This document shows, one piece after another, positions 1 to 64,000 of a stretch of 64,000 nucleotides of DNA. The stretch comes from Stagnimonas sp. (lineage in GTDB: Bacteria; Pseudomonadota; Gammaproteobacteria; Nevskiales; Nevskiaceae). Under the pieces are notes generated by a model that worked only from the letters and a program-made list of their open reading frames with translations, made no database searches and was not told the origin of the DNA. Position numbers and translations under genes: made by a program. The stretch spans positions 1 through 64,000 of the forward strand of contig JAUYNO010000051.1 of NCBI GenBank assembly GCA_030696045.1. Reading direction: 5' to 3'. How positions within the stretch are numbered: position 1 is the stretch's first letter; each line of letters begins with the position of its first letter.

Positions 1-3000
1 GGCCTGCCGGATCAGCCACTGGTATCGGCGCGGCTGTTCGAGGGCCTGTCCGATACCCTGGCCCTGCTCGAAGAAACCAACGCGGCTGGCGATCTGGCGC
101 CGCTGCGGCCGCTGCGCGCCCTGCTCGATTCGGCCTGCGCGTCGCCGCCGGCAACGCTGACGGCGCTCTGGCAGGGCCTGGCGCCGGTGGCCGCGCTAGC
201 GGCGCAGTTGGGCCGCGAGCAGCAGACCGGGGCAAGGGGCTGGGCCGAGGCCATCGAGCGGCAGAGCCGGGCCGCCCTCGCCGACCTGCAATGGCTGGCG
301 CCCTGGCTGCTGCTGGAGCCGCCGCCGCTGGGTCTGGATGACATCCACCCGGACGCGCCGATTCCCAGCCTGCGCGGGCTGGCCGGGCACGGTCAGGATC
401 GGCTGGCGGAGCTTGCCCTGCGCCTGGGTCAGGCGATCAGTCCGGCGCAGCAGGCCTGGCTCACCGACTACCGCGCCGACCTGGCGCTCGGCGGCCAGCG
501 CGCCCGGGAACGCATCGCCGACTGCGAGGCGCTGGCGCAACAGGCGGCCGGCTTCGCCGACATGGATTACGAATTCCTGTACGACCGTACCCAGCACCTG
601 CTGGCGATCGGCTACAACGTCGACGAGTTCCGCCGCGACAGCAGCTATTACGACCTGCTCGCCTCGGAAGCGCGACTGGCCTGTTTCGTCGCCATCGCCC
701 AGGGCCGGCTGCCGCAGGAAAGCTGGTTCGCGCTCGGGCGCCTGCGCACCAGCACCGGCGGCGAGCCGATCCTGGTGTCCTGGTCGGGCTCGATGTTCGA
801 GTACCTGATGCCGCTGCTGGTGATGCCCAGCTATCCCGGCACCCTGCTGGACCAGACCTGCGCGGCGGCAGTGAGCTGGCAGATCGCCTACGGCCAGAGC
901 CGGGGCCAGCCCTGGGGCATTTCCGAGTCGGGCTACAACGCGGTCGACGCCAGCCTCAACTACCAGTACCACGCCTTTGGGGTGCCCGGCCTGGGCCTGA
1001 AGCGCGGTCTGTCGGAAGACCTGGTGGTGGCGCCGTATGCCAGCGCATTGGCGCTGATGGTGGCGCCGGAAGCGGCCTGCGTGAACCTGCAGCGCCTGGC
1101 CGCCACCGGACTCGACGGGCCCTATGGCTTCTACGAGGCCATCGACTACACGCCCTCGCGCCTCACACCCGGCCAGACCGGCGTGGTGGTGCGCTCGTTC
1201 ATGGCGCACCACCAGGGCATGAGCTTGCTGGCAATGGCGCAGCTGCTGCTGGATCGGCCGATGCAGCGGCGCTTCGAGTCCGACCCCCGGTTTCAGGCGA
1301 CGCTGCTGCTGCTGCAGGAGCGCATCCCCAAGAACGCGAGCTTCCAGACCCACACCGCCGACGCCGCCGACAGCGGCGCCTTCGACGAGGCGCCGGAAAT
1401 CTCGGCGCAGGCGCCGCTGGGCGCCTACACCCCGACGCCGGAAGTGCAGCTGCTGTCCAACGGCCGCTACCACGTCATGCTCAGCAATGCCGGCGGCGGC
1501 TACAGCCGCTGGAAGGACATCGCCGTCACCCGCTGGCGCGAGGATCCGAGCTGCGACCACTGGGGCAGCTTCCTGTACCTGCGCGACGTCGCCAGCGGCG
1601 AGTTCTGGTCCGCCGGCCACCAGCCGACGCTGCGCCAGGCCGACCACTACGAAGCCCTGTTCACGCGCGGTCGCGCCGAGTTCCGACGCCGCGACGCGCA
1701 CTACGAGAGCCATTCCGAGATCGTGGTATCGCCGGAAGACGACATCGAACTGCGCCGCCTGCGGGTCAGCAATCGATCCTCGGCGCGGCGGCTGCTGGAA
1801 GTCACCAGCTATGCCGAGGTGGTGCTGGCCAACCCGGCCGCCGACCTGATGCAGCCGGGCTTCGGCAAGCTGTTCGTGCAGACCGAAATCCTGCCGGGCC
1901 GGCGCGCCATCCTGTGCACCCGGCGGCCCCGCTCGCTGGGCGAGCCGACGCCCTGGATGTTCCACCTGCTCGCCAGCAACGGCGCCCTCATCGAATCGGC
2001 TTCCTACGAGACCGACCGCATGCGCTTTCTCGGCCGTGGCCGCAGTGGCGCCGCGCCGCAGGCGATGGACCAGGCCGGGCCGCTGTCGGGCAGCCAGGGG
2101 TCGGTGCTCGACCCCATCGTCGCCATCCGCTGCCGGCTGACGCTGGAGGCCGAGCAGTCGCTGACGCTGGACTGGGTCACCGGCGTCGCCGACAGCCGCG
2201 ACGCCTGCCTGGCCCTGGTCGAGAAATACCAGGACCGCCACCTCGCCGACCGCGTCTTCGACCTTGCCTGGACCCACCACGGCGTGACCCTGCGGCAGAT
2301 CAACGCCAGCGATGCCGATGCCCAGCTCTACCGCCGGCTGGCCGGCTCGGTGCTCTACGCCAATGCCGCGCTGCGGGCCGAAGCCGCGGTGCTGATCCAG
2401 AACCGGCGCGGCCAGTCCGGGCTCTGGGGCTACGCCATCTCCGGCGACCTGCCGATCGTGCTGCTGAAGATTGCCGACAGCGCCCACATCGACCTCGCGC
2501 GCAAGCTGATCCAGTGCCACGCCTACTGGCGGCTCAAGGGGCTAAGCGTGGATCTGGTGATCTGGAACGAGGACCACGTCGGCTACCGCCAGCGCCTGCA
2601 GGACCAGATCCTGGGCCTGATCGCCACCGGCACCGAGGCCCATGCCGTCGACCGGCCGGGCGGCATCTTCGTGCGCTCGGCCGAGCAGATCTCGGCCGAG
2701 GACCGCATCCTGCTGCAGGCGGTGGCGCGGGTGGTGATCTCCGACAGCAGCGGCAGTCTGAGCGAGCAGCTGCAGCGTGCCGTGCTGGCAGACAAGAAGC
2801 CGCCGCGCCTGGTGCCCAGCCGCATCCATCGCCCCGAGCCGGCGGCGGCGGCCGAAGCGCAGCCTCCCGAGCTGATCCTCGGCAACCCGCTGGGTGGCTT
2901 CAGCGCCGATGGCCGCGAGTACTGCATCACCAGCTCGGCGGCGCAGCGCACGCCGCTGCCCTGGGTCAATGTGCTGGCCAATCCCGGCTTCGGCTCGGTG

Positions 3001-4482
3001 ATCAGCGAGAGCGGCCTGGCCTACACCTGGAGCGAGAACGCCCACGAGTTCCGGCTGACGCCCTGGAGCGACGATCCGGTCGGTGCCAGCGGCGGCGAGG
3101 CGATCTACCTGCGCGACGAGGAGAGCGGCCACTACTGGTCACCGACGCCGCTGCCCTGCGGCGGCAACACGCCCTATCGCACCCGGCATGGCTTTGGCTA
3201 CAGCGTGTTCGAGCACAGCGCCGGCGGCATCCACAGCGAGCTCTGGGTGTATGTGGACCTGCACGAATCGGTGAAGCTGTCGGTGCTGAAGGTGCGCAAC
3301 GGCAGCGGCCGGGCGCGGCGGCTGTCGGCCACCGCCTATGTCGAATGGGTGCTGGGCGATCTGCGGCCGAAGACCGCCATGCACGTGGTCACCGAGATCG
3401 ACGCCAGCAGCGGCGCGCTGTTCGCCCGCAATGCCTACAACAGTGAATTCAGCGGCCGGGTCGGCTTTCTCGATGTCGACGACATGTCGCGCACGCTCAC
3501 CGGCGACCGCCGCGAGTTCCTGGGCCGCAACGGCAGCCTGGCGCATCCGGCGGCGCTGCTGCGAACCCGGCTGTCGGGCCGGGTCGGCGCCGCGCTCGAT
3601 CCCTGCGGCGCGGTGCAGGTGCCGTTCGATCTCGCCGACGGCCAGGAACGCGAGATCATCTTCCGGCTCGGCAGCGGCCAGGATCTCGACGACGCCCGCA
3701 AGCGGGTGCAGCGCTTCCGCCGCAGCGGCTCGGCCCGCAACGCGCTCGAACAGCTGAATCAGCACTGGCGGCGCAGCCTGGGCGCGGTCCAGGTCGAAAC
3801 CCCCGACCCGGCACTCAACGTGCTCGCCAACGGCTGGCTGCTGTACCAGACCCTGGCCTGCCGGCTGTGGGCGCGCAGCGGCTACTCGCAGTCGGGCGGC
3901 GCCTTCGGCTTCCGCGACCAGCTACAGGACGTGATGGCCCTGGTGCATGCCGAGCCGGCGCTGGTGCGCGAGCACCTGCTGCGCAGCGCCGGCCGCCAGT
4001 ACCCGGAGGGCGATGTCCAGCACTGGTGGCATCCGCCGGCCGGGCGCGGCGTGCGCACCCGCTGCTCCGATGACTACCTCTGGCTGCCGTTGGCGGTCTG
4101 CCGCTATGTCGAGGTCAGCGGCGATGGCGCGGTGCTCGACGAGTCGCTGGCCTTCCTCGACGGCCGGCCGCTGGCGGCCGAGGAGGAGTCCTACTACGAC
4201 CTGCCGCACCCCGGCGCCGAGCGGGCCAGCCTCTACCAGCACTGCCAGCGCGCCATCGAGCACGGCCTGCGCTTCGGCGAACACGGCCTGCCGCTGATGG
4301 GGTCCGGCGACTGGAACGACGGCATGAATCTGGTCGGCATCCACGGCCGGGGCGAGAGCGTCTGGCTCGGCTTCTTCCTGCACGAGGTGCTGGGCCGCTT
4401 CGCCGCGCTGGCGGCGCGGCGACGCCGCCTACGCCGACCGCTGCCGGGCGGCGGCCGAGCGCCTGCGCGAAAGCCTGGCTGA
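1..4482 (+). CDS. NdvB-like cyclic beta-1,2-glucan synthase / GH94-family protein, 5' part cut by window edge, apparently frameshifted near 4411-4421
   Basis: Frame 1 is open from base 1. Glycoamylase-like segment (SESGYNAVDASLNYQYHAFGVPGLGLKRG...FMAHHQGMSLLA), GH94 segments and the catalytic-type motif SGDWNDGMNLVG. Translation turns to Arg/Pro-rich nonsense (ARRRRLRRPLPGGGRAPARKPG*) at the end. Confidence 0.85.
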   Translation, partial: GLPDQPLVSARLFEGLSDTLALLEETNAAGDLAPLRPLRALLDSACASPPATLTALWQGLAPVAALAAQLGREQQTGARGWAEAIERQSRAALADLQWLAPWLLLEPPPLGLDDIHPDAPIPSLRGLAGHGQDRLAELALRLGQAISPAQQAWLTDYRADLALGGQRARERIADCEALAQQAAGFADMDYEFLYDRTQHLLAIGYNVDEFRRDSSYYDLLASEARLACFVAIAQGRLPQESWFALGRLRTSTGGEPILVSWSGSMFEYLMPLLVMPSYPGTLLDQTCAAAVSWQIAYGQSRGQPWGISESGYNAVDASLNYQYHAFGVPGLGLKRGLSEDLVVAPYASALALMVAPEAACVNLQRLAATGLDGPYGFYEAIDYTPSRLTPGQTGVVVRSFMAHHQGMSLLAMAQLLLDRPMQRRFESDPRFQATLLLLQERIPKNASFQTHTADAADSGAFDEAPEISAQAPLGAYTPTPEVQLLSNGRYHVMLSNAGGGYSRWKDIAVTRWREDPSCDHWGSFLYLRDVASGEFWSAGHQPTLRQADHYEALFTRGRAEFRRRDAHYESHSEIVVSPEDDIELRRLRVSNRSSARRLLEVTSYAEVVLANPAADLMQPGFGKLFVQTEILPGRRAILCTRRPRSLGEPTPWMFHLLASNGALIESASYETDRMRFLGRGRSGAAPQAMDQAGPLSGSQGSVLDPIVAIRCRLTLEAEQSLTLDWVTGVADSRDACLALVEKYQDRHLADRVFDLAWTHHGVTLRQINASDADAQLYRRLAGSVLYANAALRAEAAVLIQNRRGQSGLWGYAISGDLPIVLLKIADSAHIDLARKLIQCHAYWRLKGLSVDLVIWNEDHVGYRQRLQDQILGLIATGTEAHAVDRPGGIFVRSAEQISAEDRILLQAVARVVISDSSGSLSEQLQRAVLADKKPPRLVPSRIHRPEPAAAAEAQPPELILGNPLGGFSADGREYCITSSAAQRTPLPWVNVLANPGFGSVISESGLAYTWSENAHEFRLTPWSDDPVGASGGEAIYLRDEESGHYWSPTPLPCGGNTPYRTRHGFGYSVFEHSAGGIHSELWVYVDLHESVKLSVLKVRNGSGRARRLSATAYVEWVLGDLRPKTAMHVVTEIDASSGALFARNAYNSEFSGRVGFLDVDDMSRTLTGDRREFLGRNGSLAHPAALLRTRLSGRVGAALDPCGAVQVPFDLADGQEREIIFRLGSGQDLDDARKRVQRFRRSGSARNALEQLNQHWRRSLGAVQVETPDPALNVLANGWLLYQTLACRLWARSGYSQSGGAFGFRDQLQDVMALVHAEPALVREHLLRSAGRQYPEGDVQHWWHPPAGRGVRTRCSDDYLWLPLAVCRYVEVSGDGAVLDESLAFLDGRPLAAEEESYYDLPHPGAERASLYQHCQRAIEHGLRFGEHGLPLMGSGDWNDGMNLVGIHGRGESVWLGFFLHEVLGRFAALAARRRRLRRPLPGGGRAPARKPG

Positions 4483-5290
4483 GCAGGCCTGGGACGGCGC
4501 CTGGTATCGCCGCGCCTGGTTCGACGACGGCAGTCTGCTGGGCTCGGCGACCAACACCGAGTGCCGGATCGACTCGATATCGCAGAGCTGGTCGGTGCTG
4601 TCCGGCGCCGCCGATCCCGCGCGCGCCAGCCAAGCGATGGACTCGCTCGATGCGCATCTGGTGCGGCGCGAGCAGGGGCTGGTGCAGCTGCTGGCTCCGC
4701 CCTTCGACCAGTCCGATCTCAATCCCGGCTACATCAAGGGCTATGTCCCGGGCGTGCGCGAGAACGGCGGCCAGTACACCCATGCCGCGATCTGGGCGGC
4801 GATGGCCTTCGCCAAGCTTGGCGACTCCGGTCGCGCCTGGGAACTGCTGGGGCTGATCAACCCGGTCCACCACGGCCAGAGCGCCGCCGCCGTCGCCACC
4901 TACCAGGCCGAGCCCTATGTGGTCGCCGCCGATGTCTACGCGGTGGCGCCGCACACCGGCCGTGCCGGCTGGAGCTGGTACACCGGTTCGGCCGGCTGGC
5001 TGTACCGGCTGATGCTGGAATCGCTGCTGGGCCTGCGCCGCGAGGGCGAGTGGCTCTACCTCGAACCCTGTCTGCCACCGGACTGGCCGGGCTACCGGCT
5101 CGACTACCGCCACGGCGACAGTCTGTATCGCATCCAGGTCCTGCAGACCGGCCCGGGCGCAGCGCCGCCGATTCGGCAGCTGCGCGTCGACGGCGTCGAC
5201 TGCGCGGAGCCAGGGCTGCGGCTGATTGATGATCGGCGCGAGCACCAGGTCGAGCTGCGGCTGGGCGCGCCGCCTACCGGGCCTGCCTGA
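4415..5290 (+). CDS. C-terminal remainder of the GH94 domain in the +1 frame (same ancestral gene as 1..4482)
   Basis: Frame 2 reads GDAAYADRCRAAAERLRESLAEQAWDGAWYRRAWFDDGSLLGSATNTECRIDSISQSWSVLSGAADP...NPGYIKGYVPGVRENGGQYTHAAIW, a typical GH94 C-terminus, open from about 4415 to the stop at 5290. Confidence 0.8.
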   Translation, partial: RGDAAYADRCRAAAERLRESLAEQAWDGAWYRRAWFDDGSLLGSATNTECRIDSISQSWSVLSGAADPARASQAMDSLDAHLVRREQGLVQLLAPPFDQSDLNPGYIKGYVPGVRENGGQYTHAAIWAAMAFAKLGDSGRAWELLGLINPVHHGQSAAAVATYQAEPYVVAADVYAVAPHTGRAGWSWYTGSAGWLYRLMLESLLGLRREGEWLYLEPCLPPDWPGYRLDYRHGDSLYRIQVLQTGPGAAPPIRQLRVDGVDCAEPGLRLIDDRREHQVELRLGAPPTGPA

Positions 5291-6128
5291 TCCCCACCAC
5301 GCCGTCGCCATTCAGTTCGGTCGCGAAACCCGCGCGTTGCAAGCGGGTCGCAACCTCCTGCGGCACATTGCGCCCGCTGGTGAGCTTGTTGGGCGTGCCG
5401 GTGTAATGGAACAGCCGACCCTGGGGCCGGATCACCCGGGCCAGCTGGTCGTAGAAGACCTGCGAATACAGCTCGCCGGCGATGCCGAAGCGCGGCGGGT
5501 CGTGCAGGATCGCGTCCACTGACTGACTGGGAATGGCGGCGATCTCTTTCGAGACATCAGCATTGCTCAGCGTCAGCACCTGGCCTGGGTCCTCCGGCTC
5601 GCCGTGCTCGGGCGACCAGGCATTGAGGCCGCGCAGCCAGATCACGTCGGGGTTCTTCTCAAACGAGATCACCCGCTGCGCGCCACCGGCGAGGCAGCAG
5701 GCGGCGAAGTAGCCGAGCCCGCCGCAGCAGTCGAGCACCCGCTTGCCACGCGGCTGGATCAGGCCGACCTTGCGTTCGGCGTCGGCCCAGGGCGAAACCT
5801 GGGCGGTGGGCAGCATCTTGATGCCGTCGATCTCGAAGGTCGGCGGGCCCCAGTCGGTCGGCACCAGCTTTATCAGGCCGCTGCCGCCGAAGCGCGACAC
5901 CGCCTGGAAGCTCTCGCCGGTCCACCAGTAGATCGTGCGTTCCTTGCAGACCTCGGGGTACGGGTACTGCTGCCCGCTCCAACTCCAGCCGCTGACGCTC
6001 AGGCCCACCGTCGTCCCAGAGCGCCCGAGGTCCAGCGAGCATTCGGCCACCGCCGCGCCCGCCGCGCGGGCGGCGAGCAGGGCCTGGTGGACTCGCGCGG
6101 TCAATAGCGGGCCGGTGTACTTGCTCAT
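5274..6128 (-). CDS. class I SAM-dependent methyltransferase
   Basis: RVLDCCGGLGYFAACCLAGGAQRVISFEKNPDVIWLRGLN (SAM-binding) and VDAILHDPPRFG. Confidence 0.7.
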   Translation of the reverse strand: MSKYTGPLLTARVHQALLAARAAGAAVAECSLDLGRSGTTVGLSVSGWSWSGQQYPYPEVCKERTIYWWTGESFQAVSRFGGSGLIKLVPTDWGPPTFEIDGIKMLPTAQVSPWADAERKVGLIQPRGKRVLDCCGGLGYFAACCLAGGAQRVISFEKNPDVIWLRGLNAWSPEHGEPEDPGQVLTLSNADVSKEIAAIPSQSVDAILHDPPRFGIAGELYSQVFYDQLARVIRPQGRLFHYTGTPNKLTSGRNVPQEVATRLQRAGFATELNGDGVVGIRQAR

Positions 6129-6346
6129 GGCAGCTCGATGTCCTGTAGGTGAATTTCGGCCTGCGGCCTGTGCTGTCTCGACCGATCTAAGTGCGGCAGC
6201 GCACCGACGCCGCAGTCACCAGTCGCGATGCTCCCGGCCACGGCATCCACGCGAACCACCTCGTAGTGCCCCAACGGCAGGCGCCCTGCGCTTGCTCCTT
6301 GGTCGCGCCCCGACGTCGGTCCGCACCCGCAGGAAGGTAAAACAAA

Positions 6347-8617
6347 ATGAAAAACATCGAACGCCCATCCGGCTTCACCGCCGGTCTGCTGGCCCTGCTG
6401 GTGGGCAGCTTGGTCGCCGGCTGCGGCAAGGACCCGGTACTGGGTGGAGCCGGCATGGCCGAGCTGGCGCCGAGCGTGATCGCCACCAGCCCGGTTGCCG
6501 GTGCCGTCGGAGTGGCCCTCGGCGCCCGGACCGTCACCGCCAGCTTCAGCAAGGCGATGAACCCCGCCACGCTGACCGGCGCCAGCTTCAGCCTGGCCTG
6601 CCCGGCTGGCACCGCCGTCGCGGGTGGCGTGAGCTACTCGACCGCCGGCAACATCGCCAGTTTTGTCGCCTCGGCCGATCTGCCCGGCGCCACGACCTGC
6701 ACGGCCACCGTCACCACCGCCGCCCAGGACAGCTTCGGCATTCCCCTGGACGCCGCCGTGAGCTGGAGCTTCACCACCGCGCCGCCGCCCGACACCACCG
6801 CGCCGCTGGTGAGTTCGACCACGCCGCTGGCCGGTGCCAGCGGCGTGGCATTCAACACCCTGGTCACCGCCAGCTTCAGTGAAGCAATGGACCCGCTCAG
6901 CATCAGCGGCGCCAGCTTCAGCCTGGCCTGTCCGGCCGGCACCGCCATCACCGCCACCGTGGCCTACGCCAGCAGCGGCAGCATCGCGACCCTGACGCCG
7001 GCGGCCAATCTGCCGCCGAGCACGGTCTGTGCCGCCAGCATTGCCACCACCGCCCGTGACGCCGCCGGCAATGCCCTCGCCAGCCCATTCAACTGGAGCT
7101 TCACCACCGGTGCCGCGCCCGACACCACGGCACCGACGGTGATCTCGACCGTGCCCGTCGCCGGCGCTACCGGAGTGGCCCTCAACACCCAGGTCAGCGC
7201 CAACTTCAGCGAGCCGATGAATCCCGCCAGCCTGAGCACCAGCAGCTTCAGCCTGGCCTGCCCGGCCGGCACCGCGCGGGCCGGCAGCGTGGCGTATTCG
7301 GGCAGTGGCAAGGCCGCCAGCTTCACCCCGGCGGCCAGCCTGCCGGCGAGCACCGCCTGCGCTGCCAGCATCAGCACCGGCGCCACCGACGCGGCCGGCA
7401 ATGCCCTGGCTGCCGCCTTTGCCTGGTCCTTCACCACCGGCGCCGCCGCCGATACCACCGCGCCGACGGTGATCTCGACCAATTCCGCCGACGGCGCGGT
7501 CGGGGTCTGCATCAACAAGACCATCAACGCCAGCTTCAGCGAGCCGATGGACCCGCTGAGCATCACCACCGCCAGCTTCACGCTGGCGATCACCGGCGGC
7601 GCCTCGGTGGCGGGCGTGGTGGCCTATGACAGCGCGACCCGGATCGCCAGCTTCAATCCCAGCGCGAACCTGATCGGCACACCGCCGACCGGCTACACCG
7701 CGACCATCAAGGGCGGCGTCAACGGCGTGAAGGATCTGGCGGGCAACCCCCTCGCCGCCGACCGCATCAGCCGCTTCACCACCAATGCCTCGACCTGCGC
7801 CGGCGCACCGGCGCTGGGCGCGGCGGCCAGCTTCGGCTCGTTCGGCGGCAACGCGACGCTGACCAATGACGGCCTCAACACGGTGATAAACGGCGATATC
7901 GGCGTCAACGCCGCGTCCACCACAATCACCGGTTTCCGCGATTCCGGCGGCAATGTCTACACGGTGACGCCCAACAACGACGGCAAGGTGAACGGTTTGG
8001 TCTACACCCTGACGGCACCGCCCGGCTCGGTCGCCGGCGAAGCGGTGACCGCCGCCCGCGCCGACGCCGTGCTGGCCTTCGACGCCATCTCGCCGGGCAA
8101 TCTGCCGGGCGGCCTCGACGTCTCCAGCCTGGCGCAATGCCCCAGCTGCGGCGGCGCCGGTGGCGGCCCCGACGAGCTGGCCGGACGCACCCTGCCACCG
8201 GGCGTGTACCTGTCCAGCACCGGCACCTATGACATCGGCGGCGCTGGCCGCACCACCGCCAGCCTGACGCTCGATGCCGGCGGCGATGCGAATGCGGTCT
8301 GGGTGTTCCAGACCGCGGCCGGCACCGGCACGCTCAATGTCGGGCTCACCGGCCCGGCGACACCGGCGGTGCCGATCCAGGTCCTGCTCATCAACGGCGC
8401 CCGGCCCAGGAACGTGTTCTGGTTCGTGCCCGGCGGCGCCAACATCGGCACCGGCTCGACCATGGTGGGAACCCTGCTGGCCGACGCCTCGATCACCCTG
8501 TCCACCACCGGTGGCAGTCCGCCGACGGCGGTGACCACCACCCTGGAAGGCCGGGCGATTGCCCTCACCGCGGCGGTGACGATGACCAATTCCGTCATCA
8601 ACCTGCCCACCCCCTAA
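6347..8617 (+). CDS. Ig-like (Big_5-type) repeat lipoprotein with C-terminal DUF3494 ice-binding-like domain
   Basis: Lipobox-like LVAGCG; about four repeats of the SxxPxxGAxGVAxxTxVxASFSExMDPxSISxxSFSLACPAG type; C-terminus ...GDIGVNAASTTITGF...LAGRTLPPGVYLSSTGTYDI...AVWVFQTAAGTGTLNVG...RNVFWFVPGGANIGTGSTMVGTLLADASITL, characteristic of DUF3494. Confidence 0.85.
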   Translation: MKNIERPSGFTAGLLALLVGSLVAGCGKDPVLGGAGMAELAPSVIATSPVAGAVGVALGARTVTASFSKAMNPATLTGASFSLACPAGTAVAGGVSYSTAGNIASFVASADLPGATTCTATVTTAAQDSFGIPLDAAVSWSFTTAPPPDTTAPLVSSTTPLAGASGVAFNTLVTASFSEAMDPLSISGASFSLACPAGTAITATVAYASSGSIATLTPAANLPPSTVCAASIATTARDAAGNALASPFNWSFTTGAAPDTTAPTVISTVPVAGATGVALNTQVSANFSEPMNPASLSTSSFSLACPAGTARAGSVAYSGSGKAASFTPAASLPASTACAASISTGATDAAGNALAAAFAWSFTTGAAADTTAPTVISTNSADGAVGVCINKTINASFSEPMDPLSITTASFTLAITGGASVAGVVAYDSATRIASFNPSANLIGTPPTGYTATIKGGVNGVKDLAGNPLAADRISRFTTNASTCAGAPALGAAASFGSFGGNATLTNDGLNTVINGDIGVNAASTTITGFRDSGGNVYTVTPNNDGKVNGLVYTLTAPPGSVAGEAVTAARADAVLAFDAISPGNLPGGLDVSSLAQCPSCGGAGGGPDELAGRTLPPGVYLSSTGTYDIGGAGRTTASLTLDAGGDANAVWVFQTAAGTGTLNVGLTGPATPAVPIQVLLINGARPRNVFWFVPGGANIGTGSTMVGTLLADASITLSTTGGSPPTAVTTTLEGRAIALTAAVTMTNSVINLPTP
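6470..7785 (+). repeat. four in-frame tandem repeats (about 310-340 nt each) encoding Ig-like domains
   Basis: Near-identical segment gccagcttcagcctggcctgcccggc recurs around 6580, 6908 and 7240; protein-level repeats run across 6470-7785. Confidence 0.7.
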
Positions 8618-8640
8618 GCCCCGCGCCCCCGGAGAAAAAC

Positions 8641-9792
8641 ATGAAAACCAAAACCTTGCTGGGCAGCACGGGTCGCCTGGGCCTGCTCGCCCTCGCCAGT
8701 TTCGCCAGCCCCGCCGCCCTCGCCGGCGACTCCGGCTGGTACCTCGGCGGCAACGCCGGGCTGGCACAGGCCAGCATCGACGACCAGGGCATCACCGCCG
8801 GATTGCTCGGCAATGGCTTCACCACCACGGGCATCCGGGATGACGAGAGCGATCTCGGCTTCAAGCTGTTCGGCGGCTATCAGCTCAACCGCCATTTCGC
8901 GCTCGAAGCCGGCTATTTCAATCTCGGCGAGTTCGACTTCACCGCGACCACGGTGCCGGCAGGAACGCTCGCTGGCCGCATCAAGCTCAGCGGCCTGAAT
9001 CTCGATGCCGTCGGCCGGCTGCCGTTCACCGAGCGCTTCTCGGCGTTCGGCCGGGCCGGCGTCAATTACGCCGAAGCCAAGGATCGCTTCACCGGCACCG
9101 GCGCGGTGAATGTGGTGCAGCCGAAGCGCGACAAGCGCGACGCCAACTACAAGTTCGGCCTGGGCCTGCAATACGAGCTGACCGAGAGGCTCGGCCTGCG
9201 CGCCGAGGCCGAGCGCTACCGGATCGACGACGCGGTCGGCAGCAAGGGCGATGTTGATCTGCTGTCGCTGGGCCTGGTGTACCGCTTCTTCGGCGCCAGC
9301 CCTGCCACCGCCGTGGCGGTCGCCCCGCCCGCACCGCTGGTCCGCCCGCCGCCGCCCGCGCCGGCACCGGCAGCGCCCGTCGTGGCCAGCGCGCCGCCGC
9401 TGATGGCGGTGCGCTTTTCCGCCAATTCCCTGTTCGATTTCGATCAATCCAGCCTGCGGCCCGAAGGCCGGCCGGCCCTGGACCAGTTCGCCGCGCAACT
9501 GCGCGGCGTCCAGTACGAGCGCATCACGGTCACCGGACACAGCGACCGGATCGGCACCGAGGCCTACAACCTGCGGCTCTCCAGCGAGCGCGCGCAGGCA
9601 GTGAAGGACTACCTGGTGCAATCGGCCGGGATCGCGGCGGATTCAGTCAGCGTGCGCGGCGTCGATGGTGCGCAGCCGCTGACCAAGGCCGGCGACTGCT
9701 CCGACGAGCAGCCTCGGGCCGAGCGGATCGCCTGTCTGCAACCGGATCGCCGCGTGGAGGTGGAAGTATCCGGAACCCGCTCCAGTCCCTGA
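8641..9792 (+). CDS. OmpA family outer-membrane protein (N-terminal beta-barrel, C-terminal OmpA peptidoglycan-binding domain)
   Basis: Signal peptide; DSGWYLGGNAGLAQASID...; C-terminal SLFDFDQSSLRPEGRPALDQFAAQL...TVTGHSDRIGTEAYNLRLSSERAQAVKDYLV. Confidence 0.9.
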   Translation: MKTKTLLGSTGRLGLLALASFASPAALAGDSGWYLGGNAGLAQASIDDQGITAGLLGNGFTTTGIRDDESDLGFKLFGGYQLNRHFALEAGYFNLGEFDFTATTVPAGTLAGRIKLSGLNLDAVGRLPFTERFSAFGRAGVNYAEAKDRFTGTGAVNVVQPKRDKRDANYKFGLGLQYELTERLGLRAEAERYRIDDAVGSKGDVDLLSLGLVYRFFGASPATAVAVAPPAPLVRPPPPAPAPAAPVVASAPPLMAVRFSANSLFDFDQSSLRPEGRPALDQFAAQLRGVQYERITVTGHSDRIGTEAYNLRLSSERAQAVKDYLVQSAGIAADSVSVRGVDGAQPLTKAGDCSDEQPRAERIACLQPDRRVEVEVSGTRSSP

Positions 9793-9876
9793 GGGAACTA
9801 GCGGAGCGCACCAGTCCCTTCCCTTGCTTGCGGGGGAAGGAGGCCAGCACTATCGCCATCTGGACGAAAGCTGCTC

Positions 9877-10125
9877 CTAGCGGCCTTTCCTGAGCAGGAA
9901 TGGAATCGCCAGCAGCACCAGGAAGATGACGGCCAGCGCCCCCGCGCCAAAGCCGGCTAGGCCCTTGAACTGGTCAGCGGCCATCACGCTGTCCGCGCTC
10001 GCCGCGCCCGGCACCAGCAGGAAGGCGTTGTCAGCCGCGAACTGCAGGGGCGCGCCGGCCAACTTGCCGTGAATCAGGATGGGCGGGTCCCAGGAAACCA
10101 GTTCAGCGCCTGTTTGCTTGATCAT
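9877..10125 (-). CDS. small hypothetical protein with C-terminal TM helix and basic tail
   Basis: 82-aa ORF; FGAGALAVIFLVLLAIPFLLRKGR C-terminus. No recognised family. Confidence 0.35.
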   Translation of the reverse strand: MIKQTGAELVSWDPPILIHGKLAGAPLQFAADNAFLLVPGAASADSVMAADQFKGLAGFGAGALAVIFLVLLAIPFLLRKGR

Positions 10126-10233
10126 GTCTGGCCACCCGAGCTTGCCGTGCGCCGTATCGTCAGCGCCTCCATCTCAAGACTAAGTAAAGCCAGTTGCCGG
10201 TGTCTGTACGTTGTCGCACCGAAACCAGGGTGT

Positions 10234-11049
10234 CTAGTTGAGCAGGCGCCGATAGTCGTCCACCACCGCCGCGTAGCATTCGCAGGAAACCGCTTCCAGC
10301 CCGGACCGGTCGAGGATGCGGATCTCGCCCCGGGCATAGCCGATCAGATTCCGCGCCTGCAAGGCGCCGGCGGCGACGGTCACGCCGCTGCGGCGCACGC
10401 CGAGCATGTCGGCCAGAAACTGGTGGGTGAGATGGAAGTGATCGGCGTGCGCACGGTCGTGCGTCATCAGCAACCAGCGCGCCAGCCTGGCCTCGACCTC
10501 GTGAAAGCGAGTGCAGGCCGTGGTCTGCGCCAACTGCGCCATCAGCACATACAGATAGCGGTTCAGGCCGCGCAGGAGGATCGGGCTGACACTCGCCGCC
10601 TGCCGGAACTGGGCGGCGGTCATGCGCAGGGCACTGCCGGCGCCCTGCACCACCGCTCGCAGCGGCGCGCTGCCAACGCCCAGCACCATCGTCACTCCGA
10701 GCATGCCTTCGCTGCCGATCAGACCCATCTCCAGCGGCCGATGACCGGCCACCGAGACCACCAGGGAAATGAATCCGGTCAGCGGAAAATAGACGTGCCG
10801 AAATGGCTCGTCCGGCTCGCACAGCACCGCGCCAAAGGCCAGTTCGACCGGCTCACAGCGGGCCATGATCGGCCCACGTTCCGAACGCGGCAGCGCGTCG
10901 ATCAGACGGTTGACCACGGATGCCGACGAACCTGCGTGCACGATACAACCCCGCAGCACGGTGATAGCCGGACGGCACGGGAGAGGTACTGAGACAATCC
11001 CGCCTTGGCAGTCTGTCACCGCCGGCGGCGTCCATCCGTTCGCTGGCAC
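10234..11049 (-). CDS. Crp/Fnr family transcriptional regulator (paralogue 1; true start probably downstream of 11049)
   Basis: NRLIDALPRSERGPIMARCEPVELAFGAVLCEPDEPFRHVYFPLTGFISLV...HLTHQFLADMLGVRRSGVTVAAGALQARNLIGYARGEIRILDRSGLEAVSCECY (cNMP-like domain plus winged HTH). Confidence 0.85.
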   Translation of the reverse strand: MPANGWTPPAVTDCQGGIVSVPLPCRPAITVLRGCIVHAGSSASVVNRLIDALPRSERGPIMARCEPVELAFGAVLCEPDEPFRHVYFPLTGFISLVVSVAGHRPLEMGLIGSEGMLGVTMVLGVGSAPLRAVVQGAGSALRMTAAQFRQAASVSPILLRGLNRYLYVLMAQLAQTTACTRFHEVEARLARWLLMTHDRAHADHFHLTHQFLADMLGVRRSGVTVAAGALQARNLIGYARGEIRILDRSGLEAVSCECYAAVVDDYRRLLN

Positions 11050-11071
11050 ACGCAGCGACCGGGCGCCGGGC

Positions 11072-11812
11072 CTAGGGAATCGGAGCGGCCCTGGGACGGT
11101 CGGCCACGTACGGCAGCAGGCGGTCGGTTTCGCGCTTGACCACGGCGTAGCACTCGCAGCTCAGCGCTTCCAGCTTGGGACGATCCAGCACGGTGATCTG
11201 GCCGCGGTTGTATTCGATCACGCCGAGCTTCTGCAGCTTGCCGGCGGCTTCGGTGACGCCCTCGCGGCGGACGCCGAGCATGTTCGCGATCAGCTCCTGG
11301 GTCATGGTCAGCCGGTTGGCCGACAGCCGATCCAGCGACAGCAGCAGCCAGCGGCACAACTGCTGGTCGATGCTGTGATGGCGGTTGCAGACCGCGGTCT
11401 GCGCCATCTGCGTTATCAGGGCCTGGGTGTAGCGCAGCAGCAGCAGCATCAACTCGCCGTGCCGGTTGAACTCATTCTTGATCTGTTGCCCGGGCAGCCG
11501 GTAGGCCGAGCCCGCGCTCTGCACGATGGCCCGGCTCGGGGTGCTTTCGCCACCCATGAACAGAGAGATGCCAATCAGGCCCTCGTTGCCGACCACGGAG
11601 ATTTCCGCCGAGGCGCCGTTCTCCATGACATAGAGCAGGGAGACAATCGAGTCGGTCGGAAAATAGACGTGACGCAGGGTATCCCCCGACTCGTACAGGA
11701 CCTTTCCCAGCGGCAGCGGCACCAGCTCCAGCTGGGGCAGCAGTCGCTCCAGCACCGCCGGGGGCAGGGCTGCCAACAAGTGATTGGACCGTGGAGAAGG
11801 GTTGGTGGGCAT
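11072..11812 (-). CDS. Crp/Fnr family transcriptional regulator (paralogue 2)
   Basis: MPTNPSPRSNHLLAALPPAVLERLLPQLELVPLPLGKVLYESGDTLRHVYFPTDSIVSLL...MTQELIANMLGVRREGVTEAAGKLQKLGVIEYNRGQITVLDRPKLEALSCECYAVVKRE; start chosen at the internal ATG at 11812. Confidence 0.88.
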   Translation of the reverse strand: MPTNPSPRSNHLLAALPPAVLERLLPQLELVPLPLGKVLYESGDTLRHVYFPTDSIVSLLYVMENGASAEISVVGNEGLIGISLFMGGESTPSRAIVQSAGSAYRLPGQQIKNEFNRHGELMLLLLRYTQALITQMAQTAVCNRHHSIDQQLCRWLLLSLDRLSANRLTMTQELIANMLGVRREGVTEAAGKLQKLGVIEYNRGQITVLDRPKLEALSCECYAVVKRETDRLLPYVADRPRAAPIP

Positions 11813-12020
11813 TCTGGATCGGTCGCGTTGCTGATCGGGAAATCCGCTTCCCGGCTGGGATCCCATGATCGGCCCAGGGATGTTCGCGGTCCGTACGGTA
11901 GCGCACTTTGTGCTCCCAGAAACCAGCGGCCGTGGCGCGAGCCCGGCGGTTTGTCGCCGCGCGTGGTCTTGCCCCGGTGTAGGCTGCGCGGCCCCTACTC
12001 CGCCGCCACGCAGGCCGGCC

Positions 12021-12908
12021 ATGCCCCAGACCGACAACCGACGCGGAATCATCGCCATGCTGCTGGCGGTGGTGCTGTTCACCTTGATGGATGCCTGCCT
12101 CAAGCTGCTGAGCCCGCACTATCCACCGATCCAGACGGCGGCCCTGCGCGGCCTGGCCTCGCTGCCGCTGGTGACGGTCTGGGTACTGAGCAGTGGCCGG
12201 GCGGCGACGCTGTTGCGCATCCGTTGGCGGCTGCACCTGTTCCGTGGCGTGCTGGGCATCGCGATGATGGCCTCGTTCAGCTACGCACTGCGCACGCTGC
12301 CGCTGGCGACCGCCTACAGCCTGTTCTTCATTGCTCCGCTGCTGATCACGGCGCTGTCGGGCCCGATGCTGGGCGAGACCGTGGGGCGCAATCGCTGGAT
12401 CGCGATTGCCTGCGGCCTGCTGGGCATGCTGGTGGTGCTGCGCCCGACCGGCGCGGGCCTGCAATTGCTGCCGGCGCTGGCGGTGCTGTTCGCCGCCGCT
12501 GGCTATGCCTTCAGCGCGATCACGGTGCGGATACTGGCGCGCACCGACAGCACGCAGGCGATGGTGTTCTGGCTGATGCTGCTGCTCGGCGGCGGCGCGG
12601 CCCTGGTGGCGGCACCCCACTGGGTGCCGATCGCGCCGGCGCACTGGTGGATACTCGCCGCGCTGGGGCTCTGCGGCACCGGCGGGCAGATCGCGATCAC
12701 CACCGCCTTCTCCAAAGGCGAGGCCAGCGTGATCGCGCCCCTGGAGTACTCGGCGCTGGCCTGGGCGCTGGGCCTGGACCTGCTGCTCTGGCAGGCGCTG
12801 CCGGACGGCATGACCCTGCTCGGCGCGGCCATCATCGTCGCGGCCGGCATCTTCCTGATCCGTCGCGAAACCGCGCCCAAGGCGGCGCTGCCGGAGTGCT
12901 CGCCCTGA
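12021..12908 (+). CDS. DMT-superfamily transporter (EamA-type)
   Basis: MPQTDNRRGIIAMLLAVVLFTLMDACLKLL...; about 10 hydrophobic segments in two EamA-like halves; start taken at the internal ATG at 12021. Confidence 0.85.
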   Translation: MPQTDNRRGIIAMLLAVVLFTLMDACLKLLSPHYPPIQTAALRGLASLPLVTVWVLSSGRAATLLRIRWRLHLFRGVLGIAMMASFSYALRTLPLATAYSLFFIAPLLITALSGPMLGETVGRNRWIAIACGLLGMLVVLRPTGAGLQLLPALAVLFAAAGYAFSAITVRILARTDSTQAMVFWLMLLLGGGAALVAAPHWVPIAPAHWWILAALGLCGTGGQIAITTAFSKGEASVIAPLEYSALAWALGLDLLLWQALPDGMTLLGAAIIVAAGIFLIRRETAPKAALPECSP

Positions 12909-12957
12909 GCGCCGGGGGGCTTTCCTTCCGCGCACGGCCTCGCCATAATCCGCGCCC

Positions 12958-13020
12958 ATGAAGCTCTCCCGCGCCCTCAAAGCCATTCTCGTCGTCGCCG
13001 TCGTTACCGACGCGTCGTAG
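12958..13020 (+). CDS. putative ilv leader peptide MKLSRALKAILVVAVVTDAS
   Basis: 20-codon ORF with run Ile-Leu-Val-Val-Ala-Val-Val, directly followed by an antiterminator/terminator pair and then acetolactate synthase. Confidence 0.8.
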   Translation: MKLSRALKAILVVAVVTDAS

Positions 13021-13073
13021 GGGAGCTGCTGAATCACCAAACCCCTGCCGACGCGAAATCGGCAGGGGTTTTT
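13011..13073 (+). promoter_or_regulatory. ilv transcription attenuator: antiterminator (13011-13023 with 13042-13055) vs terminator (13040-13051 with 13059-13070)
   Basis: Terminator AACCCCTGCCGA-CGCGAAA-TCGGCAGGGGTT followed by TTT-C-TTT. Antiterminator CGCGTCGTAGGGG pairs with CCCCTGCCGACGCG (13 bp, one bulge, one G-U), sharing the terminator 5' arm. Confidence 0.8.
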
Positions 13074-13133
13074 CTTTGAGCTTCACCCCCCGCCGGTTCC
13101 ACGTCCCAGGGTCTTCGCAACCAGGACGTAGCA

Positions 13134-14828
13134 ATGAACCAGACCATCACCGGCGCAGAACTGATCGTGCAATTGCTGGAGCGCCAGGGTGTCGACCTTG
13201 TCGCCGGCATTCCCGGTGGCGCAATCCTGCCGCTCTACGAGGCGCTGGGCGGCGACACCCGCGTGCGCCACGTGCTGGCCCGGCACGAGCAAGCCGCGGG
13301 CTTCATCGCGCAAGGCATGGCGCGCGTCACCGGCAGGGCCGGCGTCTGCATCGCCACCTCCGGCCCCGGCGTGACCAACCTGCTCACCGCCATCGCCGAC
13401 GCCAAGCTGGACTCGGTGCCCCTGGTCTGCATCACCGGCCAGGTGCCGCAGGCGCTGATCGGCACCGATGCCTTCCAGGAGGTGAAGACCGGGCATCTGG
13501 TGGACTCCATCACCAAGGCCAACTTCTTCGCCCGCTCGGTGGACGAGCTGCTGTGGATGATTCCGGAGGCCTTCCGCATCGCCGAGTCCGGCCGACCCGG
13601 CCCGGTGCTGGTGGACGTGCCCAAGGACGTGCAGCTGCAGCGCATCGCCCTGCCCCTACCGCCGGCACCGGAGCTGGGCGAGACCGGCGAGCAGCAACGG
13701 CCGCCGACGCCGACCGCCTGGGCCACGGCGGCGGCGATGATCAATGCGGCGCAACGGCCAGTGCTGTATCTCGGTGGCGGGGTGGTGAAGGCGCGGGCCT
13801 GGGAGGCGGCGCGCGAGCTGGCGGAGAAGGCCGGGCTGCCGACCACCACCACGCTGATGGCCCTGGGTGCCTTGCCACACGGCCATCCGCTGAGCCTGGG
13901 CATGCTCGGCATGCACGGCGCCCAGGCCACCAACCGGGTGCTCGATGAATGCGATCTGCTAATCGCGGTGGGTGCGCGCTTCGACGACCGCGCCACCGGC
14001 CGACCGAGCGGCTTCTGCCCGAATGCCCAGATCATCCACGTCGACCTCGATGCCCGCGAGTTCGGCAAGATCAAGACGCCAACACTGGCGCTGCAAAGCG
14101 ATGCCCTGCGCGCCTTGCAGACCCTGCTGCCGCGCCTGCGTGCGCAATCACGGCCGGGCTGGCTGGCCCGCGTCGCGACGCTGCGGGCGACCTATCCCGC
14201 CGAACCGCCACGCGACAGCCTGATGGACCCGCTGGGCCTGATCGCCGCCGTGGCCAAGCTGGCCGGGCCGGAGGCGCTGATCAGCACCGACGTGGGCCAG
14301 CACCAGATGTGGGTGGCGCAGCACTATCCCTTCGCGCGCCCGGATCGCTGGCTGACCTCGGGCGGGCTCGGGACCATGGGCTTCGGCCTGCCGGCCGCCA
14401 TCGGCGCCGCCCTGGCGCGCCCCGATCTGCCCACGGTCTGCTTCACCGGCGACGGCAGCCTGCTGATGAACGTGCAGGAACTGGCGACGCTGGCCGAACT
14501 GGACCTGCCGGTGAAGATCGTGCTGATGGACAACGCCGCGCTGGGGCTGGTGCGCCAGCAGCAGACGCTGTTCTACCGGCAGCGCCACGTCGCCTCCAAC
14601 TACGTGACGCCGACCGACTTCGGCAAGGTGGCGGAGGCCTTCGGCATCCGCAGCTGGGATCTCGGGCGGCTGCGCAATCCGCAGAAGCGGCTGGAGGAAG
14701 CCTTCAGAGCACCCGGCCCGGCACTGATCCGCGTGCCCATCGCCGCCGACCGCCAGGTGCTGCCGATGGTGATGCCAGGGCGGTCGAATCTGGAGGTGGT
14801 GGAGCAGTACGTGGATACGGAGACCTGA
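13134..14828 (+). CDS. ilvB: acetolactate synthase large (catalytic) subunit
   Basis: MNQTITGAELIVQLLERQGVDLVAGIPGGAILPLYEAL...RHEQAAGFIAQGMARVTGRAGVCIATSGPGVTNLLTAIADA...FTGDGSLLMNVQELATLAELDLPVKIVLMDNAALGLVRQQQ (ThDP enzyme, AHAS type). Confidence 0.92.
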   Translation: MNQTITGAELIVQLLERQGVDLVAGIPGGAILPLYEALGGDTRVRHVLARHEQAAGFIAQGMARVTGRAGVCIATSGPGVTNLLTAIADAKLDSVPLVCITGQVPQALIGTDAFQEVKTGHLVDSITKANFFARSVDELLWMIPEAFRIAESGRPGPVLVDVPKDVQLQRIALPLPPAPELGETGEQQRPPTPTAWATAAAMINAAQRPVLYLGGGVVKARAWEAARELAEKAGLPTTTTLMALGALPHGHPLSLGMLGMHGAQATNRVLDECDLLIAVGARFDDRATGRPSGFCPNAQIIHVDLDAREFGKIKTPTLALQSDALRALQTLLPRLRAQSRPGWLARVATLRATYPAEPPRDSLMDPLGLIAAVAKLAGPEALISTDVGQHQMWVAQHYPFARPDRWLTSGGLGTMGFGLPAAIGAALARPDLPTVCFTGDGSLLMNVQELATLAELDLPVKIVLMDNAALGLVRQQQTLFYRQRHVASNYVTPTDFGKVAEAFGIRSWDLGRLRNPQKRLEEAFRAPGPALIRVPIAADRQVLPMVMPGRSNLEVVEQYVDTET

Positions 14829-14829
14829 T

Positions 14830-15225
14830 ATGCCCGCAACACTGATCGAGATTCGCCGCCACTACAGCGGGGAGCAGGAGATCGCCATCATCGAGGCCGT
14901 GCACTCGGCGCTGGTGTCCAGCTTCAGGATTCCGGCGGGCGACAGGACCGTGAGACTGGTGGTGCACGAACCCCATCGCATGGTCTGTTCGCCCAACCTC
15001 GCCCATCCCGAGCTGTTCACGCTGGTCAGCATCGACGCTTTCGCGGGCCGGTCACTGGACGCGAAGCGCTCGCTCTACCAGACCATCGTCAGCAACCTTG
15101 AGCCGCTGGGCATTCCCAGGAACCACATCAAGATTCTTCTGCGGGAACTCCCCAAGGAGAACTGGGGAATTCGTGGCGGCCAGGCGGGATGCGACCTCGA
15201 CCTCGGCTTCAAGGTCGAGGTCTAG
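14830..15225 (+). CDS. tautomerase family protein (4-oxalocrotonate tautomerase-like)
   Basis: MPATLIEIRRHYSGEQEIAIIEAVHSALVSSFRIPAGDRTVRLVVHEPHRM...; N-terminal Pro after Met; two nt after the ilvB stop. Confidence 0.7.
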   Translation: MPATLIEIRRHYSGEQEIAIIEAVHSALVSSFRIPAGDRTVRLVVHEPHRMVCSPNLAHPELFTLVSIDAFAGRSLDAKRSLYQTIVSNLEPLGIPRNHIKILLRELPKENWGIRGGQAGCDLDLGFKVEV

Positions 15226-15249
15226 CGACCCGCGCCACCTGCACGCCGA

Positions 15250-16146
15250 CTAGGCCTTCTCGCCCCCCAGTGCCTCGACCAGATCGGCCAGCAGCTGCGT
15301 CAGTGTGCCGGTCATCAGCGTGAAGTCGGCCTCGAACTGCTGCTCCGGCGTGGCGAAGCTGGACTCGTCACCGTTCTTGTCCATTTCCAGGAACTTCAGG
15401 CGCTTGACCTGGAACGGCTCCTGCAACAGCAGGCTCAGGCGCTCGCGCCAGACCAGGCCGACGCGGGTGGCGAGCTTGCCGCCGCTGATGTGCTCGCGGA
15501 TTTCCTTCACCGACAGGTCGTGGCGCAGGTAGCGCACGGTGGCGCCGTCCTCGCCGGTGCCTTTCAGCTCGCACTCGCTGTCGAGTGCGAAGTCGCGCGT
15601 GGCCTTGCCGAGCGTCAGCCACTGGGTCATGGCACCCTGCGGCGACATCTCGGTCTCGAGCCGGGTCACCGGCAGCTCGCCGAGACTGTTGCGCAACTGC
15701 TCCAGCAACTCCTCGGCACGGTTGGCGCTACTGGCATCCACCACCAGCCAGCGGCCGACCGGGTCGATCCAGGCGCTGGTCCGGCTGCGCTTGGCGAAGG
15801 CGCGCGGCAGCAGCTCGGCGGTCACCCGCTCCTTCAGGTCACGCAGCTGCTTGCGGCCAGGCTTGTAGCCCTGCTTCTGCTCCAGCTCGGCGGCGCGCTC
15901 CAGCGCTTCCTGGTTGACCACGCTGGCGGGCAGGATCTTCGACTCGCTGCCCATGGCGATCAGCAGGTGCTTGCCCTGGCTGGCGACGAGCTGGGCCTCA
16001 CCGACCGGCGGCACCCAGCCCCGGGTCTGCAGGCTCAGGCCACTGCAGGGCATCAACGGCTGCTTGGCGAGCACGGCTTCGAGGCCGCCCGGGGTCATCG
16101 CCCAGCCGGCGGCGAGACGGTAGATCTGCAGGTTCTTGAACCACAT
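15250..16146 (-). CDS. rdgC: recombination-associated protein RdgC
   Basis: MWFKNLQIYRLAAGWAMTPGGLEAVLAKQPLMPCSGLSLQTRGWVPP...; length 298 aa typical of RdgC. Confidence 0.93.
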   Translation of the reverse strand: MWFKNLQIYRLAAGWAMTPGGLEAVLAKQPLMPCSGLSLQTRGWVPPVGEAQLVASQGKHLLIAMGSESKILPASVVNQEALERAAELEQKQGYKPGRKQLRDLKERVTAELLPRAFAKRSRTSAWIDPVGRWLVVDASSANRAEELLEQLRNSLGELPVTRLETEMSPQGAMTQWLTLGKATRDFALDSECELKGTGEDGATVRYLRHDLSVKEIREHISGGKLATRVGLVWRERLSLLLQEPFQVKRLKFLEMDKNGDESSFATPEQQFEADFTLMTGTLTQLLADLVEALGGEKA

Positions 16147-16258
16147 GGGAGATGCCGAAACTTACGGGGCGGGCGATGATAGTGGAGCGCCGACGCTTGC
16201 GGGGACCCGAGCAACACGTCAGGCTATTTCCACAACGAGTGCAGCACACAAGAAAACC

Positions 16259-17317
16259 ATGGTGAAGCTGGTCTGGAAGGTGCCCGGGCAGGCGCCTCTC
16301 GCATTTCCCCTGCGACAGGAGCGGGTCTCCGTTGGTCGCGATGCGGGCAACGACATCCGTCTGCCGGAACCGGCGGTCAGCTCGCGCCACGCCACCATCA
16401 TCCGCAAGGCCGGCCGGGTGGTGTTGCACGACCTCAAGTCCAGCAACGGCACCTGGGTCAACGGCGCCCGGATCGACAACCAGGAACTGGTCCACGGCGA
16501 CATGGTCGCGTTTGGCCGGGTGGTGATGGCCTTCATCGACGAAGACCTGGAAGCACCTGCGCCGCCGCCCAAGCCGGCGGCGCACGCCGATGCCCCGCCG
16601 CGCCGGGTGATCTCGGCGCCGCCGCCGTCACCTGCACCGTCACCTGCGGCATCGCCTGCACCGGTGCCGGCGCCCCCGTCGGCACCGCCGCCGCTGCCGC
16701 CCTTGGCCTGGCCCGCTCCAGCCAGCCCCGCGCGCGCCAGCAGCAGCAGCAGTAGCGTCGATCTGGAGGCAACCCTGCCACGGCTGGTGGCGATGGCGCC
16801 CGCCGCCGCTCCTGCCGCCGCGGATCAACCCGGATCCCTGGCGCTGGACGCGACCCTGCCGCGTCTGCTGGATCCCGCCGCCGGCGATACCCTGCCCCGC
16901 CCACCGCCACCGGTAGCGACCGGGCCGGACCTGAAGGAGCTGGACCGCCTGCTGGGGTCGATCCGCAGCTTCCGCGACCAGGAAACTGACGTGGTGCGGC
17001 AGCGGCAGGCGGAGCTGCTGCACGAGTGGCGCGCCACACTCAGCTATGCCGAGGCGATGAAGGCGCGTCTGGCCGACGAAAGCCGTATCCGCTTCTTCGA
17101 CGTCTCGGAACGCCGCCAGGAGATTGTGCTGCGCATCGTCCGCATCCCCGGCGAGCCGAACCGCCTGCTGTCCTTGACCTGGGGGCACCCGGACCAGCGC
17201 GACAAGGCGCCGGACGGCATCTGGATGCGCGCGACCCACAATCCCGACCGGCGCTTTTACAAGTCCGCCGAAGCGGTGCGCGAACTGGTGGCTACCTTGG
17301 CGTCATTTCTGGCGTAG
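16259..17317 (+). CDS. FHA-domain protein with Pro/Ala/Ser-rich linker and C-terminal helical domain
   Basis: RVSVGRDAGNDIRLPEPAVSSRHATIIRKAGRVVLHDLKSSNGTWVNGARIDNQELVHGDMVAFGRVVMAF; start at the internal ATG at 16259. Confidence 0.85.
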   Translation: MVKLVWKVPGQAPLAFPLRQERVSVGRDAGNDIRLPEPAVSSRHATIIRKAGRVVLHDLKSSNGTWVNGARIDNQELVHGDMVAFGRVVMAFIDEDLEAPAPPPKPAAHADAPPRRVISAPPPSPAPSPAASPAPVPAPPSAPPPLPPLAWPAPASPARASSSSSSVDLEATLPRLVAMAPAAAPAAADQPGSLALDATLPRLLDPAAGDTLPRPPPPVATGPDLKELDRLLGSIRSFRDQETDVVRQRQAELLHEWRATLSYAEAMKARLADESRIRFFDVSERRQEIVLRIVRIPGEPNRLLSLTWGHPDQRDKAPDGIWMRATHNPDRRFYKSAEAVRELVATLASFLA

Positions 17318-17388
17318 CCAGAAATGCTGAAGCGCTGATCTGGCGTAGCGAGAAATGCAAGGAGCTGATCTGGCGTAGCCGGAAATGC
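17304..17388 (+). repeat. three tandem copies of an about 30-nt unit CTGGCGTAGC(C/G)(A/G)GAAATGC...GCTGAT; copy 1 has a perfect 10-bp inverted repeat
   Basis: Copies at 17309-17327, 17340-17358, 17370-17388; CATTTCTGGC-GTA-GCCAGAAATG at 17304-17326. Confidence 0.8.
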
Positions 17389-17416
17389 GGGACGACCGAT
17401 TCCCGTCGGGCACGAC

Positions 17417-18286
17417 TCAAGCCGCCTGCGGTTCCGGCAGCGCCAGCAGGCGCGATTTCGGCGCCTGGTTGAGGTGATCCAGCTTCACCCAGCGGATCAG
17501 CTCGATGCGGCCATCCATGTGCTCGACCAGGGCGGTGCAGCTTTCCACCCAGTCGCCGCAGTTGTGGTAGCGGACGCCGCCGATGTCGCGGATCTCGGCG
17601 TGGTGGATGTGGCCGCAGACCACGCCATCCAGGCCACGCCGCTTGCACTCGCGCGCCACCGATTCCTCGAAGGTGGAAACCACGTTGACGGCGGTCTTGA
17701 CGTGCTGCTTGGCGAAGGCCGACAGGCTCCAGTAGCCCATGCCCAGCAGGCTGCGGCCCTTGTTGAACCAGTGGTTGAAACGCATGGTGCCTTCGTACAG
17801 CGAGTCGCCCGCCATCGCGATCCAGGCGTGGTAGCGGGTAATCACGTCGAAGGCGTCGCCGTGGGTTATCAGCAGCCGGCGGCCGTCGGCGGTCTGGTGC
17901 ACCAGCTCGTTGACGAACTTGATGTTGCCCAGTTCCAGCCGGAAGCCGACGAACTTGCGCAGGAACTCGTCGTGGTTGCCGGTGACGTAGTAGACCCTGG
18001 TGCCGCGCTTGGCCTTGGTCAGCACCTTGCGGACGACGTTGGTGTGCTCCTGCGGCCAGTAGAAATTGTGCTTCAGCTTCCAGCCGTCAATGATGTCGCC
18101 GACCATGTACAGCGTGTCGCAGGTGTGGCTCTTGAGGAACTCCACCAGGTGCTCGGCCTTGCAGCCGGCGGTGCCGAGATGGACGTCGGAAATCCAGACC
18201 GTGCGGTAGTGGGTCTTGCCGGCTTCGGCCTGCGCCTTGCCGGGCTTCGCGGTGGGTGGCCTCTTGGCCGTTCGGATGGGCTTCAT
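17417..18286 (-). CDS. UDP-2,3-diacylglucosamine diphosphatase-like metallophosphoesterase (LpxH-like)
   Basis: TVWISDVHLGTAGCKAEHLVEFLKSHTCDTLYMVGDIIDGWKL...VTGNHDEFLR...LLITHGDAFD...VVCGHIHHAEIR metal-binding motifs. Confidence 0.82.
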   Translation of the reverse strand: MKPIRTAKRPPTAKPGKAQAEAGKTHYRTVWISDVHLGTAGCKAEHLVEFLKSHTCDTLYMVGDIIDGWKLKHNFYWPQEHTNVVRKVLTKAKRGTRVYYVTGNHDEFLRKFVGFRLELGNIKFVNELVHQTADGRRLLITHGDAFDVITRYHAWIAMAGDSLYEGTMRFNHWFNKGRSLLGMGYWSLSAFAKQHVKTAVNVVSTFEESVARECKRRGLDGVVCGHIHHAEIRDIGGVRYHNCGDWVESCTALVEHMDGRIELIRWVKLDHLNQAPKSRLLALPEPQAA

Positions 18287-18472
18287 GGCGCAGGGGATTC
18301 TGGCCGGCGCCGATGACGCTGGCGTGACGGTCGCCGGTTCAGGGGTGGTTAAAGCCCCGGTGCTCCACTGTCGCCGAACCACGAAGGCATCCACCGCGCA
18401 GGGTTCAGATTTGATTCAGCCCTGCACGCGAGCCTGCACTGGCCCCACCCCGTCACCCATCCGAGGCACGCC

Positions 18473-18856
18473 ATGAACAAGTCCATCACCCTCGCCCTGC
18501 TGGCCGGCCTCGCCGCCGCCGTGCTGGCGCCCACAGCCCAGGCCCGCACCGATGTCCACATCGGCATCGGCCTGCCCTACCCGCCGGCGGTTATCGTCGA
18601 GGCGCCGCGCCCCCGCTACTACTCCGAACCCTATTACTACTATCGTGAGCCGGTGGTGTACTACGGCCCCTCGGTCAGCTACTACGGCGGCCATTCGCAT
18701 CGCCACGACCGCTACTGCCGTCACGACGAACGCCACGACCGTCGGCACGACCGTCGCGATGACCGTCGCGACGACCGCTACTGGCGCGGACACGATCACG
18801 ACCGCGGCCACTGGCGCGGCAACGATGATCGCCGCCACGACGACCGTCGTCACTGA
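18473..18856 (+). CDS. small secreted Tyr-rich then His/Asp/Arg-rich protein
   Basis: Signal peptide MNKSITLALLAGLAAAVLAPTAQA; RYYSEPYYYYREPVVYYGPSVSYYGGHSHRHDRYCRHDERHDRRHDRRDDRRDDRYWRGHDHDRGHWRGNDDRRHDDRRH. Confidence 0.65.
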   Translation: MNKSITLALLAGLAAAVLAPTAQARTDVHIGIGLPYPPAVIVEAPRPRYYSEPYYYYREPVVYYGPSVSYYGGHSHRHDRYCRHDERHDRRHDRRDDRRDDRYWRGHDHDRGHWRGNDDRRHDDRRH

Positions 18857-18875
18857 AGACGGCGTGGCGGGGAAC

Positions 18876-18906
18876 AAAAAAAGCCCGGCCTAGGCCGGGC
18901 TTTTTT
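18876..18906. terminator. bidirectional Rho-independent terminator between convergent genes
   Basis: Palindrome AAAAAAGCCCGGCC-TA-GGCCGGGCTTTTTT. Confidence 0.9.
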
Positions 18907-18924
18907 GTTGGCGCGGTGTCCGGC

Positions 18925-20522
<1,598 letters not shown>

Positions 20523-20526
<4 letters not shown>

Positions 20527-20843
20527 AGACGGCGCTCGCTGTAAGCCTCGGCCTTGGCGACGGTGGTCGGCGCCCCGGCGGCGGCCTTGGCGCTGATCTT
20601 GTACTGGCCCAGCTTCTTGCGCAGGGTGGCGCGGTTCAGGCCCAGCATGTCGGCGGCCTTGGACTGGTTGCCCCGACAGTAAGCCAGGGTGGCGCGCAGC
20701 AGCGGCGGCTCGACCTGCGCCAGGATCACGTCGTAGAGGTTTTCCGGCGCATGGCCGTTCAACGTCCGGAAGTAATCGTTGAGGCTATCGGATACGGCAT
20801 GGCTGAGCGGCTTGGAGTCACGCTCGTAGGGCTTGAACGACAT
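20523..20843 (-). CDS. fis: DNA-binding protein Fis
   Basis: [71 protein letters not shown]; start ATG at 20843; overlaps purH by 4 nt. Confidence 0.94.
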
Positions 20844-20952
20844 GGATTCGGCGGCGCCGGGGGAGCGCTCGGGTGTAGCGAAAAGGGCGGCAATCATACC
20901 GCCTGGGCCGGCGGTTAAAAAGCGTTCACTACCGCAGATTTTTGTGACAGTT

Positions 20953-21831
20953 TCAGCGGCGACGGCCGTTGATACGGTTCCAGCCCTCGCGCTGGCCATC
21001 CGGCTCGAAACTGAACCAGGGCGCGTAGGCGGCCCGCACTTCGTCCGCCTGCCGCTCCAGCAGCCCGGCCAGCGCCAGCCCGGCGCCCGGGGCGGCACAG
21101 CGAGCCAGCAGCGGCGCCAGGCCGATCAGCGGATTGGCGAGGATGTTGGCCAGCACCACCCCGTACTCGGCCGGCTCGAAGGCCTCGGGCAGCAGCGCCT
21201 GCACGCGTGCCTCGACGCCGTTGACGCGGGCATTGTCCAGGGTGGCGGTGAGCGCCTGCGGATCAATGTCGACGCAGACCGCCCGCTCCGCACCCAGCAG
21301 CAGGGCGGCGATGGCGAGGATGCCGCTGCCGCAACCGTAGTCGAGCACGGTCTTGCCCTTGAGGTCAGCCTGCGCCAGCCATTCCAGGCAGAGGTAGGTC
21401 GAGGGATGGGTGCCGGTGCCAAAGGCGAGACCCGGGTCGAGCAGCAGCACGATGGCGCCCGGCTCGGTGACTTCATGACGCTTGGCCTGCGGCACCACCC
21501 AGAACTTGTCGGCGATCTGCTGCACCGGCCAGTGCTCCAGCCACAGCCGCACCCAGTCGCGGTCCTCGACCAGCAGCGTCTCGGTACGCAGGGCCTCGCC
21601 CTCGGGCAGGGCCTCGCGCAGGGCCGCGATCACCGGCGCGAGGTCATGGTGTTCCTTGAAATAGGCCTGGGTGACCGTATCGGGCCAGAACGGGGTCTCG
21701 CCCGGCAGGGGTTCGAGGATCGGCGTGTCGGCGCCGTCGACGAAGCTCACCGCAGCGGCCTCGTAGGCGCTCAGCAGCTCTTCGGCGAACTCGGGGGTAC
21801 GGGTGAAGACACGCAGCTGCAGCCAGGCCAT
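20953..21831 (-). CDS. prmA: ribosomal protein L11 methyltransferase
   Basis: MAWLQLRVFTRTPEFAEELLSAYEAAAVSFVDG...LLDPGLAFGTGTHPSTYLCLEWLAQ...TVLDYGCGSGILAIAALLLGA; start ATG at 21831. Confidence 0.94.
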   Translation of the reverse strand: MAWLQLRVFTRTPEFAEELLSAYEAAAVSFVDGADTPILEPLPGETPFWPDTVTQAYFKEHHDLAPVIAALREALPEGEALRTETLLVEDRDWVRLWLEHWPVQQIADKFWVVPQAKRHEVTEPGAIVLLLDPGLAFGTGTHPSTYLCLEWLAQADLKGKTVLDYGCGSGILAIAALLLGAERAVCVDIDPQALTATLDNARVNGVEARVQALLPEAFEPAEYGVVLANILANPLIGLAPLLARCAAPGAGLALAGLLERQADEVRAAYAPWFSFEPDGQREGWNRINGRRR

Positions 21832-21899
21832 GGGCGGGCTCGAAGAACGAAAGGGCGCACAGGGTAGCGCGCCCGACGCACCAGAGCCCGCCCTGATTC

Positions 21900-22805
21900 T
21901 CAGCCGACCAGTTCCTCCAGGCCCTGCGCCAGCTTGGCCGGCGGCGGCATGCGGCCGGCGCTGCCGAGATCCAGGCCGATGGCTTCGAGCACGCGGCTGT
22001 CGAGCGTCATCAGGCTGGTATCCATGTCCTGGTGCCGCTCGACGCCGGCGGCGAAATGGCTGCCCAGGTTGATGCAGGCCGCCAGCCGGGAGAAGTCCTT
22101 GCCGGCCAGCGGCTCGGGCGCCTCGCGGATGGCAGCCACCATCGCCGGCGGAAAGCGCCAGCTCTCGGCCAGTTCGGCGCCGAGGTCGGAGTAGGCGAAG
22201 CCGACCCGGGACCGCTCGCAGAGCGCACGCTCGGGATCGTAGAACCGGGCCTGGCGCTCCACGTCGCGCAACTCCCCTTCCATCGACATCAGCATCAGCG
22301 GTTCGCCGATGGCATGCAGCAAGCCGGCAGTGAAGGCCGCTTGCGGGTCTTCCTTGGATTGGCAGGCGAAGTAGCGGGCGCAGACCGCCGTGTGCAGGCA
22401 GTAGCGCCAGAACAGCGCCCGCCCGAGCTCCGACGGCACCGGCACGCTGGCGGCGAAGCCGGCCCCGACCACCAGCATGCGCAGCGCGTCGAGGCCCATG
22501 AAGACGATGGCCTCGTCGATATTGGTGACGGTGCGGCTGCGCCGGTAATAGGCGGAGTTCGCCAGCCTCAGCACCTTGGCGGCGATCACCGGGTCGGTGT
22601 TCACCAGCCGGGCGACGCGCGGCAGGTTGATTTCGGGCTGATCGAAGGTGGCGATCAGCTCCTGCACCACCTTGGGCACCGTCGGCAGCGTGTGGATGCG
22701 GGACAGCAGCGAGGCAGAGGTGGCGAGCATGGGAGTCCACACATAGAGGGTCGGTGACTCCTCATCGGCCTCCCCCGGTATTTCTTTACCTCGCGGCATC
22801 GCCAC
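21900..22805 (-). CDS. HDOD domain-containing protein (likely start at internal ATG 22730)
   Basis: LPTVPKVVQELIATFDQPEINLPRVARLVNTDPVIAAKVLRLANSAYYRRSRTVTNIDEAIVFMGLDALRMLVVGAGFA; HDOD signature. Confidence 0.88.
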   Translation of the reverse strand: MAMPRGKEIPGEADEESPTLYVWTPMLATSASLLSRIHTLPTVPKVVQELIATFDQPEINLPRVARLVNTDPVIAAKVLRLANSAYYRRSRTVTNIDEAIVFMGLDALRMLVVGAGFAASVPVPSELGRALFWRYCLHTAVCARYFACQSKEDPQAAFTAGLLHAIGEPLMLMSMEGELRDVERQARFYDPERALCERSRVGFAYSDLGAELAESWRFPPAMVAAIREAPEPLAGKDFSRLAACINLGSHFAAGVERHQDMDTSLMTLDSRVLEAIGLDLGSAGRMPPPAKLAQGLEELVG

Positions 22806-22826
22806 CCGTCGGTGTCGCGATACCGC

Positions 22827-24173
22827 TCAGCCCTCGGTTTCCAGCATCTGGGCGAGATAGTGAATGTGGTGCGCGCCGGCGGTGAACACCGCATCGTCCA
22901 GAATGCGGCGCTGCAGAGCGATGTTGGTCTGGATGCCGTCCACCGCCATCTCCGACAGCGCGATGCGCATGCGCGCCATCGCCGATTCGCGGGTGACGCC
23001 GTAGGTGATCAGCTTGCCGATCATCGAGTCGTAGTTGGGCGGCACCCGGTAACCCGAGTAGCAGTGTGAATCAATGCGCACGCCCGGCCCGCCCGGCACA
23101 TGCCAGCGCTTGATCTCGCCCGGCGAGGGCACGAAGGTCTTGGGGTTCTCGGCATTGATGCGGCACTCGATGGCATGGCCGCGCGGAACCACTTGCGACT
23201 GGTCGATCCACAGCGTCTCGCCCCGCGCCACCCGGATCTGGGCCTGGATCAGGTCAATGCCGGTGACCAGTTCGGTGACGGGGTGCTCGACCTGGATACG
23301 GGTGTTCATCTCGATGAAGTAGAAGCGGCCCTTGGCGTACAGGAACTCCATGGTGCCGGCGCCGCGGTAACCGATGCGCTTGCAGGCCTCGACGCAGAGC
23401 GCGCCGACTTCGGCGCGCTGCTCGGCGGTGATGCCGGGCGCCGGGCTTTCCTCGATCACCTTCTGGTTGCGGCGCTGCATGGAGCAGTCGCGCTCGCCCA
23501 GGTGCACGCAATTGCCCTGGCCGTCAGCCAGCACCTGGATCTCGATGTGGCGCGGTTCCTCCAGGAATTTCTCCAGGAACACCGAGCCGTCCTTGAAGGC
23601 ATTGAGCGCCTCGGTGCGGGCGACATTGATCTTGCCGATCAGATCGGCTTCCTCGCGCACCACCTGCATGCCGCGACCGCCACCACCGGCGGCGGCCTTG
23701 ATGAGCACCGGATAGCCGACCTGGCGCGCGGTCTCGCGGCACTTGGCCTCGTCATCCGGCAGGCAGCCCTCGGAGCCGGGCACGCAGGGCACGCCGGCGG
23801 CGATCATCTCGGCCTTGGCGCTGGTCTTGCCGCCCATCAGGCGGATGGTCTCCGAGCGCGGGCCGATGAAGATGAAGCCGGATTTCTCGACGCTCTCGGC
23901 GAAGTCGGCGTTCTCGGACAGAAAGCCGTCGCCCGGATGGATGGCGTCGGCCTGGGTCACCTCGGCGGCCGAGATGATCGCCGCCATGTTGAGGTAGCTG
24001 CCGGAGGCCGCCGCCGGGCCGATGCAGACCGACTCATCGGCGAGCAAGACATGCTTGAGGTCGCGATCGGCGGTGGAATACACCGCCACCGTCTTGATGC
24101 CCATTTCCCGGCAGGCGCGCTGGATGCGCAGGGCAATTTCGCCGCGGTTGGCGATCAGGATCTTGTTGATCAT
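22827..24173 (-). CDS. accC: acetyl-CoA carboxylase biotin carboxylase subunit
   Basis: [53 protein letters not shown]...; 448 aa. Confidence 0.97.
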
Positions 24174-24180
24174 GTTTGGA

Positions 24181-24267
24181 CCGTGAGACGGGAGACGGGA
24201 GACGGGAGACGAGAAAACGGCGTCGCGCGGCTTCTACGTCTCGCGTCTCGCGTCTCCCGTCTCACGG
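24181..24267. repeat. 31-bp imperfect inverted repeat built from GGGAGAC heptamers in the accB-accC gap
   Basis: Arm 24181-24211 CCGTGAGACGGGAGACGGGAGACGGGAGACG; reverse complement of 24237-24267 is CCGTGAGACGGGAGACGCGAGACGCGAGACG (29/31 identical); 25-nt spacer. Confidence 0.9.
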
Positions 24268-24270
24268 GGT

Positions 24271-24750
24271 TCAGGCCGGGTCGATGGCGAACAGCGGCTG
24301 GTCGAACTCCACCGGCTTCTCGTTCTCGGCCAGCACGGCGGCGATCACGCCGTTCTTGTCGGCCTCGATCTGGTTCAGCATCTTCATGGCTTCGATGATG
24401 CAGAGCACCTGGCCAGCCTTGACCGTCTGCCCGACCTCGACGAAGGACTTCGCACCCGGCGAGGGCGAGCGGTAGAAGGTGCCCACCATCGGCGACTTGA
24501 CGATGTGCTGGTTGCTGGGCGGCGCGGCGGCCGGAGCCGGAGCACCGGTGGCCGGGGCGGCGACGGCGGGGGCGGGCCCGGACGGATAGGCCGGCGCGTA
24601 GCCACCCGGCGGCAGCAGCACCTGGTGCGCCATGCCGCCGGTGGGATAGCGGCTGATGCGCACGCTCTCCTCGCCTTCCTTCACTTCCAGCTCGGCAATG
24701 CCCGACTCCTCGACGAGGTCGATGAGGGTCTTGATCTTGCGCAGGTCCAT
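24271..24750 (-). CDS. accB: acetyl-CoA carboxylase biotin carboxyl carrier protein
   Basis: [34 protein letters not shown]...[48 protein letters not shown] (biotinyl motif EAMKM). Confidence 0.96.
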
Positions 24751-24815
24751 GGGGGCAACTCCGATGCGGAAGGGCCGGTGCGATGCCGGCGAAGGGTTGT
24801 AAGTGGGGGTACGGC

Positions 24816-25262
24816 TCAGCCCGGCGGGCAGAGGCGGTCGTGCAGGGCCAGCAAGGCCAGGCGGTAACCGATGGGGCCGCAGCCGACGATCACGCCAGCG
24901 GCTTTCTCGGACAGATGGGAGTGATGCCGGAACGCCTCGCGGGCGTAGACATTGGAGATGTGCACTTCCCAGTAGGGAATGCCGACCGCCAGCAGGGCGT
25001 CGCGCAGGGCGACGCTGGTGTGGGTGTAGGCACCGGCGTTGATGATGATCGCGGCCACGCCGTCACGGGCGGCCTGCTGGATGCGATCCACCAACTCGCC
25101 CTCGTGATTGGACTGGTAGCAGGCCAGCTGGTGACCGAGACCCGCCGCTTCGGCCTGCAGGCCGGCTTCGATGCCGGCCAGGGTCTGGCTGCCATACAGG
25201 CCCGGCTCGCGGCTACCGAGCAGATTCAGGTTGGGACCGTTGACCAGCAGGACTTGGCTCAA
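24816..25262 (-). CDS. aroQ: type II 3-dehydroquinate dehydratase
   Basis: [32 protein letters not shown]...[41 protein letters not shown]. Confidence 0.95.
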
Positions 25263-25397
25263 GGACTAGCGCCGCGATTCACGAACATGAACGGAGTCTG
25301 CCGCAGGGCCAGGCCCGAAGCAAATCACCGAAGATGCCCGCGACTTAGCAGATGTTGATGGCCAGTTCGTGAAACAGCCGTCAGGACTTGCGCACCA

Positions 25398-25976
25398 TCA
25401 CGGTGCTGCGGGCAGGAAGCGATGCACCAGCAGGTCGAGCTTGGTGGCGTCGATGCCGCCCATCTCCAGGTAGCGGATGCGCCCATCCGGGCTGATCAGC
25501 ACGGTGTAGGGGATGGCGCCCAGGCTATTGCCCAGCTGTTCCATGGCGCCCAGCACCGCCTCGTCACCGACCAGGGTCGGATAGTTGAAACCCAACTCCT
25601 GCACCGCCTTGCGCACGGCTTCCGGGTCATCCATGGCAATGCCCAGCACGCTCAGGCCGGCGGCCTGGTGCTGGCGCTGGGCCGCGATCAGCAGGGGGAT
25701 TTCTTCCATGCAGGGCCCACACCAGGTCGCCCAGAAGTTCACCAGCAGCCAGCGGCCGCGCCATTCCGAGAGCTTGCGCGGCTTGCCGTCGAGGTCGTTG
25801 AGGCTCAGGTCCGGCGCCGGCTCGCCTTCCAACGCGCGGTCCGCGCTCGGCACCCGTGGCACCCCTTCCGGGATCACCGGCGCCTGCAGCCGGCGCGCCA
25901 GCAGGAAGCCGCCGGTGGCGGCCAGCACCGCGATCAGCGTGGCAGCCAGCGCCTGTCTGGGCAGCACCACGCTCAA
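25398..25976 (-). CDS. TlpA-family thiol:disulfide reductase
   Basis: N-terminal TM/signal; LNDLDGKPRKLSEWRGRWLLVNFWATWCGPCMEEIPLL. Confidence 0.9.
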   Translation of the reverse strand: MSVVLPRQALAATLIAVLAATGGFLLARRLQAPVIPEGVPRVPSADRALEGEPAPDLSLNDLDGKPRKLSEWRGRWLLVNFWATWCGPCMEEIPLLIAAQRQHQAAGLSVLGIAMDDPEAVRKAVQELGFNYPTLVGDEAVLGAMEQLGNSLGAIPYTVLISPDGRIRYLEMGGIDATKLDLLVHRFLPAAP

Positions 25977-26434
25977 CGCACCGCGACCAGCTTGGTCTGG
26001 GGCGGATAGCAGACACCGATGTCGGCGCAGCCCTGGTAGCGCACCCGCAGCGTCTTGGGCTCGGGCGCCCCGGCAGCCAGTGGGATTTTCGCCGTCAGCG
26101 TACCGTGATAGGTCTGCACCTCGCCGAACTCGGGATCGTCCTTGACCTCGCCCTGCGGCAGCTCCGGCGCCGGCAGTTTCAGCTGCGCCGGCGAGTCGGC
26201 GCTCACCTTCAACTGGTGCCGGTACAGGTAATAGCCGGGGGCGATGCTCCAGCGCAGCACCAGGGCCTTGGCCTCACGGCTGACGCCCTCGAACTGGAAG
26301 GCCTGGTCGACCGGCAACAGCGCGTCCGCCTTCGGCTTGGCCTTGAGAAAGCCGTCGGCCGCCAGCGCCGGCAGGGCCGCACCCAGCAACAGGCTCAGGG
26401 CGAGGAAGGATCGGAAACCTGGGAGAGCAGCCAT
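25973..26434 (-). CDS. stand-alone DsbD N-terminal (nDsbD/DsbC-like) domain protein
   Basis: Signal peptide; FLKAKPKADALLPVDQAFQFEG...WSIAPGYYLYRHQLKV...LRVRYQGCADIGVCYPPQTKLVAVR*; lacks DsbD membrane and C-terminal domains; 4-nt overlap with the TlpA gene. Confidence 0.8.
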   Translation of the reverse strand: MAALPGFRSFLALSLLLGAALPALAADGFLKAKPKADALLPVDQAFQFEGVSREAKALVLRWSIAPGYYLYRHQLKVSADSPAQLKLPAPELPQGEVKDDPEFGEVQTYHGTLTAKIPLAAGAPEPKTLRVRYQGCADIGVCYPPQTKLVAVR

Positions 26435-26721
26435 TGGAGATAGGGCGGGTGAGCGTCGCTGAGCTTGACCGCGACGATTTCGGGAAGTTCGTAGGGATGC
26501 TTACGCAGGACCTCGGCGCGCAGATCATCGAAGCGATCAGCGGCCGTCTTGGCCAGCAGCAGGGTCTCGGCATCCTCGCAGACCTCGCCTTGCCAGCGAT
26601 AGATGGAGCGCACTCCCGGCAACAGATTGACACAGGCGGCCAGCCGCGCCTCCACCAGGTGCCGGGCCAGCGTCGGCGCGACAGCGGCAGGTGCGGTGAT
26701 GAGGACCAGCAGGGCGGACAT
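26395..26721 (-). CDS. cutA: divalent-cation tolerance protein CutA
   Basis: MSALLVLITAPAAVAPTLARHLVEARLAACVNLLPGVRSIYRWQGEVCEDAETLLLAKTAADRFDDLRAEVLRKHPYELPEIVAV; start at 26721 (upstream ORF extension is repeat DNA). Confidence 0.92.
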   Translation of the reverse strand: MSALLVLITAPAAVAPTLARHLVEARLAACVNLLPGVRSIYRWQGEVCEDAETLLLAKTAADRFDDLRAEVLRKHPYELPEIVAVKLSDAHPPYLQWLLSQVSDPSSP

Positions 26722-26725
26722 AGGC

Positions 26726-26819
26726 GGGAGACGGGAGACGGGAGACGGGAGACGGGAGACGGGAGACGGGAGACGGGAGACGGGAGACGGGAGACGGGAG
26801 ACGGGAGACGGGAGACGGG
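26726..26819. repeat. heptanucleotide tandem array (GGGAGAC)13 plus GGG
   Basis: Counted directly: 13 perfect consecutive GGGAGAC units from 26726 to 26816, then GGG. Confidence 0.97.
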
Positions 26820-26857
26820 CGGAGGATACTAGGCCGAACCTCCTGCCAGACGCCGCC

Positions 26858-27343
26858 ATGCCCACGATCCGTCCCGCCACTGCCGCCGACTGCGAGCTGA
26901 TCGTCACCCTGATCCGCGAGCTGGCCGAGTACGAGAAGCTGCTCGATCAGTGCCAGGCGACGCCGGCGGCGCTGTGCGAGTCGCTGTTCGGCGCCCGCCC
27001 CCAAGCAGAGTGCCTGATCGCCGAACACGAGGGCCAGGGCGCCGGCTTCGCCCTGTTTTTCCCCAACTACTCGACCTTCCTGGCCAAGCCGGGCCTGTAT
27101 CTGGAAGACCTCTACGTGCGGCCGGCAGCACGCGGCCTCGGCCTGGGCAAGGCCCTGCTGGCGGCGCTGGCGAGGCTGGCCGTCGAGCGCGGCTGCGGCC
27201 GCTTCGAGTGGAGCGTGCTGGACTGGAACGCGCCGGCGATCCGCTTCTACGAGAGCCTGGGCGCGATGCCGCAGGACGAATGGACCATATACCGGGTGAC
27301 CGGCGAGGCTTTGACCACACTGGCCGCGCAGGCACAGACGTAA
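26858..27343 (+). CDS. GNAT family N-acetyltransferase
   Basis: MPTIRPATAADCELIVTLIRELAEYEKL...YLEDLYVRPAARGLGLGKALLAALARLAVERGCGRFEWSVLDWNAPAIRFYESLGA; start ATG at 26858. Confidence 0.9.
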   Translation: MPTIRPATAADCELIVTLIRELAEYEKLLDQCQATPAALCESLFGARPQAECLIAEHEGQGAGFALFFPNYSTFLAKPGLYLEDLYVRPAARGLGLGKALLAALARLAVERGCGRFEWSVLDWNAPAIRFYESLGAMPQDEWTIYRVTGEALTTLAAQAQT

Positions 27344-27377
27344 ACTGCGCGCCTTGCCACGACACCGCGCTACCGCC

Positions 27378-30300
27378 ATGTCCGCCTACGTCTTCGCCCA
27401 GCCCCTGCCCGAACGCGACGCCCTGCGCCGCGCCATCTCCGCCGCCTACCTCGCCGACGAAACCGCCCTGGTCAACAAGCTGCTGGGCCTCGCCGCCCTG
27501 CCCAGCGAACACGCCAGCCTGGTGGTGCGCCAGGCCGCCGGCTGGGTCGAGCGGGTGCGCCGGCTGAAGAACGAGCAGTCGCCGCTCGATGCCTTCATGC
27601 AGCAGTACGACCTGTCGAGCGAGGAAGGCGTGCTGCTGATGTGCCTGGCCGAGGCGCTGCTGCGCATCCCCGACGACGCCACCGCCGACAAGCTGATCGC
27701 CGACAAGCTCGGCGATGCCGACTGGGAATCCCATTTCGGCAAATCAGACTCACTGTTCGTCAACGCCGGCACCTGGGGCCTGATGCTGACCGGCAAGATC
27801 GTCAAGCTGGCGCCCGACACCACCTCCAATTTCCGCCAGGCGCTCAACAAGCTGGTGGCGAAGTCGACCGAGCCGGTGATCCAGCTCGCGGTGCGGCAGG
27901 CGATGCGGCTGATGGGCTCGCAGTTCGTGATGGGCCGTACCATCAACGAAGCGCTGAAGAACGCCCGCAGCAAGGCGCATCGAACCTACCTGCACAGTTA
28001 CGACATGCTCGGCGAGGCCGCACTCACCGGCGCCGACGCCGAGCGCTACTTCAAGGCCTACCAGGACGCCATCGCCGCCATCGGCAAGGCGGTGCGCGAG
28101 GATGCGGTGTTCGCCCAGGCGCCGATCTACGGCCGCCCGAACATCTCGGTGAAACTCTCGGCCCTGCATCCGCGCTACGAACTGGCCAAGCGCGCCCGCG
28201 TGCTCAGCGAACTGGTGCCGAAGCTGCTGGCGCTGGCGGTACAGGCCAAGAACGAGGGCATCGGCCTGACCGTCGATGCCGAGGAAGCGGACCGACTCGA
28301 ACTCTCGCTCGACGTGATCGAATCGGTCTACGCCGATGCCTCACTGGAAGGCTACGAAGGCTTCGGCCTGGCGGTGCAGGCCTTCCAGAAGCGCGGCCTC
28401 GCCGTGGTCGACTGGCTGGAGCAGCTCGCCCGCCGCGTCGGTCGCAAGCTCGCCGTGCGCCTGGTCAAGGGCGCCTACTGGGACACCGAGGTCAAGCGCT
28501 CGCAGGAGCAGGGGCTGGCCGGCTATCCGGTGTACACCCGCAAGGCCAATACCGACGTCGCCTACCTCGCCTGCGCCCGCCGCCTGCTAGCCGCGCGTGA
28601 GGTGTTCTACCCCATGCTCGCCACCCACAACGCCCACACCGTCGCGGCGGTGCGCGCCTACGCTGGCGACGAGCTGGGCTACGAATTCCAGCGCCTGCAC
28701 GGCATGGGCGAGGCGCTGTACCAGATCGTCAAGGAAGACCTGCCCCTGCCCTGCCGCGTCTACTCGCCGGTGGGCTCGCACGAGGACCTGCTGCCCTATC
28801 TGGTGCGGCGGCTGCTGGAGAACGGCGCCAACACCTCCTTCGTCAACCGCATCTTCGACGACAACACGCCGCCGGAATCCCTGGTCGCCGACCCGGTCGC
28901 GGCGGTGCGCGCGCTGGCGGTGAAGATCAACCCGCACCTGCCGCTGCCGGCCGAGCTGTATGGCGCCGAGCGGCGCAATTCGGCGGGACTGTTCCTCAGT
29001 TCGGAACCGGACCTGCAAGCGCTGGCCGCTCAGCTCGCGGCCACGACGGCACCCGGCCACGCCGTGTCGCTGACCGCCAGCCCGGCCATGCCCGGCGAAA
29101 CCCAAGCGGTCACCAACCCCGCCGACCGCCGCCAGAAGCTGGGCGAGTGGACAGCACTGCACCTGACCGCCGTGCCGGCGCTGATCGCCGAGGCCCGCAC
29201 CGCCCAGCCGCGCTGGAACGCCCAGTCCGCCGATGCCCGCGCCTCGATCCTGGAGCGTGCCGCCGACCGCCTGGAAGCCGACCCCGCCGTCTACCTGCAA
29301 CTGTTGCTGCGGGAGGCCGGCAAGACCCTGTCCGACGCCAACGCCGAGGTGCGCGAGGCAGTGGACTTCCTGCGCTACTACGCCGCGCAGGCGCGCCGGC
29401 TCATGAGCACACCGACCACCCTGCCCGGCCCCACCGGCGAGCACAACGAGCTGCAGCTGCACGGCAAGGGCGTGTTCGTCTGCATCTCGCCCTGGAACTT
29501 CCCGCTCGCCATCTTCGCCGGTCAGATCGCCGCCGCGCTGGCCGCCGGCAATGCGGTGATCGCCAAGCCGGCCGAGCAGACCAATCTGATCGCCCACGCC
29601 TTCGCGCAACTGCTGCACGAGGCCGGCGTGCCGCGCGCGGTGCTGCAGCTGGCACTGGGCGACGGCCTGATCGGTGGCGCCCTGGTGGGCGCCGAGGGCA
29701 TCGCCGGCGTCGCCTTCACCGGCTCGGTCGAAGTGGCGCAGAAGATCAACCGCAGCCTCGCCGCCAAGCCCGGCCCCATCGCCACCCTGATCGCCGAAAC
29801 CGGCGGCCAGAACGCGATGATCGTCGATAGCTCGGCGCTCCCCGAGCAGGTGGTGAAGGACGCCATCAACAGCGCCTTCTATTCCGCCGGCCAGCGTTGC
29901 AGCGCTCTGCGCGTGCTCTGCGTGCAGAGCGAGATCGCCGACAAGGTCGCGCATCTGCTCGCCGGTGCGATGCAGGAGCTGGTGATCGGTGATCCGGCTC
30001 TGCTGGCGACCGATATTGGTCCGGTGATCGACGAGGAAGCGCGCAGCAAGCTGCAGGCCCACGCCGAAGTCATGCGTCGCGACGGCAAGCGCATCGGCGA
30101 AGTACTGCTGCCGGCCGGTACCGAGTTCGGCAGCTTCGTGTCACCGCTGGCGGTGGAGATGGACAGCCTGTCGCAGCTGCGCGAGGAGCAGTTCGGCCCG
30201 ATCCTGCACTTGGTCCGCTTCGAGTCCGATCAGCTGGAGAGCCTGATCGAGCAGATCAACGCGCTCGGCTACGGCCTGACCCTGGGCGTGCACTCGCGCA

Positions 30301-30536
30301 TCGAGCGCACCTGGCGCACCGTGCAGGCGCGGGCGCAGGTCGGCAACACCTACATCAATCGCGGCATGACCGGCGCGGTGGTGGGCGTGCAGCCCTTCGG
30401 CGGCGAAGGCCTGAGCGGCACCGGCCCCAAGGCCGGCGGCCCGCACTACCTGCTGCGCTTCATCAGCGAGCGGACCTTGACCGTGAACACCTCCGCAGTC
30501 GGTGGCAACGCACGACTGCTGGCCGCCAGCGCCTGA
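27378..30536 (+). CDS. putA: bifunctional proline dehydrogenase / delta-1-pyrroline-5-carboxylate dehydrogenase PutA (no N-terminal RHH DNA-binding domain visible)
   Basis: PRODH segments ([19 protein letters not shown]..., [20 protein letters not shown]) and ALDH segments ([32 protein letters not shown]..., [15 protein letters not shown]). Confidence 0.95.
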   Translation: [1052 protein letters not shown]

Positions 30537-30558
30537 GGTGAACCAGGGACGGCGCCGT

Positions 30559-30789
30559 TCAGCGCGGCGCCGTTTCGAGACTGCAAGCCAGCCGCAGACC
30601 GGGCTGGCTGTCGCAGCCCGCGTCGGCCCGAGCCGGCTTGCTCAGTGCCGGCCGCTGGCCGAGGTCGTCGGAACCCGCCGGCGCGCTGTTCGCCATCAAG
30701 GCGCCGAACAGCGAACCCGCCGCGAACATCGTCAGCAACAGCACGCGGCGGCGGCGGCGCCATTCCATTTCATCGTAGATCCGCAGCAT
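30559..30789 (-). CDS. small membrane protein, hypothetical
   Basis: MLRIYDEMEWRRRRRVLLLTMFAAGSLFGALMANSAPAG...; one TM segment; start taken at 30789. Confidence 0.45.
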   Translation of the reverse strand: MLRIYDEMEWRRRRRVLLLTMFAAGSLFGALMANSAPAGSDDLGQRPALSKPARADAGCDSQPGLRLACSLETAPR

Positions 30790-30889
30790 GGGACATTCCG
30801 TGTCGGGGCATGCCGACAGTGGAACCGCTGTGCGGGCCCGCCATCCGTGGCGGGCGATGGACGGCGCAGTGGCGCCGACCAGAGCGAAC

Positions 30890-31771
30890 TCAGCGCTTTT
30901 CCAGGCTGACGTCGCCGGAGAAGCTGGTGAGACTGATGTTGCCGCGACCGTCACCGAGCTTGAGCACGGTGCGGCGGCCATCGGCAGTCGGCGACACGCC
31001 TTCGAAGTCGCAGCGCTTCTCGCCGCTGAAGGTCTTCAAGGTGACCTGCGCCGACAGCGCCGCCGGGGCATCGAAGCGGACATCGCCGGACAGCGACTCG
31101 GCCTTGACCAGGGCGTCCGGCGCCGCCGCGCCGTGGATGTCGACGTCACCGGAAACCGACTTCAGTTCCAGCCGGGAGAACACGCCGCCCTCGATGCGGA
31201 CGTCGCCGGACACCGACTCGGCGCTCAGCTCGCCGGCCGCGCCCTGCACATCGGCATCGCCGCTGACCGTGCTGACCTTGGTGTTGGTCGCGTGCGGCGC
31301 CAGCACCGTCAGGTCACCGCTGACGGTCTGCGCGCTCACGGATCGGGAATTCACCTCGATCTGCACGTCGCCGCTCACGGTGCGCGCCAGCAGATCACCC
31401 TTGAGGCCCCGCACGATCAGGTCGGCGCTGGTGCCGTCGAGGGTCAGCGCCACGCCGGCCGGCACCCGCAGCCGCAGCTGGGTGTCGTCGTAGGCGCCGT
31501 AGCGCTCGGCTTTCTTGGTGCGCACTTCGACCCGCAGGTCGGCGGCGCTGCCGCTGATGTCGACCTTCTCGACGTTGTCGGCGAGCAGGGCGGCGATGTC
31601 GAGCGTGGCCTTGTCCCAGGCTTCGACCTCGATCACGCCGGCGACATTGCGGACATTCAGCCGGGCCTCGGCATTGAGCGGACGGCTGTCGGAAAACTCA
31701 CGGGGCGCGGCCTGCGCCAGGCTGATGCCCAGCATCAGGCTGGCAAAGACGGGAATGGTGGTATGTCGCAT
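30890..31771 (-). CDS. DUF4097-family beta-strand repeat secreted protein
   Basis: Signal peptide; repeated (S/T)VSGDV units (ARTVSGDVQIEV, AQTVSGDLTV, VSTVSGDADV, AESVSGDVRI, LKSVSGDVDI). Confidence 0.85.
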   Translation of the reverse strand: MRHTTIPVFASLMLGISLAQAAPREFSDSRPLNAEARLNVRNVAGVIEVEAWDKATLDIAALLADNVEKVDISGSAADLRVEVRTKKAERYGAYDDTQLRLRVPAGVALTLDGTSADLIVRGLKGDLLARTVSGDVQIEVNSRSVSAQTVSGDLTVLAPHATNTKVSTVSGDADVQGAAGELSAESVSGDVRIEGGVFSRLELKSVSGDVDIHGAAAPDALVKAESLSGDVRFDAPAALSAQVTLKTFSGEKRCDFEGVSPTADGRRTVLKLGDGRGNISLTSFSGDVSLEKR

Positions 31772-31788
31772 GGCTAGCTACTCCTTCT

Positions 31789-32442
31789 TCAATCGTGTTC
31801 GGTGCTGATCAGGCCCTGCAAGGCATCGCGCTGGGACTCGGCGGTGCTCAGCAGGTCCTTCAGGGATTCGGATTCCGGGTCTTCGCGCAGGGCGCGGCGC
31901 AGTTCGCGCTCGGCCTGAGCAATGAGCTTGAGGTTGGCGCGCATCAGGGTGCGCTGATGGCCGCCGGTGCGGACCGGGCGGGCGGCGAAGCGGCTGGAGG
32001 CGCGGTAACCGACCGTCACCAAGCCGCTGTCGGGCACGCCCTGGTCGTCGGGCAGGCCATCCCAGGACTCGCTGCGCAGGGTACGCACCTGCTTGGGCAG
32101 GCGGTCGGCCAGCTCCTCGCCGGGCGGCCCCCAGACCGTGGCCGCCTCGCCTTCGCCGGCGCCGATGCCGGCGGTGCCGAGGCTGGCGACCTGCACCGGC
32201 GCGACGGCGTCGGGGGCATCCGGGCTGCGCAGCAGCAGGCCGGCCAGGGTGGCGACGCAGACGCTCGCCGCCAGGGCATAGGTCCAGGGCGCGCTGCGGC
32301 GCCGGCGCGGCGGCAGCCGCGCCTCGATGCCGGCCCAGAGATCGCGCGACGGCAGCCGCTCGCGGGCCAGCTGATCCAGGCCCGGGACCGGCGACTCGCC
32401 GTCGAGATCGGAACGATCCGGACGCGTGTTCATGACAACCAC
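31789..32442 (-). CDS. probable anti-sigma/regulatory membrane protein adjacent to the ECF sigma factor
   Basis: Single TM (APWTYALAASVCVATLAGLLL), helical C-terminus, overlaps the sigma factor gene. Confidence 0.5.
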   Translation of the reverse strand: MVVMNTRPDRSDLDGESPVPGLDQLARERLPSRDLWAGIEARLPPRRRRSAPWTYALAASVCVATLAGLLLRSPDAPDAVAPVQVASLGTAGIGAGEGEAATVWGPPGEELADRLPKQVRTLRSESWDGLPDDQGVPDSGLVTVGYRASSRFAARPVRTGGHQRTLMRANLKLIAQAERELRRALREDPESESLKDLLSTAESQRDALQGLISTEHD

Positions 32443-33056
32443 TCCTTCATCAGTTTGCGGGCGCGGTGCAGTTGCGCCTTGGAGGTGCCGACCGCAATTC
32501 CGGTCGCGGCGGCAATCTCATCGTGCTGCCAACCTTCCAGGTCGTGCAGGACCAATACGGCGCGGGCGCCCTTCGGGAGGCGCGCCAGCGCCCGTTCGAT
32601 ATCGACCCGGTCGCCGAGGCTGGCGGTCGGGGTATGGCAGGGCTCGGGGATGCCGCTCTCGACCGCGTCCTCGAAGCTGGTCCAGCGCTTCAGCAGACGG
32701 TGCTCGCCGAGTACCACGTTGACGGTCAGCCGGTGCAGCCAAGTCGAGAACGCGGCCTCGCCTCGGAAGCTCGCCAGCTTCTCCCAGGCACGCACGAAGG
32801 CGTCCTGCGCGGCTTGGTCGGCCTTGGCCGAATCACCGTCACACAGGCGCCAGCACAGGCCGTAGACCTTGCCGATGTGGCGCCGATACAGGCGCTCGAA
32901 GGCCTTGGCATCGCCCTGGGTGGCGGCGCGCACGTCCCGGCTGTCATCGTTGGTGACGGCCGCCGGGGCCGCGGCCAGCCTGGCCATCGGCACCGATTCG
33001 TTGGCTACATCGGCGATGGGCAGGGGCATGTCGAGGCTGGTGGCACTGAAGTCCAT
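32430..33056 (-). CDS. ECF-type RNA polymerase sigma factor (sigma-70 family)
   Basis: AFERLYRRHIGKVYGLCWRLCDGDSAKADQAAQDAFVRAWEKLASFRGEAAFSTWLHRLTVNVVL...ALARLPKGARAVLVLHDLEGWQHDEIAAATGIAVGTSKAQLHRARKLMKE. Confidence 0.93.
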   Translation of the reverse strand: MDFSATSLDMPLPIADVANESVPMARLAAAPAAVTNDDSRDVRAATQGDAKAFERLYRRHIGKVYGLCWRLCDGDSAKADQAAQDAFVRAWEKLASFRGEAAFSTWLHRLTVNVVLGEHRLLKRWTSFEDAVESGIPEPCHTPTASLGDRVDIERALARLPKGARAVLVLHDLEGWQHDEIAAATGIAVGTSKAQLHRARKLMKEWLS

Positions 33057-33196
33057 GTCGCTTCGATGGTCTTCGGGCTTGCCGGGTTTAAACACGGCGC
33101 CAGCCTTGCCCACACGGGGCCGGGCGGCGGGCCGCCGGCCGGGGACGCTGGGTATGATCGGGGGCCGCCATCCGCCTATCCTCGCGCCCCGTCACC

Positions 33197-33820
33197 GTGA
33201 ACGCCACTACCCTGTTCCTGACCGCGGCCGGCGCCCATCTGCTGGCGGTGATGAGCCCCGGCCCGGATTTCGCCATGGTGCTGCGCCAGACCCTGGCCCA
33301 CGGCCGGGCCGCCGGCCTGCGCACCGCCTGGGGCATCGCCGCCGGCATCGTCTTTCATGTCGCCTATGCGCTGTTCGGGCTGGGCTGGCTGCTGCAGCAG
33401 CTGCCCTGGCTGCTGACCGGCCTGCGCTACGCCGGCGCCGGCTTCCTGATCTGGATCGGCAGCCGCGCCCTGCGCGCCCGGCCCGCCGCCGCGCCGGCTG
33501 CCGCCGAGTCAACGACCCCTGCCGACCGCCACGACTTCGGCGTCGGCCTGCTCACCAACCTGCTCAACCCCAAGGCGACCCTGTTCTTCGTCGCGCTCTG
33601 CTCGGCCCTGCTGACCACGCCCACCTCGCTGGGCCTGAAGGCGGCGCTGGCGGCCTGGATCGTGCTGAGCACCGGAATCTGGTTCAGTGTGGTGGCACTG
33701 GCGCTGAGTCAGCGGCAGGCGCGCGAACGCCTAGCGCGCCACGCCCACCGCATCGACCGGGCCATGGGCGCGATCCTGGTGCTGCTAGGCCTGGCCATGC
33801 TGTTGTCACCGCCGGGCTGA
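33197..33820 (+). CDS. LysE/RhtB-family amino-acid exporter
   Basis: FLTAAGAHLLAVMSPGPDFAMVLRQTLAHGRAAGLRTAWGIAAGI...GLLTNLLNPKATLFFVAL. Confidence 0.9.
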   Translation: MNATTLFLTAAGAHLLAVMSPGPDFAMVLRQTLAHGRAAGLRTAWGIAAGIVFHVAYALFGLGWLLQQLPWLLTGLRYAGAGFLIWIGSRALRARPAAAPAAAESTTPADRHDFGVGLLTNLLNPKATLFFVALCSALLTTPTSLGLKAALAAWIVLSTGIWFSVVALALSQRQARERLARHAHRIDRAMGAILVLLGLAMLLSPPG

Positions 33821-33854
33821 GGCCAGGGAGCTGGCGCCCCGGCCGACCGCGCGC

Positions 33855-34583
33855 TCAGCGCCCAATCCAGGGGCTGACCTCGCCGTCGCTGCACAGCTCG
33901 TAGACCTGCAAGGGATCGGTGCCGGACAGGCCATCCGCGCCCGCGGTGTTCTGGTTGTTGGAATAGAACAGTTCCACCGCGTCGTAGGGCTTGCTGGCGG
34001 TCAGGAACAGGTACTGGTTGGGCAGTTCCTCACCGCCGGGAAAGTTCCAGACCGAGTAATAGGCATTGGCACCGCTGGCAGCGACCGGCAGTTCGGCGCT
34101 GATCGCGCGCTCCTGCTCGACGCCGTCGAGATAGGTCCGCAGTTCCAAGGCGCTGCTGATTCCGGTCTGGATCACCGCACCACCATCACCTCCGTCCGGC
34201 AAGGTGAGAAAAGCGCCAGCGCGCTGGCCGGCGGCGTAGACGATGCCGTCCTGCGCGGTCGCCCGCAGCGCCGCGCCCTGAGGGTAGAGGGCGCTGTTGA
34301 CCGCCATTTCCGCGAAGGTGCCGGCTTGGTCGTCGCCGGCGGCGGCGGCATTGCCGATGGCGCAGTCCAGGCAGCCGGGATCGACCTGCTGGGCCAGCTG
34401 CGCGCCGCCGCCGTGAATGCTGTCGCAGCGGGCACTGATTGTGCTCGGCGTGCTGCCGGGCGGGACCGGCGTGGGCGCGGAGACTTCGGCGGCGCCACCG
34501 CCACCCGACCCGCCGCAGGCGGCCAGCCCCAAGCCCACGCCGAGCAGTACGGCCGGACCGGCCCCCAGATAGCTTGATCGCAT
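33855..34583 (-). CDS. hypothetical lipoprotein
   Basis: MRSSYLGAGPAVLLGVGLGLAACGGSGGGG lipobox; no recognised domain. Confidence 0.6.
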   Translation of the reverse strand: MRSSYLGAGPAVLLGVGLGLAACGGSGGGGAAEVSAPTPVPPGSTPSTISARCDSIHGGGAQLAQQVDPGCLDCAIGNAAAAGDDQAGTFAEMAVNSALYPQGAALRATAQDGIVYAAGQRAGAFLTLPDGGDGGAVIQTGISSALELRTYLDGVEQERAISAELPVAASGANAYYSVWNFPGGEELPNQYLFLTASKPYDAVELFYSNNQNTAGADGLSGTDPLQVYELCSDGEVSPWIGR

Positions 34584-34686
34584 GCATTTCCCCGGTTGGT
34601 CGCGGCCGCATTTCCCAATGCCAGCCGTCACACGGCCCCTCGCCGTGTGTTGCCTAACGCTGCCGCAGCCGGGGCGTTGACCAGGT

Positions 34687-35316
34687 CTAGGCTGGCTGCC
34701 GGGCGATGGCCCGCCAGAGCATCCCGAACAGCACGTTGGCCTGGGCCGTGAGTGGCTCCTTCTGGCCACGGTGGATGTGCATCTGCACCAGCCGGCCGAG
34801 CACGCCCATGATGTAGTCAAGCAGGATTTTCTCGCTCACCTCGTCGGTCAGCACACCCTTCTGGCGGCCTTCCTGCAGCACCTTGATGAAGGTGCCGAAC
34901 AGCGCCGGGTTCTGGTAGTTCTCCTGCTTGCGCCAGGTGTTGACGTAGACGCTGCTCATCACGATCTGCGCCACCTTGGGGTTCTTGTCGAAGAAGTCGA
35001 GCGTGACCCAGAACACCTTGCGCAGGCGCTCCTTGTAGTCCTCGATGCCCTGCAGGTGGTCGATCATTCGCGCCGCCAGCAGGCCGAGCCAGGAGTCCAG
35101 GCCGGAGAACAGCAGCGCCTCCTTGCTGCCGTAGTACTTGTAGAGCGTCTGCAGGCTGACATTGGCGCCGCGGGCGATCTCGATCAGGCCAACGCGATGG
35201 AATTCGCGCTCCGAGAAGATGTCCAGTACGGCTTGCTCGATGCGGGCGCGGGTGGCCGGGTCGATGCGGCTGGCCGCGCTGCCATCGGCCTTGGATTCGC
35301 TGCTCTTGCTCTTCAT
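34687..35316 (-). CDS. TetR/AcrR family transcriptional regulator
   Basis: ARIEQAVLDIFSEREFHRVGLIEIARGANVSLQTLYKYYGSKEALLFSGLDSWL; divergent from the thiolase gene. Confidence 0.9.
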   Translation of the reverse strand: MKSKSSESKADGSAASRIDPATRARIEQAVLDIFSEREFHRVGLIEIARGANVSLQTLYKYYGSKEALLFSGLDSWLGLLAARMIDHLQGIEDYKERLRKVFWVTLDFFDKNPKVAQIVMSSVYVNTWRKQENYQNPALFGTFIKVLQEGRQKGVLTDEVSEKILLDYIMGVLGRLVQMHIHRGQKEPLTAQANVLFGMLWRAIARQPA

Positions 35317-35511
35317 TCCGTAACGATCCTTACTGTCCTGACTGGCCGAACCGACAGGCCGCCGCTGTCGATCCTGCATTGACGCGAAAATAAAGGCTAC
35401 CTATGCTCCGGCCGCTACCTTCCGTCCGGTATGCAGTGTGACACCGGCGGCCGTATCGGCAGCGCTTGAATGGCGCTGATCGTAATTCAGATTACCGACC
35501 CGGACAAGACC

Positions 35512-36717
35512 ATGACCGACGCCTATATTTTCGATGCCGTCCGCACCCCGCGCGGCAAGGGCAAGAAGGACGGCAGCCTCCACGAGGTGACGCCGATCCA
35601 CCTGCTGAAGAACCTCTTCGACGCCCTGCGCGAGCGCAACGCGCTCGACACCTCGTACGTGGATGACGTGGTACTCGGCTGCGTCACCGCGGTCGGCGAA
35701 CAGGGCGCGGACATCGCCCGCATCGCGGCGCTCTACGCCGGCTGGCACGAGTCGGTCGCTGGCGTCACCCTCAACCGCTTCTGCGCCTCGGGCCTGGAAG
35801 CCGTGAACCTCGCCGCCATGAAGGTAATGAGCGGTCAGGAGCGCCTGGTGGTGGCCGGCGGCATCGAGAGCATGTCGCGCTGGGCCATGGGCAGCGACGG
35901 CGGCGCGATGGTGATGGACCCGCGCGTCAATGGCGCGATCGGCTTTGCCCCACAGGGCATCGGCGCCGATCTGATTGCCAGCCTGGAAGGCTTCAGCCGC
36001 GCCGACGTCGACCAGTTCGCGGTGCGCTCGCACCAGCGCGCGGCAGCGGCACAGGCAGCCGGCTACTTCGACAAGACACGAGTCCCGGTAAAGGACGTCA
36101 ACGGCCTCACCGTACTCGACCACGACGAGACCATCCGCGCCAGCACCACGCTGGAGACGCTGGCGGGGCTGAAACCCAGCTTCGCCGACATGGGCGCGAT
36201 GGGCTTCGACGCCACGGCTCTGCGCAAGTACACCACGGTCGAGAAGATCGAGCACGTCCACCATGCCGGCAACAGCTCAGGCATCGTCGACGGCGCCGCG
36301 CTGATGCTGATCGGCAGCTTCGACATGGGCGTGAAACTGGGCCTGAAGCCGCGCGCCCGCATCAAGGCCTGCGCGGTCACCGGCAGCGAGCCGACCATCA
36401 TGCTCACCGGCATCGGCCCGGCCTCGAAGAAGGCGCTGAAGCAGGCCGGCATGAGTGCCAAGGACATCGACCTCTACGAGATCAACGAGGCCTTCGCCGC
36501 CGTGGTGCTGCGTGCCGCCCGCGACCTCGACGTGCCGCTCGACAAGATCAATGTCAACGGCGGCTCCATCGCCATGGGCCATCCGCTCGGCGCCACCGGC
36601 TGCCTCATCCTCGGCGCCCTGCTCGACGAGCTGGAGCGCAGCGGCAAACAGACCGGCCTCGCCTCGCTCTGCGTCGGCGGCGGCATGGGTATCGCGACCA
36701 TCATCGAGCGCGTGTGA
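35512..36717 (+). CDS. acetyl-CoA acyltransferase/acetyltransferase (thiolase)
   Basis: [26 protein letters not shown]...[23 protein letters not shown]...[18 protein letters not shown]...[17 protein letters not shown]. Confidence 0.93.
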
Positions 36718-36745
36718 GCGCCCTGACCCAGAACCGGAGCAGACC

Positions 36746-38881
36746 ATGAGCGCAGTCCAATTCACCCTCGATGCCGACGGCATCGCCACCCTCGTCCTCG
36801 ACATGCCGGGCCGTTCGATGAACGTGCTCAACGACGAGTTGACCATCCCCTTCGGCGAGGCCATCAGTCGCATCGAAGGCGACGCCAGCATCAAGGGCGT
36901 GATCATCACCAGCGGCAAGAAGGAGTTCCTGGCCGGCGCCGACATCGAGAAGGTGTTCGCGATGACCGACCCGAAGCAGGCCTACGATCTGGCCGAAGCC
37001 TACAAGGCCTTCCTGCGCCGGCTCGAAAAATGCGGCCGGCCGGTGGTGGCGGCGCTCAACGGCACTGCGCTCGGCGGCGGGCTGGAACTGGCCCTCGCCT
37101 GCCACTACCGCGTCGCCGTCGACGACCCAAAAGCCAAGTTCGGCCTGCCGGAGGTGAAGCTGGGCCTGCTGCCCGGCGGCGGCGGCACCCAGCGCCTGCC
37201 GCGCCTGATCGGCATGCAGGCGGCGCTGCAGCCGATGCTGGAAGGCAAGGAGTTCAAGCCCAGCGAGGCCAAGATGGCCGGCTTCATCAACGAGCTGGCG
37301 AAGGACCGTGACGACATGCTCGCCAAGGCCAAGGCCTGGGCGCTGGCCAATCCCAAGGCAGTGCAGCCCTGGGACGACAAGAAATTCAAGTTCCCGGGCG
37401 GCGACTCCAAGAGTCCGGCGATGGTGCAGCTACTGGCCATCGCGCCCTCGATGGCGCATGCCAAGACCCAGGAGAACTACCCGGCCGCCGACAACATCCT
37501 GTCCTGCGTCTACGAGGGCGGTGTGGTGGATTTCGAGACCGGCTGCCGCGTCGAGTCGCGCTACTTCGCCGAGCTGGTGGTGTCGCAGGTGTCGAAGAAC
37601 ATGATCGGCACGCTGTGGTTCCAACTCAATGCCATCAACAAGGGCAAGTCGCGGCCGGATGGCTACGCCAAGTCCTCGGTGAAGAAGCTCGGTGTGCTGG
37701 GCGCCGGCATGATGGGGGCCGGCATCGCCTATGTCTCGGCCAAGGTCGGCATCGAGGTCGTGCTGCTCGACACCACGCAGGAAGCCGCCGACAAGGGCAA
37801 GGCCTACTCCACCAACCTGCTCGACAAGCAGGTCAAGAAGGGTCGCCTGACGGCTGGCGCGCGCGACGAGTTCCTGGCTCGCATCACGCCGACCACCGAC
37901 TTCGCGAAGATGGAAGGCTGTGACCTCGTCATCGAGGCTGTGTTCGAGGATCGCGGCATCAAGGCCGAGGTCACGAAGAAGACCGAGGCCGTGCTGGCCG
38001 CCTCGGCGACCTTCGCCTCCAACACCTCCACCCTGCCGATCACCGGCCTGGCGACTGCCAGTGTTCGTCCCAAGCAGTTCATCGGCCTGCACTTCTTCTC
38101 GCCGGTGGACAAGATGCCGCTGGTGGAAATCATCATGGGCGCGGAGACCTCGCCGGAGACCCTGGCGAAGGGCTTCGACTACGTGCAGCAGATCAAGAAG
38201 ACGCCCATCGTCGTCAACGATTCGCGCGGCTTCTACACCAGCCGCGTGTTCGCCACCTACATCATGGAAGGTGCCTCGCTGCTGCTCGAAGGCCAGCACC
38301 CGCGCTCGATCGAGATGGCAGGCCTGAAGGCCGGCATGCCGGTCGGCCCGCTGGCGCTGCACGACGAGGTCTCGATGTCGCTCAGCCACCACATCCTCGA
38401 ACAGACCCGCAAGGACTTCGCGGCCGAAGGAAAGGCACTACCCGAGCACCCGGCCAACGCCCTGGTCGAGAAGATGGTCAAGACGCTGGACCGTCCGGGC
38501 AAGAAGGCCGGCAAGGGCTTCTACGACTATCCGGTCGGCGGCGAGAAGCACTTGTGGAAGGGCCTCGCCAAGCAGTTCCCGCTGGCGAAGCAGCAGCTGC
38601 CGCAGCCGGAAATGATCGACCGCATGATGTACGCGCAGGCCAACGAGGCCGCCAAGTGCCATGAGGAGAATGTGGTGATGACGGTCGCCGACACCAACAT
38701 CGGCTCGATCTTCGGCTGGGGCTTCGCGCCCCACCAGGGTGGCGCGCTGCAGTTCATCAACGCCGTCGGCGTGGCGAAGTTCGTCGCGCGGAGCGAGGAG
38801 CTGGCCGCCAAGTATGGCGAGCGCTTCAGGCCGGCGGCGCTACTGAAGAAAATGGCGGCGGAAGGCAAGCGCTTCGAGTAG
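36746..38881 (+). CDS. 3-hydroxyacyl-CoA dehydrogenase / enoyl-CoA hydratase (FadB/FadJ-like)
   Basis: Enoyl-CoA hydratase part GRPVVAALNGTALGGGLELALACHYRVAVDD...; HAD part KLGVLGAGMMGAGIAYVSAKVGIEVVLLD...SNTSTLPITGLATASVRPKQFIGLHFFSPVDKMPLVEII; start ATG at 36746. Confidence 0.93.
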   Translation: MSAVQFTLDADGIATLVLDMPGRSMNVLNDELTIPFGEAISRIEGDASIKGVIITSGKKEFLAGADIEKVFAMTDPKQAYDLAEAYKAFLRRLEKCGRPVVAALNGTALGGGLELALACHYRVAVDDPKAKFGLPEVKLGLLPGGGGTQRLPRLIGMQAALQPMLEGKEFKPSEAKMAGFINELAKDRDDMLAKAKAWALANPKAVQPWDDKKFKFPGGDSKSPAMVQLLAIAPSMAHAKTQENYPAADNILSCVYEGGVVDFETGCRVESRYFAELVVSQVSKNMIGTLWFQLNAINKGKSRPDGYAKSSVKKLGVLGAGMMGAGIAYVSAKVGIEVVLLDTTQEAADKGKAYSTNLLDKQVKKGRLTAGARDEFLARITPTTDFAKMEGCDLVIEAVFEDRGIKAEVTKKTEAVLAASATFASNTSTLPITGLATASVRPKQFIGLHFFSPVDKMPLVEIIMGAETSPETLAKGFDYVQQIKKTPIVVNDSRGFYTSRVFATYIMEGASLLLEGQHPRSIEMAGLKAGMPVGPLALHDEVSMSLSHHILEQTRKDFAAEGKALPEHPANALVEKMVKTLDRPGKKAGKGFYDYPVGGEKHLWKGLAKQFPLAKQQLPQPEMIDRMMYAQANEAAKCHEENVVMTVADTNIGSIFGWGFAPHQGGALQFINAVGVAKFVARSEELAAKYGERFRPAALLKKMAAEGKRFE

Positions 38882-38910
38882 TTCCATGCGCCGCCGCCCC
38901 TCTCCCCTAA

Positions 38911-38975
38911 CCCCTCTCCCGCAGGCGGGAGAGGGGAATGGCGGGGTCTCCTCTCTCCCGCCTGCGGGAGAGAGG
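38911..38975. repeat. REP/BIME-like pair of oppositely oriented palindromes
   Basis: CCCCTCTCCCGC-AG-GCGGGAGAGGGG (38911-38936) and CCTCTCTCCCGC-CT-GCGGGAGAGAGG (38950-38975). Confidence 0.75.
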
Positions 38976-38995
38976 CCGGGAGAGAGGGGGCCTCC

Positions 38996-40129
38996 ATGAT
39001 GAAGCTGCTTGGCCGACTGCTACTGGGCCTGATCACGCTGATAGCGGTGTTGTTGCTGGTGCTCAAGCTCCGCTACGGAGGCGGTCGCACCGACTTCCCG
39101 GATCGCAGCGGCCCGCCGACCCTGCCGGAATCAGCGCTCGAAGTCGTCGCCGAGCTACCGACGCCGCCCGGCAACATCGCGGTCTCGGCCGACGGCCGCG
39201 TCTTCGTCTCCCTGCACCCGGAGGCGCGGCCCAGCCAGACCCTGGTGGAACTGGTCGTCGGCAAGGCGCAACCCTGGCCGAATGCCGAGGCGCAGTCGCA
39301 ATTCACCGATGTGCTCGGCATCCGCATCGACCGCCAGCAGCGCCTGTGGACGCTCGACAACGGTGGCCATGGCGCCAAGCCGGTGAAGCTGACCGCCTTC
39401 GATGTCGCCAGCGGCAAAGTGGTCCGCGAGATCGTGTTCGACCGGTCGCTCGCAGGCCTGGGCTCGCATTACAACGACCTGCAGGTTTCCTCCGACGGCA
39501 GCACCATCTACATCGCCGACGCCAGCTTCTTCGGCCTCAATCCGGCGCTGGTGGTGGTCGATGTCGCCAGCGGCAAGGCACGCCGCCTTCTGGAGCGGCA
39601 TGTCTCGGTGACGCCCGAGAAATACATCCCGGTAGTCCAGGGTCGCCGGATGGAAGCCTTCGGCCTGGTCGCGATCCGCCCCGGCGTCGATTCCATCGCG
39701 CTCTCGCGCAACGACCAGTGGCTGTACTACGCGCCGATCACCAGCGAACGCCTCTACCGCATCCACACAGCGGATCTGCGCAACGAGGCGCTCGGCCCTG
39801 AGCAGCTCGCGGGACAGGTCGAGACCCTGGCGGCCAAGACCATGTCGGACGGCATTACCAGCGACGACCAGGGCCGCATCTATCTCTCCGATCTCGAACA
39901 TTCGGCCATCGTCCGCTACGCGCCCGACACCGGCGCGATGGAGACGCTGATCAAGACCGACCGGCTTCGCTGGCCGGATGGCTTCTCGTTCGGCCCGGAG
40001 GGCTGGCTCTATGTCACCGGCTCCGCACTGCATCAGGTCATCGGTCTGCCGCCTTCCAGCGTCGCCGAACACGCGCCGTATCCGGTGTTCCGCTTTCAGC
40101 CTGGCGCAAGCGCCGCAGCCGGACACTGA
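38996..40129 (+). CDS. membrane-anchored beta-propeller protein of the major royal jelly/Yellow or SMP-30 type
   Basis: N-terminal TM; VVAELPTPPGNIAVSADGRVFVSLHPEARPS...IRIDRQQRLWTLDNG...YNDLQVSSDGSTIYIADASFFG...PDGFSFGPEGWLYVTGSALHQVIG. Confidence 0.7.
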   Translation: MMKLLGRLLLGLITLIAVLLLVLKLRYGGGRTDFPDRSGPPTLPESALEVVAELPTPPGNIAVSADGRVFVSLHPEARPSQTLVELVVGKAQPWPNAEAQSQFTDVLGIRIDRQQRLWTLDNGGHGAKPVKLTAFDVASGKVVREIVFDRSLAGLGSHYNDLQVSSDGSTIYIADASFFGLNPALVVVDVASGKARRLLERHVSVTPEKYIPVVQGRRMEAFGLVAIRPGVDSIALSRNDQWLYYAPITSERLYRIHTADLRNEALGPEQLAGQVETLAAKTMSDGITSDDQGRIYLSDLEHSAIVRYAPDTGAMETLIKTDRLRWPDGFSFGPEGWLYVTGSALHQVIGLPPSSVAEHAPYPVFRFQPGASAAAGH

Positions 40130-40161
40130 ATCCAGTTTCATTTCCACTTAGGAGCAACGCC

Positions 40162-42429
40162 ATGTTCGGTCTACTGATGAACTGGATGAAGTCCAACAAG
40201 ATGCTGCCGCAGATTTCCGACACCGAGCGCCAGGCGCTGGAAGCCGGTTCGGTGTGGATCGACGGTGAAATCTTCGGCGGCAATCCCGACTTCAAGAAGA
40301 TGCTCGCCGAGGCCTACTCGCGGGTCTCTCCGGAGGAGCAGGCCTTCCTCGACGGGCCGGTGGAAGAGCTGTTGCGCATGGTCGACCGCTACGAGATCAA
40401 CCGCACCAAGCGGGTGCCGCCGGAGCTGCTGGAATTCATGAAGCAGCAGGGCTTCTTCAGCTTCCTGATCGACAAGAAGTACGGCGGCCTGAAGTTCTCC
40501 AAGCTGGCCATCTCCACCATCATGGCCAAGGTCACCTCGTACAACGCCGGAGTCGGCACCTATGTGGTGATTCCGAACACCCTGGGCGCGGCCGAGCTGA
40601 TCATCCACTACGGCACCGAGGCGCAGAAGGATCACTACCTGCCCAAGCTGGCGCGCGGCGAATACATCCCCTGCTTCGGCCTGACCGAACCCACCGCCGG
40701 TTCCGACGCCGCCAGCATCAAGGCCGAGGGCGAGGTGTTCCGCGATGTCGATGGCGAGATCAAGATCCGGCTCAACTTCCGCAAGCGCTACATCACGCTG
40801 GCACCGGTCGCAAATCTGGTGACCCTGGCCTGCAAGCTGCTCGATCCGCAGGAGCTGCTCGGCAAGGGCAAGGAACCGGGCATCACCTGCCTGATGATCC
40901 ACAAGGGCACGCCGGGTTTCAGCAGCGGCGATCACCACATGCCGATCGGCGATGCCTTCGACAACGGCCCGCTCTACGGCAAGGACGTGGTGGTGCCGGC
41001 CGGCAACATCATCGGCGGCGTCGAACGCGCCGGCCAGGGCTGGAAGATGCTGATGGAGCAGTTGGCCGGCGGTCGCGCGGTATCGCTGCCGGCCGGTGCG
41101 GTCGGCGGCGCCAAGGCGGTCGCGGCCGCCACTGGCGCCTACTCGATGGTGCGCCAGCAGTTCGGCATTCCGATTGGCCGCATGGAAGGCGTCGAGGACA
41201 AGGTCGGCAAGATCGCGGCCTTGAGCTATCTGCTCGAAGCCACGCGGGTGTTCGGCTGCTCAGCGCTCGACGCCGGCCAGGAACCGCCGGTGACGTCCGC
41301 GGTGATGAAGGCCTACGCCACCGAGATCAGCAGGCAGCTGATCGTCGATGGCATGGACGTGTTCAGCGGTGCCGGCGTCATGCAGGGGCCGAACAACATC
41401 CTCGGCGTCGGCTACTCGACCGCACCGGTCGGCGTGACGGTCGAGGGCGCCAACATCATGACCCGCACCCTGATCGTGTTCGGCCAGGGCGCCATCCGCT
41501 GCCACCCGCATGCGCTGGAAGTGGTGCACGGAGTCGAGGAGGGCGATGTCGCCAAGTTCCGCAAGCACCTGCTGGGCTGGTTCGGCCACGTCATCGCCGG
41601 TTTCGCTCGAACGGTCGTGCGCGGCCTGACGCGCGGCTGGACGGTGTCGGTACCCGATGTCGCGCCAGAGACCAAGACCTATTACCGCCGGCTCGGCTGG
41701 GCGGCGGCGCGCTACGGCCTGTTCACCGATCTCGCGATGTTCGCCATCGGCGGCAAGCTGAAGGCGCGCGGCAAGCTCACCGGCCGCTACGCCGATGCCC
41801 TGGCCTGGCAACTGCTGGGCTTCTCGGCGCTGCGCCGCTTCGAGGCCGAGGGCCGGCGCCAGGAGGATCTGCCACTGGTGCAGTACGCGCTCGACTATTC
41901 GCTGACCCAGGTACAGCAGGCCTTTGAGGGCATCGTCGCCAACTTCGACGGCGTGCTGGGCTCGCTGATGCGCGTCTTCGTCACGCCAGGCCTGCGCCTG
42001 AATCCGATCGGCACCTTGCCGACCGATGCGATCAGCAGCGCCGCTGCACTCACCATCCAAAGCCACAACGCGCAGTTCCGCCGCCTGACCGAGTACGTGT
42101 TCGCGCCGCAGGAGAGCGCCGGCGGCATGGGCCGCCTGCTGCGCGCCTTCCGCCTGGGCACCGAGGTGCAGCCTATCCTGGCGAAGATCCACGAGGCCCA
42201 GAAGGCCCGCAAACTGCCGCGCGGGCAGGTCGAGGACCTGGCCGGCGAGGCCGCGCACCAGGGCGTCATCAGCCGCGAGGAGGCCAACCAGATTGCCGCC
42301 TCGCTGGCGGCGCGCCTCGATGCCATCGAGGTCGATGTGTTCAAGCCCGAGCAGTACTTCGTCGACAGCAAGGGCGATGCCGGCATCTACTTCGGGGCAC
42401 CCGAGCACAAGCTGGTCGTCAACGGCTGA
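40162..42429 (+). CDS. acyl-CoA dehydrogenase, FadE-like long form
   Basis: FLIDKKYGGLKFSKLAISTIMAKVTSYNAGVGTYVVIPNTLGAAELIIHYGTEAQKDHYLPKLARGEYIPCFGLTEPTAGSDAASI...; 755 aa. Confidence 0.92.
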   Translation: MFGLLMNWMKSNKMLPQISDTERQALEAGSVWIDGEIFGGNPDFKKMLAEAYSRVSPEEQAFLDGPVEELLRMVDRYEINRTKRVPPELLEFMKQQGFFSFLIDKKYGGLKFSKLAISTIMAKVTSYNAGVGTYVVIPNTLGAAELIIHYGTEAQKDHYLPKLARGEYIPCFGLTEPTAGSDAASIKAEGEVFRDVDGEIKIRLNFRKRYITLAPVANLVTLACKLLDPQELLGKGKEPGITCLMIHKGTPGFSSGDHHMPIGDAFDNGPLYGKDVVVPAGNIIGGVERAGQGWKMLMEQLAGGRAVSLPAGAVGGAKAVAAATGAYSMVRQQFGIPIGRMEGVEDKVGKIAALSYLLEATRVFGCSALDAGQEPPVTSAVMKAYATEISRQLIVDGMDVFSGAGVMQGPNNILGVGYSTAPVGVTVEGANIMTRTLIVFGQGAIRCHPHALEVVHGVEEGDVAKFRKHLLGWFGHVIAGFARTVVRGLTRGWTVSVPDVAPETKTYYRRLGWAAARYGLFTDLAMFAIGGKLKARGKLTGRYADALAWQLLGFSALRRFEAEGRRQEDLPLVQYALDYSLTQVQQAFEGIVANFDGVLGSLMRVFVTPGLRLNPIGTLPTDAISSAAALTIQSHNAQFRRLTEYVFAPQESAGGMGRLLRAFRLGTEVQPILAKIHEAQKARKLPRGQVEDLAGEAAHQGVISREEANQIAASLAARLDAIEVDVFKPEQYFVDSKGDAGIYFGAPEHKLVVNG

Positions 42430-42447
42430 TCGCCTGCCTTAACCCGA

Positions 42448-42477
42448 AGCCCGCCCCAGGACAGGGCGGGCTTTTTC
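42448..42477 (+). terminator. Rho-independent terminator after the acyl-CoA dehydrogenase gene
   Basis: AGCCCGCCC-CAGGACA-GGGCGGGCT followed by a T tract. Confidence 0.88.
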
Positions 42478-42489
42478 CATGGAGTCACC

Positions 42490-43584
42490 ATGAATCCCCT
42501 GCTGCAAGGCCTCACCGTCCTCGACCTGTCCCGACTGCTGCCCGGCCCCTACTGCACGCTGACCCTGGCGCAACTGGGCGCCACCATCATCAAGGTCGAG
42601 GAACCGGGCACCGGCGACTACACACGGCTGCTGTCGCCGGAGCTGTTCGCGCTGGTCAATCGCGGCAAGCAATCGGTCACCCTGGATCTCAAGAAGCCGA
42701 CCGATCAGGCCAAGCTGCATGCGCTGGCGAAGACCGCCGACGTGCTGCTGGAGTCGTTCCGGCCGGGCGTGATGGACAAGCTCGGCTGCGGCTACGAGAC
42801 GCTGAAGGCCATCAATCCGAAGCTGGTCTATTGCGCGCTCACCGGCTACGGCCAGACCGGCCCGCTGCGCGACGCCGCCGGCCATGACATGAACTACTGC
42901 GGCTACGCCGGCGTGCTCGACCAGACCGGCGCCGCCGGCGGCCCGCCGACCTTGTCGAACTTCCAGATCGCCGACCTCGCCGGCGGTGCGCTGACGGCGG
43001 CGCTGGGCATCCTCGCCGCCGTGCACGGCGCGCGCAGCTCCGGCCTGGGCTGCTTCGTCGATGCCGCCATGCTTGACGGCACGCTCGCGCTGCAAGCGGT
43101 AACCACCGCCACCCAGCGCACGCTCGGCCACGCCAATCCGCGCGGTGGCGACATGCTCAGCGGTGCGCTGCCCAACTACAGCACTTATGAGTGCGCGGAC
43201 GGCAAATATCTCGCAGTCGGCGCACTGGAGCAGAAGTTCTTCCTGGCCTTCTGCGCCGCCGTCGGCCGACCGGACATCGCCAAGGGCCGTCTCACGCCCG
43301 GGCCCGGCGGCGATGCAACCCGCGCCGCCATGACCGACCTGATCCGGAGCAAGCCCCGCGACCAGTGGGCCGCTGAACTGGCCAAGGCCGACTGCTGCGT
43401 GACGCCGATCCTGAGCCCCGACGAAGCCCTACAGGGCGCTCAGGTCGTGGCGCGCGGCATCGTCGAGCAGGCCGGCGGCAAGCCGGCGCTGGGCTCGGCC
43501 CTGGTATTCGATGGCCAGCGCCCGGCACCGCTGGCGGACGCTCCCGCGCTGGGCGCGCACAACGCCCCGGTGCTGGGTAAGTAA
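42490..43584 (+). CDS. CaiB/BaiF-family CoA-transferase (alpha-methylacyl-CoA racemase-like)
   Basis: LLQGLTVLDLSRLLPGPYCTLTLAQLGATIIKVEEPGTGDYTRLL...LLESFRPGVMDKLGCGYETLKAINPKLVYCALTGYGQTGP. Confidence 0.92.
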   Translation: MNPLLQGLTVLDLSRLLPGPYCTLTLAQLGATIIKVEEPGTGDYTRLLSPELFALVNRGKQSVTLDLKKPTDQAKLHALAKTADVLLESFRPGVMDKLGCGYETLKAINPKLVYCALTGYGQTGPLRDAAGHDMNYCGYAGVLDQTGAAGGPPTLSNFQIADLAGGALTAALGILAAVHGARSSGLGCFVDAAMLDGTLALQAVTTATQRTLGHANPRGGDMLSGALPNYSTYECADGKYLAVGALEQKFFLAFCAAVGRPDIAKGRLTPGPGGDATRAAMTDLIRSKPRDQWAAELAKADCCVTPILSPDEALQGAQVVARGIVEQAGGKPALGSALVFDGQRPAPLADAPALGAHNAPVLGK

Positions 43585-43586
43585 GC

Positions 43587-44801
43587 CTAGGGCTTGCGGT
43601 CGTCGCTCTCGCCGCTGGCACCCGGGCCGCGATCCGGCTCGGATTCGCCCACCACGGGCGGCACGAACTGGTGCGGGCTGGCCGGCGTCTGTTCCCAGCC
43701 GCGCGGCGGCGGCGGTGAGCCCGGGAACACCTGCTGGAGCGGCAGCCGCGCCAGGCTGTCCTGGCTCAGTGAGCCGAAGTACAGCCAGGGGCCCCATTCC
43801 TCGACGCTGGTGATCGGCGCGTAGGCGTCCCTGCCCTGGTCCTGCAGATTGGCGATCACCTTGCCGTCCAGATCCAGGCCCAGCACCCAGGCCTTGTCGC
43901 CGGACCGCACCTGCAGCGCCCGTGGCAGCCGTGCCACGATCTTCTTCAGCCAGGCCGGGCCGGGCAGCAAGCGATCCAGCGTGGCATCGCGCGGGGCGAA
44001 CAGCGCCACCCAGAAGCGCCCCTTGTCGGAGTAGCTGAGGTTGTCCGGCATGCCGGGCAGATTGTCGATGAAAATATCGCTGGTGCCGGCCTTGTCGCCC
44101 TTCAGCCAGTAGCGGGTGATGCGATAGGCGCTGGTCTCGTTGACCAGGACATAGGCGTCGTCCGGGCCGACGGCGACGCCGTTGGCGAAGTGCAGACCGC
44201 TCAACAGCACCTTGGTCTCGCCGCTGACGGCGTCGTACTCGATCAGCCGTCCGGTGCCCCGGTGTTCGAGCACCTCGTTCATCATGTCCTCGTAGGAGTA
44301 GACGCTGACATCGGTGAAGTAGATCTTCTGGTCCAGCCGGGTGTTGTCGGCGTCGTCGGCGAAGCGCACCGGCGCGCCGCCGGCGGCGGTGACCAGGGAT
44401 TTCGGCGTCGGCGTACTGCCAACTTCGATCAGGCCCTTGTAGGCATCGGCGATCACCAGCCCCCCGCGCGGCCCAAAGGTCACGCCCAGCGGACGGCCGC
44501 CCTCGGACACCGCCAGCTCCTGGTAGCTGGAGCCATTGGCGGAGTAGGTGACGATGCGGCCATCGGCGTAGCCGGCATAGCTGCGGCCGGCCGCATCGAC
44601 GGCGATACCCTCGGGGCCGATACCGACACCGACGCCGAAACGCTGTACCGCCTTCAGGGCCTCGTTGGGGGCGTAGACACCGGTCGCCGCCGGGGCGGGC
44701 GGCGGCGTCCAGGCCACGGGCTGGATCGGCGTCGGCCACAACAGCAGGTAAGCCAGCAACAGCAGGGACAGGGCGAGAGCGGCGCGTATCGCGGATTTCA
44801 T
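43587..44801 (-). CDS. strictosidine synthase-like/SMP-30-type beta-propeller protein, N-terminal membrane anchor
   Basis: MKSAIRAALALSLLLLAYLLLWPTP; GPEGIAVDAAGRSYAGYADGRIVTY...DQKIYFTDVSVYSYEDMMNEVLEHRGTGRLIEYD...SGLHFANGVAVGPDDAYVLVNET. Confidence 0.8.
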   Translation of the reverse strand: MKSAIRAALALSLLLLAYLLLWPTPIQPVAWTPPPAPAATGVYAPNEALKAVQRFGVGVGIGPEGIAVDAAGRSYAGYADGRIVTYSANGSSYQELAVSEGGRPLGVTFGPRGGLVIADAYKGLIEVGSTPTPKSLVTAAGGAPVRFADDADNTRLDQKIYFTDVSVYSYEDMMNEVLEHRGTGRLIEYDAVSGETKVLLSGLHFANGVAVGPDDAYVLVNETSAYRITRYWLKGDKAGTSDIFIDNLPGMPDNLSYSDKGRFWVALFAPRDATLDRLLPGPAWLKKIVARLPRALQVRSGDKAWVLGLDLDGKVIANLQDQGRDAYAPITSVEEWGPWLYFGSLSQDSLARLPLQQVFPGSPPPPRGWEQTPASPHQFVPPVVGESEPDRGPGASGESDDRKP

Positions 44802-44937
44802 GCAGGGGAGCCTGGGCTTCGGGGCAGTGGCGACAGTATCTCGCCGGGAACGCCGCATCATAACGGTGCGGTGAGTCCGCCTTCATGCGGTAACATGCGG
44901 AAAACGCATTCAATTAACGCCCTTTCCGGAGGATTCA

Positions 44938-46590
44938 ATGCTGGCTGCACAGAACCCCATCGAGCGGCTGCTCGTCCGCGCCGCGGAAACACCCGATGCT
45001 CCCTGGCTGTATCAGAGCATCAATGGGGTCTGGTCGGCACTCAGCTATTCCCAGATCGCCGATCAGGTGCTGCGGATGGCAGCCGCGATCCAGGCGCAGG
45101 GCATCGCACCCGGCTCGGCCATCGGCATCGGCGGCCGCAATACCGCCCACTGGGTGATGGCCGACCTCGCCATCAGCGCCGCCGGCTGTGTCAGCGTCGG
45201 CCTCTACCCCAAGCAGTCGGTCGACCACCTGCAGTACATCCTCAAGCACTGCGAGGCCAAGCTGGTGTTCGTCGGGCCGATGATCGACGCCCAGGAGTTC
45301 ATGGACGCGCTGCCGCCCGAGCTGCCGACCATCGGCTTCCCCTACCCGGACGCACCCAAGTGCAAACTCGACTGGAGCCGGCTGGTCGAGCAGCACGCGC
45401 CGCTGGCCAAGCCGACGCCGCCTGGGCCGGACGATCTGATGACCCTGGTCTACACCTCGGGCACCACCGGCTACCCCAAGGGCGTGATGCTGAGCTGGCG
45501 CAATGCCCAGTTCACGGTTGAAGGCCTACTCAAGGCAATGCCGCCACGGCGCGAGGAGATCTTCTTCTCCTACCTGCCGCTGGCGCACATGTTCGAGCGC
45601 GGCGCGGTGGAGATTTCCAGCCTCTACCTGGGCGCGAAGATCTACTTCCTCGAACACCTGGAAAAGCTGCCCGAGCAGCTCGCCTTCGTGCGCCCCACCC
45701 GATTCTTCGGCGTGCCCCTGGTCTACACCCGCATCCAGGCCGGCATCCTGCGCAAGATGCCGCAGGAGAAGCTCGACCGCCTGGTCGGCATCCCGCTGAT
45801 CGGCAGCCTGGTAAAGCGCAAGCTCAAGAAGGCCATCGGCCTGGATCGCGCCCGCTACATCTTTTCCGGCGCCGCGCCGATGCCCAAGCCGCTGCTGGAG
45901 TGGTTCGATAAGCTCGGCATCCAGGTGCTGCAGGGCTATGGCATGACCGAGAACAGCATCTACGCCAGCGCCAATACGCCGAGCGCCAACCGCATCGGCT
46001 CGGTCGGCCGCGAAATGCCCGGCGCCAGCACCAAGATCAGCGAGTCCGGCGAGATCCTCTACAAGCATCCGGGCGTGATGCTCGGTTACTACAAGGAGCC
46101 GGAGAAGACCAAGGAGACCTTCACCGAGGACGGCTACCTGCGCACCGGCGACAAGGGCCAGCTCGATGCCGACGGCTATCTCTACATCACCGGCCGGGTG
46201 AAGGACATCTTCAAGACCATGAAGGGCAAGTACGTTGCCCCGGCGCCGATCGAGGGCGCCTTGGCGCGCAATACCGACATCGACCAGCTCTGCTTCGTCG
46301 GCAGCGAACTCAAGCAGCCGATCATGCTGGTCAGCCTCAACGACGCTGGCAAGAAGAAGCCGCGTGGCGACATCGAAGCCGGCCTGATCGCCGACATGGA
46401 AGCGGTGAACGCCAACCTGGAACCGCACGAGGCGATCGGCAAGATCGTGGTGGTGAAGGATCCCTGGAGCATCGACAACGGCCTGATGACGCCGACCATG
46501 AAGGTCAAGCGGCCGCAGGTCGAGCAGCGCTACTGCGATCTGATCCGCAAGGAAGGCGAGACCCGCAGCAAGGTCGCCTGGGAAGGCTGA
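44938..46590 (+). CDS. AMP-dependent synthetase (long-chain acyl-CoA ligase type)
   Basis: MTLVYTSGTTGYPKGVMLSWRNA...YFLEHLEKLPEQLAFVRPTRFFGVPLVYTRIQ...GYGMTENSIYAS...YLRTGDKGQLDADGYLYITGRVKDIFKTMKGKYVAPAPIEGAL. Confidence 0.93.
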   Translation: MLAAQNPIERLLVRAAETPDAPWLYQSINGVWSALSYSQIADQVLRMAAAIQAQGIAPGSAIGIGGRNTAHWVMADLAISAAGCVSVGLYPKQSVDHLQYILKHCEAKLVFVGPMIDAQEFMDALPPELPTIGFPYPDAPKCKLDWSRLVEQHAPLAKPTPPGPDDLMTLVYTSGTTGYPKGVMLSWRNAQFTVEGLLKAMPPRREEIFFSYLPLAHMFERGAVEISSLYLGAKIYFLEHLEKLPEQLAFVRPTRFFGVPLVYTRIQAGILRKMPQEKLDRLVGIPLIGSLVKRKLKKAIGLDRARYIFSGAAPMPKPLLEWFDKLGIQVLQGYGMTENSIYASANTPSANRIGSVGREMPGASTKISESGEILYKHPGVMLGYYKEPEKTKETFTEDGYLRTGDKGQLDADGYLYITGRVKDIFKTMKGKYVAPAPIEGALARNTDIDQLCFVGSELKQPIMLVSLNDAGKKKPRGDIEAGLIADMEAVNANLEPHEAIGKIVVVKDPWSIDNGLMTPTMKVKRPQVEQRYCDLIRKEGETRSKVAWEG

Positions 46591-46607
46591 GCCGCCCGAG
46601 CTCAACA

Positions 46608-46634
46608 AAAAAGCCCCGCATCGCGGGGCTTTTT
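46608..46634. terminator. bidirectional Rho-independent terminator
   Basis: AAAAAGCCCCGC-ATC-GCGGGGCTTTTT. Confidence 0.9.
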
Positions 46635-46667
46635 GTTTGGTGCGCAGCCGCCCAGTGGGGCACCCAC

Positions 46668-47771
46668 TCATAGCGACAGGATGTGCCCTACCTCCGGCGG
46701 CGTACGGCCTTCCAGCGCCTCCTGATAGACCTGTGCGACCGCCGCCTCGCCGCGCTGGTGCTGAATCCGCAGCCAGCCGCTGAGCGACAGGGCAAAGGCG
46801 CGCCAGGCTTCCGCATGCCGCTCCTCGTAACCCTCCAGCCCCCATTGCTGCTGGCGCTCGCGCAGACGGTGCAGGGCCATGAAGGGTTCCGGTGCCGGTC
46901 CGGGCAGATCCTGGACCGGCGTGGACCCCGCCCCGGCGGCAACCACGCGCAGGCTGGCGCGCAGCTGCCCCGCCAGCCGGTGATGGATGGTCGCGGTGCA
47001 GCGGCCGCCCAGATCGACATAGACCGCCTTGCCGGCTAGCGGCAGCGTCGCCAGGCCGTCGTAGGCGAGCACCGCGTCAAAGCAGCCGCTGCGTTCGCAG
47101 TAGCCGGTATTGGCCGCCGAAGTCAGACCGATCACCCGCACGCGACGCCGCCGCCGCAACAGGAACCCGAGCGCCTGCGCCGTTTTGCTGGAAGCACTAG
47201 AGATCAGCACCCGCTCGGCACCGTAAAAATTCTGCTCGGCGATATGCTCGTCCAGCAGGAACGAGGTGGCGAACTGGGGGCGTAGCAGGGCCTGCTCGTT
47301 CTCGCGCGCAGGGAAATAGCCGGGGTCGCGTAGCACCCGCAGAATGCGGTTGTAGGCCGGTGGCAGCCGTGCCCGGTGCGGCGAGACATCGGCGAAGCCG
47401 GCCGCATCGTTGCCGCCGGCCGGCAGCCGCAGGTGGGTCGACATCGGCAGGTAAGCGAACAGGCGCTCGCCCTCGCGCACCAGGGGGTGGCGTGACGCAG
47501 CGACCTCGGCGTAGCCCCAGACCGGCAGTCGCCCCCAACCCTCCTCGGCGGCAAAGAAACTCAGGTACAGCGCCGCACCGGTGCCACGCGCGTACCCGAG
47601 ATTGCTGCTGCTGAAGGCGAATTTGTCGACCGCCAGCAAGACCTCGCCGCTGCGCAGGCTGGCGGCATCCGGACTGGGGCCTTCGACGCAGCGGGTCCGC
47701 GCCAGATCTTGGCGGGACACCTGGAAATCACGAGCAACAAGTTCGGGGCTGGCGGGGTCGGCGGGGTTCAT
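46668..47771 (-). CDS. DUF2855-family protein
   Basis: LLAVDKFAFSSSNLGYARGTGAALYLSFFAAEEGWGRLPVWGYAEVAASRHPLVREGERLFAYLPMSTHLRL...LISSASSKTAQALGFLL. Confidence 0.75.
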   Translation of the reverse strand: MNPADPASPELVARDFQVSRQDLARTRCVEGPSPDAASLRSGEVLLAVDKFAFSSSNLGYARGTGAALYLSFFAAEEGWGRLPVWGYAEVAASRHPLVREGERLFAYLPMSTHLRLPAGGNDAAGFADVSPHRARLPPAYNRILRVLRDPGYFPARENEQALLRPQFATSFLLDEHIAEQNFYGAERVLISSASSKTAQALGFLLRRRRRVRVIGLTSAANTGYCERSGCFDAVLAYDGLATLPLAGKAVYVDLGGRCTATIHHRLAGQLRASLRVVAAGAGSTPVQDLPGPAPEPFMALHRLRERQQQWGLEGYEERHAEAWRAFALSLSGWLRIQHQRGEAAVAQVYQEALEGRTPPEVGHILSL

Positions 47772-47909
47772 CAGGCGGCTTCAGCGCCAGGGAAGGGCCC
47801 TGAAGACTACGTCAGCTCGGCGAAATCCAACATGGCAAAAATCGGTGAATCCCCTGAATCCGCCGGCCTGCCGTGCCAGCGGTCACGCTTGGCGGATGTA
47901 CGGCGCCAT

Positions 47910-48779
47910 TCAGGCGAACACCACGGTCTTGTTGCCGTGCACGATCACCCGCTCCTCGACATGCCAGCGCACCGCGCGAGCGAGTACCTGACGCTCCAGG
48001 TCGCGGCCCAGGCGGCGCAGGTCCGGCACGCTGTGGCGGTGGCTGACGCGGCCGACGTCCTGCTCGATGATCGGCCCCTGGTCCAGCTCCGCGGTGACGT
48101 AGTGGGCGGTCGCGCCGATCAGCTTGACGCCGCGGTCGTCGGCCTGCTGGTAGGGATCGGCGCCGGCGAAGGCGGGCAGGAAGGAATGGTGGATGTTGAT
48201 GATCTTCTGCGGCCATTGCGCCACGAAGTCGGCCGACAGGATGCGCATGTAGCGCGCCAGCACCAGGAAATCGGCCTGCCCCTGCAGCAGCGACTGCATC
48301 CGCGCCTCGGCCTCGGCATGGTTGTCGGCGTCGATGGCGACCTGCTCGAAGCGCACGCCGAAGCGCTCCACCGCCTCGCGCAGATCCGGGTGATTGGAGA
48401 TCACCACCGGGATATCGACCCGCAGTTCGCCGCGCGCGTAGCGCCAGAGCAGTTCCATCAGGGCGTGGTCGTGCTTGCTGACCAGGATCGCCATGCGCGG
48501 CTTCACCGCCGCGAAGCTGATCCCCCAGTCCATCGCGTAGGGCTTGGCCACGACCTCGCCGAAGGCGCGCACCAGGGCCTCGCCGGTCACGTCCAGGCTC
48601 GGGGTCTGGAACTCCAGGCGCAGGAAGAACTTGCCGCCGTAGGCATCGCTGGAATGCTGGTCCAGCTCGGTGATGTTGACGCCGTGGTGGTAGAGGAAGG
48701 TGGTGACGGCGGAGACGATGCCGGGGCGATCAGCGCAGCTGACGCGCAGGCGGGCGGTGGTTTCGGGCGAGGTGGTCAT
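47910..48779 (-). CDS. purU: formyltetrahydrofolate deformylase
   Basis: LRVSCADRPGIVSAVTTFLYHHGVNITELDQHSSD...ILVSKHDHALMELLWRYARGEL...INIHHSFLPAFAGADPYQQADDRGVKLIGATAHYVTAELDQGPIIEQDV. Confidence 0.95.
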   Translation of the reverse strand: MTTSPETTARLRVSCADRPGIVSAVTTFLYHHGVNITELDQHSSDAYGGKFFLRLEFQTPSLDVTGEALVRAFGEVVAKPYAMDWGISFAAVKPRMAILVSKHDHALMELLWRYARGELRVDIPVVISNHPDLREAVERFGVRFEQVAIDADNHAEAEARMQSLLQGQADFLVLARYMRILSADFVAQWPQKIINIHHSFLPAFAGADPYQQADDRGVKLIGATAHYVTAELDQGPIIEQDVGRVSHRHSVPDLRRLGRDLERQVLARAVRWHVEERVIVHGNKTVVFA

Positions 48780-50080
48780 CAGGAGGCGGTGACCAGCTTC
48801 TTCAGCCGAGCGGCATCGTCCGGAAACCAGGGGCCGTTGGCCTTGAGCGTGGCCGCGACCACCTGGCGGGCCTCGTCCTGCCGGTGCAGGGCCAGCAGGG
48901 ACTGGGTCCAGGCCTCGGCGTTCTTCAGGCGGTTGACGCCATAGGCTTTCTCGGCGGCCTGGGCGAAATAGGGCAGCGCCTTCTGGTGCTGGCCGCGCTT
49001 GGCGAGCAGCCGCGCGTAGCGGTTGGCGTAGACATAGTCCTCGGGCCAGACCGCGATCAGCTTCAGCAGCAGGGCGTCGAGCTTGTCGTCGTCGCCATTG
49101 GCCTCGTAGAACACCCGCAGGTTGTCGGAGGCGTTGCGGTCGGCCCGGGGGTCGCTGAAGACCTTCGACTCCAGGCTGTTGATGGCACGCTGCATCACCT
49201 TGGCCTCGGCCTTGCTGTCACCCAGGGCCTGGTAATAGTCGGCGGCGACAAACACGGCAGTCCGGACGTCGGCGCAGCTGGCCTTCCGCCCCAGCACCCG
49301 CTGCTCCAGCAGCTGGTCGTGGGGCGCGCGTAGCGGCGCCAGCATCGCCCGGCGTGACTCGACCGGCTGGCCATCGGTGCACTGCAGGACTTGGTCGAGG
49401 TCGTAGGCGCTGTCGCAGTCCAGCTGGCCCGCCAGGGCGCGGGCGCCGGTGGCCAGGCAGGCCTCGGGCTGCTTGCCCGCAACCGCCTGTTGCAACTCCA
49501 GCCGCGCCAGCAGGCGCTGCACCCTCGGGTCGGCCTGCTGCTCAAGGCGTACCGGCTCCGGCAAGGCGGCGAACCATTGCAGGCCGCTGGCGTGGTCGTG
49601 GCGGGCCAGGTAGGCGTCGAGCACCTCGCGGCTGGCCTCAAGGCCCGGCTTGCCGCCACGCTCGGCGCGGCCGCGCAGCACCATCAGGGCGGTGTTGCGG
49701 CCGGTGATGGCGGTCAGCTCGGGATAGAACTGGGCGCGGGTGCGCTCGGCGCTGATGCGGCCCAGCTCATCGCCCTGCGGATTGAGCACGACATAGCTGG
49801 GCAGGGCCTTGACCTGGAAGCGGTCCTTGAGCGCCGCGCCTTCCGGCGAGTCGGCATCGACTTCCAGCACCACGGCCTCGCGCTCCACCCGCTGCCATTC
49901 GCGGCCGTTGAGCACGTTCTTCTTCATGTAGTAGCAGGAGTAGCACCAGGGCGCGTGGAAATCGATCAGCACCGGCGCATTGCGCTTGCCAGCCTCGGCC
50001 AGGGCTTGGTCGAAACTGGTGACGGCGGCCGAGGCCGCTGCGGAGCAAGCGAGCAACAGCGAGACGAGATAACGGGGCAT
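48779..50080 (-). CDS. periplasmic thioredoxin-fold protein with C-terminal TPR-like region
   Basis: Signal peptide; NAPVLIDFHAPWCYSCYYMKKNVLNGREWQRVEREAVVLEVDAD...VKALPSYVVLNPQG. Confidence 0.78.
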   Translation of the reverse strand: MPRYLVSLLLACSAAASAAVTSFDQALAEAGKRNAPVLIDFHAPWCYSCYYMKKNVLNGREWQRVEREAVVLEVDADSPEGAALKDRFQVKALPSYVVLNPQGDELGRISAERTRAQFYPELTAITGRNTALMVLRGRAERGGKPGLEASREVLDAYLARHDHASGLQWFAALPEPVRLEQQADPRVQRLLARLELQQAVAGKQPEACLATGARALAGQLDCDSAYDLDQVLQCTDGQPVESRRAMLAPLRAPHDQLLEQRVLGRKASCADVRTAVFVAADYYQALGDSKAEAKVMQRAINSLESKVFSDPRADRNASDNLRVFYEANGDDDKLDALLLKLIAVWPEDYVYANRYARLLAKRGQHQKALPYFAQAAEKAYGVNRLKNAEAWTQSLLALHRQDEARQVVAATLKANGPWFPDDAARLKKLVTAS

Positions 50081-50112
50081 ACGAATATCCAGAGGCAGGG
50101 GGCAAGGCCGGC

Positions 50113-50862
50113 TCAGGGCAGCGGCGGCAGATTCTTGGGCGCATCCGGCGGCGGCGCGGAGTAGTAGGCGATGCGGGCCATGTAGGCCTTGCCGCTGTCC
50201 GGATCGTGCAGGTTGGAGATGCCGCGGTATTCCAGCAGCTTGCGCGTCGCCGGGTCGTACAGCAGGTGCAGGTCCGGCGCCAGGTAGCGCAGCAGCGAGT
50301 CGGCCTGCACCAGCAGTTGCACTGCCGGCTTGCCCTCGAACATCGCCTCACCCACCTTGCGGGCGCGGAAGCGGTAGCTGTCAAGCTGACCGGCCACGGT
50401 GAAACGGAAGTTCAGCAACTCGCCGGCGATCAAGGCCGGCAAGCGCGTCTGCAGCAGATGATGGAAGCCGGAGTCGGCCGCCATCAGGCCGTCCTTCTTC
50501 AGACTCTTGCGTTTTTCCGGCTTGCCCTTGCCGTCGATCTTCAGCATCTCGACGTTGCCGCCGTTGGCAGTGATCGCCTCGACATAGCCTTCTTTCGCCA
50601 GGGTCAGCCGGAACAGCGGCACGAAGGGATCGTTGCGGTAGTCCAGCGGCTTGCTGCCCAGCAGCGCGCCGTCGGCGGCGTAGTAGTGGATGGTGCTGCT
50701 GACCTCGCGGCCGCCCTCCACCACCGGCGCGTGCACTTCGGTGTACAGGTATTTGCCGCTCTCGAGATCGTAGGCATAGCCGTAGAAGGGCTGGCCCTCG
50801 GAGGCATGCGCGACGCTGGCAGCCAGCAGAGAGGTCGCGGCGATCAGCAGGCGGATGCTCAT
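50113..50862 (-). CDS. hypothetical secreted protein
   Basis: MSIRLLIAATSLLAASVAHA signal peptide; beta-rich; no recognised family. Confidence 0.65.
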   Translation of the reverse strand: MSIRLLIAATSLLAASVAHASEGQPFYGYAYDLESGKYLYTEVHAPVVEGGREVSSTIHYYAADGALLGSKPLDYRNDPFVPLFRLTLAKEGYVEAITANGGNVEMLKIDGKGKPEKRKSLKKDGLMAADSGFHHLLQTRLPALIAGELLNFRFTVAGQLDSYRFRARKVGEAMFEGKPAVQLLVQADSLLRYLAPDLHLLYDPATRKLLEYRGISNLHDPDSGKAYMARIAYYSAPPPDAPKNLPPLP

Positions 50863-50952
50863 GGCGTCACTCCGGGCGGGAGACGGGCAGCGGGCCGAAA
50901 TCATAGCCCGCGCCGAATTCCGGGGCGCGGATGCGCAAGCCGCCCCGCCGCA

Positions 50953-51738
50953 CTACTTCTCGACGAAGGCGCGCTCGATCACATAGTCGCCGGGCGTGCC
51001 GATATGCGGCGACACCACGAAACCACGGCGGTCCAGCAACTGGCGACTGTCTTCCAGCATGCCCGGGCTGCCGCAGATCATCGCGCGGTCGGTCTCCGGG
51101 TTGAGCGGCGGCAGGCCGATGTCGGCGGTGAGCTTGTCGCTGTCCAGCAGCTCGGTGAGGCGGCCGTGGTTGCGGAAGGGTTCGCGGGTGACGGTCGGGT
51201 AGTAGATCAGCTGCTTGCGCACCAGCTCGCCCAGGGCCTCGTCGTTCGGCAGCTGGTTCTCGATGTAGTCGTGATAGGCCAGATCATTGACCATGCGCAC
51301 GCCGTGGATCAGCACGATCTTCTCGAAGCGTTCGTAGGTCTCGGGGTCGCGGATGGTCGCCATGAAGGGCGCCAGACCGGTGCCGGTCGACAGCAGGTAA
51401 AGGTGCTTGGCCGGCTTCAGGTCGTGCAGCACCAGGGAGCCGGTGGGCTTGACCCCGACCAGCAGCTGATCGCCTACCTTGACGTGCTGCAGGCGCGAGG
51501 TCAGCGGGCCGTTCTGCACCTTGATGCTGAAGAACTCCAGGCTGTCCTCGTAATTGGGGCTGGCGATGGAGTAGGCGCGCAGCAGCGGCTTGCCGTTGAC
51601 CTCCAGGCCGATCATCACGAACTGGCCGTTTTCAAAGCGCAGCCCCGGATCACGGGTGGTGGTGATAGTGAACAGCGAATCGTTCCAATGGTGGACCTTG
51701 GTGATTCGCTCGTTGCGGAAAGCAGCGGCCATCGACAA
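50953..51738 (-). CDS. ferredoxin--NADP reductase
   Basis: FENGQFVMIGLEVNGKPLLRAYSIASPNYEDSLEFFSIKVQNGPLTSRLQHVKVGDQLLVGVKPTGSLVLHDLKPAKHLYLLSTGTGLAPFMATIRDP. Confidence 0.93.
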   Translation of the reverse strand: MSMAAAFRNERITKVHHWNDSLFTITTTRDPGLRFENGQFVMIGLEVNGKPLLRAYSIASPNYEDSLEFFSIKVQNGPLTSRLQHVKVGDQLLVGVKPTGSLVLHDLKPAKHLYLLSTGTGLAPFMATIRDPETYERFEKIVLIHGVRMVNDLAYHDYIENQLPNDEALGELVRKQLIYYPTVTREPFRNHGRLTELLDSDKLTADIGLPPLNPETDRAMICGSPGMLEDSRQLLDRRGFVVSPHIGTPGDYVIERAFVEK

Positions 51739-51865
51739 TTACCGGCGGACGGACAAAAAAGCGGCGCGAACCATAACACCGTTCGCGCCTCCATTGGGGC
51801 ATTACCTTATGCCGTTTGTCGCAGTGCAGCATCGTGCGCTCGGACTAGTCCGGTCCGGAGCGGCC

Positions 51866-52909
51866 TCAGCGCCGCTGGAACAGGTAGTGCGCCACCCCCC
51901 ACTCGTTGCCTTCGGCGTAGCCGAAGAACTCCGCCACCGCCATATAGAACATCCGCCAGCGCTGCACCCAAACCGCCGCGTCGTGCTCGCCGTAACCGGC
52001 GCGGAAGATGCCGAGGATCTCGACCCGGTGACTATCCATGCCGGCCAGCCAGTGGTTGCTGGTCTTCTGGTAATGGCGGCCGTCGACCCACCACTGCCGC
52101 TCCAGCTTCACGTCGTCCTGGAAATTCAGCAGCAGGTTCTCGCTGGGCATGGTGCCGCCCAGGAAGAAGTAGCGGGTCATCCAGTCGCTCTGCTCCTTGT
52201 CCTCGAAGTGATAGGCCAGCAGCTTGTGCGCGAAGATATGCACGAACAGCTTGGCCTCGGGCCGCATCCAGCGCGCGATCTTGGCCAGCAGCAGGCCGTA
52301 ATTCTTCATGTGCTCGAACATCTCGATGCTCATGACCCGGTCAAAGCCCTCGCCCAACTGCTCGGCCGTGAAGTCGAACTCGGCGACATTGCCGGTGTGG
52401 ATGCTCAGGTTGGTAAGCCCACGCTCCTGCGCCCGGCCCTGTATGAAGTCGCGCTGGCCGTGGGAGTTGGAGAGGCCGACGATCTGGCTGCCTGGATATC
52501 GCTGCGCCAGCCAGGTCGACAGCGAACCCCAGCCACAGCCGAGATCGAGGATGCGCATGCCGTCCTTCAGCTGTGCGCGCTCGGCGTACAGCTCCAGCAT
52601 CTTCTGTTCGGCCTCGGCGAGGGTCTCCTTGCCGGTCGGGTACAGACAGCAGGAATACTTGAGCTGCGGGCCTAGATGCCGATGGAAGAACTCCGCCGGC
52701 ACCTCGTAATGCTGCTGGTTGGCCGCCTTGGTCTCGATCGCGATGGGGGCAGCGCGCAGTTCGTCGAGAAACCGGTTGTAGCGCTGCGAGCGAATCTCGC
52801 CGTCCAGGTTGGCGGCATCGCTCAGCCGGGTCTTTATCAGCTGGCGCATGCCGTAGCGGGTCAGCGGGTCCGGGATCAGGCCCCGCTCGCAGAGGTCAAT
52901 CACATCCAT
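51866..52909 (-). CDS. SAM methyltransferase of the cyclopropane-fatty-acid synthase superfamily, coclaurine N-methyltransferase-like subgroup
   Basis: NQQHYEVPAEFFHRHLGPQLKYSCCLYPTGKETLAEAEQKMLELYAERAQLKDGMRILDLGCGWGSLSTWLAQRYP...MSIEMFEHMKNYGLLLAKIARWMRPEAKLFVHIFAHKLLAYHFEDKEQSDWMTRYFFLGGTMPS. Confidence 0.85.
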   Translation of the reverse strand: MDVIDLCERGLIPDPLTRYGMRQLIKTRLSDAANLDGEIRSQRYNRFLDELRAAPIAIETKAANQQHYEVPAEFFHRHLGPQLKYSCCLYPTGKETLAEAEQKMLELYAERAQLKDGMRILDLGCGWGSLSTWLAQRYPGSQIVGLSNSHGQRDFIQGRAQERGLTNLSIHTGNVAEFDFTAEQLGEGFDRVMSIEMFEHMKNYGLLLAKIARWMRPEAKLFVHIFAHKLLAYHFEDKEQSDWMTRYFFLGGTMPSENLLLNFQDDVKLERQWWVDGRHYQKTSNHWLAGMDSHRVEILGIFRAGYGEHDAAVWVQRWRMFYMAVAEFFGYAEGNEWGVAHYLFQRR

Positions 52910-52916
52910 GAGAAGT

Positions 52917-53768
52917 TCAGTTTTTCTTGGGAAACCAGGGAATCAGGGCACTGGTCCGACGTACGTAGTCGGCGTAGCCGGGCTTGCGCAGCGTCATTTC
53001 CGCCTCCAGCAGCGGCACGCCTGACAGCTTCAGCAGCAGCCAGGCCATCACCAGCGGCGCGAACAAGCCGGCCCAGGCGTAGGGCGCACCCCAGGCCAGC
53101 GGCCAGTAAGCCAGCCAGTGCAGACACTCGAAGAAGTAGTTGGGGTGGCGCGAGTAGCGCCACAGGCCGTCGCGGCAGACCCGGCCCTTGTTGGCGGGAT
53201 TGGCGCGGAATGCTTCCATCTGCCGGTCGGCCAGGCCCTCGCCCAGCACCGAGACCAGCCAGATCCCCAATGCCAGCGCCACCGCCCAGGAAGCCGGCAG
53301 GTCCGGCCGGTAGGCGACGGCGATGAAGGCACTGGCGGAGAGCATGAGGGTGAACAGATTCTGGAACTGGAAGAAGGCGAACATCTTCCAGTCGGCGTCC
53401 TTACCCCAGTCGGCGCGGAACCTGGCGTAGCGCCAGTCCTCCGGCTTGCCCCAATTGCGCCGCCACAGATGCCAGCCCAGGCGCAGCCCCCAGAGGCCGC
53501 CCATCAGCGCCAACAGCGCGCGGGTGCCGGCGGGCGCGCTACCGAGCAGCGCATAGAGCACCGCCAGTCCGCCCAGCGTCAGCGCCCAGATGGCGTCGAC
53601 CAGGCCGGCATTGCGGGTGCGCAGCTGCAGCAGCCAGGCAAACGTCTTGGCGAGGACCACCAGGACAATGGAGACCAGGAAGGCATGCAGCGGCGACAAG
53701 GCGGTCTCCGTGGGTGGCAATGAATCCGGTCGGGAGCGACGCAAGATTACACTGCGACCCGACCACAA
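52917..53768 (-). CDS. DUF1295 (steroid 5-alpha-reductase-like) membrane protein
   Basis: WKMFAFFQFQNLFTLMLSASAFIAVA...ADRQMEAFRANPANKGRVCRDGLWRYSRHPNYFFECLHWLAYWPLA; multiple TM; start uncertain. Confidence 0.88.
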   Translation of the reverse strand: MWSGRSVILRRSRPDSLPPTETALSPLHAFLVSIVLVVLAKTFAWLLQLRTRNAGLVDAIWALTLGGLAVLYALLGSAPAGTRALLALMGGLWGLRLGWHLWRRNWGKPEDWRYARFRADWGKDADWKMFAFFQFQNLFTLMLSASAFIAVAYRPDLPASWAVALALGIWLVSVLGEGLADRQMEAFRANPANKGRVCRDGLWRYSRHPNYFFECLHWLAYWPLAWGAPYAWAGLFAPLVMAWLLLKLSGVPLLEAEMTLRKPGYADYVRRTSALIPWFPKKN

Positions 53769-53790
53769 CCGGCCTTACGGAGGAATCCCG

Positions 53791-54246
53791 ATGACAGATG
53801 CGCCCGCCCCTTTCGCACCCGCCAGGAAACTGCTGGAGCAGGGCATTGCCTTCGTGCAGCGCTCCGGCCTGACGGTGGATCGCCTGGAGCGCGGCCGCGT
53901 GGTTTGCCGCATGCCCTTTGCCGGCAATGGCAATCACATCGGCACCATGTACGCCGGCGCGCTGTTCACGCTCGCCGAAATCCCCGGGGGCGCGCTGTTC
54001 CTCACCAGTTTCGACAGCAGCCGCTTCTACCCGGTGGTGAAGGCGCTGAACCTGAAGTTCCTGCGGCCGGTGAAGGGCGATGTCACGGTCGAGGCCGTAC
54101 TGGACGAAGCCCGCATCAGCGCCATCGAGGCCGAAGCCGCCGCCCAGGGCAAGGCCGAGTTCACCCTGAACCTGGATTTGCGCGACGGCAGCGGGACGGT
54201 GGTGGCTTCCAGTGAGGGAATTTATCAAATCAGGAAAATTTCCTGA
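53791..54246 (+). CDS. hotdog-fold thioesterase-like protein (PaaI/DUF4442-like)
   Basis: GLTVDRLERGRVVCRMPFAGNGNHIGTMYAGALFTLAEIPGGALFLTSFDSSRFYPVVKALNLKFLRPVKGDVTVEA; start ATG at 53791. Confidence 0.78.
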   Translation: MTDAPAPFAPARKLLEQGIAFVQRSGLTVDRLERGRVVCRMPFAGNGNHIGTMYAGALFTLAEIPGGALFLTSFDSSRFYPVVKALNLKFLRPVKGDVTVEAVLDEARISAIEAEAAAQGKAEFTLNLDLRDGSGTVVASSEGIYQIRKIS

Positions 54247-54350
54247 ACCTCATATTAATTCTCGCAAAAAATAATAATTTCACTTTAAAAGTGCGCCCGG
54301 AGCCGCCGGATAATTAAATTTAATATTCACCGTTAACCTCTTATTCAGTG
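54247..54350 (+). promoter_or_regulatory. AT-rich intergenic island upstream of DUF4398-OmpA genes, with 12-bp palindrome ATTAAATTTAAT at 54313-54324
   Basis: catattaattctcgcaaaaaataataatttcactttaaaag...ggataattaaatttaatattcaccgttaacc in an otherwise GC-rich window. Confidence 0.5.
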
Positions 54351-54401
54351 GGCTACTGCTGTTATGGAGCGGCGACAAATCGCCCCCATGAGGAGAGCCC
54401 A

Positions 54402-54800
54402 ATGAAAATATCTTCGATTTCACCATTTTTCAGACCATTGAACGCCGCTGGCCTGGCTGTTTTCTTTAGCTTGGCCGCCTGCGCCTCAACGCCACCACCG
54501 CCCACCGATGCGCTCAATGCCGCCGAGCGTTCGGTCAAGGTCGCGCAGGAAGCCGGCGTGGCGGACTACGCCTCGCCCGAACTGAAGAGCGCCCGCGAAA
54601 AGCTGGTGCTGGCCCGCGCCGCCGTAGCCCGTGAAGACATGACTGCCGCCGCCGTGCTGGCGGAGCAGGCCCGTCTGGACGCCGAACTCGCCACCGCCAA
54701 GACCGAATCCGCCAAGGCCAAGACGGTCAACGACGAGTTGTTCAAGGGCAACGAGACGCTGCGTCAGGAAATGAATCGCACTTCGGGAGGCAACCAGTAA
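54402..54800 (+). CDS. DUF4398-domain lipoprotein
   Basis: SLAACASTPPPPTDALNAAERSVKVAQEAGVADYASPELKSAREKLVLARAAVAREDMTAAAVLAEQARLDAELA; start ATG at 54402. Confidence 0.82.
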   Translation: MKISSISPFFRPLNAAGLAVFFSLAACASTPPPPTDALNAAERSVKVAQEAGVADYASPELKSAREKLVLARAAVAREDMTAAAVLAEQARLDAELATAKTESAKAKTVNDELFKGNETLRQEMNRTSGGNQ

Positions 54801-55714
54801 TGAATATCCTCAACCACATTCGCCCGGGCCAGTTCGCGCTCACCGCCCTCGCCGCCGCCACGCTGGGCCTCGCCGCCTGCAGCGCCGGCCCAGTCAAACC
54901 GGATGGCGCTGATCGCGTCCGCGCCGAACTGACCGCGCTGCAAACCAATCCTCAGCTCGCCACCCGAGCGCCGGTGGCACTGCAGGATGCCGAGGCGGCA
55001 GTGCGCGCCGCCGAGGTGCCGACCGAGGACAGCGCCGCCGGCAGCCAGCGGGTCTATGTCGCCGACCGCAAGGTGGCCATCGCCCGCGCCCAGGCCGAGC
55101 GTCGCCTGGCCGAAGACCAGGTGAAGACCCTGAGCGAGCAGCGCGGCGAGATCCGCCTTGACGCCCGCACCGCTGAAGCGAATACAGCAAAAGCGGAGGC
55201 CAGCGTCGCCAAGTCGGAAGCAGAGCAGGCGCTGTCCATCGCCCAGATGCAGCAGCGCGCCGCCGGCGTGGCCCGCGCCGAGGCCGAAGCCGCGAAGGCG
55301 CAGACCGAGGATCTGAAGCGGCAGATGGAAGACTTGCAGGCGAAGCAGACCGATCGCGGCCTGGTGATGACGCTCGGCGACGTCCTGTTCGCCACCGGCA
55401 AGGCCGAACTCAAGGCTGGCTCGCAAGAGCGCCTCGGCAAGCTGGTGGCGTTTCTCGCCAAGTACCCGGACCGCACGGTGATCATCGAAGGCCATACCGA
55501 CAGCGTCGGCAGTGATGAGAGCAACCAGAGCCTGTCGCAGCGTCGCGCCGATGTCGTGAAGGCCTATCTCGCGGCGCAGGGGGTCGGCAGCAACCGGGTG
55601 CAGACCGCCGGCAAGGGCGAATCGCTGCCGGTAGCCGACAACGGCGACGCCGCCGGACGCCAGCAGAACCGCCGCGTCGAGATCATCATCTCGAACGTCG
55701 TCGCCAGCCGCTGA
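54800..55714 (+). CDS. OmpA-family lipoprotein (DUF4398 plus OmpA domain)
   Basis: GLAACSAGPVKPDG lipobox; GLVMTLGDVLFATGKAELKAGSQERLGKLVAFLAKYPDRTVIIEGHTDSVGSDESNQSLSQRRADVVKAYL. Confidence 0.9.
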   Translation: MNILNHIRPGQFALTALAAATLGLAACSAGPVKPDGADRVRAELTALQTNPQLATRAPVALQDAEAAVRAAEVPTEDSAAGSQRVYVADRKVAIARAQAERRLAEDQVKTLSEQRGEIRLDARTAEANTAKAEASVAKSEAEQALSIAQMQQRAAGVARAEAEAAKAQTEDLKRQMEDLQAKQTDRGLVMTLGDVLFATGKAELKAGSQERLGKLVAFLAKYPDRTVIIEGHTDSVGSDESNQSLSQRRADVVKAYLAAQGVGSNRVQTAGKGESLPVADNGDAAGRQQNRRVEIIISNVVASR

Positions 55715-55729
55715 CCGTCGCGGCAAGGC

Positions 55730-55761
55730 AGCCCGCCGCGGCAGCGCGGCGGGCTTTTTTT
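55730..55761 (+). terminator. Rho-independent terminator after the OmpA lipoprotein gene
   Basis: AGCCCGCCGCG-GCAG-CGCGGCGGGCT followed by TTTTTT. Confidence 0.9.
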
Positions 55762-55797
55762 GCGGTGCTTGGCAAAACAAGCCACACGACATAGGGT

Positions 55798-58782
55798 GTG
55801 GCGGCGTTCACCACCGACTTGCAAAACCCCGTGTTCGGCCTGACTCCGCGAAAGCGTTTTGCACTGGCCCTGCTGATCTTCGGCATCGCGGTTGCTGCCG
55901 CCTCTGTTTCGATCCTGAGAACACCCTGGTTGGGCGTGCTGTTCCAGCCGTCCCCTGTCAGCGACGGTATGCGCGTCGATTACGTTGACGCCTCCGGCCC
56001 GGCGCAGGGGCTGCTGGCGGTGGGTGATGTAGTGATCTGGGTGGCCTCCGCTTCCGGCGAACGACTGCTCACGCCGGCGGACGCCGCGCAAACCGATCTC
56101 AAGACCCTGCGGGACAGCGGCCGCATCGAAACCGCCCTGCAACAGGTTGGCGCACTGCACCGCCTGCTGGCCTCGACCGAAACGATCCGGCTCGGCCTGA
56201 GTGACGGGCGCGAATTGTCCCTGCCGGTCACAAAAGCCCGACCGATCCGTTCGCTGCCGATGGGGCTGTTCTGGGTGCAATTTGCCAGCGCCGCACTGTC
56301 GCTGGTTATCAGCGCCGGCCTCTGGTCATTCCGCCCGAGCGATTCGTCCGCAATCTACTTCGTGCTCGCGGGAGCGTTGTTCTGTGTGCTGCCGACCATG
56401 GCCTTGGTCACATTTAATGTGGGGCCGTTCGGTGATCCGGCTCTCCTGCGCCCACTCATCGGCTGCACCAAGCTCTGCGCCCTGCTCGCGGGCAGCTGCA
56501 TGGTGGGCTTTGCCTGGAATTATCCGAGGCAGCTCCGGCGCGCCAGTCTCGCGCCCCTGATCACAGTCGCAGTCAGCCTGTTGTGGTGGTTCGGTGAATC
56601 GACGCCGGGAGCCTCACTGACCCAGGCTTACTTCGCGCCATTGTTCCTGTTGTTCATCCTCGGAGTACTGCTGTACACGCTGCAATGGCTCAGCGCCGAG
56701 CGCGGCAGCGAGGCACGTCGTACCGGCGGCCTTCTGGCGATCATTAACATCGTTGGCTTCATGCCCTACCAACTGCTGCATGCCCTGCCGCAGGCTCTGG
56801 GGCACCAGCCACTGATCTCGGCCCAGCTGGCCATGCGCGGCGTGCAGATGATCTACGTGGCGACCGCCTTCCTGATCTATCGCTACCGACTGTTCGGCAC
56901 GGATCGCTGGATGTTCAACGCCTGGCTGGTGTTCCTGTCCGGCGCCTTGATGCTGACTACCGACGCCCTGCTGGTGTTGGGCATGGAGTTGCATCGGAGC
57001 ACCGCCCTCTGGCTTTCCACGGTGATCGCCGCCTGGGCGTACTTTCCTTTGCGACTCTGGCTTTGGGAGCGGCTGGCGAAGCGGGCCCAGCGCATCGACC
57101 TCGCCGACATGATTCCCCGAATCCTGGAGTGGGGAGCGGCCAGCCCACCGGGCAGCGATGAAGCCTGGCGGCGAGTGCTGCACGAAGTCTTCAATCCTCT
57201 GCACCTGACCACCACCACTGCGCCATCGGAGTCGCCAAAACTCGCTCCAGACTGCCTCAGCCTGAAAGTGCCGGATGGCACCGGCATGGGAACCGTGGTC
57301 CTGCACGGCGCTGAACAGGGTGGCCGCTACTTCACCGAGCGGGACGTGCAACTAGCCGCCTCGCTTGAACAGGCCTACCTGATGGCATCGCGGTCTCGCA
57401 CGGCTTTCGAGCAGGGCCAAAAAATGGAGCGCCAGCGCATCGCCCGCGACCTGCATGATGATGTCGTGCCTCCGCTGCTGTCAGTGATCTTCAAGGCCGC
57501 CCAGCCAGAGCTCCGTGACCAGGGGCGGCAACTCATGGGCCGCCTCCGCCAGCAGATCCAGGAGCTTGGCAGCCCGCAAATCGATGTGCAGCCCGACGAG
57601 GCTTCGGCAGCCGCCGCCGCGGTGGCACTGCAGCCGCAGCCTCCGGCGCCGCAACCGCCAAGGGTGCAAGACAGCGCTCGACCCGATGTCGTCAGCTGGC
57701 TACTGGGAGGCAGCCTGGTCGCGCTGATGATTCTGCTGGCACACCGACTTCTCGAACTCGACGACTCGGTGGCCGTCTGGGTCGGCCTGGCGCTCGGCGG
57801 GCTCGCCTATGCGCCCGCCCGGTGGCTGCTCAGGCTCATGATCACCGGTGCCCGGCGGGGCCGAATCGACAACGCCGGCTTCAACCAGATCCTGTCCAGC
57901 GCGCTCCAGACCGTTGCTGCGGACAACCTGAAGGAAGACTGGCGAAAGGCGCTGGAGCAGCACTTCCCAGCCCGAATTCAGTGGTTGGATGACACTCGGG
58001 ATTCCGTCACGTCTGCGGTCGCGCCCAGTCTGCTGGACCGTGGACATACCCTGCGTCTGCCGGCTGTCGGCGAGGCCCCGCCGGCCTTGTTGCACTGCGT
58101 CCGCGGCGGATGGTTTCGGCGGTTCGGCAAACAGGACCTTCAACTTGCCACCGATCTGCACGGGCTGTTCGCGGCCTGTCATCGATACCGACTGACCCTG
58201 GAAACCGGCGAGCATTTCGAGCGTCAGCGGCTAACCCAGCGCCTCGGCGAGGAGCTGTCCGCGCCTCTACGCGAGCTGAAGTCGGCCATTGGCGATCACC
58301 TCATTCAACAGGGGCTGGGGGAAGCGATCTGGCGGGTATCGGAGTTGATCGAAGCAATCAGCAAACAGCGGCAGTCCATACCGGCGCTGTTCGAGAAGCT
58401 GACAGAGGAAACCCGCCTGCGCTGCCAGGAGCAGGGTTTCGCCTACACAGGTGACCACGATATTTCGACCGCCTGGGAGCTGCCGGCGCGCAGTGCCCAG
58501 AACCTGACCCGCATCGTGCGCGAGTCAGTGACGAACGCTCTCCGGCACAGCGGCGGTTCGCGACTGGACCTGAAGGCCTTCGTTGACGATGCCCGCACCC
58601 TGAGGCTGCGAATCAGCGATAGCGGCTGCGGATTCGATGTGAATCAGCCCGCTAACGGCCACGGCCTCAAGAATCTGCGCGAGCGGGCCCGGCAGATGGG
58701 GGCGCAGTTGCGACTGAACAGCGCCAAAGGACATGGCTGCAGTATTGAGCTGCAACTGCCGCTGGACGCCCAACTCCCGTGA
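55798..58782 (+). CDS. membrane sensor histidine kinase (NarX/HisKA_3-type) with duplicated sensor/DHp module, second DHp lacking His
   Basis: PDZ-like N-terminus, many TMs, H-box RQRIARDLHDDVVPPLL; second copy RQRLTQRLGEELSAPLR; HATPase motifs NLTRIVRESVTNALRHS and ISDSGCGFDVNQPANGHGLKNLRERARQMGAQL; GTG start. Confidence 0.85.
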   Translation: MAAFTTDLQNPVFGLTPRKRFALALLIFGIAVAAASVSILRTPWLGVLFQPSPVSDGMRVDYVDASGPAQGLLAVGDVVIWVASASGERLLTPADAAQTDLKTLRDSGRIETALQQVGALHRLLASTETIRLGLSDGRELSLPVTKARPIRSLPMGLFWVQFASAALSLVISAGLWSFRPSDSSAIYFVLAGALFCVLPTMALVTFNVGPFGDPALLRPLIGCTKLCALLAGSCMVGFAWNYPRQLRRASLAPLITVAVSLLWWFGESTPGASLTQAYFAPLFLLFILGVLLYTLQWLSAERGSEARRTGGLLAIINIVGFMPYQLLHALPQALGHQPLISAQLAMRGVQMIYVATAFLIYRYRLFGTDRWMFNAWLVFLSGALMLTTDALLVLGMELHRSTALWLSTVIAAWAYFPLRLWLWERLAKRAQRIDLADMIPRILEWGAASPPGSDEAWRRVLHEVFNPLHLTTTTAPSESPKLAPDCLSLKVPDGTGMGTVVLHGAEQGGRYFTERDVQLAASLEQAYLMASRSRTAFEQGQKMERQRIARDLHDDVVPPLLSVIFKAAQPELRDQGRQLMGRLRQQIQELGSPQIDVQPDEASAAAAAVALQPQPPAPQPPRVQDSARPDVVSWLLGGSLVALMILLAHRLLELDDSVAVWVGLALGGLAYAPARWLLRLMITGARRGRIDNAGFNQILSSALQTVAADNLKEDWRKALEQHFPARIQWLDDTRDSVTSAVAPSLLDRGHTLRLPAVGEAPPALLHCVRGGWFRRFGKQDLQLATDLHGLFAACHRYRLTLETGEHFERQRLTQRLGEELSAPLRELKSAIGDHLIQQGLGEAIWRVSELIEAISKQRQSIPALFEKLTEETRLRCQEQGFAYTGDHDISTAWELPARSAQNLTRIVRESVTNALRHSGGSRLDLKAFVDDARTLRLRISDSGCGFDVNQPANGHGLKNLRERARQMGAQLRLNSAKGHGCSIELQLPLDAQLP

Positions 58783-58803
58783 GCGCCAGCAAGCTCTGAC
58801 ACC

Positions 58804-59475
58804 ATGAACCCTCTCCATGCACAACCGACCCGCATTCTGGTCCTGGAGGATCACCCCGACGCCCGCCAGTGGTTCTGCGCAGTCGCTGCCAGAGCTTTTC
58901 CGCAGGCTCTGGTGCACGGCGTCCCGAACCTGGCAGAAGCACGCAGTGAACTGCTGGCGTCGCCACCACAGCTGGCTTTGGTCGACCTGGGCCTGCCCGA
59001 TGGCTCCGGATTGGAGTTCATTGAAACGGCGGTCGCGTTGAAACCGGCAGTGCGCTGCCTGGTCACGACGGTCTATGACGACGAGGCGCACGTTTTTCCG
59101 GCCCTGCGCGCCGGCGCGCGCGGGTATCTCCTGAAAGACGAACCCGAAGCCCAGATGCTGGAGAAGATTCTTTCGATCACCCGCGACGAAACCCCCCTTT
59201 CGCCTTCAGTGGCAACCATGATCCTCAACCATTTCGTGCGTGGCGCTCGTGACAACCTCGCAGAGCTTGCACTGCTCACCGAGCGCGAACAGGACATCCT
59301 GCGCGCCGTCACCAACGGGTACACGCTGGCGGAGGTGGCGGCGCGGTCCGGCATCACACGCAACACCGTGCACACCCACGTCAAGCGCATCTATTCCAAG
59401 CTCAACATCGGTTCGCGCTCGGAAGCAGTGCTAGCGGCGACGCGCATGGGGCTCGTTGATCGCAACGGTTCCTAG
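58804..59475 (+). CDS. LuxR/NarL-family response regulator
   Basis: RILVLEDHPDARQWFCAVAARAF...LALVDLGLPDGSGLEFIE...LLTEREQDILRAVTNGYTLAEVAARSGITRNTVHTHVKRIYSKLNIGSRSEAVLAA. Confidence 0.94.
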   Translation: MNPLHAQPTRILVLEDHPDARQWFCAVAARAFPQALVHGVPNLAEARSELLASPPQLALVDLGLPDGSGLEFIETAVALKPAVRCLVTTVYDDEAHVFPALRAGARGYLLKDEPEAQMLEKILSITRDETPLSPSVATMILNHFVRGARDNLAELALLTEREQDILRAVTNGYTLAEVAARSGITRNTVHTHVKRIYSKLNIGSRSEAVLAATRMGLVDRNGS

Positions 59476-59628
59476 GACCAGGAGTGTCACCCAATCAGGT
59501 GACTGCACACCGAGAGCGATTTCTTAGCCTCCTCTAAGAGACAGCACGGACGGCCGCAATCATAAAGCCGCCTAGTGGTCAGACGTGCGGATCGTCTCGC
59601 ACTCCCAAAAACCACCGGGTGAGATTCC

Positions 59629-61551
59629 ATGAGCAAGAAGCGCGCGACACATGATTGGGGCATGCCGGCGGTAGTCGCATGCATGCTGTTGGCCGCCTGC
59701 GGCGGCGGTGGTTCCGACGGAGGCGGCGGAACAACGCCACCGCCCGTCACTCTCACCGGCAAGCTGATTGATGCCGCGATTGGCGGTGTGAAGTTCACCT
59801 CCAACCCGTCCGGCACCACCGGCATCACCAGCTCCAGTGGCGAGTTCAAGTACGTTGCCGGCGACACCGTGCAATTTGCCGTCGGCAGCATCCTACTGGG
59901 CACCGTCAGCGGTCAGGACGTGGTCACCCCAAAGGTGATCGCCGACGCGACGGAAAATCTACCGGCCGGCGTCAGCGCCATTGACGTGGCGCAGAACCTC
60001 GCCATTTTCCTGCAATCTTTCGACGCCGATGGCAATCCAGACAATGGCATCACCATCGCCGCCGGCGTCGGCACTGCGGCCGCGAGCCTGACGCTGAGCT
60101 TTTCCCAGCCGACCAATGAGTTCGTGGCCGACACCACGCTGAGCCAGCTCGCCAGCACGACCGGCAGTACCATCGTCACCGCTGAACAGGCCAATGCACA
60201 CCAGACGCGCAGTCTGGCCGAGCAACTCGCCGGAACCTGGCTACTGAAGGAAAGCAATGGATCGGTCACCACCGCGACCTTCTTCACCGACGGCACTTAT
60301 GTCCTCGGCCAAATGACGAAGGACCCGGACTGCACGCATGGCGTGGAATGGGGTCGCTACGAACTCGACGCGAACGCCGGCACCATCGTCGCGCGCGATT
60401 CGCACCTCGATACTACCGGTGACTGCGGCCTCAACAATCCGGGCAACAGCGCCCAACAACAGCTACCGCTGGACTTTGAGCTGGGCGGCGACGGCAACAC
60501 GCTAACGCTGTCTGACGACGAAGGCAGCTATCCACTAACGCGCGTTCCGGTCGGCACCGGCCTCGCCGGAAGCTGGCTGCTCGATCAGCCGGTGGCCGAA
60601 GGCGAACCCATCGTCGGCCCCTATGTCCTTACGCTGCTCGAAGACGGCACGTTTCTTCTGGCGGACATCGGCGAACCCGAACTGAATCCGGGCAGCGACA
60701 GCCAGCCCGGCATCGAATACGGAAAGTGGACGACGGGCAGCGACAACAGCTTCACCATCACCCAGATCATCACCGACACCGATGGCCCCGACGCCGGTTT
60801 CTCTACTGGCACGGCGACACGGAAGCTGGTCAACGGCAAGATCGTCATCACCGATGAGGACGGTAGCGTCAGCCTCACGCGCCTGCCGCTGCAGGATGCA
60901 GTTACCGCGCACGATCTGGTCGGCACCTGGGTGTTTCCGAGCAGCGAGGTGCTGGTGGCGTTCACGTTCTATGCCGACGGAACCTTTCTCTACGGCGAGG
61001 ACGACGACGATCCGCCCAGCGGGCTGGAGGCGGGCACCTGGTCGGTTGATCCCAGCTCGTCGCGTGTGCTCTTCAACGTCAGCTTCGACAACAACGGTGA
61101 CGGCGGGCTTTCCAACGGCGTTAGCAGCGTTCGGATCAACGCCTCACTGGCAGACGGCACACTGACCTTCGACGTCGACAATGACGGTGAGCCCTTCGCG
61201 TTCAAAAAGCTGCCCAGAGCCAGCAGCGGCATTGTCGGCGCCTGGCGCCCGACGGACAACGAGGTGGTGTCGGTGATCTTCCTCGCTGACGGCCGCTTCG
61301 CATGGATGGAAAACGACACGGATCCGCCCAATGGCTACGAGACGGGCAGCTATGTATTCAACACGACGGCCGGCACGCTGACGCTCAACTGCGGCTTTGA
61401 CAGCAACCACGATGGCGGCGCCTGTACCGACGAGGACGGCAATGGCGTGGACGAAACCACCAGCGGCCCGATTCCCGCGTCCTTCAACGAGGCTGGCCAA
61501 CTGGTTCTGAACTTTGGCGAGGACGGAACGGCCGTGGCCGCGCGCCAGTAA
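59629..61551 (+). CDS. large lipoprotein with about four lipocalin-like/Asp-rich repeats
   Basis: MLLAACGGGGSDGGGG lipobox; repeats LAGTWLLKES..., LAGSWLLDQP..., LVGTWVFPSS...DGTFLYGEDDDDPPSGLEAGTW, IVGAWRPTDN...DGRFAWMENDTDPPNGYETGSY. Confidence 0.7.
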   Translation: MSKKRATHDWGMPAVVACMLLAACGGGGSDGGGGTTPPPVTLTGKLIDAAIGGVKFTSNPSGTTGITSSSGEFKYVAGDTVQFAVGSILLGTVSGQDVVTPKVIADATENLPAGVSAIDVAQNLAIFLQSFDADGNPDNGITIAAGVGTAAASLTLSFSQPTNEFVADTTLSQLASTTGSTIVTAEQANAHQTRSLAEQLAGTWLLKESNGSVTTATFFTDGTYVLGQMTKDPDCTHGVEWGRYELDANAGTIVARDSHLDTTGDCGLNNPGNSAQQQLPLDFELGGDGNTLTLSDDEGSYPLTRVPVGTGLAGSWLLDQPVAEGEPIVGPYVLTLLEDGTFLLADIGEPELNPGSDSQPGIEYGKWTTGSDNSFTITQIITDTDGPDAGFSTGTATRKLVNGKIVITDEDGSVSLTRLPLQDAVTAHDLVGTWVFPSSEVLVAFTFYADGTFLYGEDDDDPPSGLEAGTWSVDPSSSRVLFNVSFDNNGDGGLSNGVSSVRINASLADGTLTFDVDNDGEPFAFKKLPRASSGIVGAWRPTDNEVVSVIFLADGRFAWMENDTDPPNGYETGSYVFNTTAGTLTLNCGFDSNHDGGACTDEDGNGVDETTSGPIPASFNEAGQLVLNFGEDGTAVAARQ

Positions 61552-61822
61552 CGCCGGCAGCAGACCGAACGGAGGGTGGTGCGCACGCATCACCCTTCAT
61601 TCATCCCCAGCGGCTCGCCGTTCGATCAGGCCGCCGACGAGAAAGGCAGCGTCCAGCGAGCGCAGGGCGGGGACCAAGCTATCGCTGCACACCGATCCGA
61701 ACAACGCGTTCTGCGCCGGCACCATCGGGCCAAACTCGAGCTGCGATCAGAGGGAGAGACGGAGCCGTACACGCTCCATTGCATCGCGGCACCCTGAGAA
61801 AGCGGTACTCGGAAACGGGATT

Positions 61823-61858
61823 GGAAGGTCGGGTGAACCCGACCTTCCTATTTTTTTG
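61823..61858. terminator. Rho-independent terminator (hairpin GGAAGGTCGGG-TGAA-CCCGACCTTCC, T tract)
   Basis: 11-bp perfect stem followed by TATTTTTTT. Confidence 0.85.
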
Positions 61859-62315
61859 CCTGCAGTTCCGCCAATACCGCCGCACTGCCGCCGAGCGCCT
61901 CGGACCAGGGTAGGCCGACGATGTCACGCCCCGATTCCGCGTCCACGAAGGGCATCCGTTCGCCGCTGCCGATCACCAGTCGGTAGTCGACCGTCACTTC
62001 GGCACCCGCCGGAAGATCCACCAGCGCGAAGATGAAGCCGAGATGCCATAACCCGGTCGGCGTAAAGGAATGGTTGACGTAGCACTCGTCGCTCCACTCC
62101 GGTGTCAGCGAGAACTGATCCTCGAACCAGCGCACACTGGATTCGACCTCGATGGAGTCGGCCGAGTACTGGCGCAGCTTCGCTTCCGGCCAGACGGTGT
62201 GGATGTTGTCGGGCGCGGTAATCACCCGACCGCGCGCCACCGCCTCGTCGAGGAACAGGCCCTTGCCGGCGCCCGGGATGCGCGAGGGCTCGACCCGGTA
62301 GCGCGGCAGGATCAT
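61848..62315 (-). CDS. SET-domain protein (putative lysine methyltransferase)
   Basis: YRVEPSRIPGAGKGLFLDEAVARGRVI...ECYVNHSFTPTGLWHLGFIFALVDLPAGAEVTVDYRLV; overlaps the hslO stop (ATGA). Confidence 0.85.
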   Translation of the reverse strand: MILPRYRVEPSRIPGAGKGLFLDEAVARGRVITAPDNIHTVWPEAKLRQYSADSIEVESSVRWFEDQFSLTPEWSDECYVNHSFTPTGLWHLGFIFALVDLPAGAEVTVDYRLVIGSGERMPFVDAESGRDIVGLPWSEALGGSAAVLAELQAKK

Positions 62316-63187
62316 TGCAGGCGGTGCTCGGCAGCCTGGGCCTGGGCGGCGGCGAACAGTTCGCGCACCTCGACTTCGCGGTAGCCATATTCCTTGCCGC
62401 AGAACTCACAGGTGACGTCGACACGGCCACGCTCGACCAGCAGGGGCTTCAGCTCGTCCTCGCCCAAGCCCAGCAGCATCGCGGAAATCTGCGCGTGACT
62501 GCACTGGCATTGCAGCTGGATCGGTCGCGGCTCGAAGACGCGCACGCGGTCTTCGGCGAACAGGCGGCGCAACAGGACCTCGGCCTCGGTCGCCAGCAGT
62601 TCCGGCTCGTGCAGGGTCTGCGCCAGGTGGTAGACGTGCACCCAGTCGTCATCGCTGGAGTTTTCCGGCAGGCGCTGCAGCATCAGCCCGACAAAGCGGT
62701 CCGGCGCCGCTCCCAACCGAACCAGGCTGCGCAACTGCTCCGACTGCGCGTAGTAGATCTCCAGGGCCTCGGACAGCGAGTCGCCCAGCACCTCGACCAG
62801 GGCCTGGTAGCGCTCACCGCCACTGCGCGGCTCGATCAGGCAGGCCAACGTGCCGCCGCCCATCAGTGCCTGAAAATCACCCTCGGCACCGGGCTCGAAC
62901 TTGGCCATGCCGCGTAGCTGCAGGTTCTGGTCGATCTGGGAGACCAGCAGCTTGAGCGGCGCGGCGGCGGCCTGCGCGGAACCCTGGAATTGCAGATTGA
63001 GCCGGGTTTCATTGCGCAGGTCGGCGGCGAGCAGGGGGGTGGCGGCAAGCACATGACCGAGCAGGCGCAACACGTCCGGCGGGTACTGGCGCCAGCCGAG
63101 CAGGTCGGGAATGCCCTCGGTGATCTCGACCGCGAAGCCGCGGACACCCCGATTTTCAATGAGGAACGGCAGCAAACGGTTCGCCAT
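62312..63187 (-). CDS. hslO: Hsp33 redox-regulated molecular chaperone
   Basis: IQLQCQCSHAQISAMLLGLGEDELKPLLVERGRVDVTCEFCGKEYGY (CxC...CxxC). Confidence 0.95.
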   Translation of the reverse strand: MANRLLPFLIENRGVRGFAVEITEGIPDLLGWRQYPPDVLRLLGHVLAATPLLAADLRNETRLNLQFQGSAQAAAAPLKLLVSQIDQNLQLRGMAKFEPGAEGDFQALMGGGTLACLIEPRSGGERYQALVEVLGDSLSEALEIYYAQSEQLRSLVRLGAAPDRFVGLMLQRLPENSSDDDWVHVYHLAQTLHEPELLATEAEVLLRRLFAEDRVRVFEPRPIQLQCQCSHAQISAMLLGLGEDELKPLLVERGRVDVTCEFCGKEYGYREVEVRELFAAAQAQAAEHRLQ

Positions 63188-64000
63188 CAGCCCGCCAGCA
63201 TTTCCTTCAGCAGACGATTGAGCGCATCCGGATTGGCCTTGCCCTGGGTCGCCTTCATCGCCTGACCGACGAAGAAGCCAAACAGCTTGTCCTTGCCGCC
63301 GCGATAGTCGGCGACCTGCTGCGGGTTGGCGGCGATGATCGCGGCGATGGCAGCGGCAATCGCGCCCTCGTCGGTGATCTGCACCAGGCCCTTGGCCTTG
63401 ATGATGCTGTCGGCGTCGCCCTCGCCCGCCAGCATCGCCTCGAACACGTCCTTGGCGATCTTGCCGCTGATGGTCTTGTCGGCGATGCGCGCGACCAAGC
63501 CCGCCAGCTGGGTGGCGGAAATCGGCGAATCCTCGATGGCCTTGCCGGACTTGTTGAGCGAGGCCAGCAGGTCACCGGTGACCCAGTTGGCGCAGCTCTT
63601 GGCCTCGGCGCCGCTGAGCTTCACCACGGTCTCGTAGTAATCGGCCAGCGCGGTTTCGCTGGTCAGCAGGTTGGCGTCGTAAGGCGACAGGCCGTACTGC
63701 GACTCGAAGCGCGCCTTCTTGGCGGTCGGCAGCTCCGGCATCGACGCACGGATGCGCTCCTTGTCGGCTTCGGTGACCACCACCGGCAGCAGGTCAGGAT
63801 CGGGGAAATAGCGGTAGTCGTTGGCGTTTTCCTTGGAGCGCATCGCCCGCGTCTCGCCGGTATCCGGGTTGAACAGGCGGGTTTCCTGGTGGATCTTGCC
63901 GCCGGCCTCGATCACCTCGATCTGGCGCTCGATTTCGTAATCGATCGCCTGCTGCACATAGCGGAACGAGTTGATGTTCTTGGTCTCGGTGCGGGTGCCG
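63187..64000 (-). CDS. gatB: aspartyl/glutamyl-tRNA(Asn/Gln) amidotransferase subunit B, 5' end beyond window
   Basis: [60 protein letters not shown]...[12 protein letters not shown]. Confidence 0.96.

Follow-up and report, generated by a model that had tools for sequence, protein, structure and literature searches.

The window, a 64,000-nucleotide stretch of a Stagnimonas sp. contig, carries an ilvB gene for the large subunit of biosynthetic acetolactate synthase (TIGR00118, 628.6 bits against a cut-off of 538.35; the best match, PRK08155, reaches 835.8 bits, just under its cut-off of 870). The gene before the leader region encodes an EamA-like transporter and ends at 12908, and a tautomerase-family gene (PF14552, 66 bits) directly follows ilvB and is presumably co-transcribed with it. 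There is no ilvN 3' of this ilvB; the sole match to PF10369, the C-terminal domain of the small subunit, lies on another contig, at G000:C35:73983-74198, beside ilvC. The placement of ilvN after ilvB is a feature of the E. coli operon and does not define the attenuator discussed below. On the ilvC contig (locus L168) the ilvN-like ORF and ilvC share a strand and overlap at the upstream end of ilvC; about 2.7 kb away, on the opposite strand, lies another large-subunit gene (614 aa, 42% identical). Elsewhere in the window, two adjacent Crp/Fnr-like regulator ORFs on the minus strand (10234-11049 and 11072-12103) are similar enough by eye to suggest paralogues; of the two, the second alone matches an NCBIfam model, at a score below cut-off. 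The features of the ilvB leader region and the two genes that follow it are these:

12921-12949, plus strand: candidate promoter, with -35-like TTTCCT (12921-12926), a 17-nt spacer and -10-like CATAAT (12944-12949); weak, 8 of 12 consensus matches
12958-13020, plus strand: leader peptide ORF MKLSRALKAILVVAVVTDAS and its TAG stop (ATG at 12958, 20 codons, TAG at 13018-13020)
12962-12969 with 13020-13027, plus strand: long-range helix, AGCUCUCC with GGGGAGCU, predicted in the untranslated full-length fold
12985-13005, plus strand: putative regulatory codons Ile-Leu-Val-Val-Ala-Val-Val (ATT CTC GTC GTC GCC GTC GTT)
13000-13003 with 13008-13011, plus strand: small GUCG/CGAC hairpin, a possible protector of the 1:2 type
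13011-13023, plus strand: antiterminator 5' arm (segment 2), over the Ala-Ser codons and the stop (sequence, folding, compensatory changes)
13039-13051 with 13059-13071, plus strand: intrinsic terminator hairpin, 13 bp, 7-nt loop (folding, conservation)
13042-13055, plus strand: antiterminator 3' arm (segment 3), made up of terminator-loop bases and the greater part of the terminator 5' arm (sequence, folding, compensatory changes)
13069-13077, plus strand: terminator U tract, TTTTTCTTT
13134-14828, plus strand: ilvB
14830-15225, plus strand: tautomerase-family gene

Leader ORF and alternative hairpins upstream of ilvB

A preliminary description of this DNA had reported a complete attenuator here, and its reading of the 20-residue ORF with the run of seven Ile, Leu, Val and Ala codons proved correct when letters and coordinates were re-read. 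The region holds a short leader ORF whose run of control codons specifies amino acids of the pathway, and a Rho-independent terminator stands between the leader and the structural gene, 131 nt past the stop of the EamA-like gene. The stem AACCCCTGCCGA/TCGGCAGGGGTT (13040-13051/13059-13070) is perfect over the 12 bp originally claimed and is followed by the U tract; it is in fact longer by a 13th, A-U pair (13039/13071). The competing helix, 13011-13023/13042-13055, has the 13 pairs, single bulged C and single G-U pair first ascribed to it, and by capturing the terminator 5' arm it excludes the terminator. Its 5' strand shares bases with the final leader codons and stop, again in agreement with the initial coordinates, and would be covered by a ribosome at the leader stop. 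Folding, a check that had been proposed earlier, gives the two structures as alternatives with energies of -23.8 (terminator) and -22.3 kcal/mol (antiterminator), as close as a switch requires.

The 136-nt region folds with z = -2.93 relative to shuffles. When 12909-13133 was shuffled 4000 times with dinucleotides preserved, a comparable terminator arose in 55 of the shuffles, four of which also had an alternative helix that takes its 5' arm; none joined these two to an Ile/Leu/Val-rich leader ORF ending there. The two strands of the 64-kb window together have 354 ATG ORFs of 15-40 codons, and the I+L+V content of all of them stays below 45%, with a maximum of 44%. The observation is confirmed as exact to the base and as exceeding chance.

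Conservation and distribution of the element

In the ilvB orthologues of the family examined first (60-100% identity), the element is found at all 19 loci: the leader has 19-22 aa and in most cases a VVxDAP end, and it is followed by G(C/T)(G/A)(C/T)CGTAGGGG-like bases and the terminator. The homologous leaders comprise 28 distinct sequences, likewise of 19-22 aa, with 44% I+L+V. At each position from -7 to -14 relative to the stop, 14-27 of the 28 have I, L or V, and the residues interchange among the three while the class is retained. The final residues (mostly DAP and stop) stay fixed, probably because they encode the antiterminator arm.

Both helices are kept as well. Terminator pairing is preserved in 99.6% of cells, with double changes at four pairs among the 19 relatives, and antiterminator pairing in 97.2% of cells of the 28 distinct sequences, against 40-55% when the arms are slid. 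At two antiterminator pairs both partners are substituted: the window's genus has U-A for C-G, and another genus has A-U for G-C. With their bases in or beside the terminator loop, these pairs are not accounted for by the terminator alone. The covariation is limited, since the majority of pairs are invariant and the double substitutions come from two clades. The outermost pair, 13011/13055, is not conserved. The small GUCG/CGAC hairpin retains its pairs in 18 of 19 family sequences but gives no independent support, because it is near-invariant and the codon overlap fixes its bases. The comparative alignment for codon conservation and covariation suggested at the outset has thus been carried out, with both hairpins and the ORF kept in every family genome that has an ilvB orthologue, and with compensatory pairing seen.

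A covariance model (R1) was used to search 58 genomes of the family and gave 33 strong matches of 44-87.5 bits, the next best scoring 33 bits. The 12 matches examined beyond the training set include 10 that precede ilvB and one that precedes ilvE; a gene for an IlvB-type acetolactate synthase large subunit follows the element in the window and in 29 of the 31 family matches examined. When 37 family genomes were searched for ilvB (presence meaning at least 60% identity), the leader occurred in all 21 that have the gene and in two of the 16 that do not. Across the class as a whole, matches at E <= 0.01, many of them weak, occur in 45 of 291 genomes; of the best seven matches outside the family (L149-L155), six are followed by an acetolactate synthase gene. 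Two kinds of candidate were set aside: the best lower-scoring R1 match in the window's own genome (C9:1308-1390), on inspection a bare terminator after an unrelated gene, and opposite-strand matches at the same loci, which arise from the near-palindromic terminator.

Two loci depart from this arrangement. At L148 (G020:C72, about 1440-1640, minus strand), in a genome without an ilvB orthologue, an ivbL-type attenuator stands directly before a gene for a branched-chain, IlvE-like aminotransferase (PF01063; TIGR01123, 258.7 bits, cut-off 250); the first codons, ATGGACATC, match the usual ilvB start of relatives, as if ilvB had been deleted from an ilvB-ilvE operon. An IlvE-like gene lies 3' of ilvB in several relatives (four checked), often with a 4-nt overlap, so that if G020 lost ilvB, ilvE would come to stand directly behind the attenuator. 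At L146 (G007:C1, 1450-1961) an intact attenuator is followed only by a 114-aa ORF that lacks a Pfam match and weakly resembles IlvB residues 126-175, possibly an ilvB relic with its attenuator retained. Other families of the order (L020, L022, L023) have a different branched-chain amino acid leader (e.g., MRFNLVSVLVNVVLVVVVPTGGFGVGNGMR) before ilvG-like genes; there the acetolactate synthase downstream is 46-48% identical, the leader has its own GC-rich terminator, and the ivbL-type model gives only about 14 bits.

Relation to the ivbL leader and the proposed switch

The ilvBN operon of E. coli is an established case of attenuation (cited in PMC1183508; PMC10272879). A second covariance model (R2), trained solely on the window's family, detects eight loci of Enterobacteriaceae, E. 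coli among them, at 51.8-64.3 bits and just upstream of ilvB (L031-L035, L037, L041, L042); the leader at L033 is the ivbL peptide MTTSMLNAKLLPTAPSAAVVVVRVVVVVGNAP. The window and the E. coli ivbL region, homologous by this search, have the same antiterminator letters, GCGCCGTAGGG with CCCCGCCGGCGC, at the same position over the leader stop, and the same type of gene downstream. They differ in that the window's leader has 20 aa rather than 32 and fewer Val codons, in the tautomerase gene that takes the place of ilvN after ilvB, and in a possible transcription start at or near the AUG. The ilvGMEDA leader and the his/trp/leu-type attenuators of Enterobacteriaceae likewise combine a leader ORF carrying control codons with mutually exclusive antiterminator and terminator. 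By description, the ilvB-II, ilvB-OMG and ilvB uORF motifs (of Corynebacterium, various phyla and Leptospira) are also similar, with a uORF rich in branched-chain amino acid codons and attenuation proposed upstream of ilvB (PMC10272879); the window itself draws no Rfam match.

On the strength of its anatomy and its homology to ivbL, in addition to its conservation, compensatory pairing and co-occurrence with ilvB, the element is filed as an ivbL-type, ribosome-mediated transcription attenuator. That it controls ilvB is very probable, and we infer that it responds to starvation. The preliminary description's appeal to the classical attenuation logic of E. coli is supported by the conserved leader and hairpins, by the compensatory pairing, and by the identity of the element with the E. 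coli ivbL leader.

As we picture the process, RNA polymerase would start at or just before the leader AUG, with a ribosome trailing on the nascent RNA. Given ample charged Val, Leu and Ile tRNAs, the ribosome would reach the stop at 13018-13020 and cover 13011-13023, the terminator at 13039-13071 would form, and transcription would end before ilvB. With charged tRNAs scarce, the ribosome would stall on Ile-Leu-Val-Val, at about 12985-12996, where the codons appear placed to free the antiterminator; segment 13011-13023 could then pair with 13042-13055, the terminator would be blocked, and ilvB and the next gene would be transcribed.

A model in which the ribosome covers 11-14 nt beyond the A-site refines this picture. 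In a modelled stall at Leu12988 or Val12991-12994 the full antiterminator (-22.3 kcal/mol) is available before the terminator 3' arm is made. At Val13000 the antiterminator remaining is worth -20.5 to -10.9 kcal/mol, by footprint, and at Val13003 -10.9 to -7.3 kcal/mol; with the ribosome at the leader stop none is left, in accord with the masking originally predicted for that position. The companion prediction, that stalling at the Val codons of about 12991-13003 frees the antiterminator, holds in this model for the 5' part of the run (about 12985-12996 frees it fully) but not for 13000-13005, where the arm would be partially masked.

In the window, 8 nt separate the -10-like CATAAT from the leader ATG, and congeners L002 and L003 have CATAAT at the same spacing. 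Four genomes of a second genus have TACACT 9 nt before the ATG, and one genome of a third has TATCTT 6 nt before it, with a good -35. Altogether 8 of 19 leaders (L001-L003, L014, L016-L019) have a -10-like element 6-9 nt before the ATG; in some others the best -10 sits 26-39 nt upstream. These spacings suggest leader transcripts that are leaderless or nearly so in three genera, including the window's. The leaderless start stays a proposal because a promoter scan of the window did not report the 12921-12949 site at its threshold. An attenuator RNA that starts at the leader AUG is that of Sinorhizobium meliloti trpL (PMC7298713), whose 5' end is known, whereas the window's is placed from a -10-like element. 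In the window's genus, the full-length RNA without a ribosome is predicted to fold with 12962-12969 and 13020-13027 paired and the terminator formed, hiding the antiterminator, so that the ribosome-free state would be expected to terminate. That helix is known only from this genus (three congeners, identical leaders). We tentatively propose, at a little short of even confidence, that in the three genera the ivbL leader resides on a leaderless mRNA that starts at or 1-3 nt before the AUG, with ribosomes loading on the 5' end, and that in the window's genus the helix shuts the switch when no ribosome is present.

Alternative explanations and significance

The hairpin and U tract could be a plain intrinsic terminator of the upstream EamA-like gene, with the leader ORF and alternative helix coincidental. 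The terminator is strong by itself and lies 131 nt past that gene's stop, but the sequence upstream differs even in congeners L002 and L003, where the leader is intact; moreover, terminator-loop bases dispensable for termination are conserved, with covariation between them and the leader arm, the element goes with ilvB across genomes, and no shuffle reproduced the combination. This reading is accordingly highly improbable. Even less probable is a metabolite riboswitch or T-box before ilvB, for which the ppGpp riboswitches that regulate genes of branched-chain amino acid metabolism in certain bacteria are a precedent (PMC8632094, PMC10272879). Leader ORF, terminator and antiterminator account fully for the conserved core, which shows no other structured domain; in the window, Rfam yields no match at gathering score, and the best sub-threshold matches are unrelated. 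Nothing relevant appears there at either gathering or permissive thresholds, and since the E. coli ivbL loci also draw no match, Rfam is silent on membership of the ivbL type.

A different question is what a leader-peptide attenuator would sense. Rather than codon-by-codon tRNA charging, the signal could be general translation efficiency or the nascent peptide. A leader codon change at Corynebacterium ilvB-II did not abolish regulation (PMC10272879); nor did leader codon substitutions at ilvB of Streptomyces coelicolor, which were without effect, so that a leader rich in branched-chain residues need not act by codon (PMC1262725). The predicted default helix of the window's genus, which would hide the antiterminator, also favors such a signal. 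Against it stands the free exchange of I, L and V at -7 to -14 (14-27 of 28 leaders), since swaps that keep the class fit codon sensing better than a specific peptide sequence, and we regard a signal other than codon-by-codon charging as very unlikely.

The ivbL-type attenuator at this ilvB is well supported, an ordinary further example of a switch with a long history in E. coli, and has a few small features that are new. A literature search found no paper on this attenuator in the window's relatives, and prior description is possible; Vitreschak et al. reportedly surveyed proteobacterial attenuators in 2004 (FEMS Microbiol Lett 234:357). The finding extends the E. coli ivbL attenuator, with near-identical antiterminator letters, to another bacterial family and to an ilvB that is unlinked from ilvN. 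The approximately 30 naturally varied leaders constitute a set for testing which stall positions count, while attenuators that head ilvE or a possible ilvB relic bear on the retention and reuse of such switches. Should the leaderless reading prove right, the family would also offer a simple system for the study of attenuation with leaderless initiation.

Follow-up and report, generated by a model that had tools for sequence, protein, structure and literature searches.

A (GGGAGAC)13 array beside cutA of Stagnimonas sp. as a probable member of a dispersed family of heptamer repeats

Introduction

Rickettsia palindromic elements are palindromic repeats that occur in frame within housekeeping genes, and REP/BIME elements form intercistronic hairpins in operons. 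Closer to the array described here are the quadruplex-forming heptamer simple sequence repeats (SSRs) GGGAATC of Xanthomonas and GGGGA(C/T)T of Nostoc (Rehm et al. 2015; PMC4692102). Those repeats are dispersed and mostly intergenic, with a four-unit mode, rare long arrays and convergent pairs, and their lengths differ at conserved positions (PMC4692102). Ahead of start codons their G-rich strand is the antisense strand, and behind stop codons it is the sense strand (PMC4692102). Heptamer SSRs of similar length also vary among strains of X. euvesicatoria (PMC8002079). A literature search for "short tandemly repeated repetitive" found nothing.

The present analysis concerns a GGGAGAC array in a 64,000-nucleotide stretch of Stagnimonas sp. 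DNA (the window), located between cutA and a GNAT acetyltransferase gene. From its shared hallmarks, the array can be assigned to the Xanthomonas and Nostoc kind of heptamer SSR, its quadruplex being a prediction, and this poorly understood class of bacterial repeats is thereby extended to another lineage.

Results

Position of the array beside cutA

The array was called by TRF at 26725–26819 with a period of 7, 13.6 copies and a 100% match. Direct reading of the + strand resolved (GGGAGAC)13 at 26726–26816 and a terminal GGG to 26819, giving 14 GGG runs and confirming the 13 perfect units of the preliminary description at 26726–26819. The length of the array is far beyond chance, as its perfect period-7 tract covers 94 bases compared to a maximum of 20 when the window was simulated 200 times with a first-order Markov model. 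An assembly artefact, raised earlier as a possible source of the array, is unlikely since the array is internal to a 126.8-kb contig and a heptamer array occupies the same place in two related assemblies.

The cutA gene (26395–26721, minus strand) was identified by PF03091 (E 3.7e-34), and the same start with an abutting array could be seen in two sister species, G003 and G004. Its start codon (26721–26719) is separated from the array by 4 nt (26722–26725). The GNAT gene (26858–27343, + strand; PF00583, E 7.3e-22) diverges from cutA, keeps its synteny in G003 and G004, and has its ATG at 26858, 38 nt past the array. The measured distances and the Pfam domains agree with the placement of the array beside the cutA start and ahead of GNAT that had been read from the sequence. 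The + strand of the array is G-rich, and the cutA mRNA sense is accordingly C-rich. The array had also been suggested to take the place of the cutA Shine-Dalgarno (SD) sequence, which was borne out; no SD is visible ahead of cutA in the window genome, G003 or G004 (three species). A comparison of 22000–31000 with Rfam gave no match. The lone GGGAGACGGG reported at 50878–50887 is present.

Two other tandem repeats were noted in the window, namely a 330-bp repeat at 6763–7587 (approximately 2.5 copies, 74–76% match), which probably belongs to a repeat-domain protein, and a 30-bp unit in 2.6 copies at 17308–17388.

Paired array between accC and accB

The window contains a second GGGAGAC locus, absent from the preliminary description, in the form of a paired array at 24183–24266 between accC and accB. 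The first arm (24183–24211, + strand), with the four units GTGAGAC(GGGAGAC)3, immediately precedes the start codon of accC (24173, minus strand). The second, convergent arm (24237–24266, minus strand), also of four units, follows the accB stop and pairs with the first in the mRNA, with a predicted fold of −66.7 kcal/mol. The gap that carries these convergent arms (24174–24270) is filled in G003 (C2; L267) by a sequence of about 380 bp with long terminal inverted repeats (GGACCTGTGAACGCTATGGGA...), and similar stretches are present at other places in G003.

Distribution of GGGAGAC arrays in the genome

A genome-wide count of GGGAGAC arrays had been proposed in the preliminary description, and it was run here on the genome holding the window (G000; 4.28 Mb, 104 contigs). 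The search with two near-perfect GGGAGAC units revealed 63 matches at no fewer than 19 loci (at least 19) on 17 contigs, against 0 matches for the reversed-pattern control. When up to two mismatches per unit were allowed and the cutA array was added to the fetched loci, exactly four units were found in 22 of 28 array arms; the others had 3, 5, 5, 5, 6 and, at cutA, 13 units.

Convergent arm pairs occur at ten loci and divergent pairs at none. RNA folding of the ten convergent pairs predicted strong hairpins (−32 to −81 kcal/mol), and the spacers between paired arms look unrelated from locus to locus. In a test for mirror-image variants, the paired arms had 6 deviations in common where 2.5 were expected (permutation p 0.02), a signal too weak to use. 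At nearly all intergenic arrays, the mRNA has the G-rich sequence where the array follows a stop and the C-rich sequence where it precedes a start, the C9 locus being ambiguous; this rule was read by eye from the neighbouring genes and carries no statistic. Housekeeping genes make up most of the neighbours (dnaK-dnaJ, accB-accC, sdhA-sdhB, nadA-glyA, gatA, murC, prkA-DUF444, gcvP and valS), while partners such as gatC, murG and hemA were named by sequence reading only. At dnaK-dnaJ, a terminator-like hairpin of G003 (C3; L047 in G000) already holds GACGTGAGACG, a possible seed of the longer G000 array.

Several arrays are found inside genes. The UvrA protein of G000 is 19 aa longer than that of G003 at the array, in frame, and its HrpA is likewise longer than the G003 protein at an in-frame array. 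Peptides of the VSRLPS type are encoded by arrays in rsmG, valS, a PKS and an E2 subunit of G000. Such in-frame arrays in essential enzymes show a route of these repeats into proteins. Between murG and murC, the array of G000 corresponds to a clean empty site in G003.

Heptamer arrays in related genomes

GGGAGAC arrays were found in 6 of the 100 genomes searched, G000 included, and in none of four same-genus genomes; the most matches occurred in G035. Two of these same-genus genomes, G003 and G004, were compared further, with one genome per species and about 2 Mb of G003 read. They carry arrays of another heptamer, GCGGATT, with 105 matches in G003 and 80 in G004, and G000 itself has two GCGGATT loci. 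A taxon-wide scan produced many phyla among the matches listed, and no distribution claims are based on it.

The cutA start codon abuts an array in all three species with synteny kept, the unit being GGGAGAC in G000 and GCGGATT in both G003 and G004. The array has 13.6 units in G000, about 9.6 units (67 bp) in G003 and 7 units (49 bp) in G004. In 27 more distantly related genomes, the region upstream of cutA held no array, only chance-length matches of 14–15 bases. Judging from these sequences, a heptamer array is persistent at cutA while its unit and copy number differ.

G003 and G004 have several further array sites in common, where copy number is again very different (15 vs 3.4, 9 vs 15 and 4.5 vs 11.6). 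The lengths of GCGGATT arrays in G003 are broadly spread with no four-unit mode. The C99 locus of G000 holds GCGGATT in both G000 and G003 at unequal lengths, and the GCGGATT site at G003 C1:331692 has GCGGAGT as its G000 counterpart; the remaining mappable G003 array sites are empty or hold other sequence in G000. At two GCGGATT sites of G003, an inverted element with CCCTCCCCCTTGCGGGGAGGG was observed in G000 (L335, L340), which indicates that one intergenic site can be taken by dispersed elements of different kinds. A 65-bp array of a further heptamer, GTGAGGC, is present in G003 (L219:5328), and control matches point to probable arrays in G004, G035 and G021.

The different heptamer at the orthologous cutA site, the single GGGAGAC/GCGGATT case, may reflect replacement or two independent gains. 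It is conceivable, though rather doubtful, that array sites are kept between sister species while the unit is replaced, as at cutA (GGGAGAC/GCGGATT) and the second site (GCGGAGT/GCGGATT), with one dominant unit per genome. If so, a copying or conversion process would impose a species-specific 7-mer on conserved positions, and the constraint would be period 7, with quadruplex capacity shaping the preferred length only. From about 19 and about 20 loci and about 3500 gene boundaries, occupancy of one site by both units is expected by chance about 0.1 times (calculated by hand), so that the coincidence at cutA does not by itself argue strongly that the unit was replaced.

Discussion

The cutA array can best be explained, with a probability of about 0.65, as a single arm that belongs to a dispersed, slippage-prone family of G-rich heptamer SSRs, has expanded locally and is tolerated in the cutA leader. 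New copies would arise at scattered sites, and selection would retain those that lie close to a gene boundary or preserve the reading frame and whose orientation keeps SD-like or quadruplex-forming G-rich RNA away from the region immediately ahead of a start codon. An existing array could then change its length by replication slippage or unequal exchange, and slippage within the species is plausible; at cutA, growth of this kind would have led to the 13 units. As part of the cutA mRNA, the array would form a largely unstructured C-rich leader without SD, in keeping with the folding prediction, in which the C-rich strand of GGGAGAC is unstructured. Because of these properties, the effect of the array on cutA and GNAT is probably passive. 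Two observations run against the best reading: all three species have kept an array at cutA, built from two different units, which could point to a use at this site, and the preference for four units hints at a constraint in addition to neutral slippage.

The preliminary description had viewed the array as a possible contingency locus; on this reading, slippage would switch or tune cutA and GNAT through promoter or leader length. A long perfect SSR within a short divergent intergenic region, the unequal copy number between species at cutA, and the variation of similar heptamer SSRs within a Xanthomonas species (PMC8002079) would all suit such a role. It is nevertheless improbable, since the genome has at least 19 such loci, for the most part with housekeeping genes as neighbours, and the different 7-letter word at cutA in the sister species speaks against a dedicated cutA switch. 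No sigma-70-like site was found in 26640–26920, which leaves room for other promoter types, and no SD is visible ahead of cutA in the three species. Phase variation was moreover judged unlikely by Rehm et al. for the same kind of repeat (PMC4692102).

A functional G-quadruplex, folded from four or more G3 tracts on the + strand and regulating transcription or replication, appears unlikely, if slightly less so than the switch. The G3N4 pattern noted earlier does fit the + strand with its 14 GGG runs, RNA folding predicts a quadruplex for GGGAGAC and none for GCGGATT, and CD evidence exists for GGGAATC (PMC4692102). Arrays of GGG units also mostly have four units, both here (22 of 28 arms) and in Xanthomonas, whereas the spread of the GG unit GCGGATT in G003 is broad; that the four-unit mode tracks GGG units lends this reading some support. 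Conservation of the pattern at cutA failed, however: the arrays of G003 and G004 at this site consist of GCGGATT with GG tracts only, and a three-tetrad (G3) quadruplex is therefore not conserved there. Convergent pairs would, in addition, compete by forming hairpins. Copying of the arrays by a dedicated transposase, as in a REP/MITE-like mobile family, would account for the dispersal, the inverted pairs and the shorter or empty orthologous sites. This explanation is improbable as well, as the spacers between arms look unrelated among loci and PF01797 (REP-associated transposase) has no match in G035, the genome richest in GGGAGAC matches. In G003, the distance read at the C1 copy of PF01797 was about 4.4 kb to the nearest array, and no general association with mobile elements was found by Rehm et al. 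(PMC4692102).

The repeats of these genomes provide a natural experiment, since the unit has a G3 tract in one species and a G2 tract in its relatives, in one case at an identical site. This comparison would allow quadruplex capacity, hairpin formation and simple slippage to be told apart.

Comparison with known systems

Unlike Rickettsia palindromic elements, the GGGAGAC arms consist of heptamers in tandem, and the spacers between them are not conserved. This make-up also sets the arms apart from REP/BIME elements, and no transposase gene linked to them was seen in a search for PF01797 that covered the C1 copy of G003 and the G035 genome; G000 has a PF01797 copy too. The repeats of Rehm et al. 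share with GGGAGAC the GGG-tract tandem heptamer, the mostly intergenic dispersal, the four-unit mode with rare long arrays, the convergent pairs, the orientation and the unequal lengths at conserved positions, although the cutA copy itself has 13 units. They differ in that the GGGAGAC unit is found in another bacterial family (Nevskiaceae) and occupies about 19 rather than about 185 loci, its intragenic share looks higher, and sister species of G000 use the GG unit GCGGATT, also at cutA. The cutA copy is further flanked by two divergent genes, an arrangement that is under-represented among the Xanthomonas repeats. The MLVA heptamer VNTRs of Xanthomonas (PMC8002079) are likewise SSRs with a 7-bp unit, repeated about 4 to 18 times; their lengths are known at the strain level, whereas the cutA array was compared between species.
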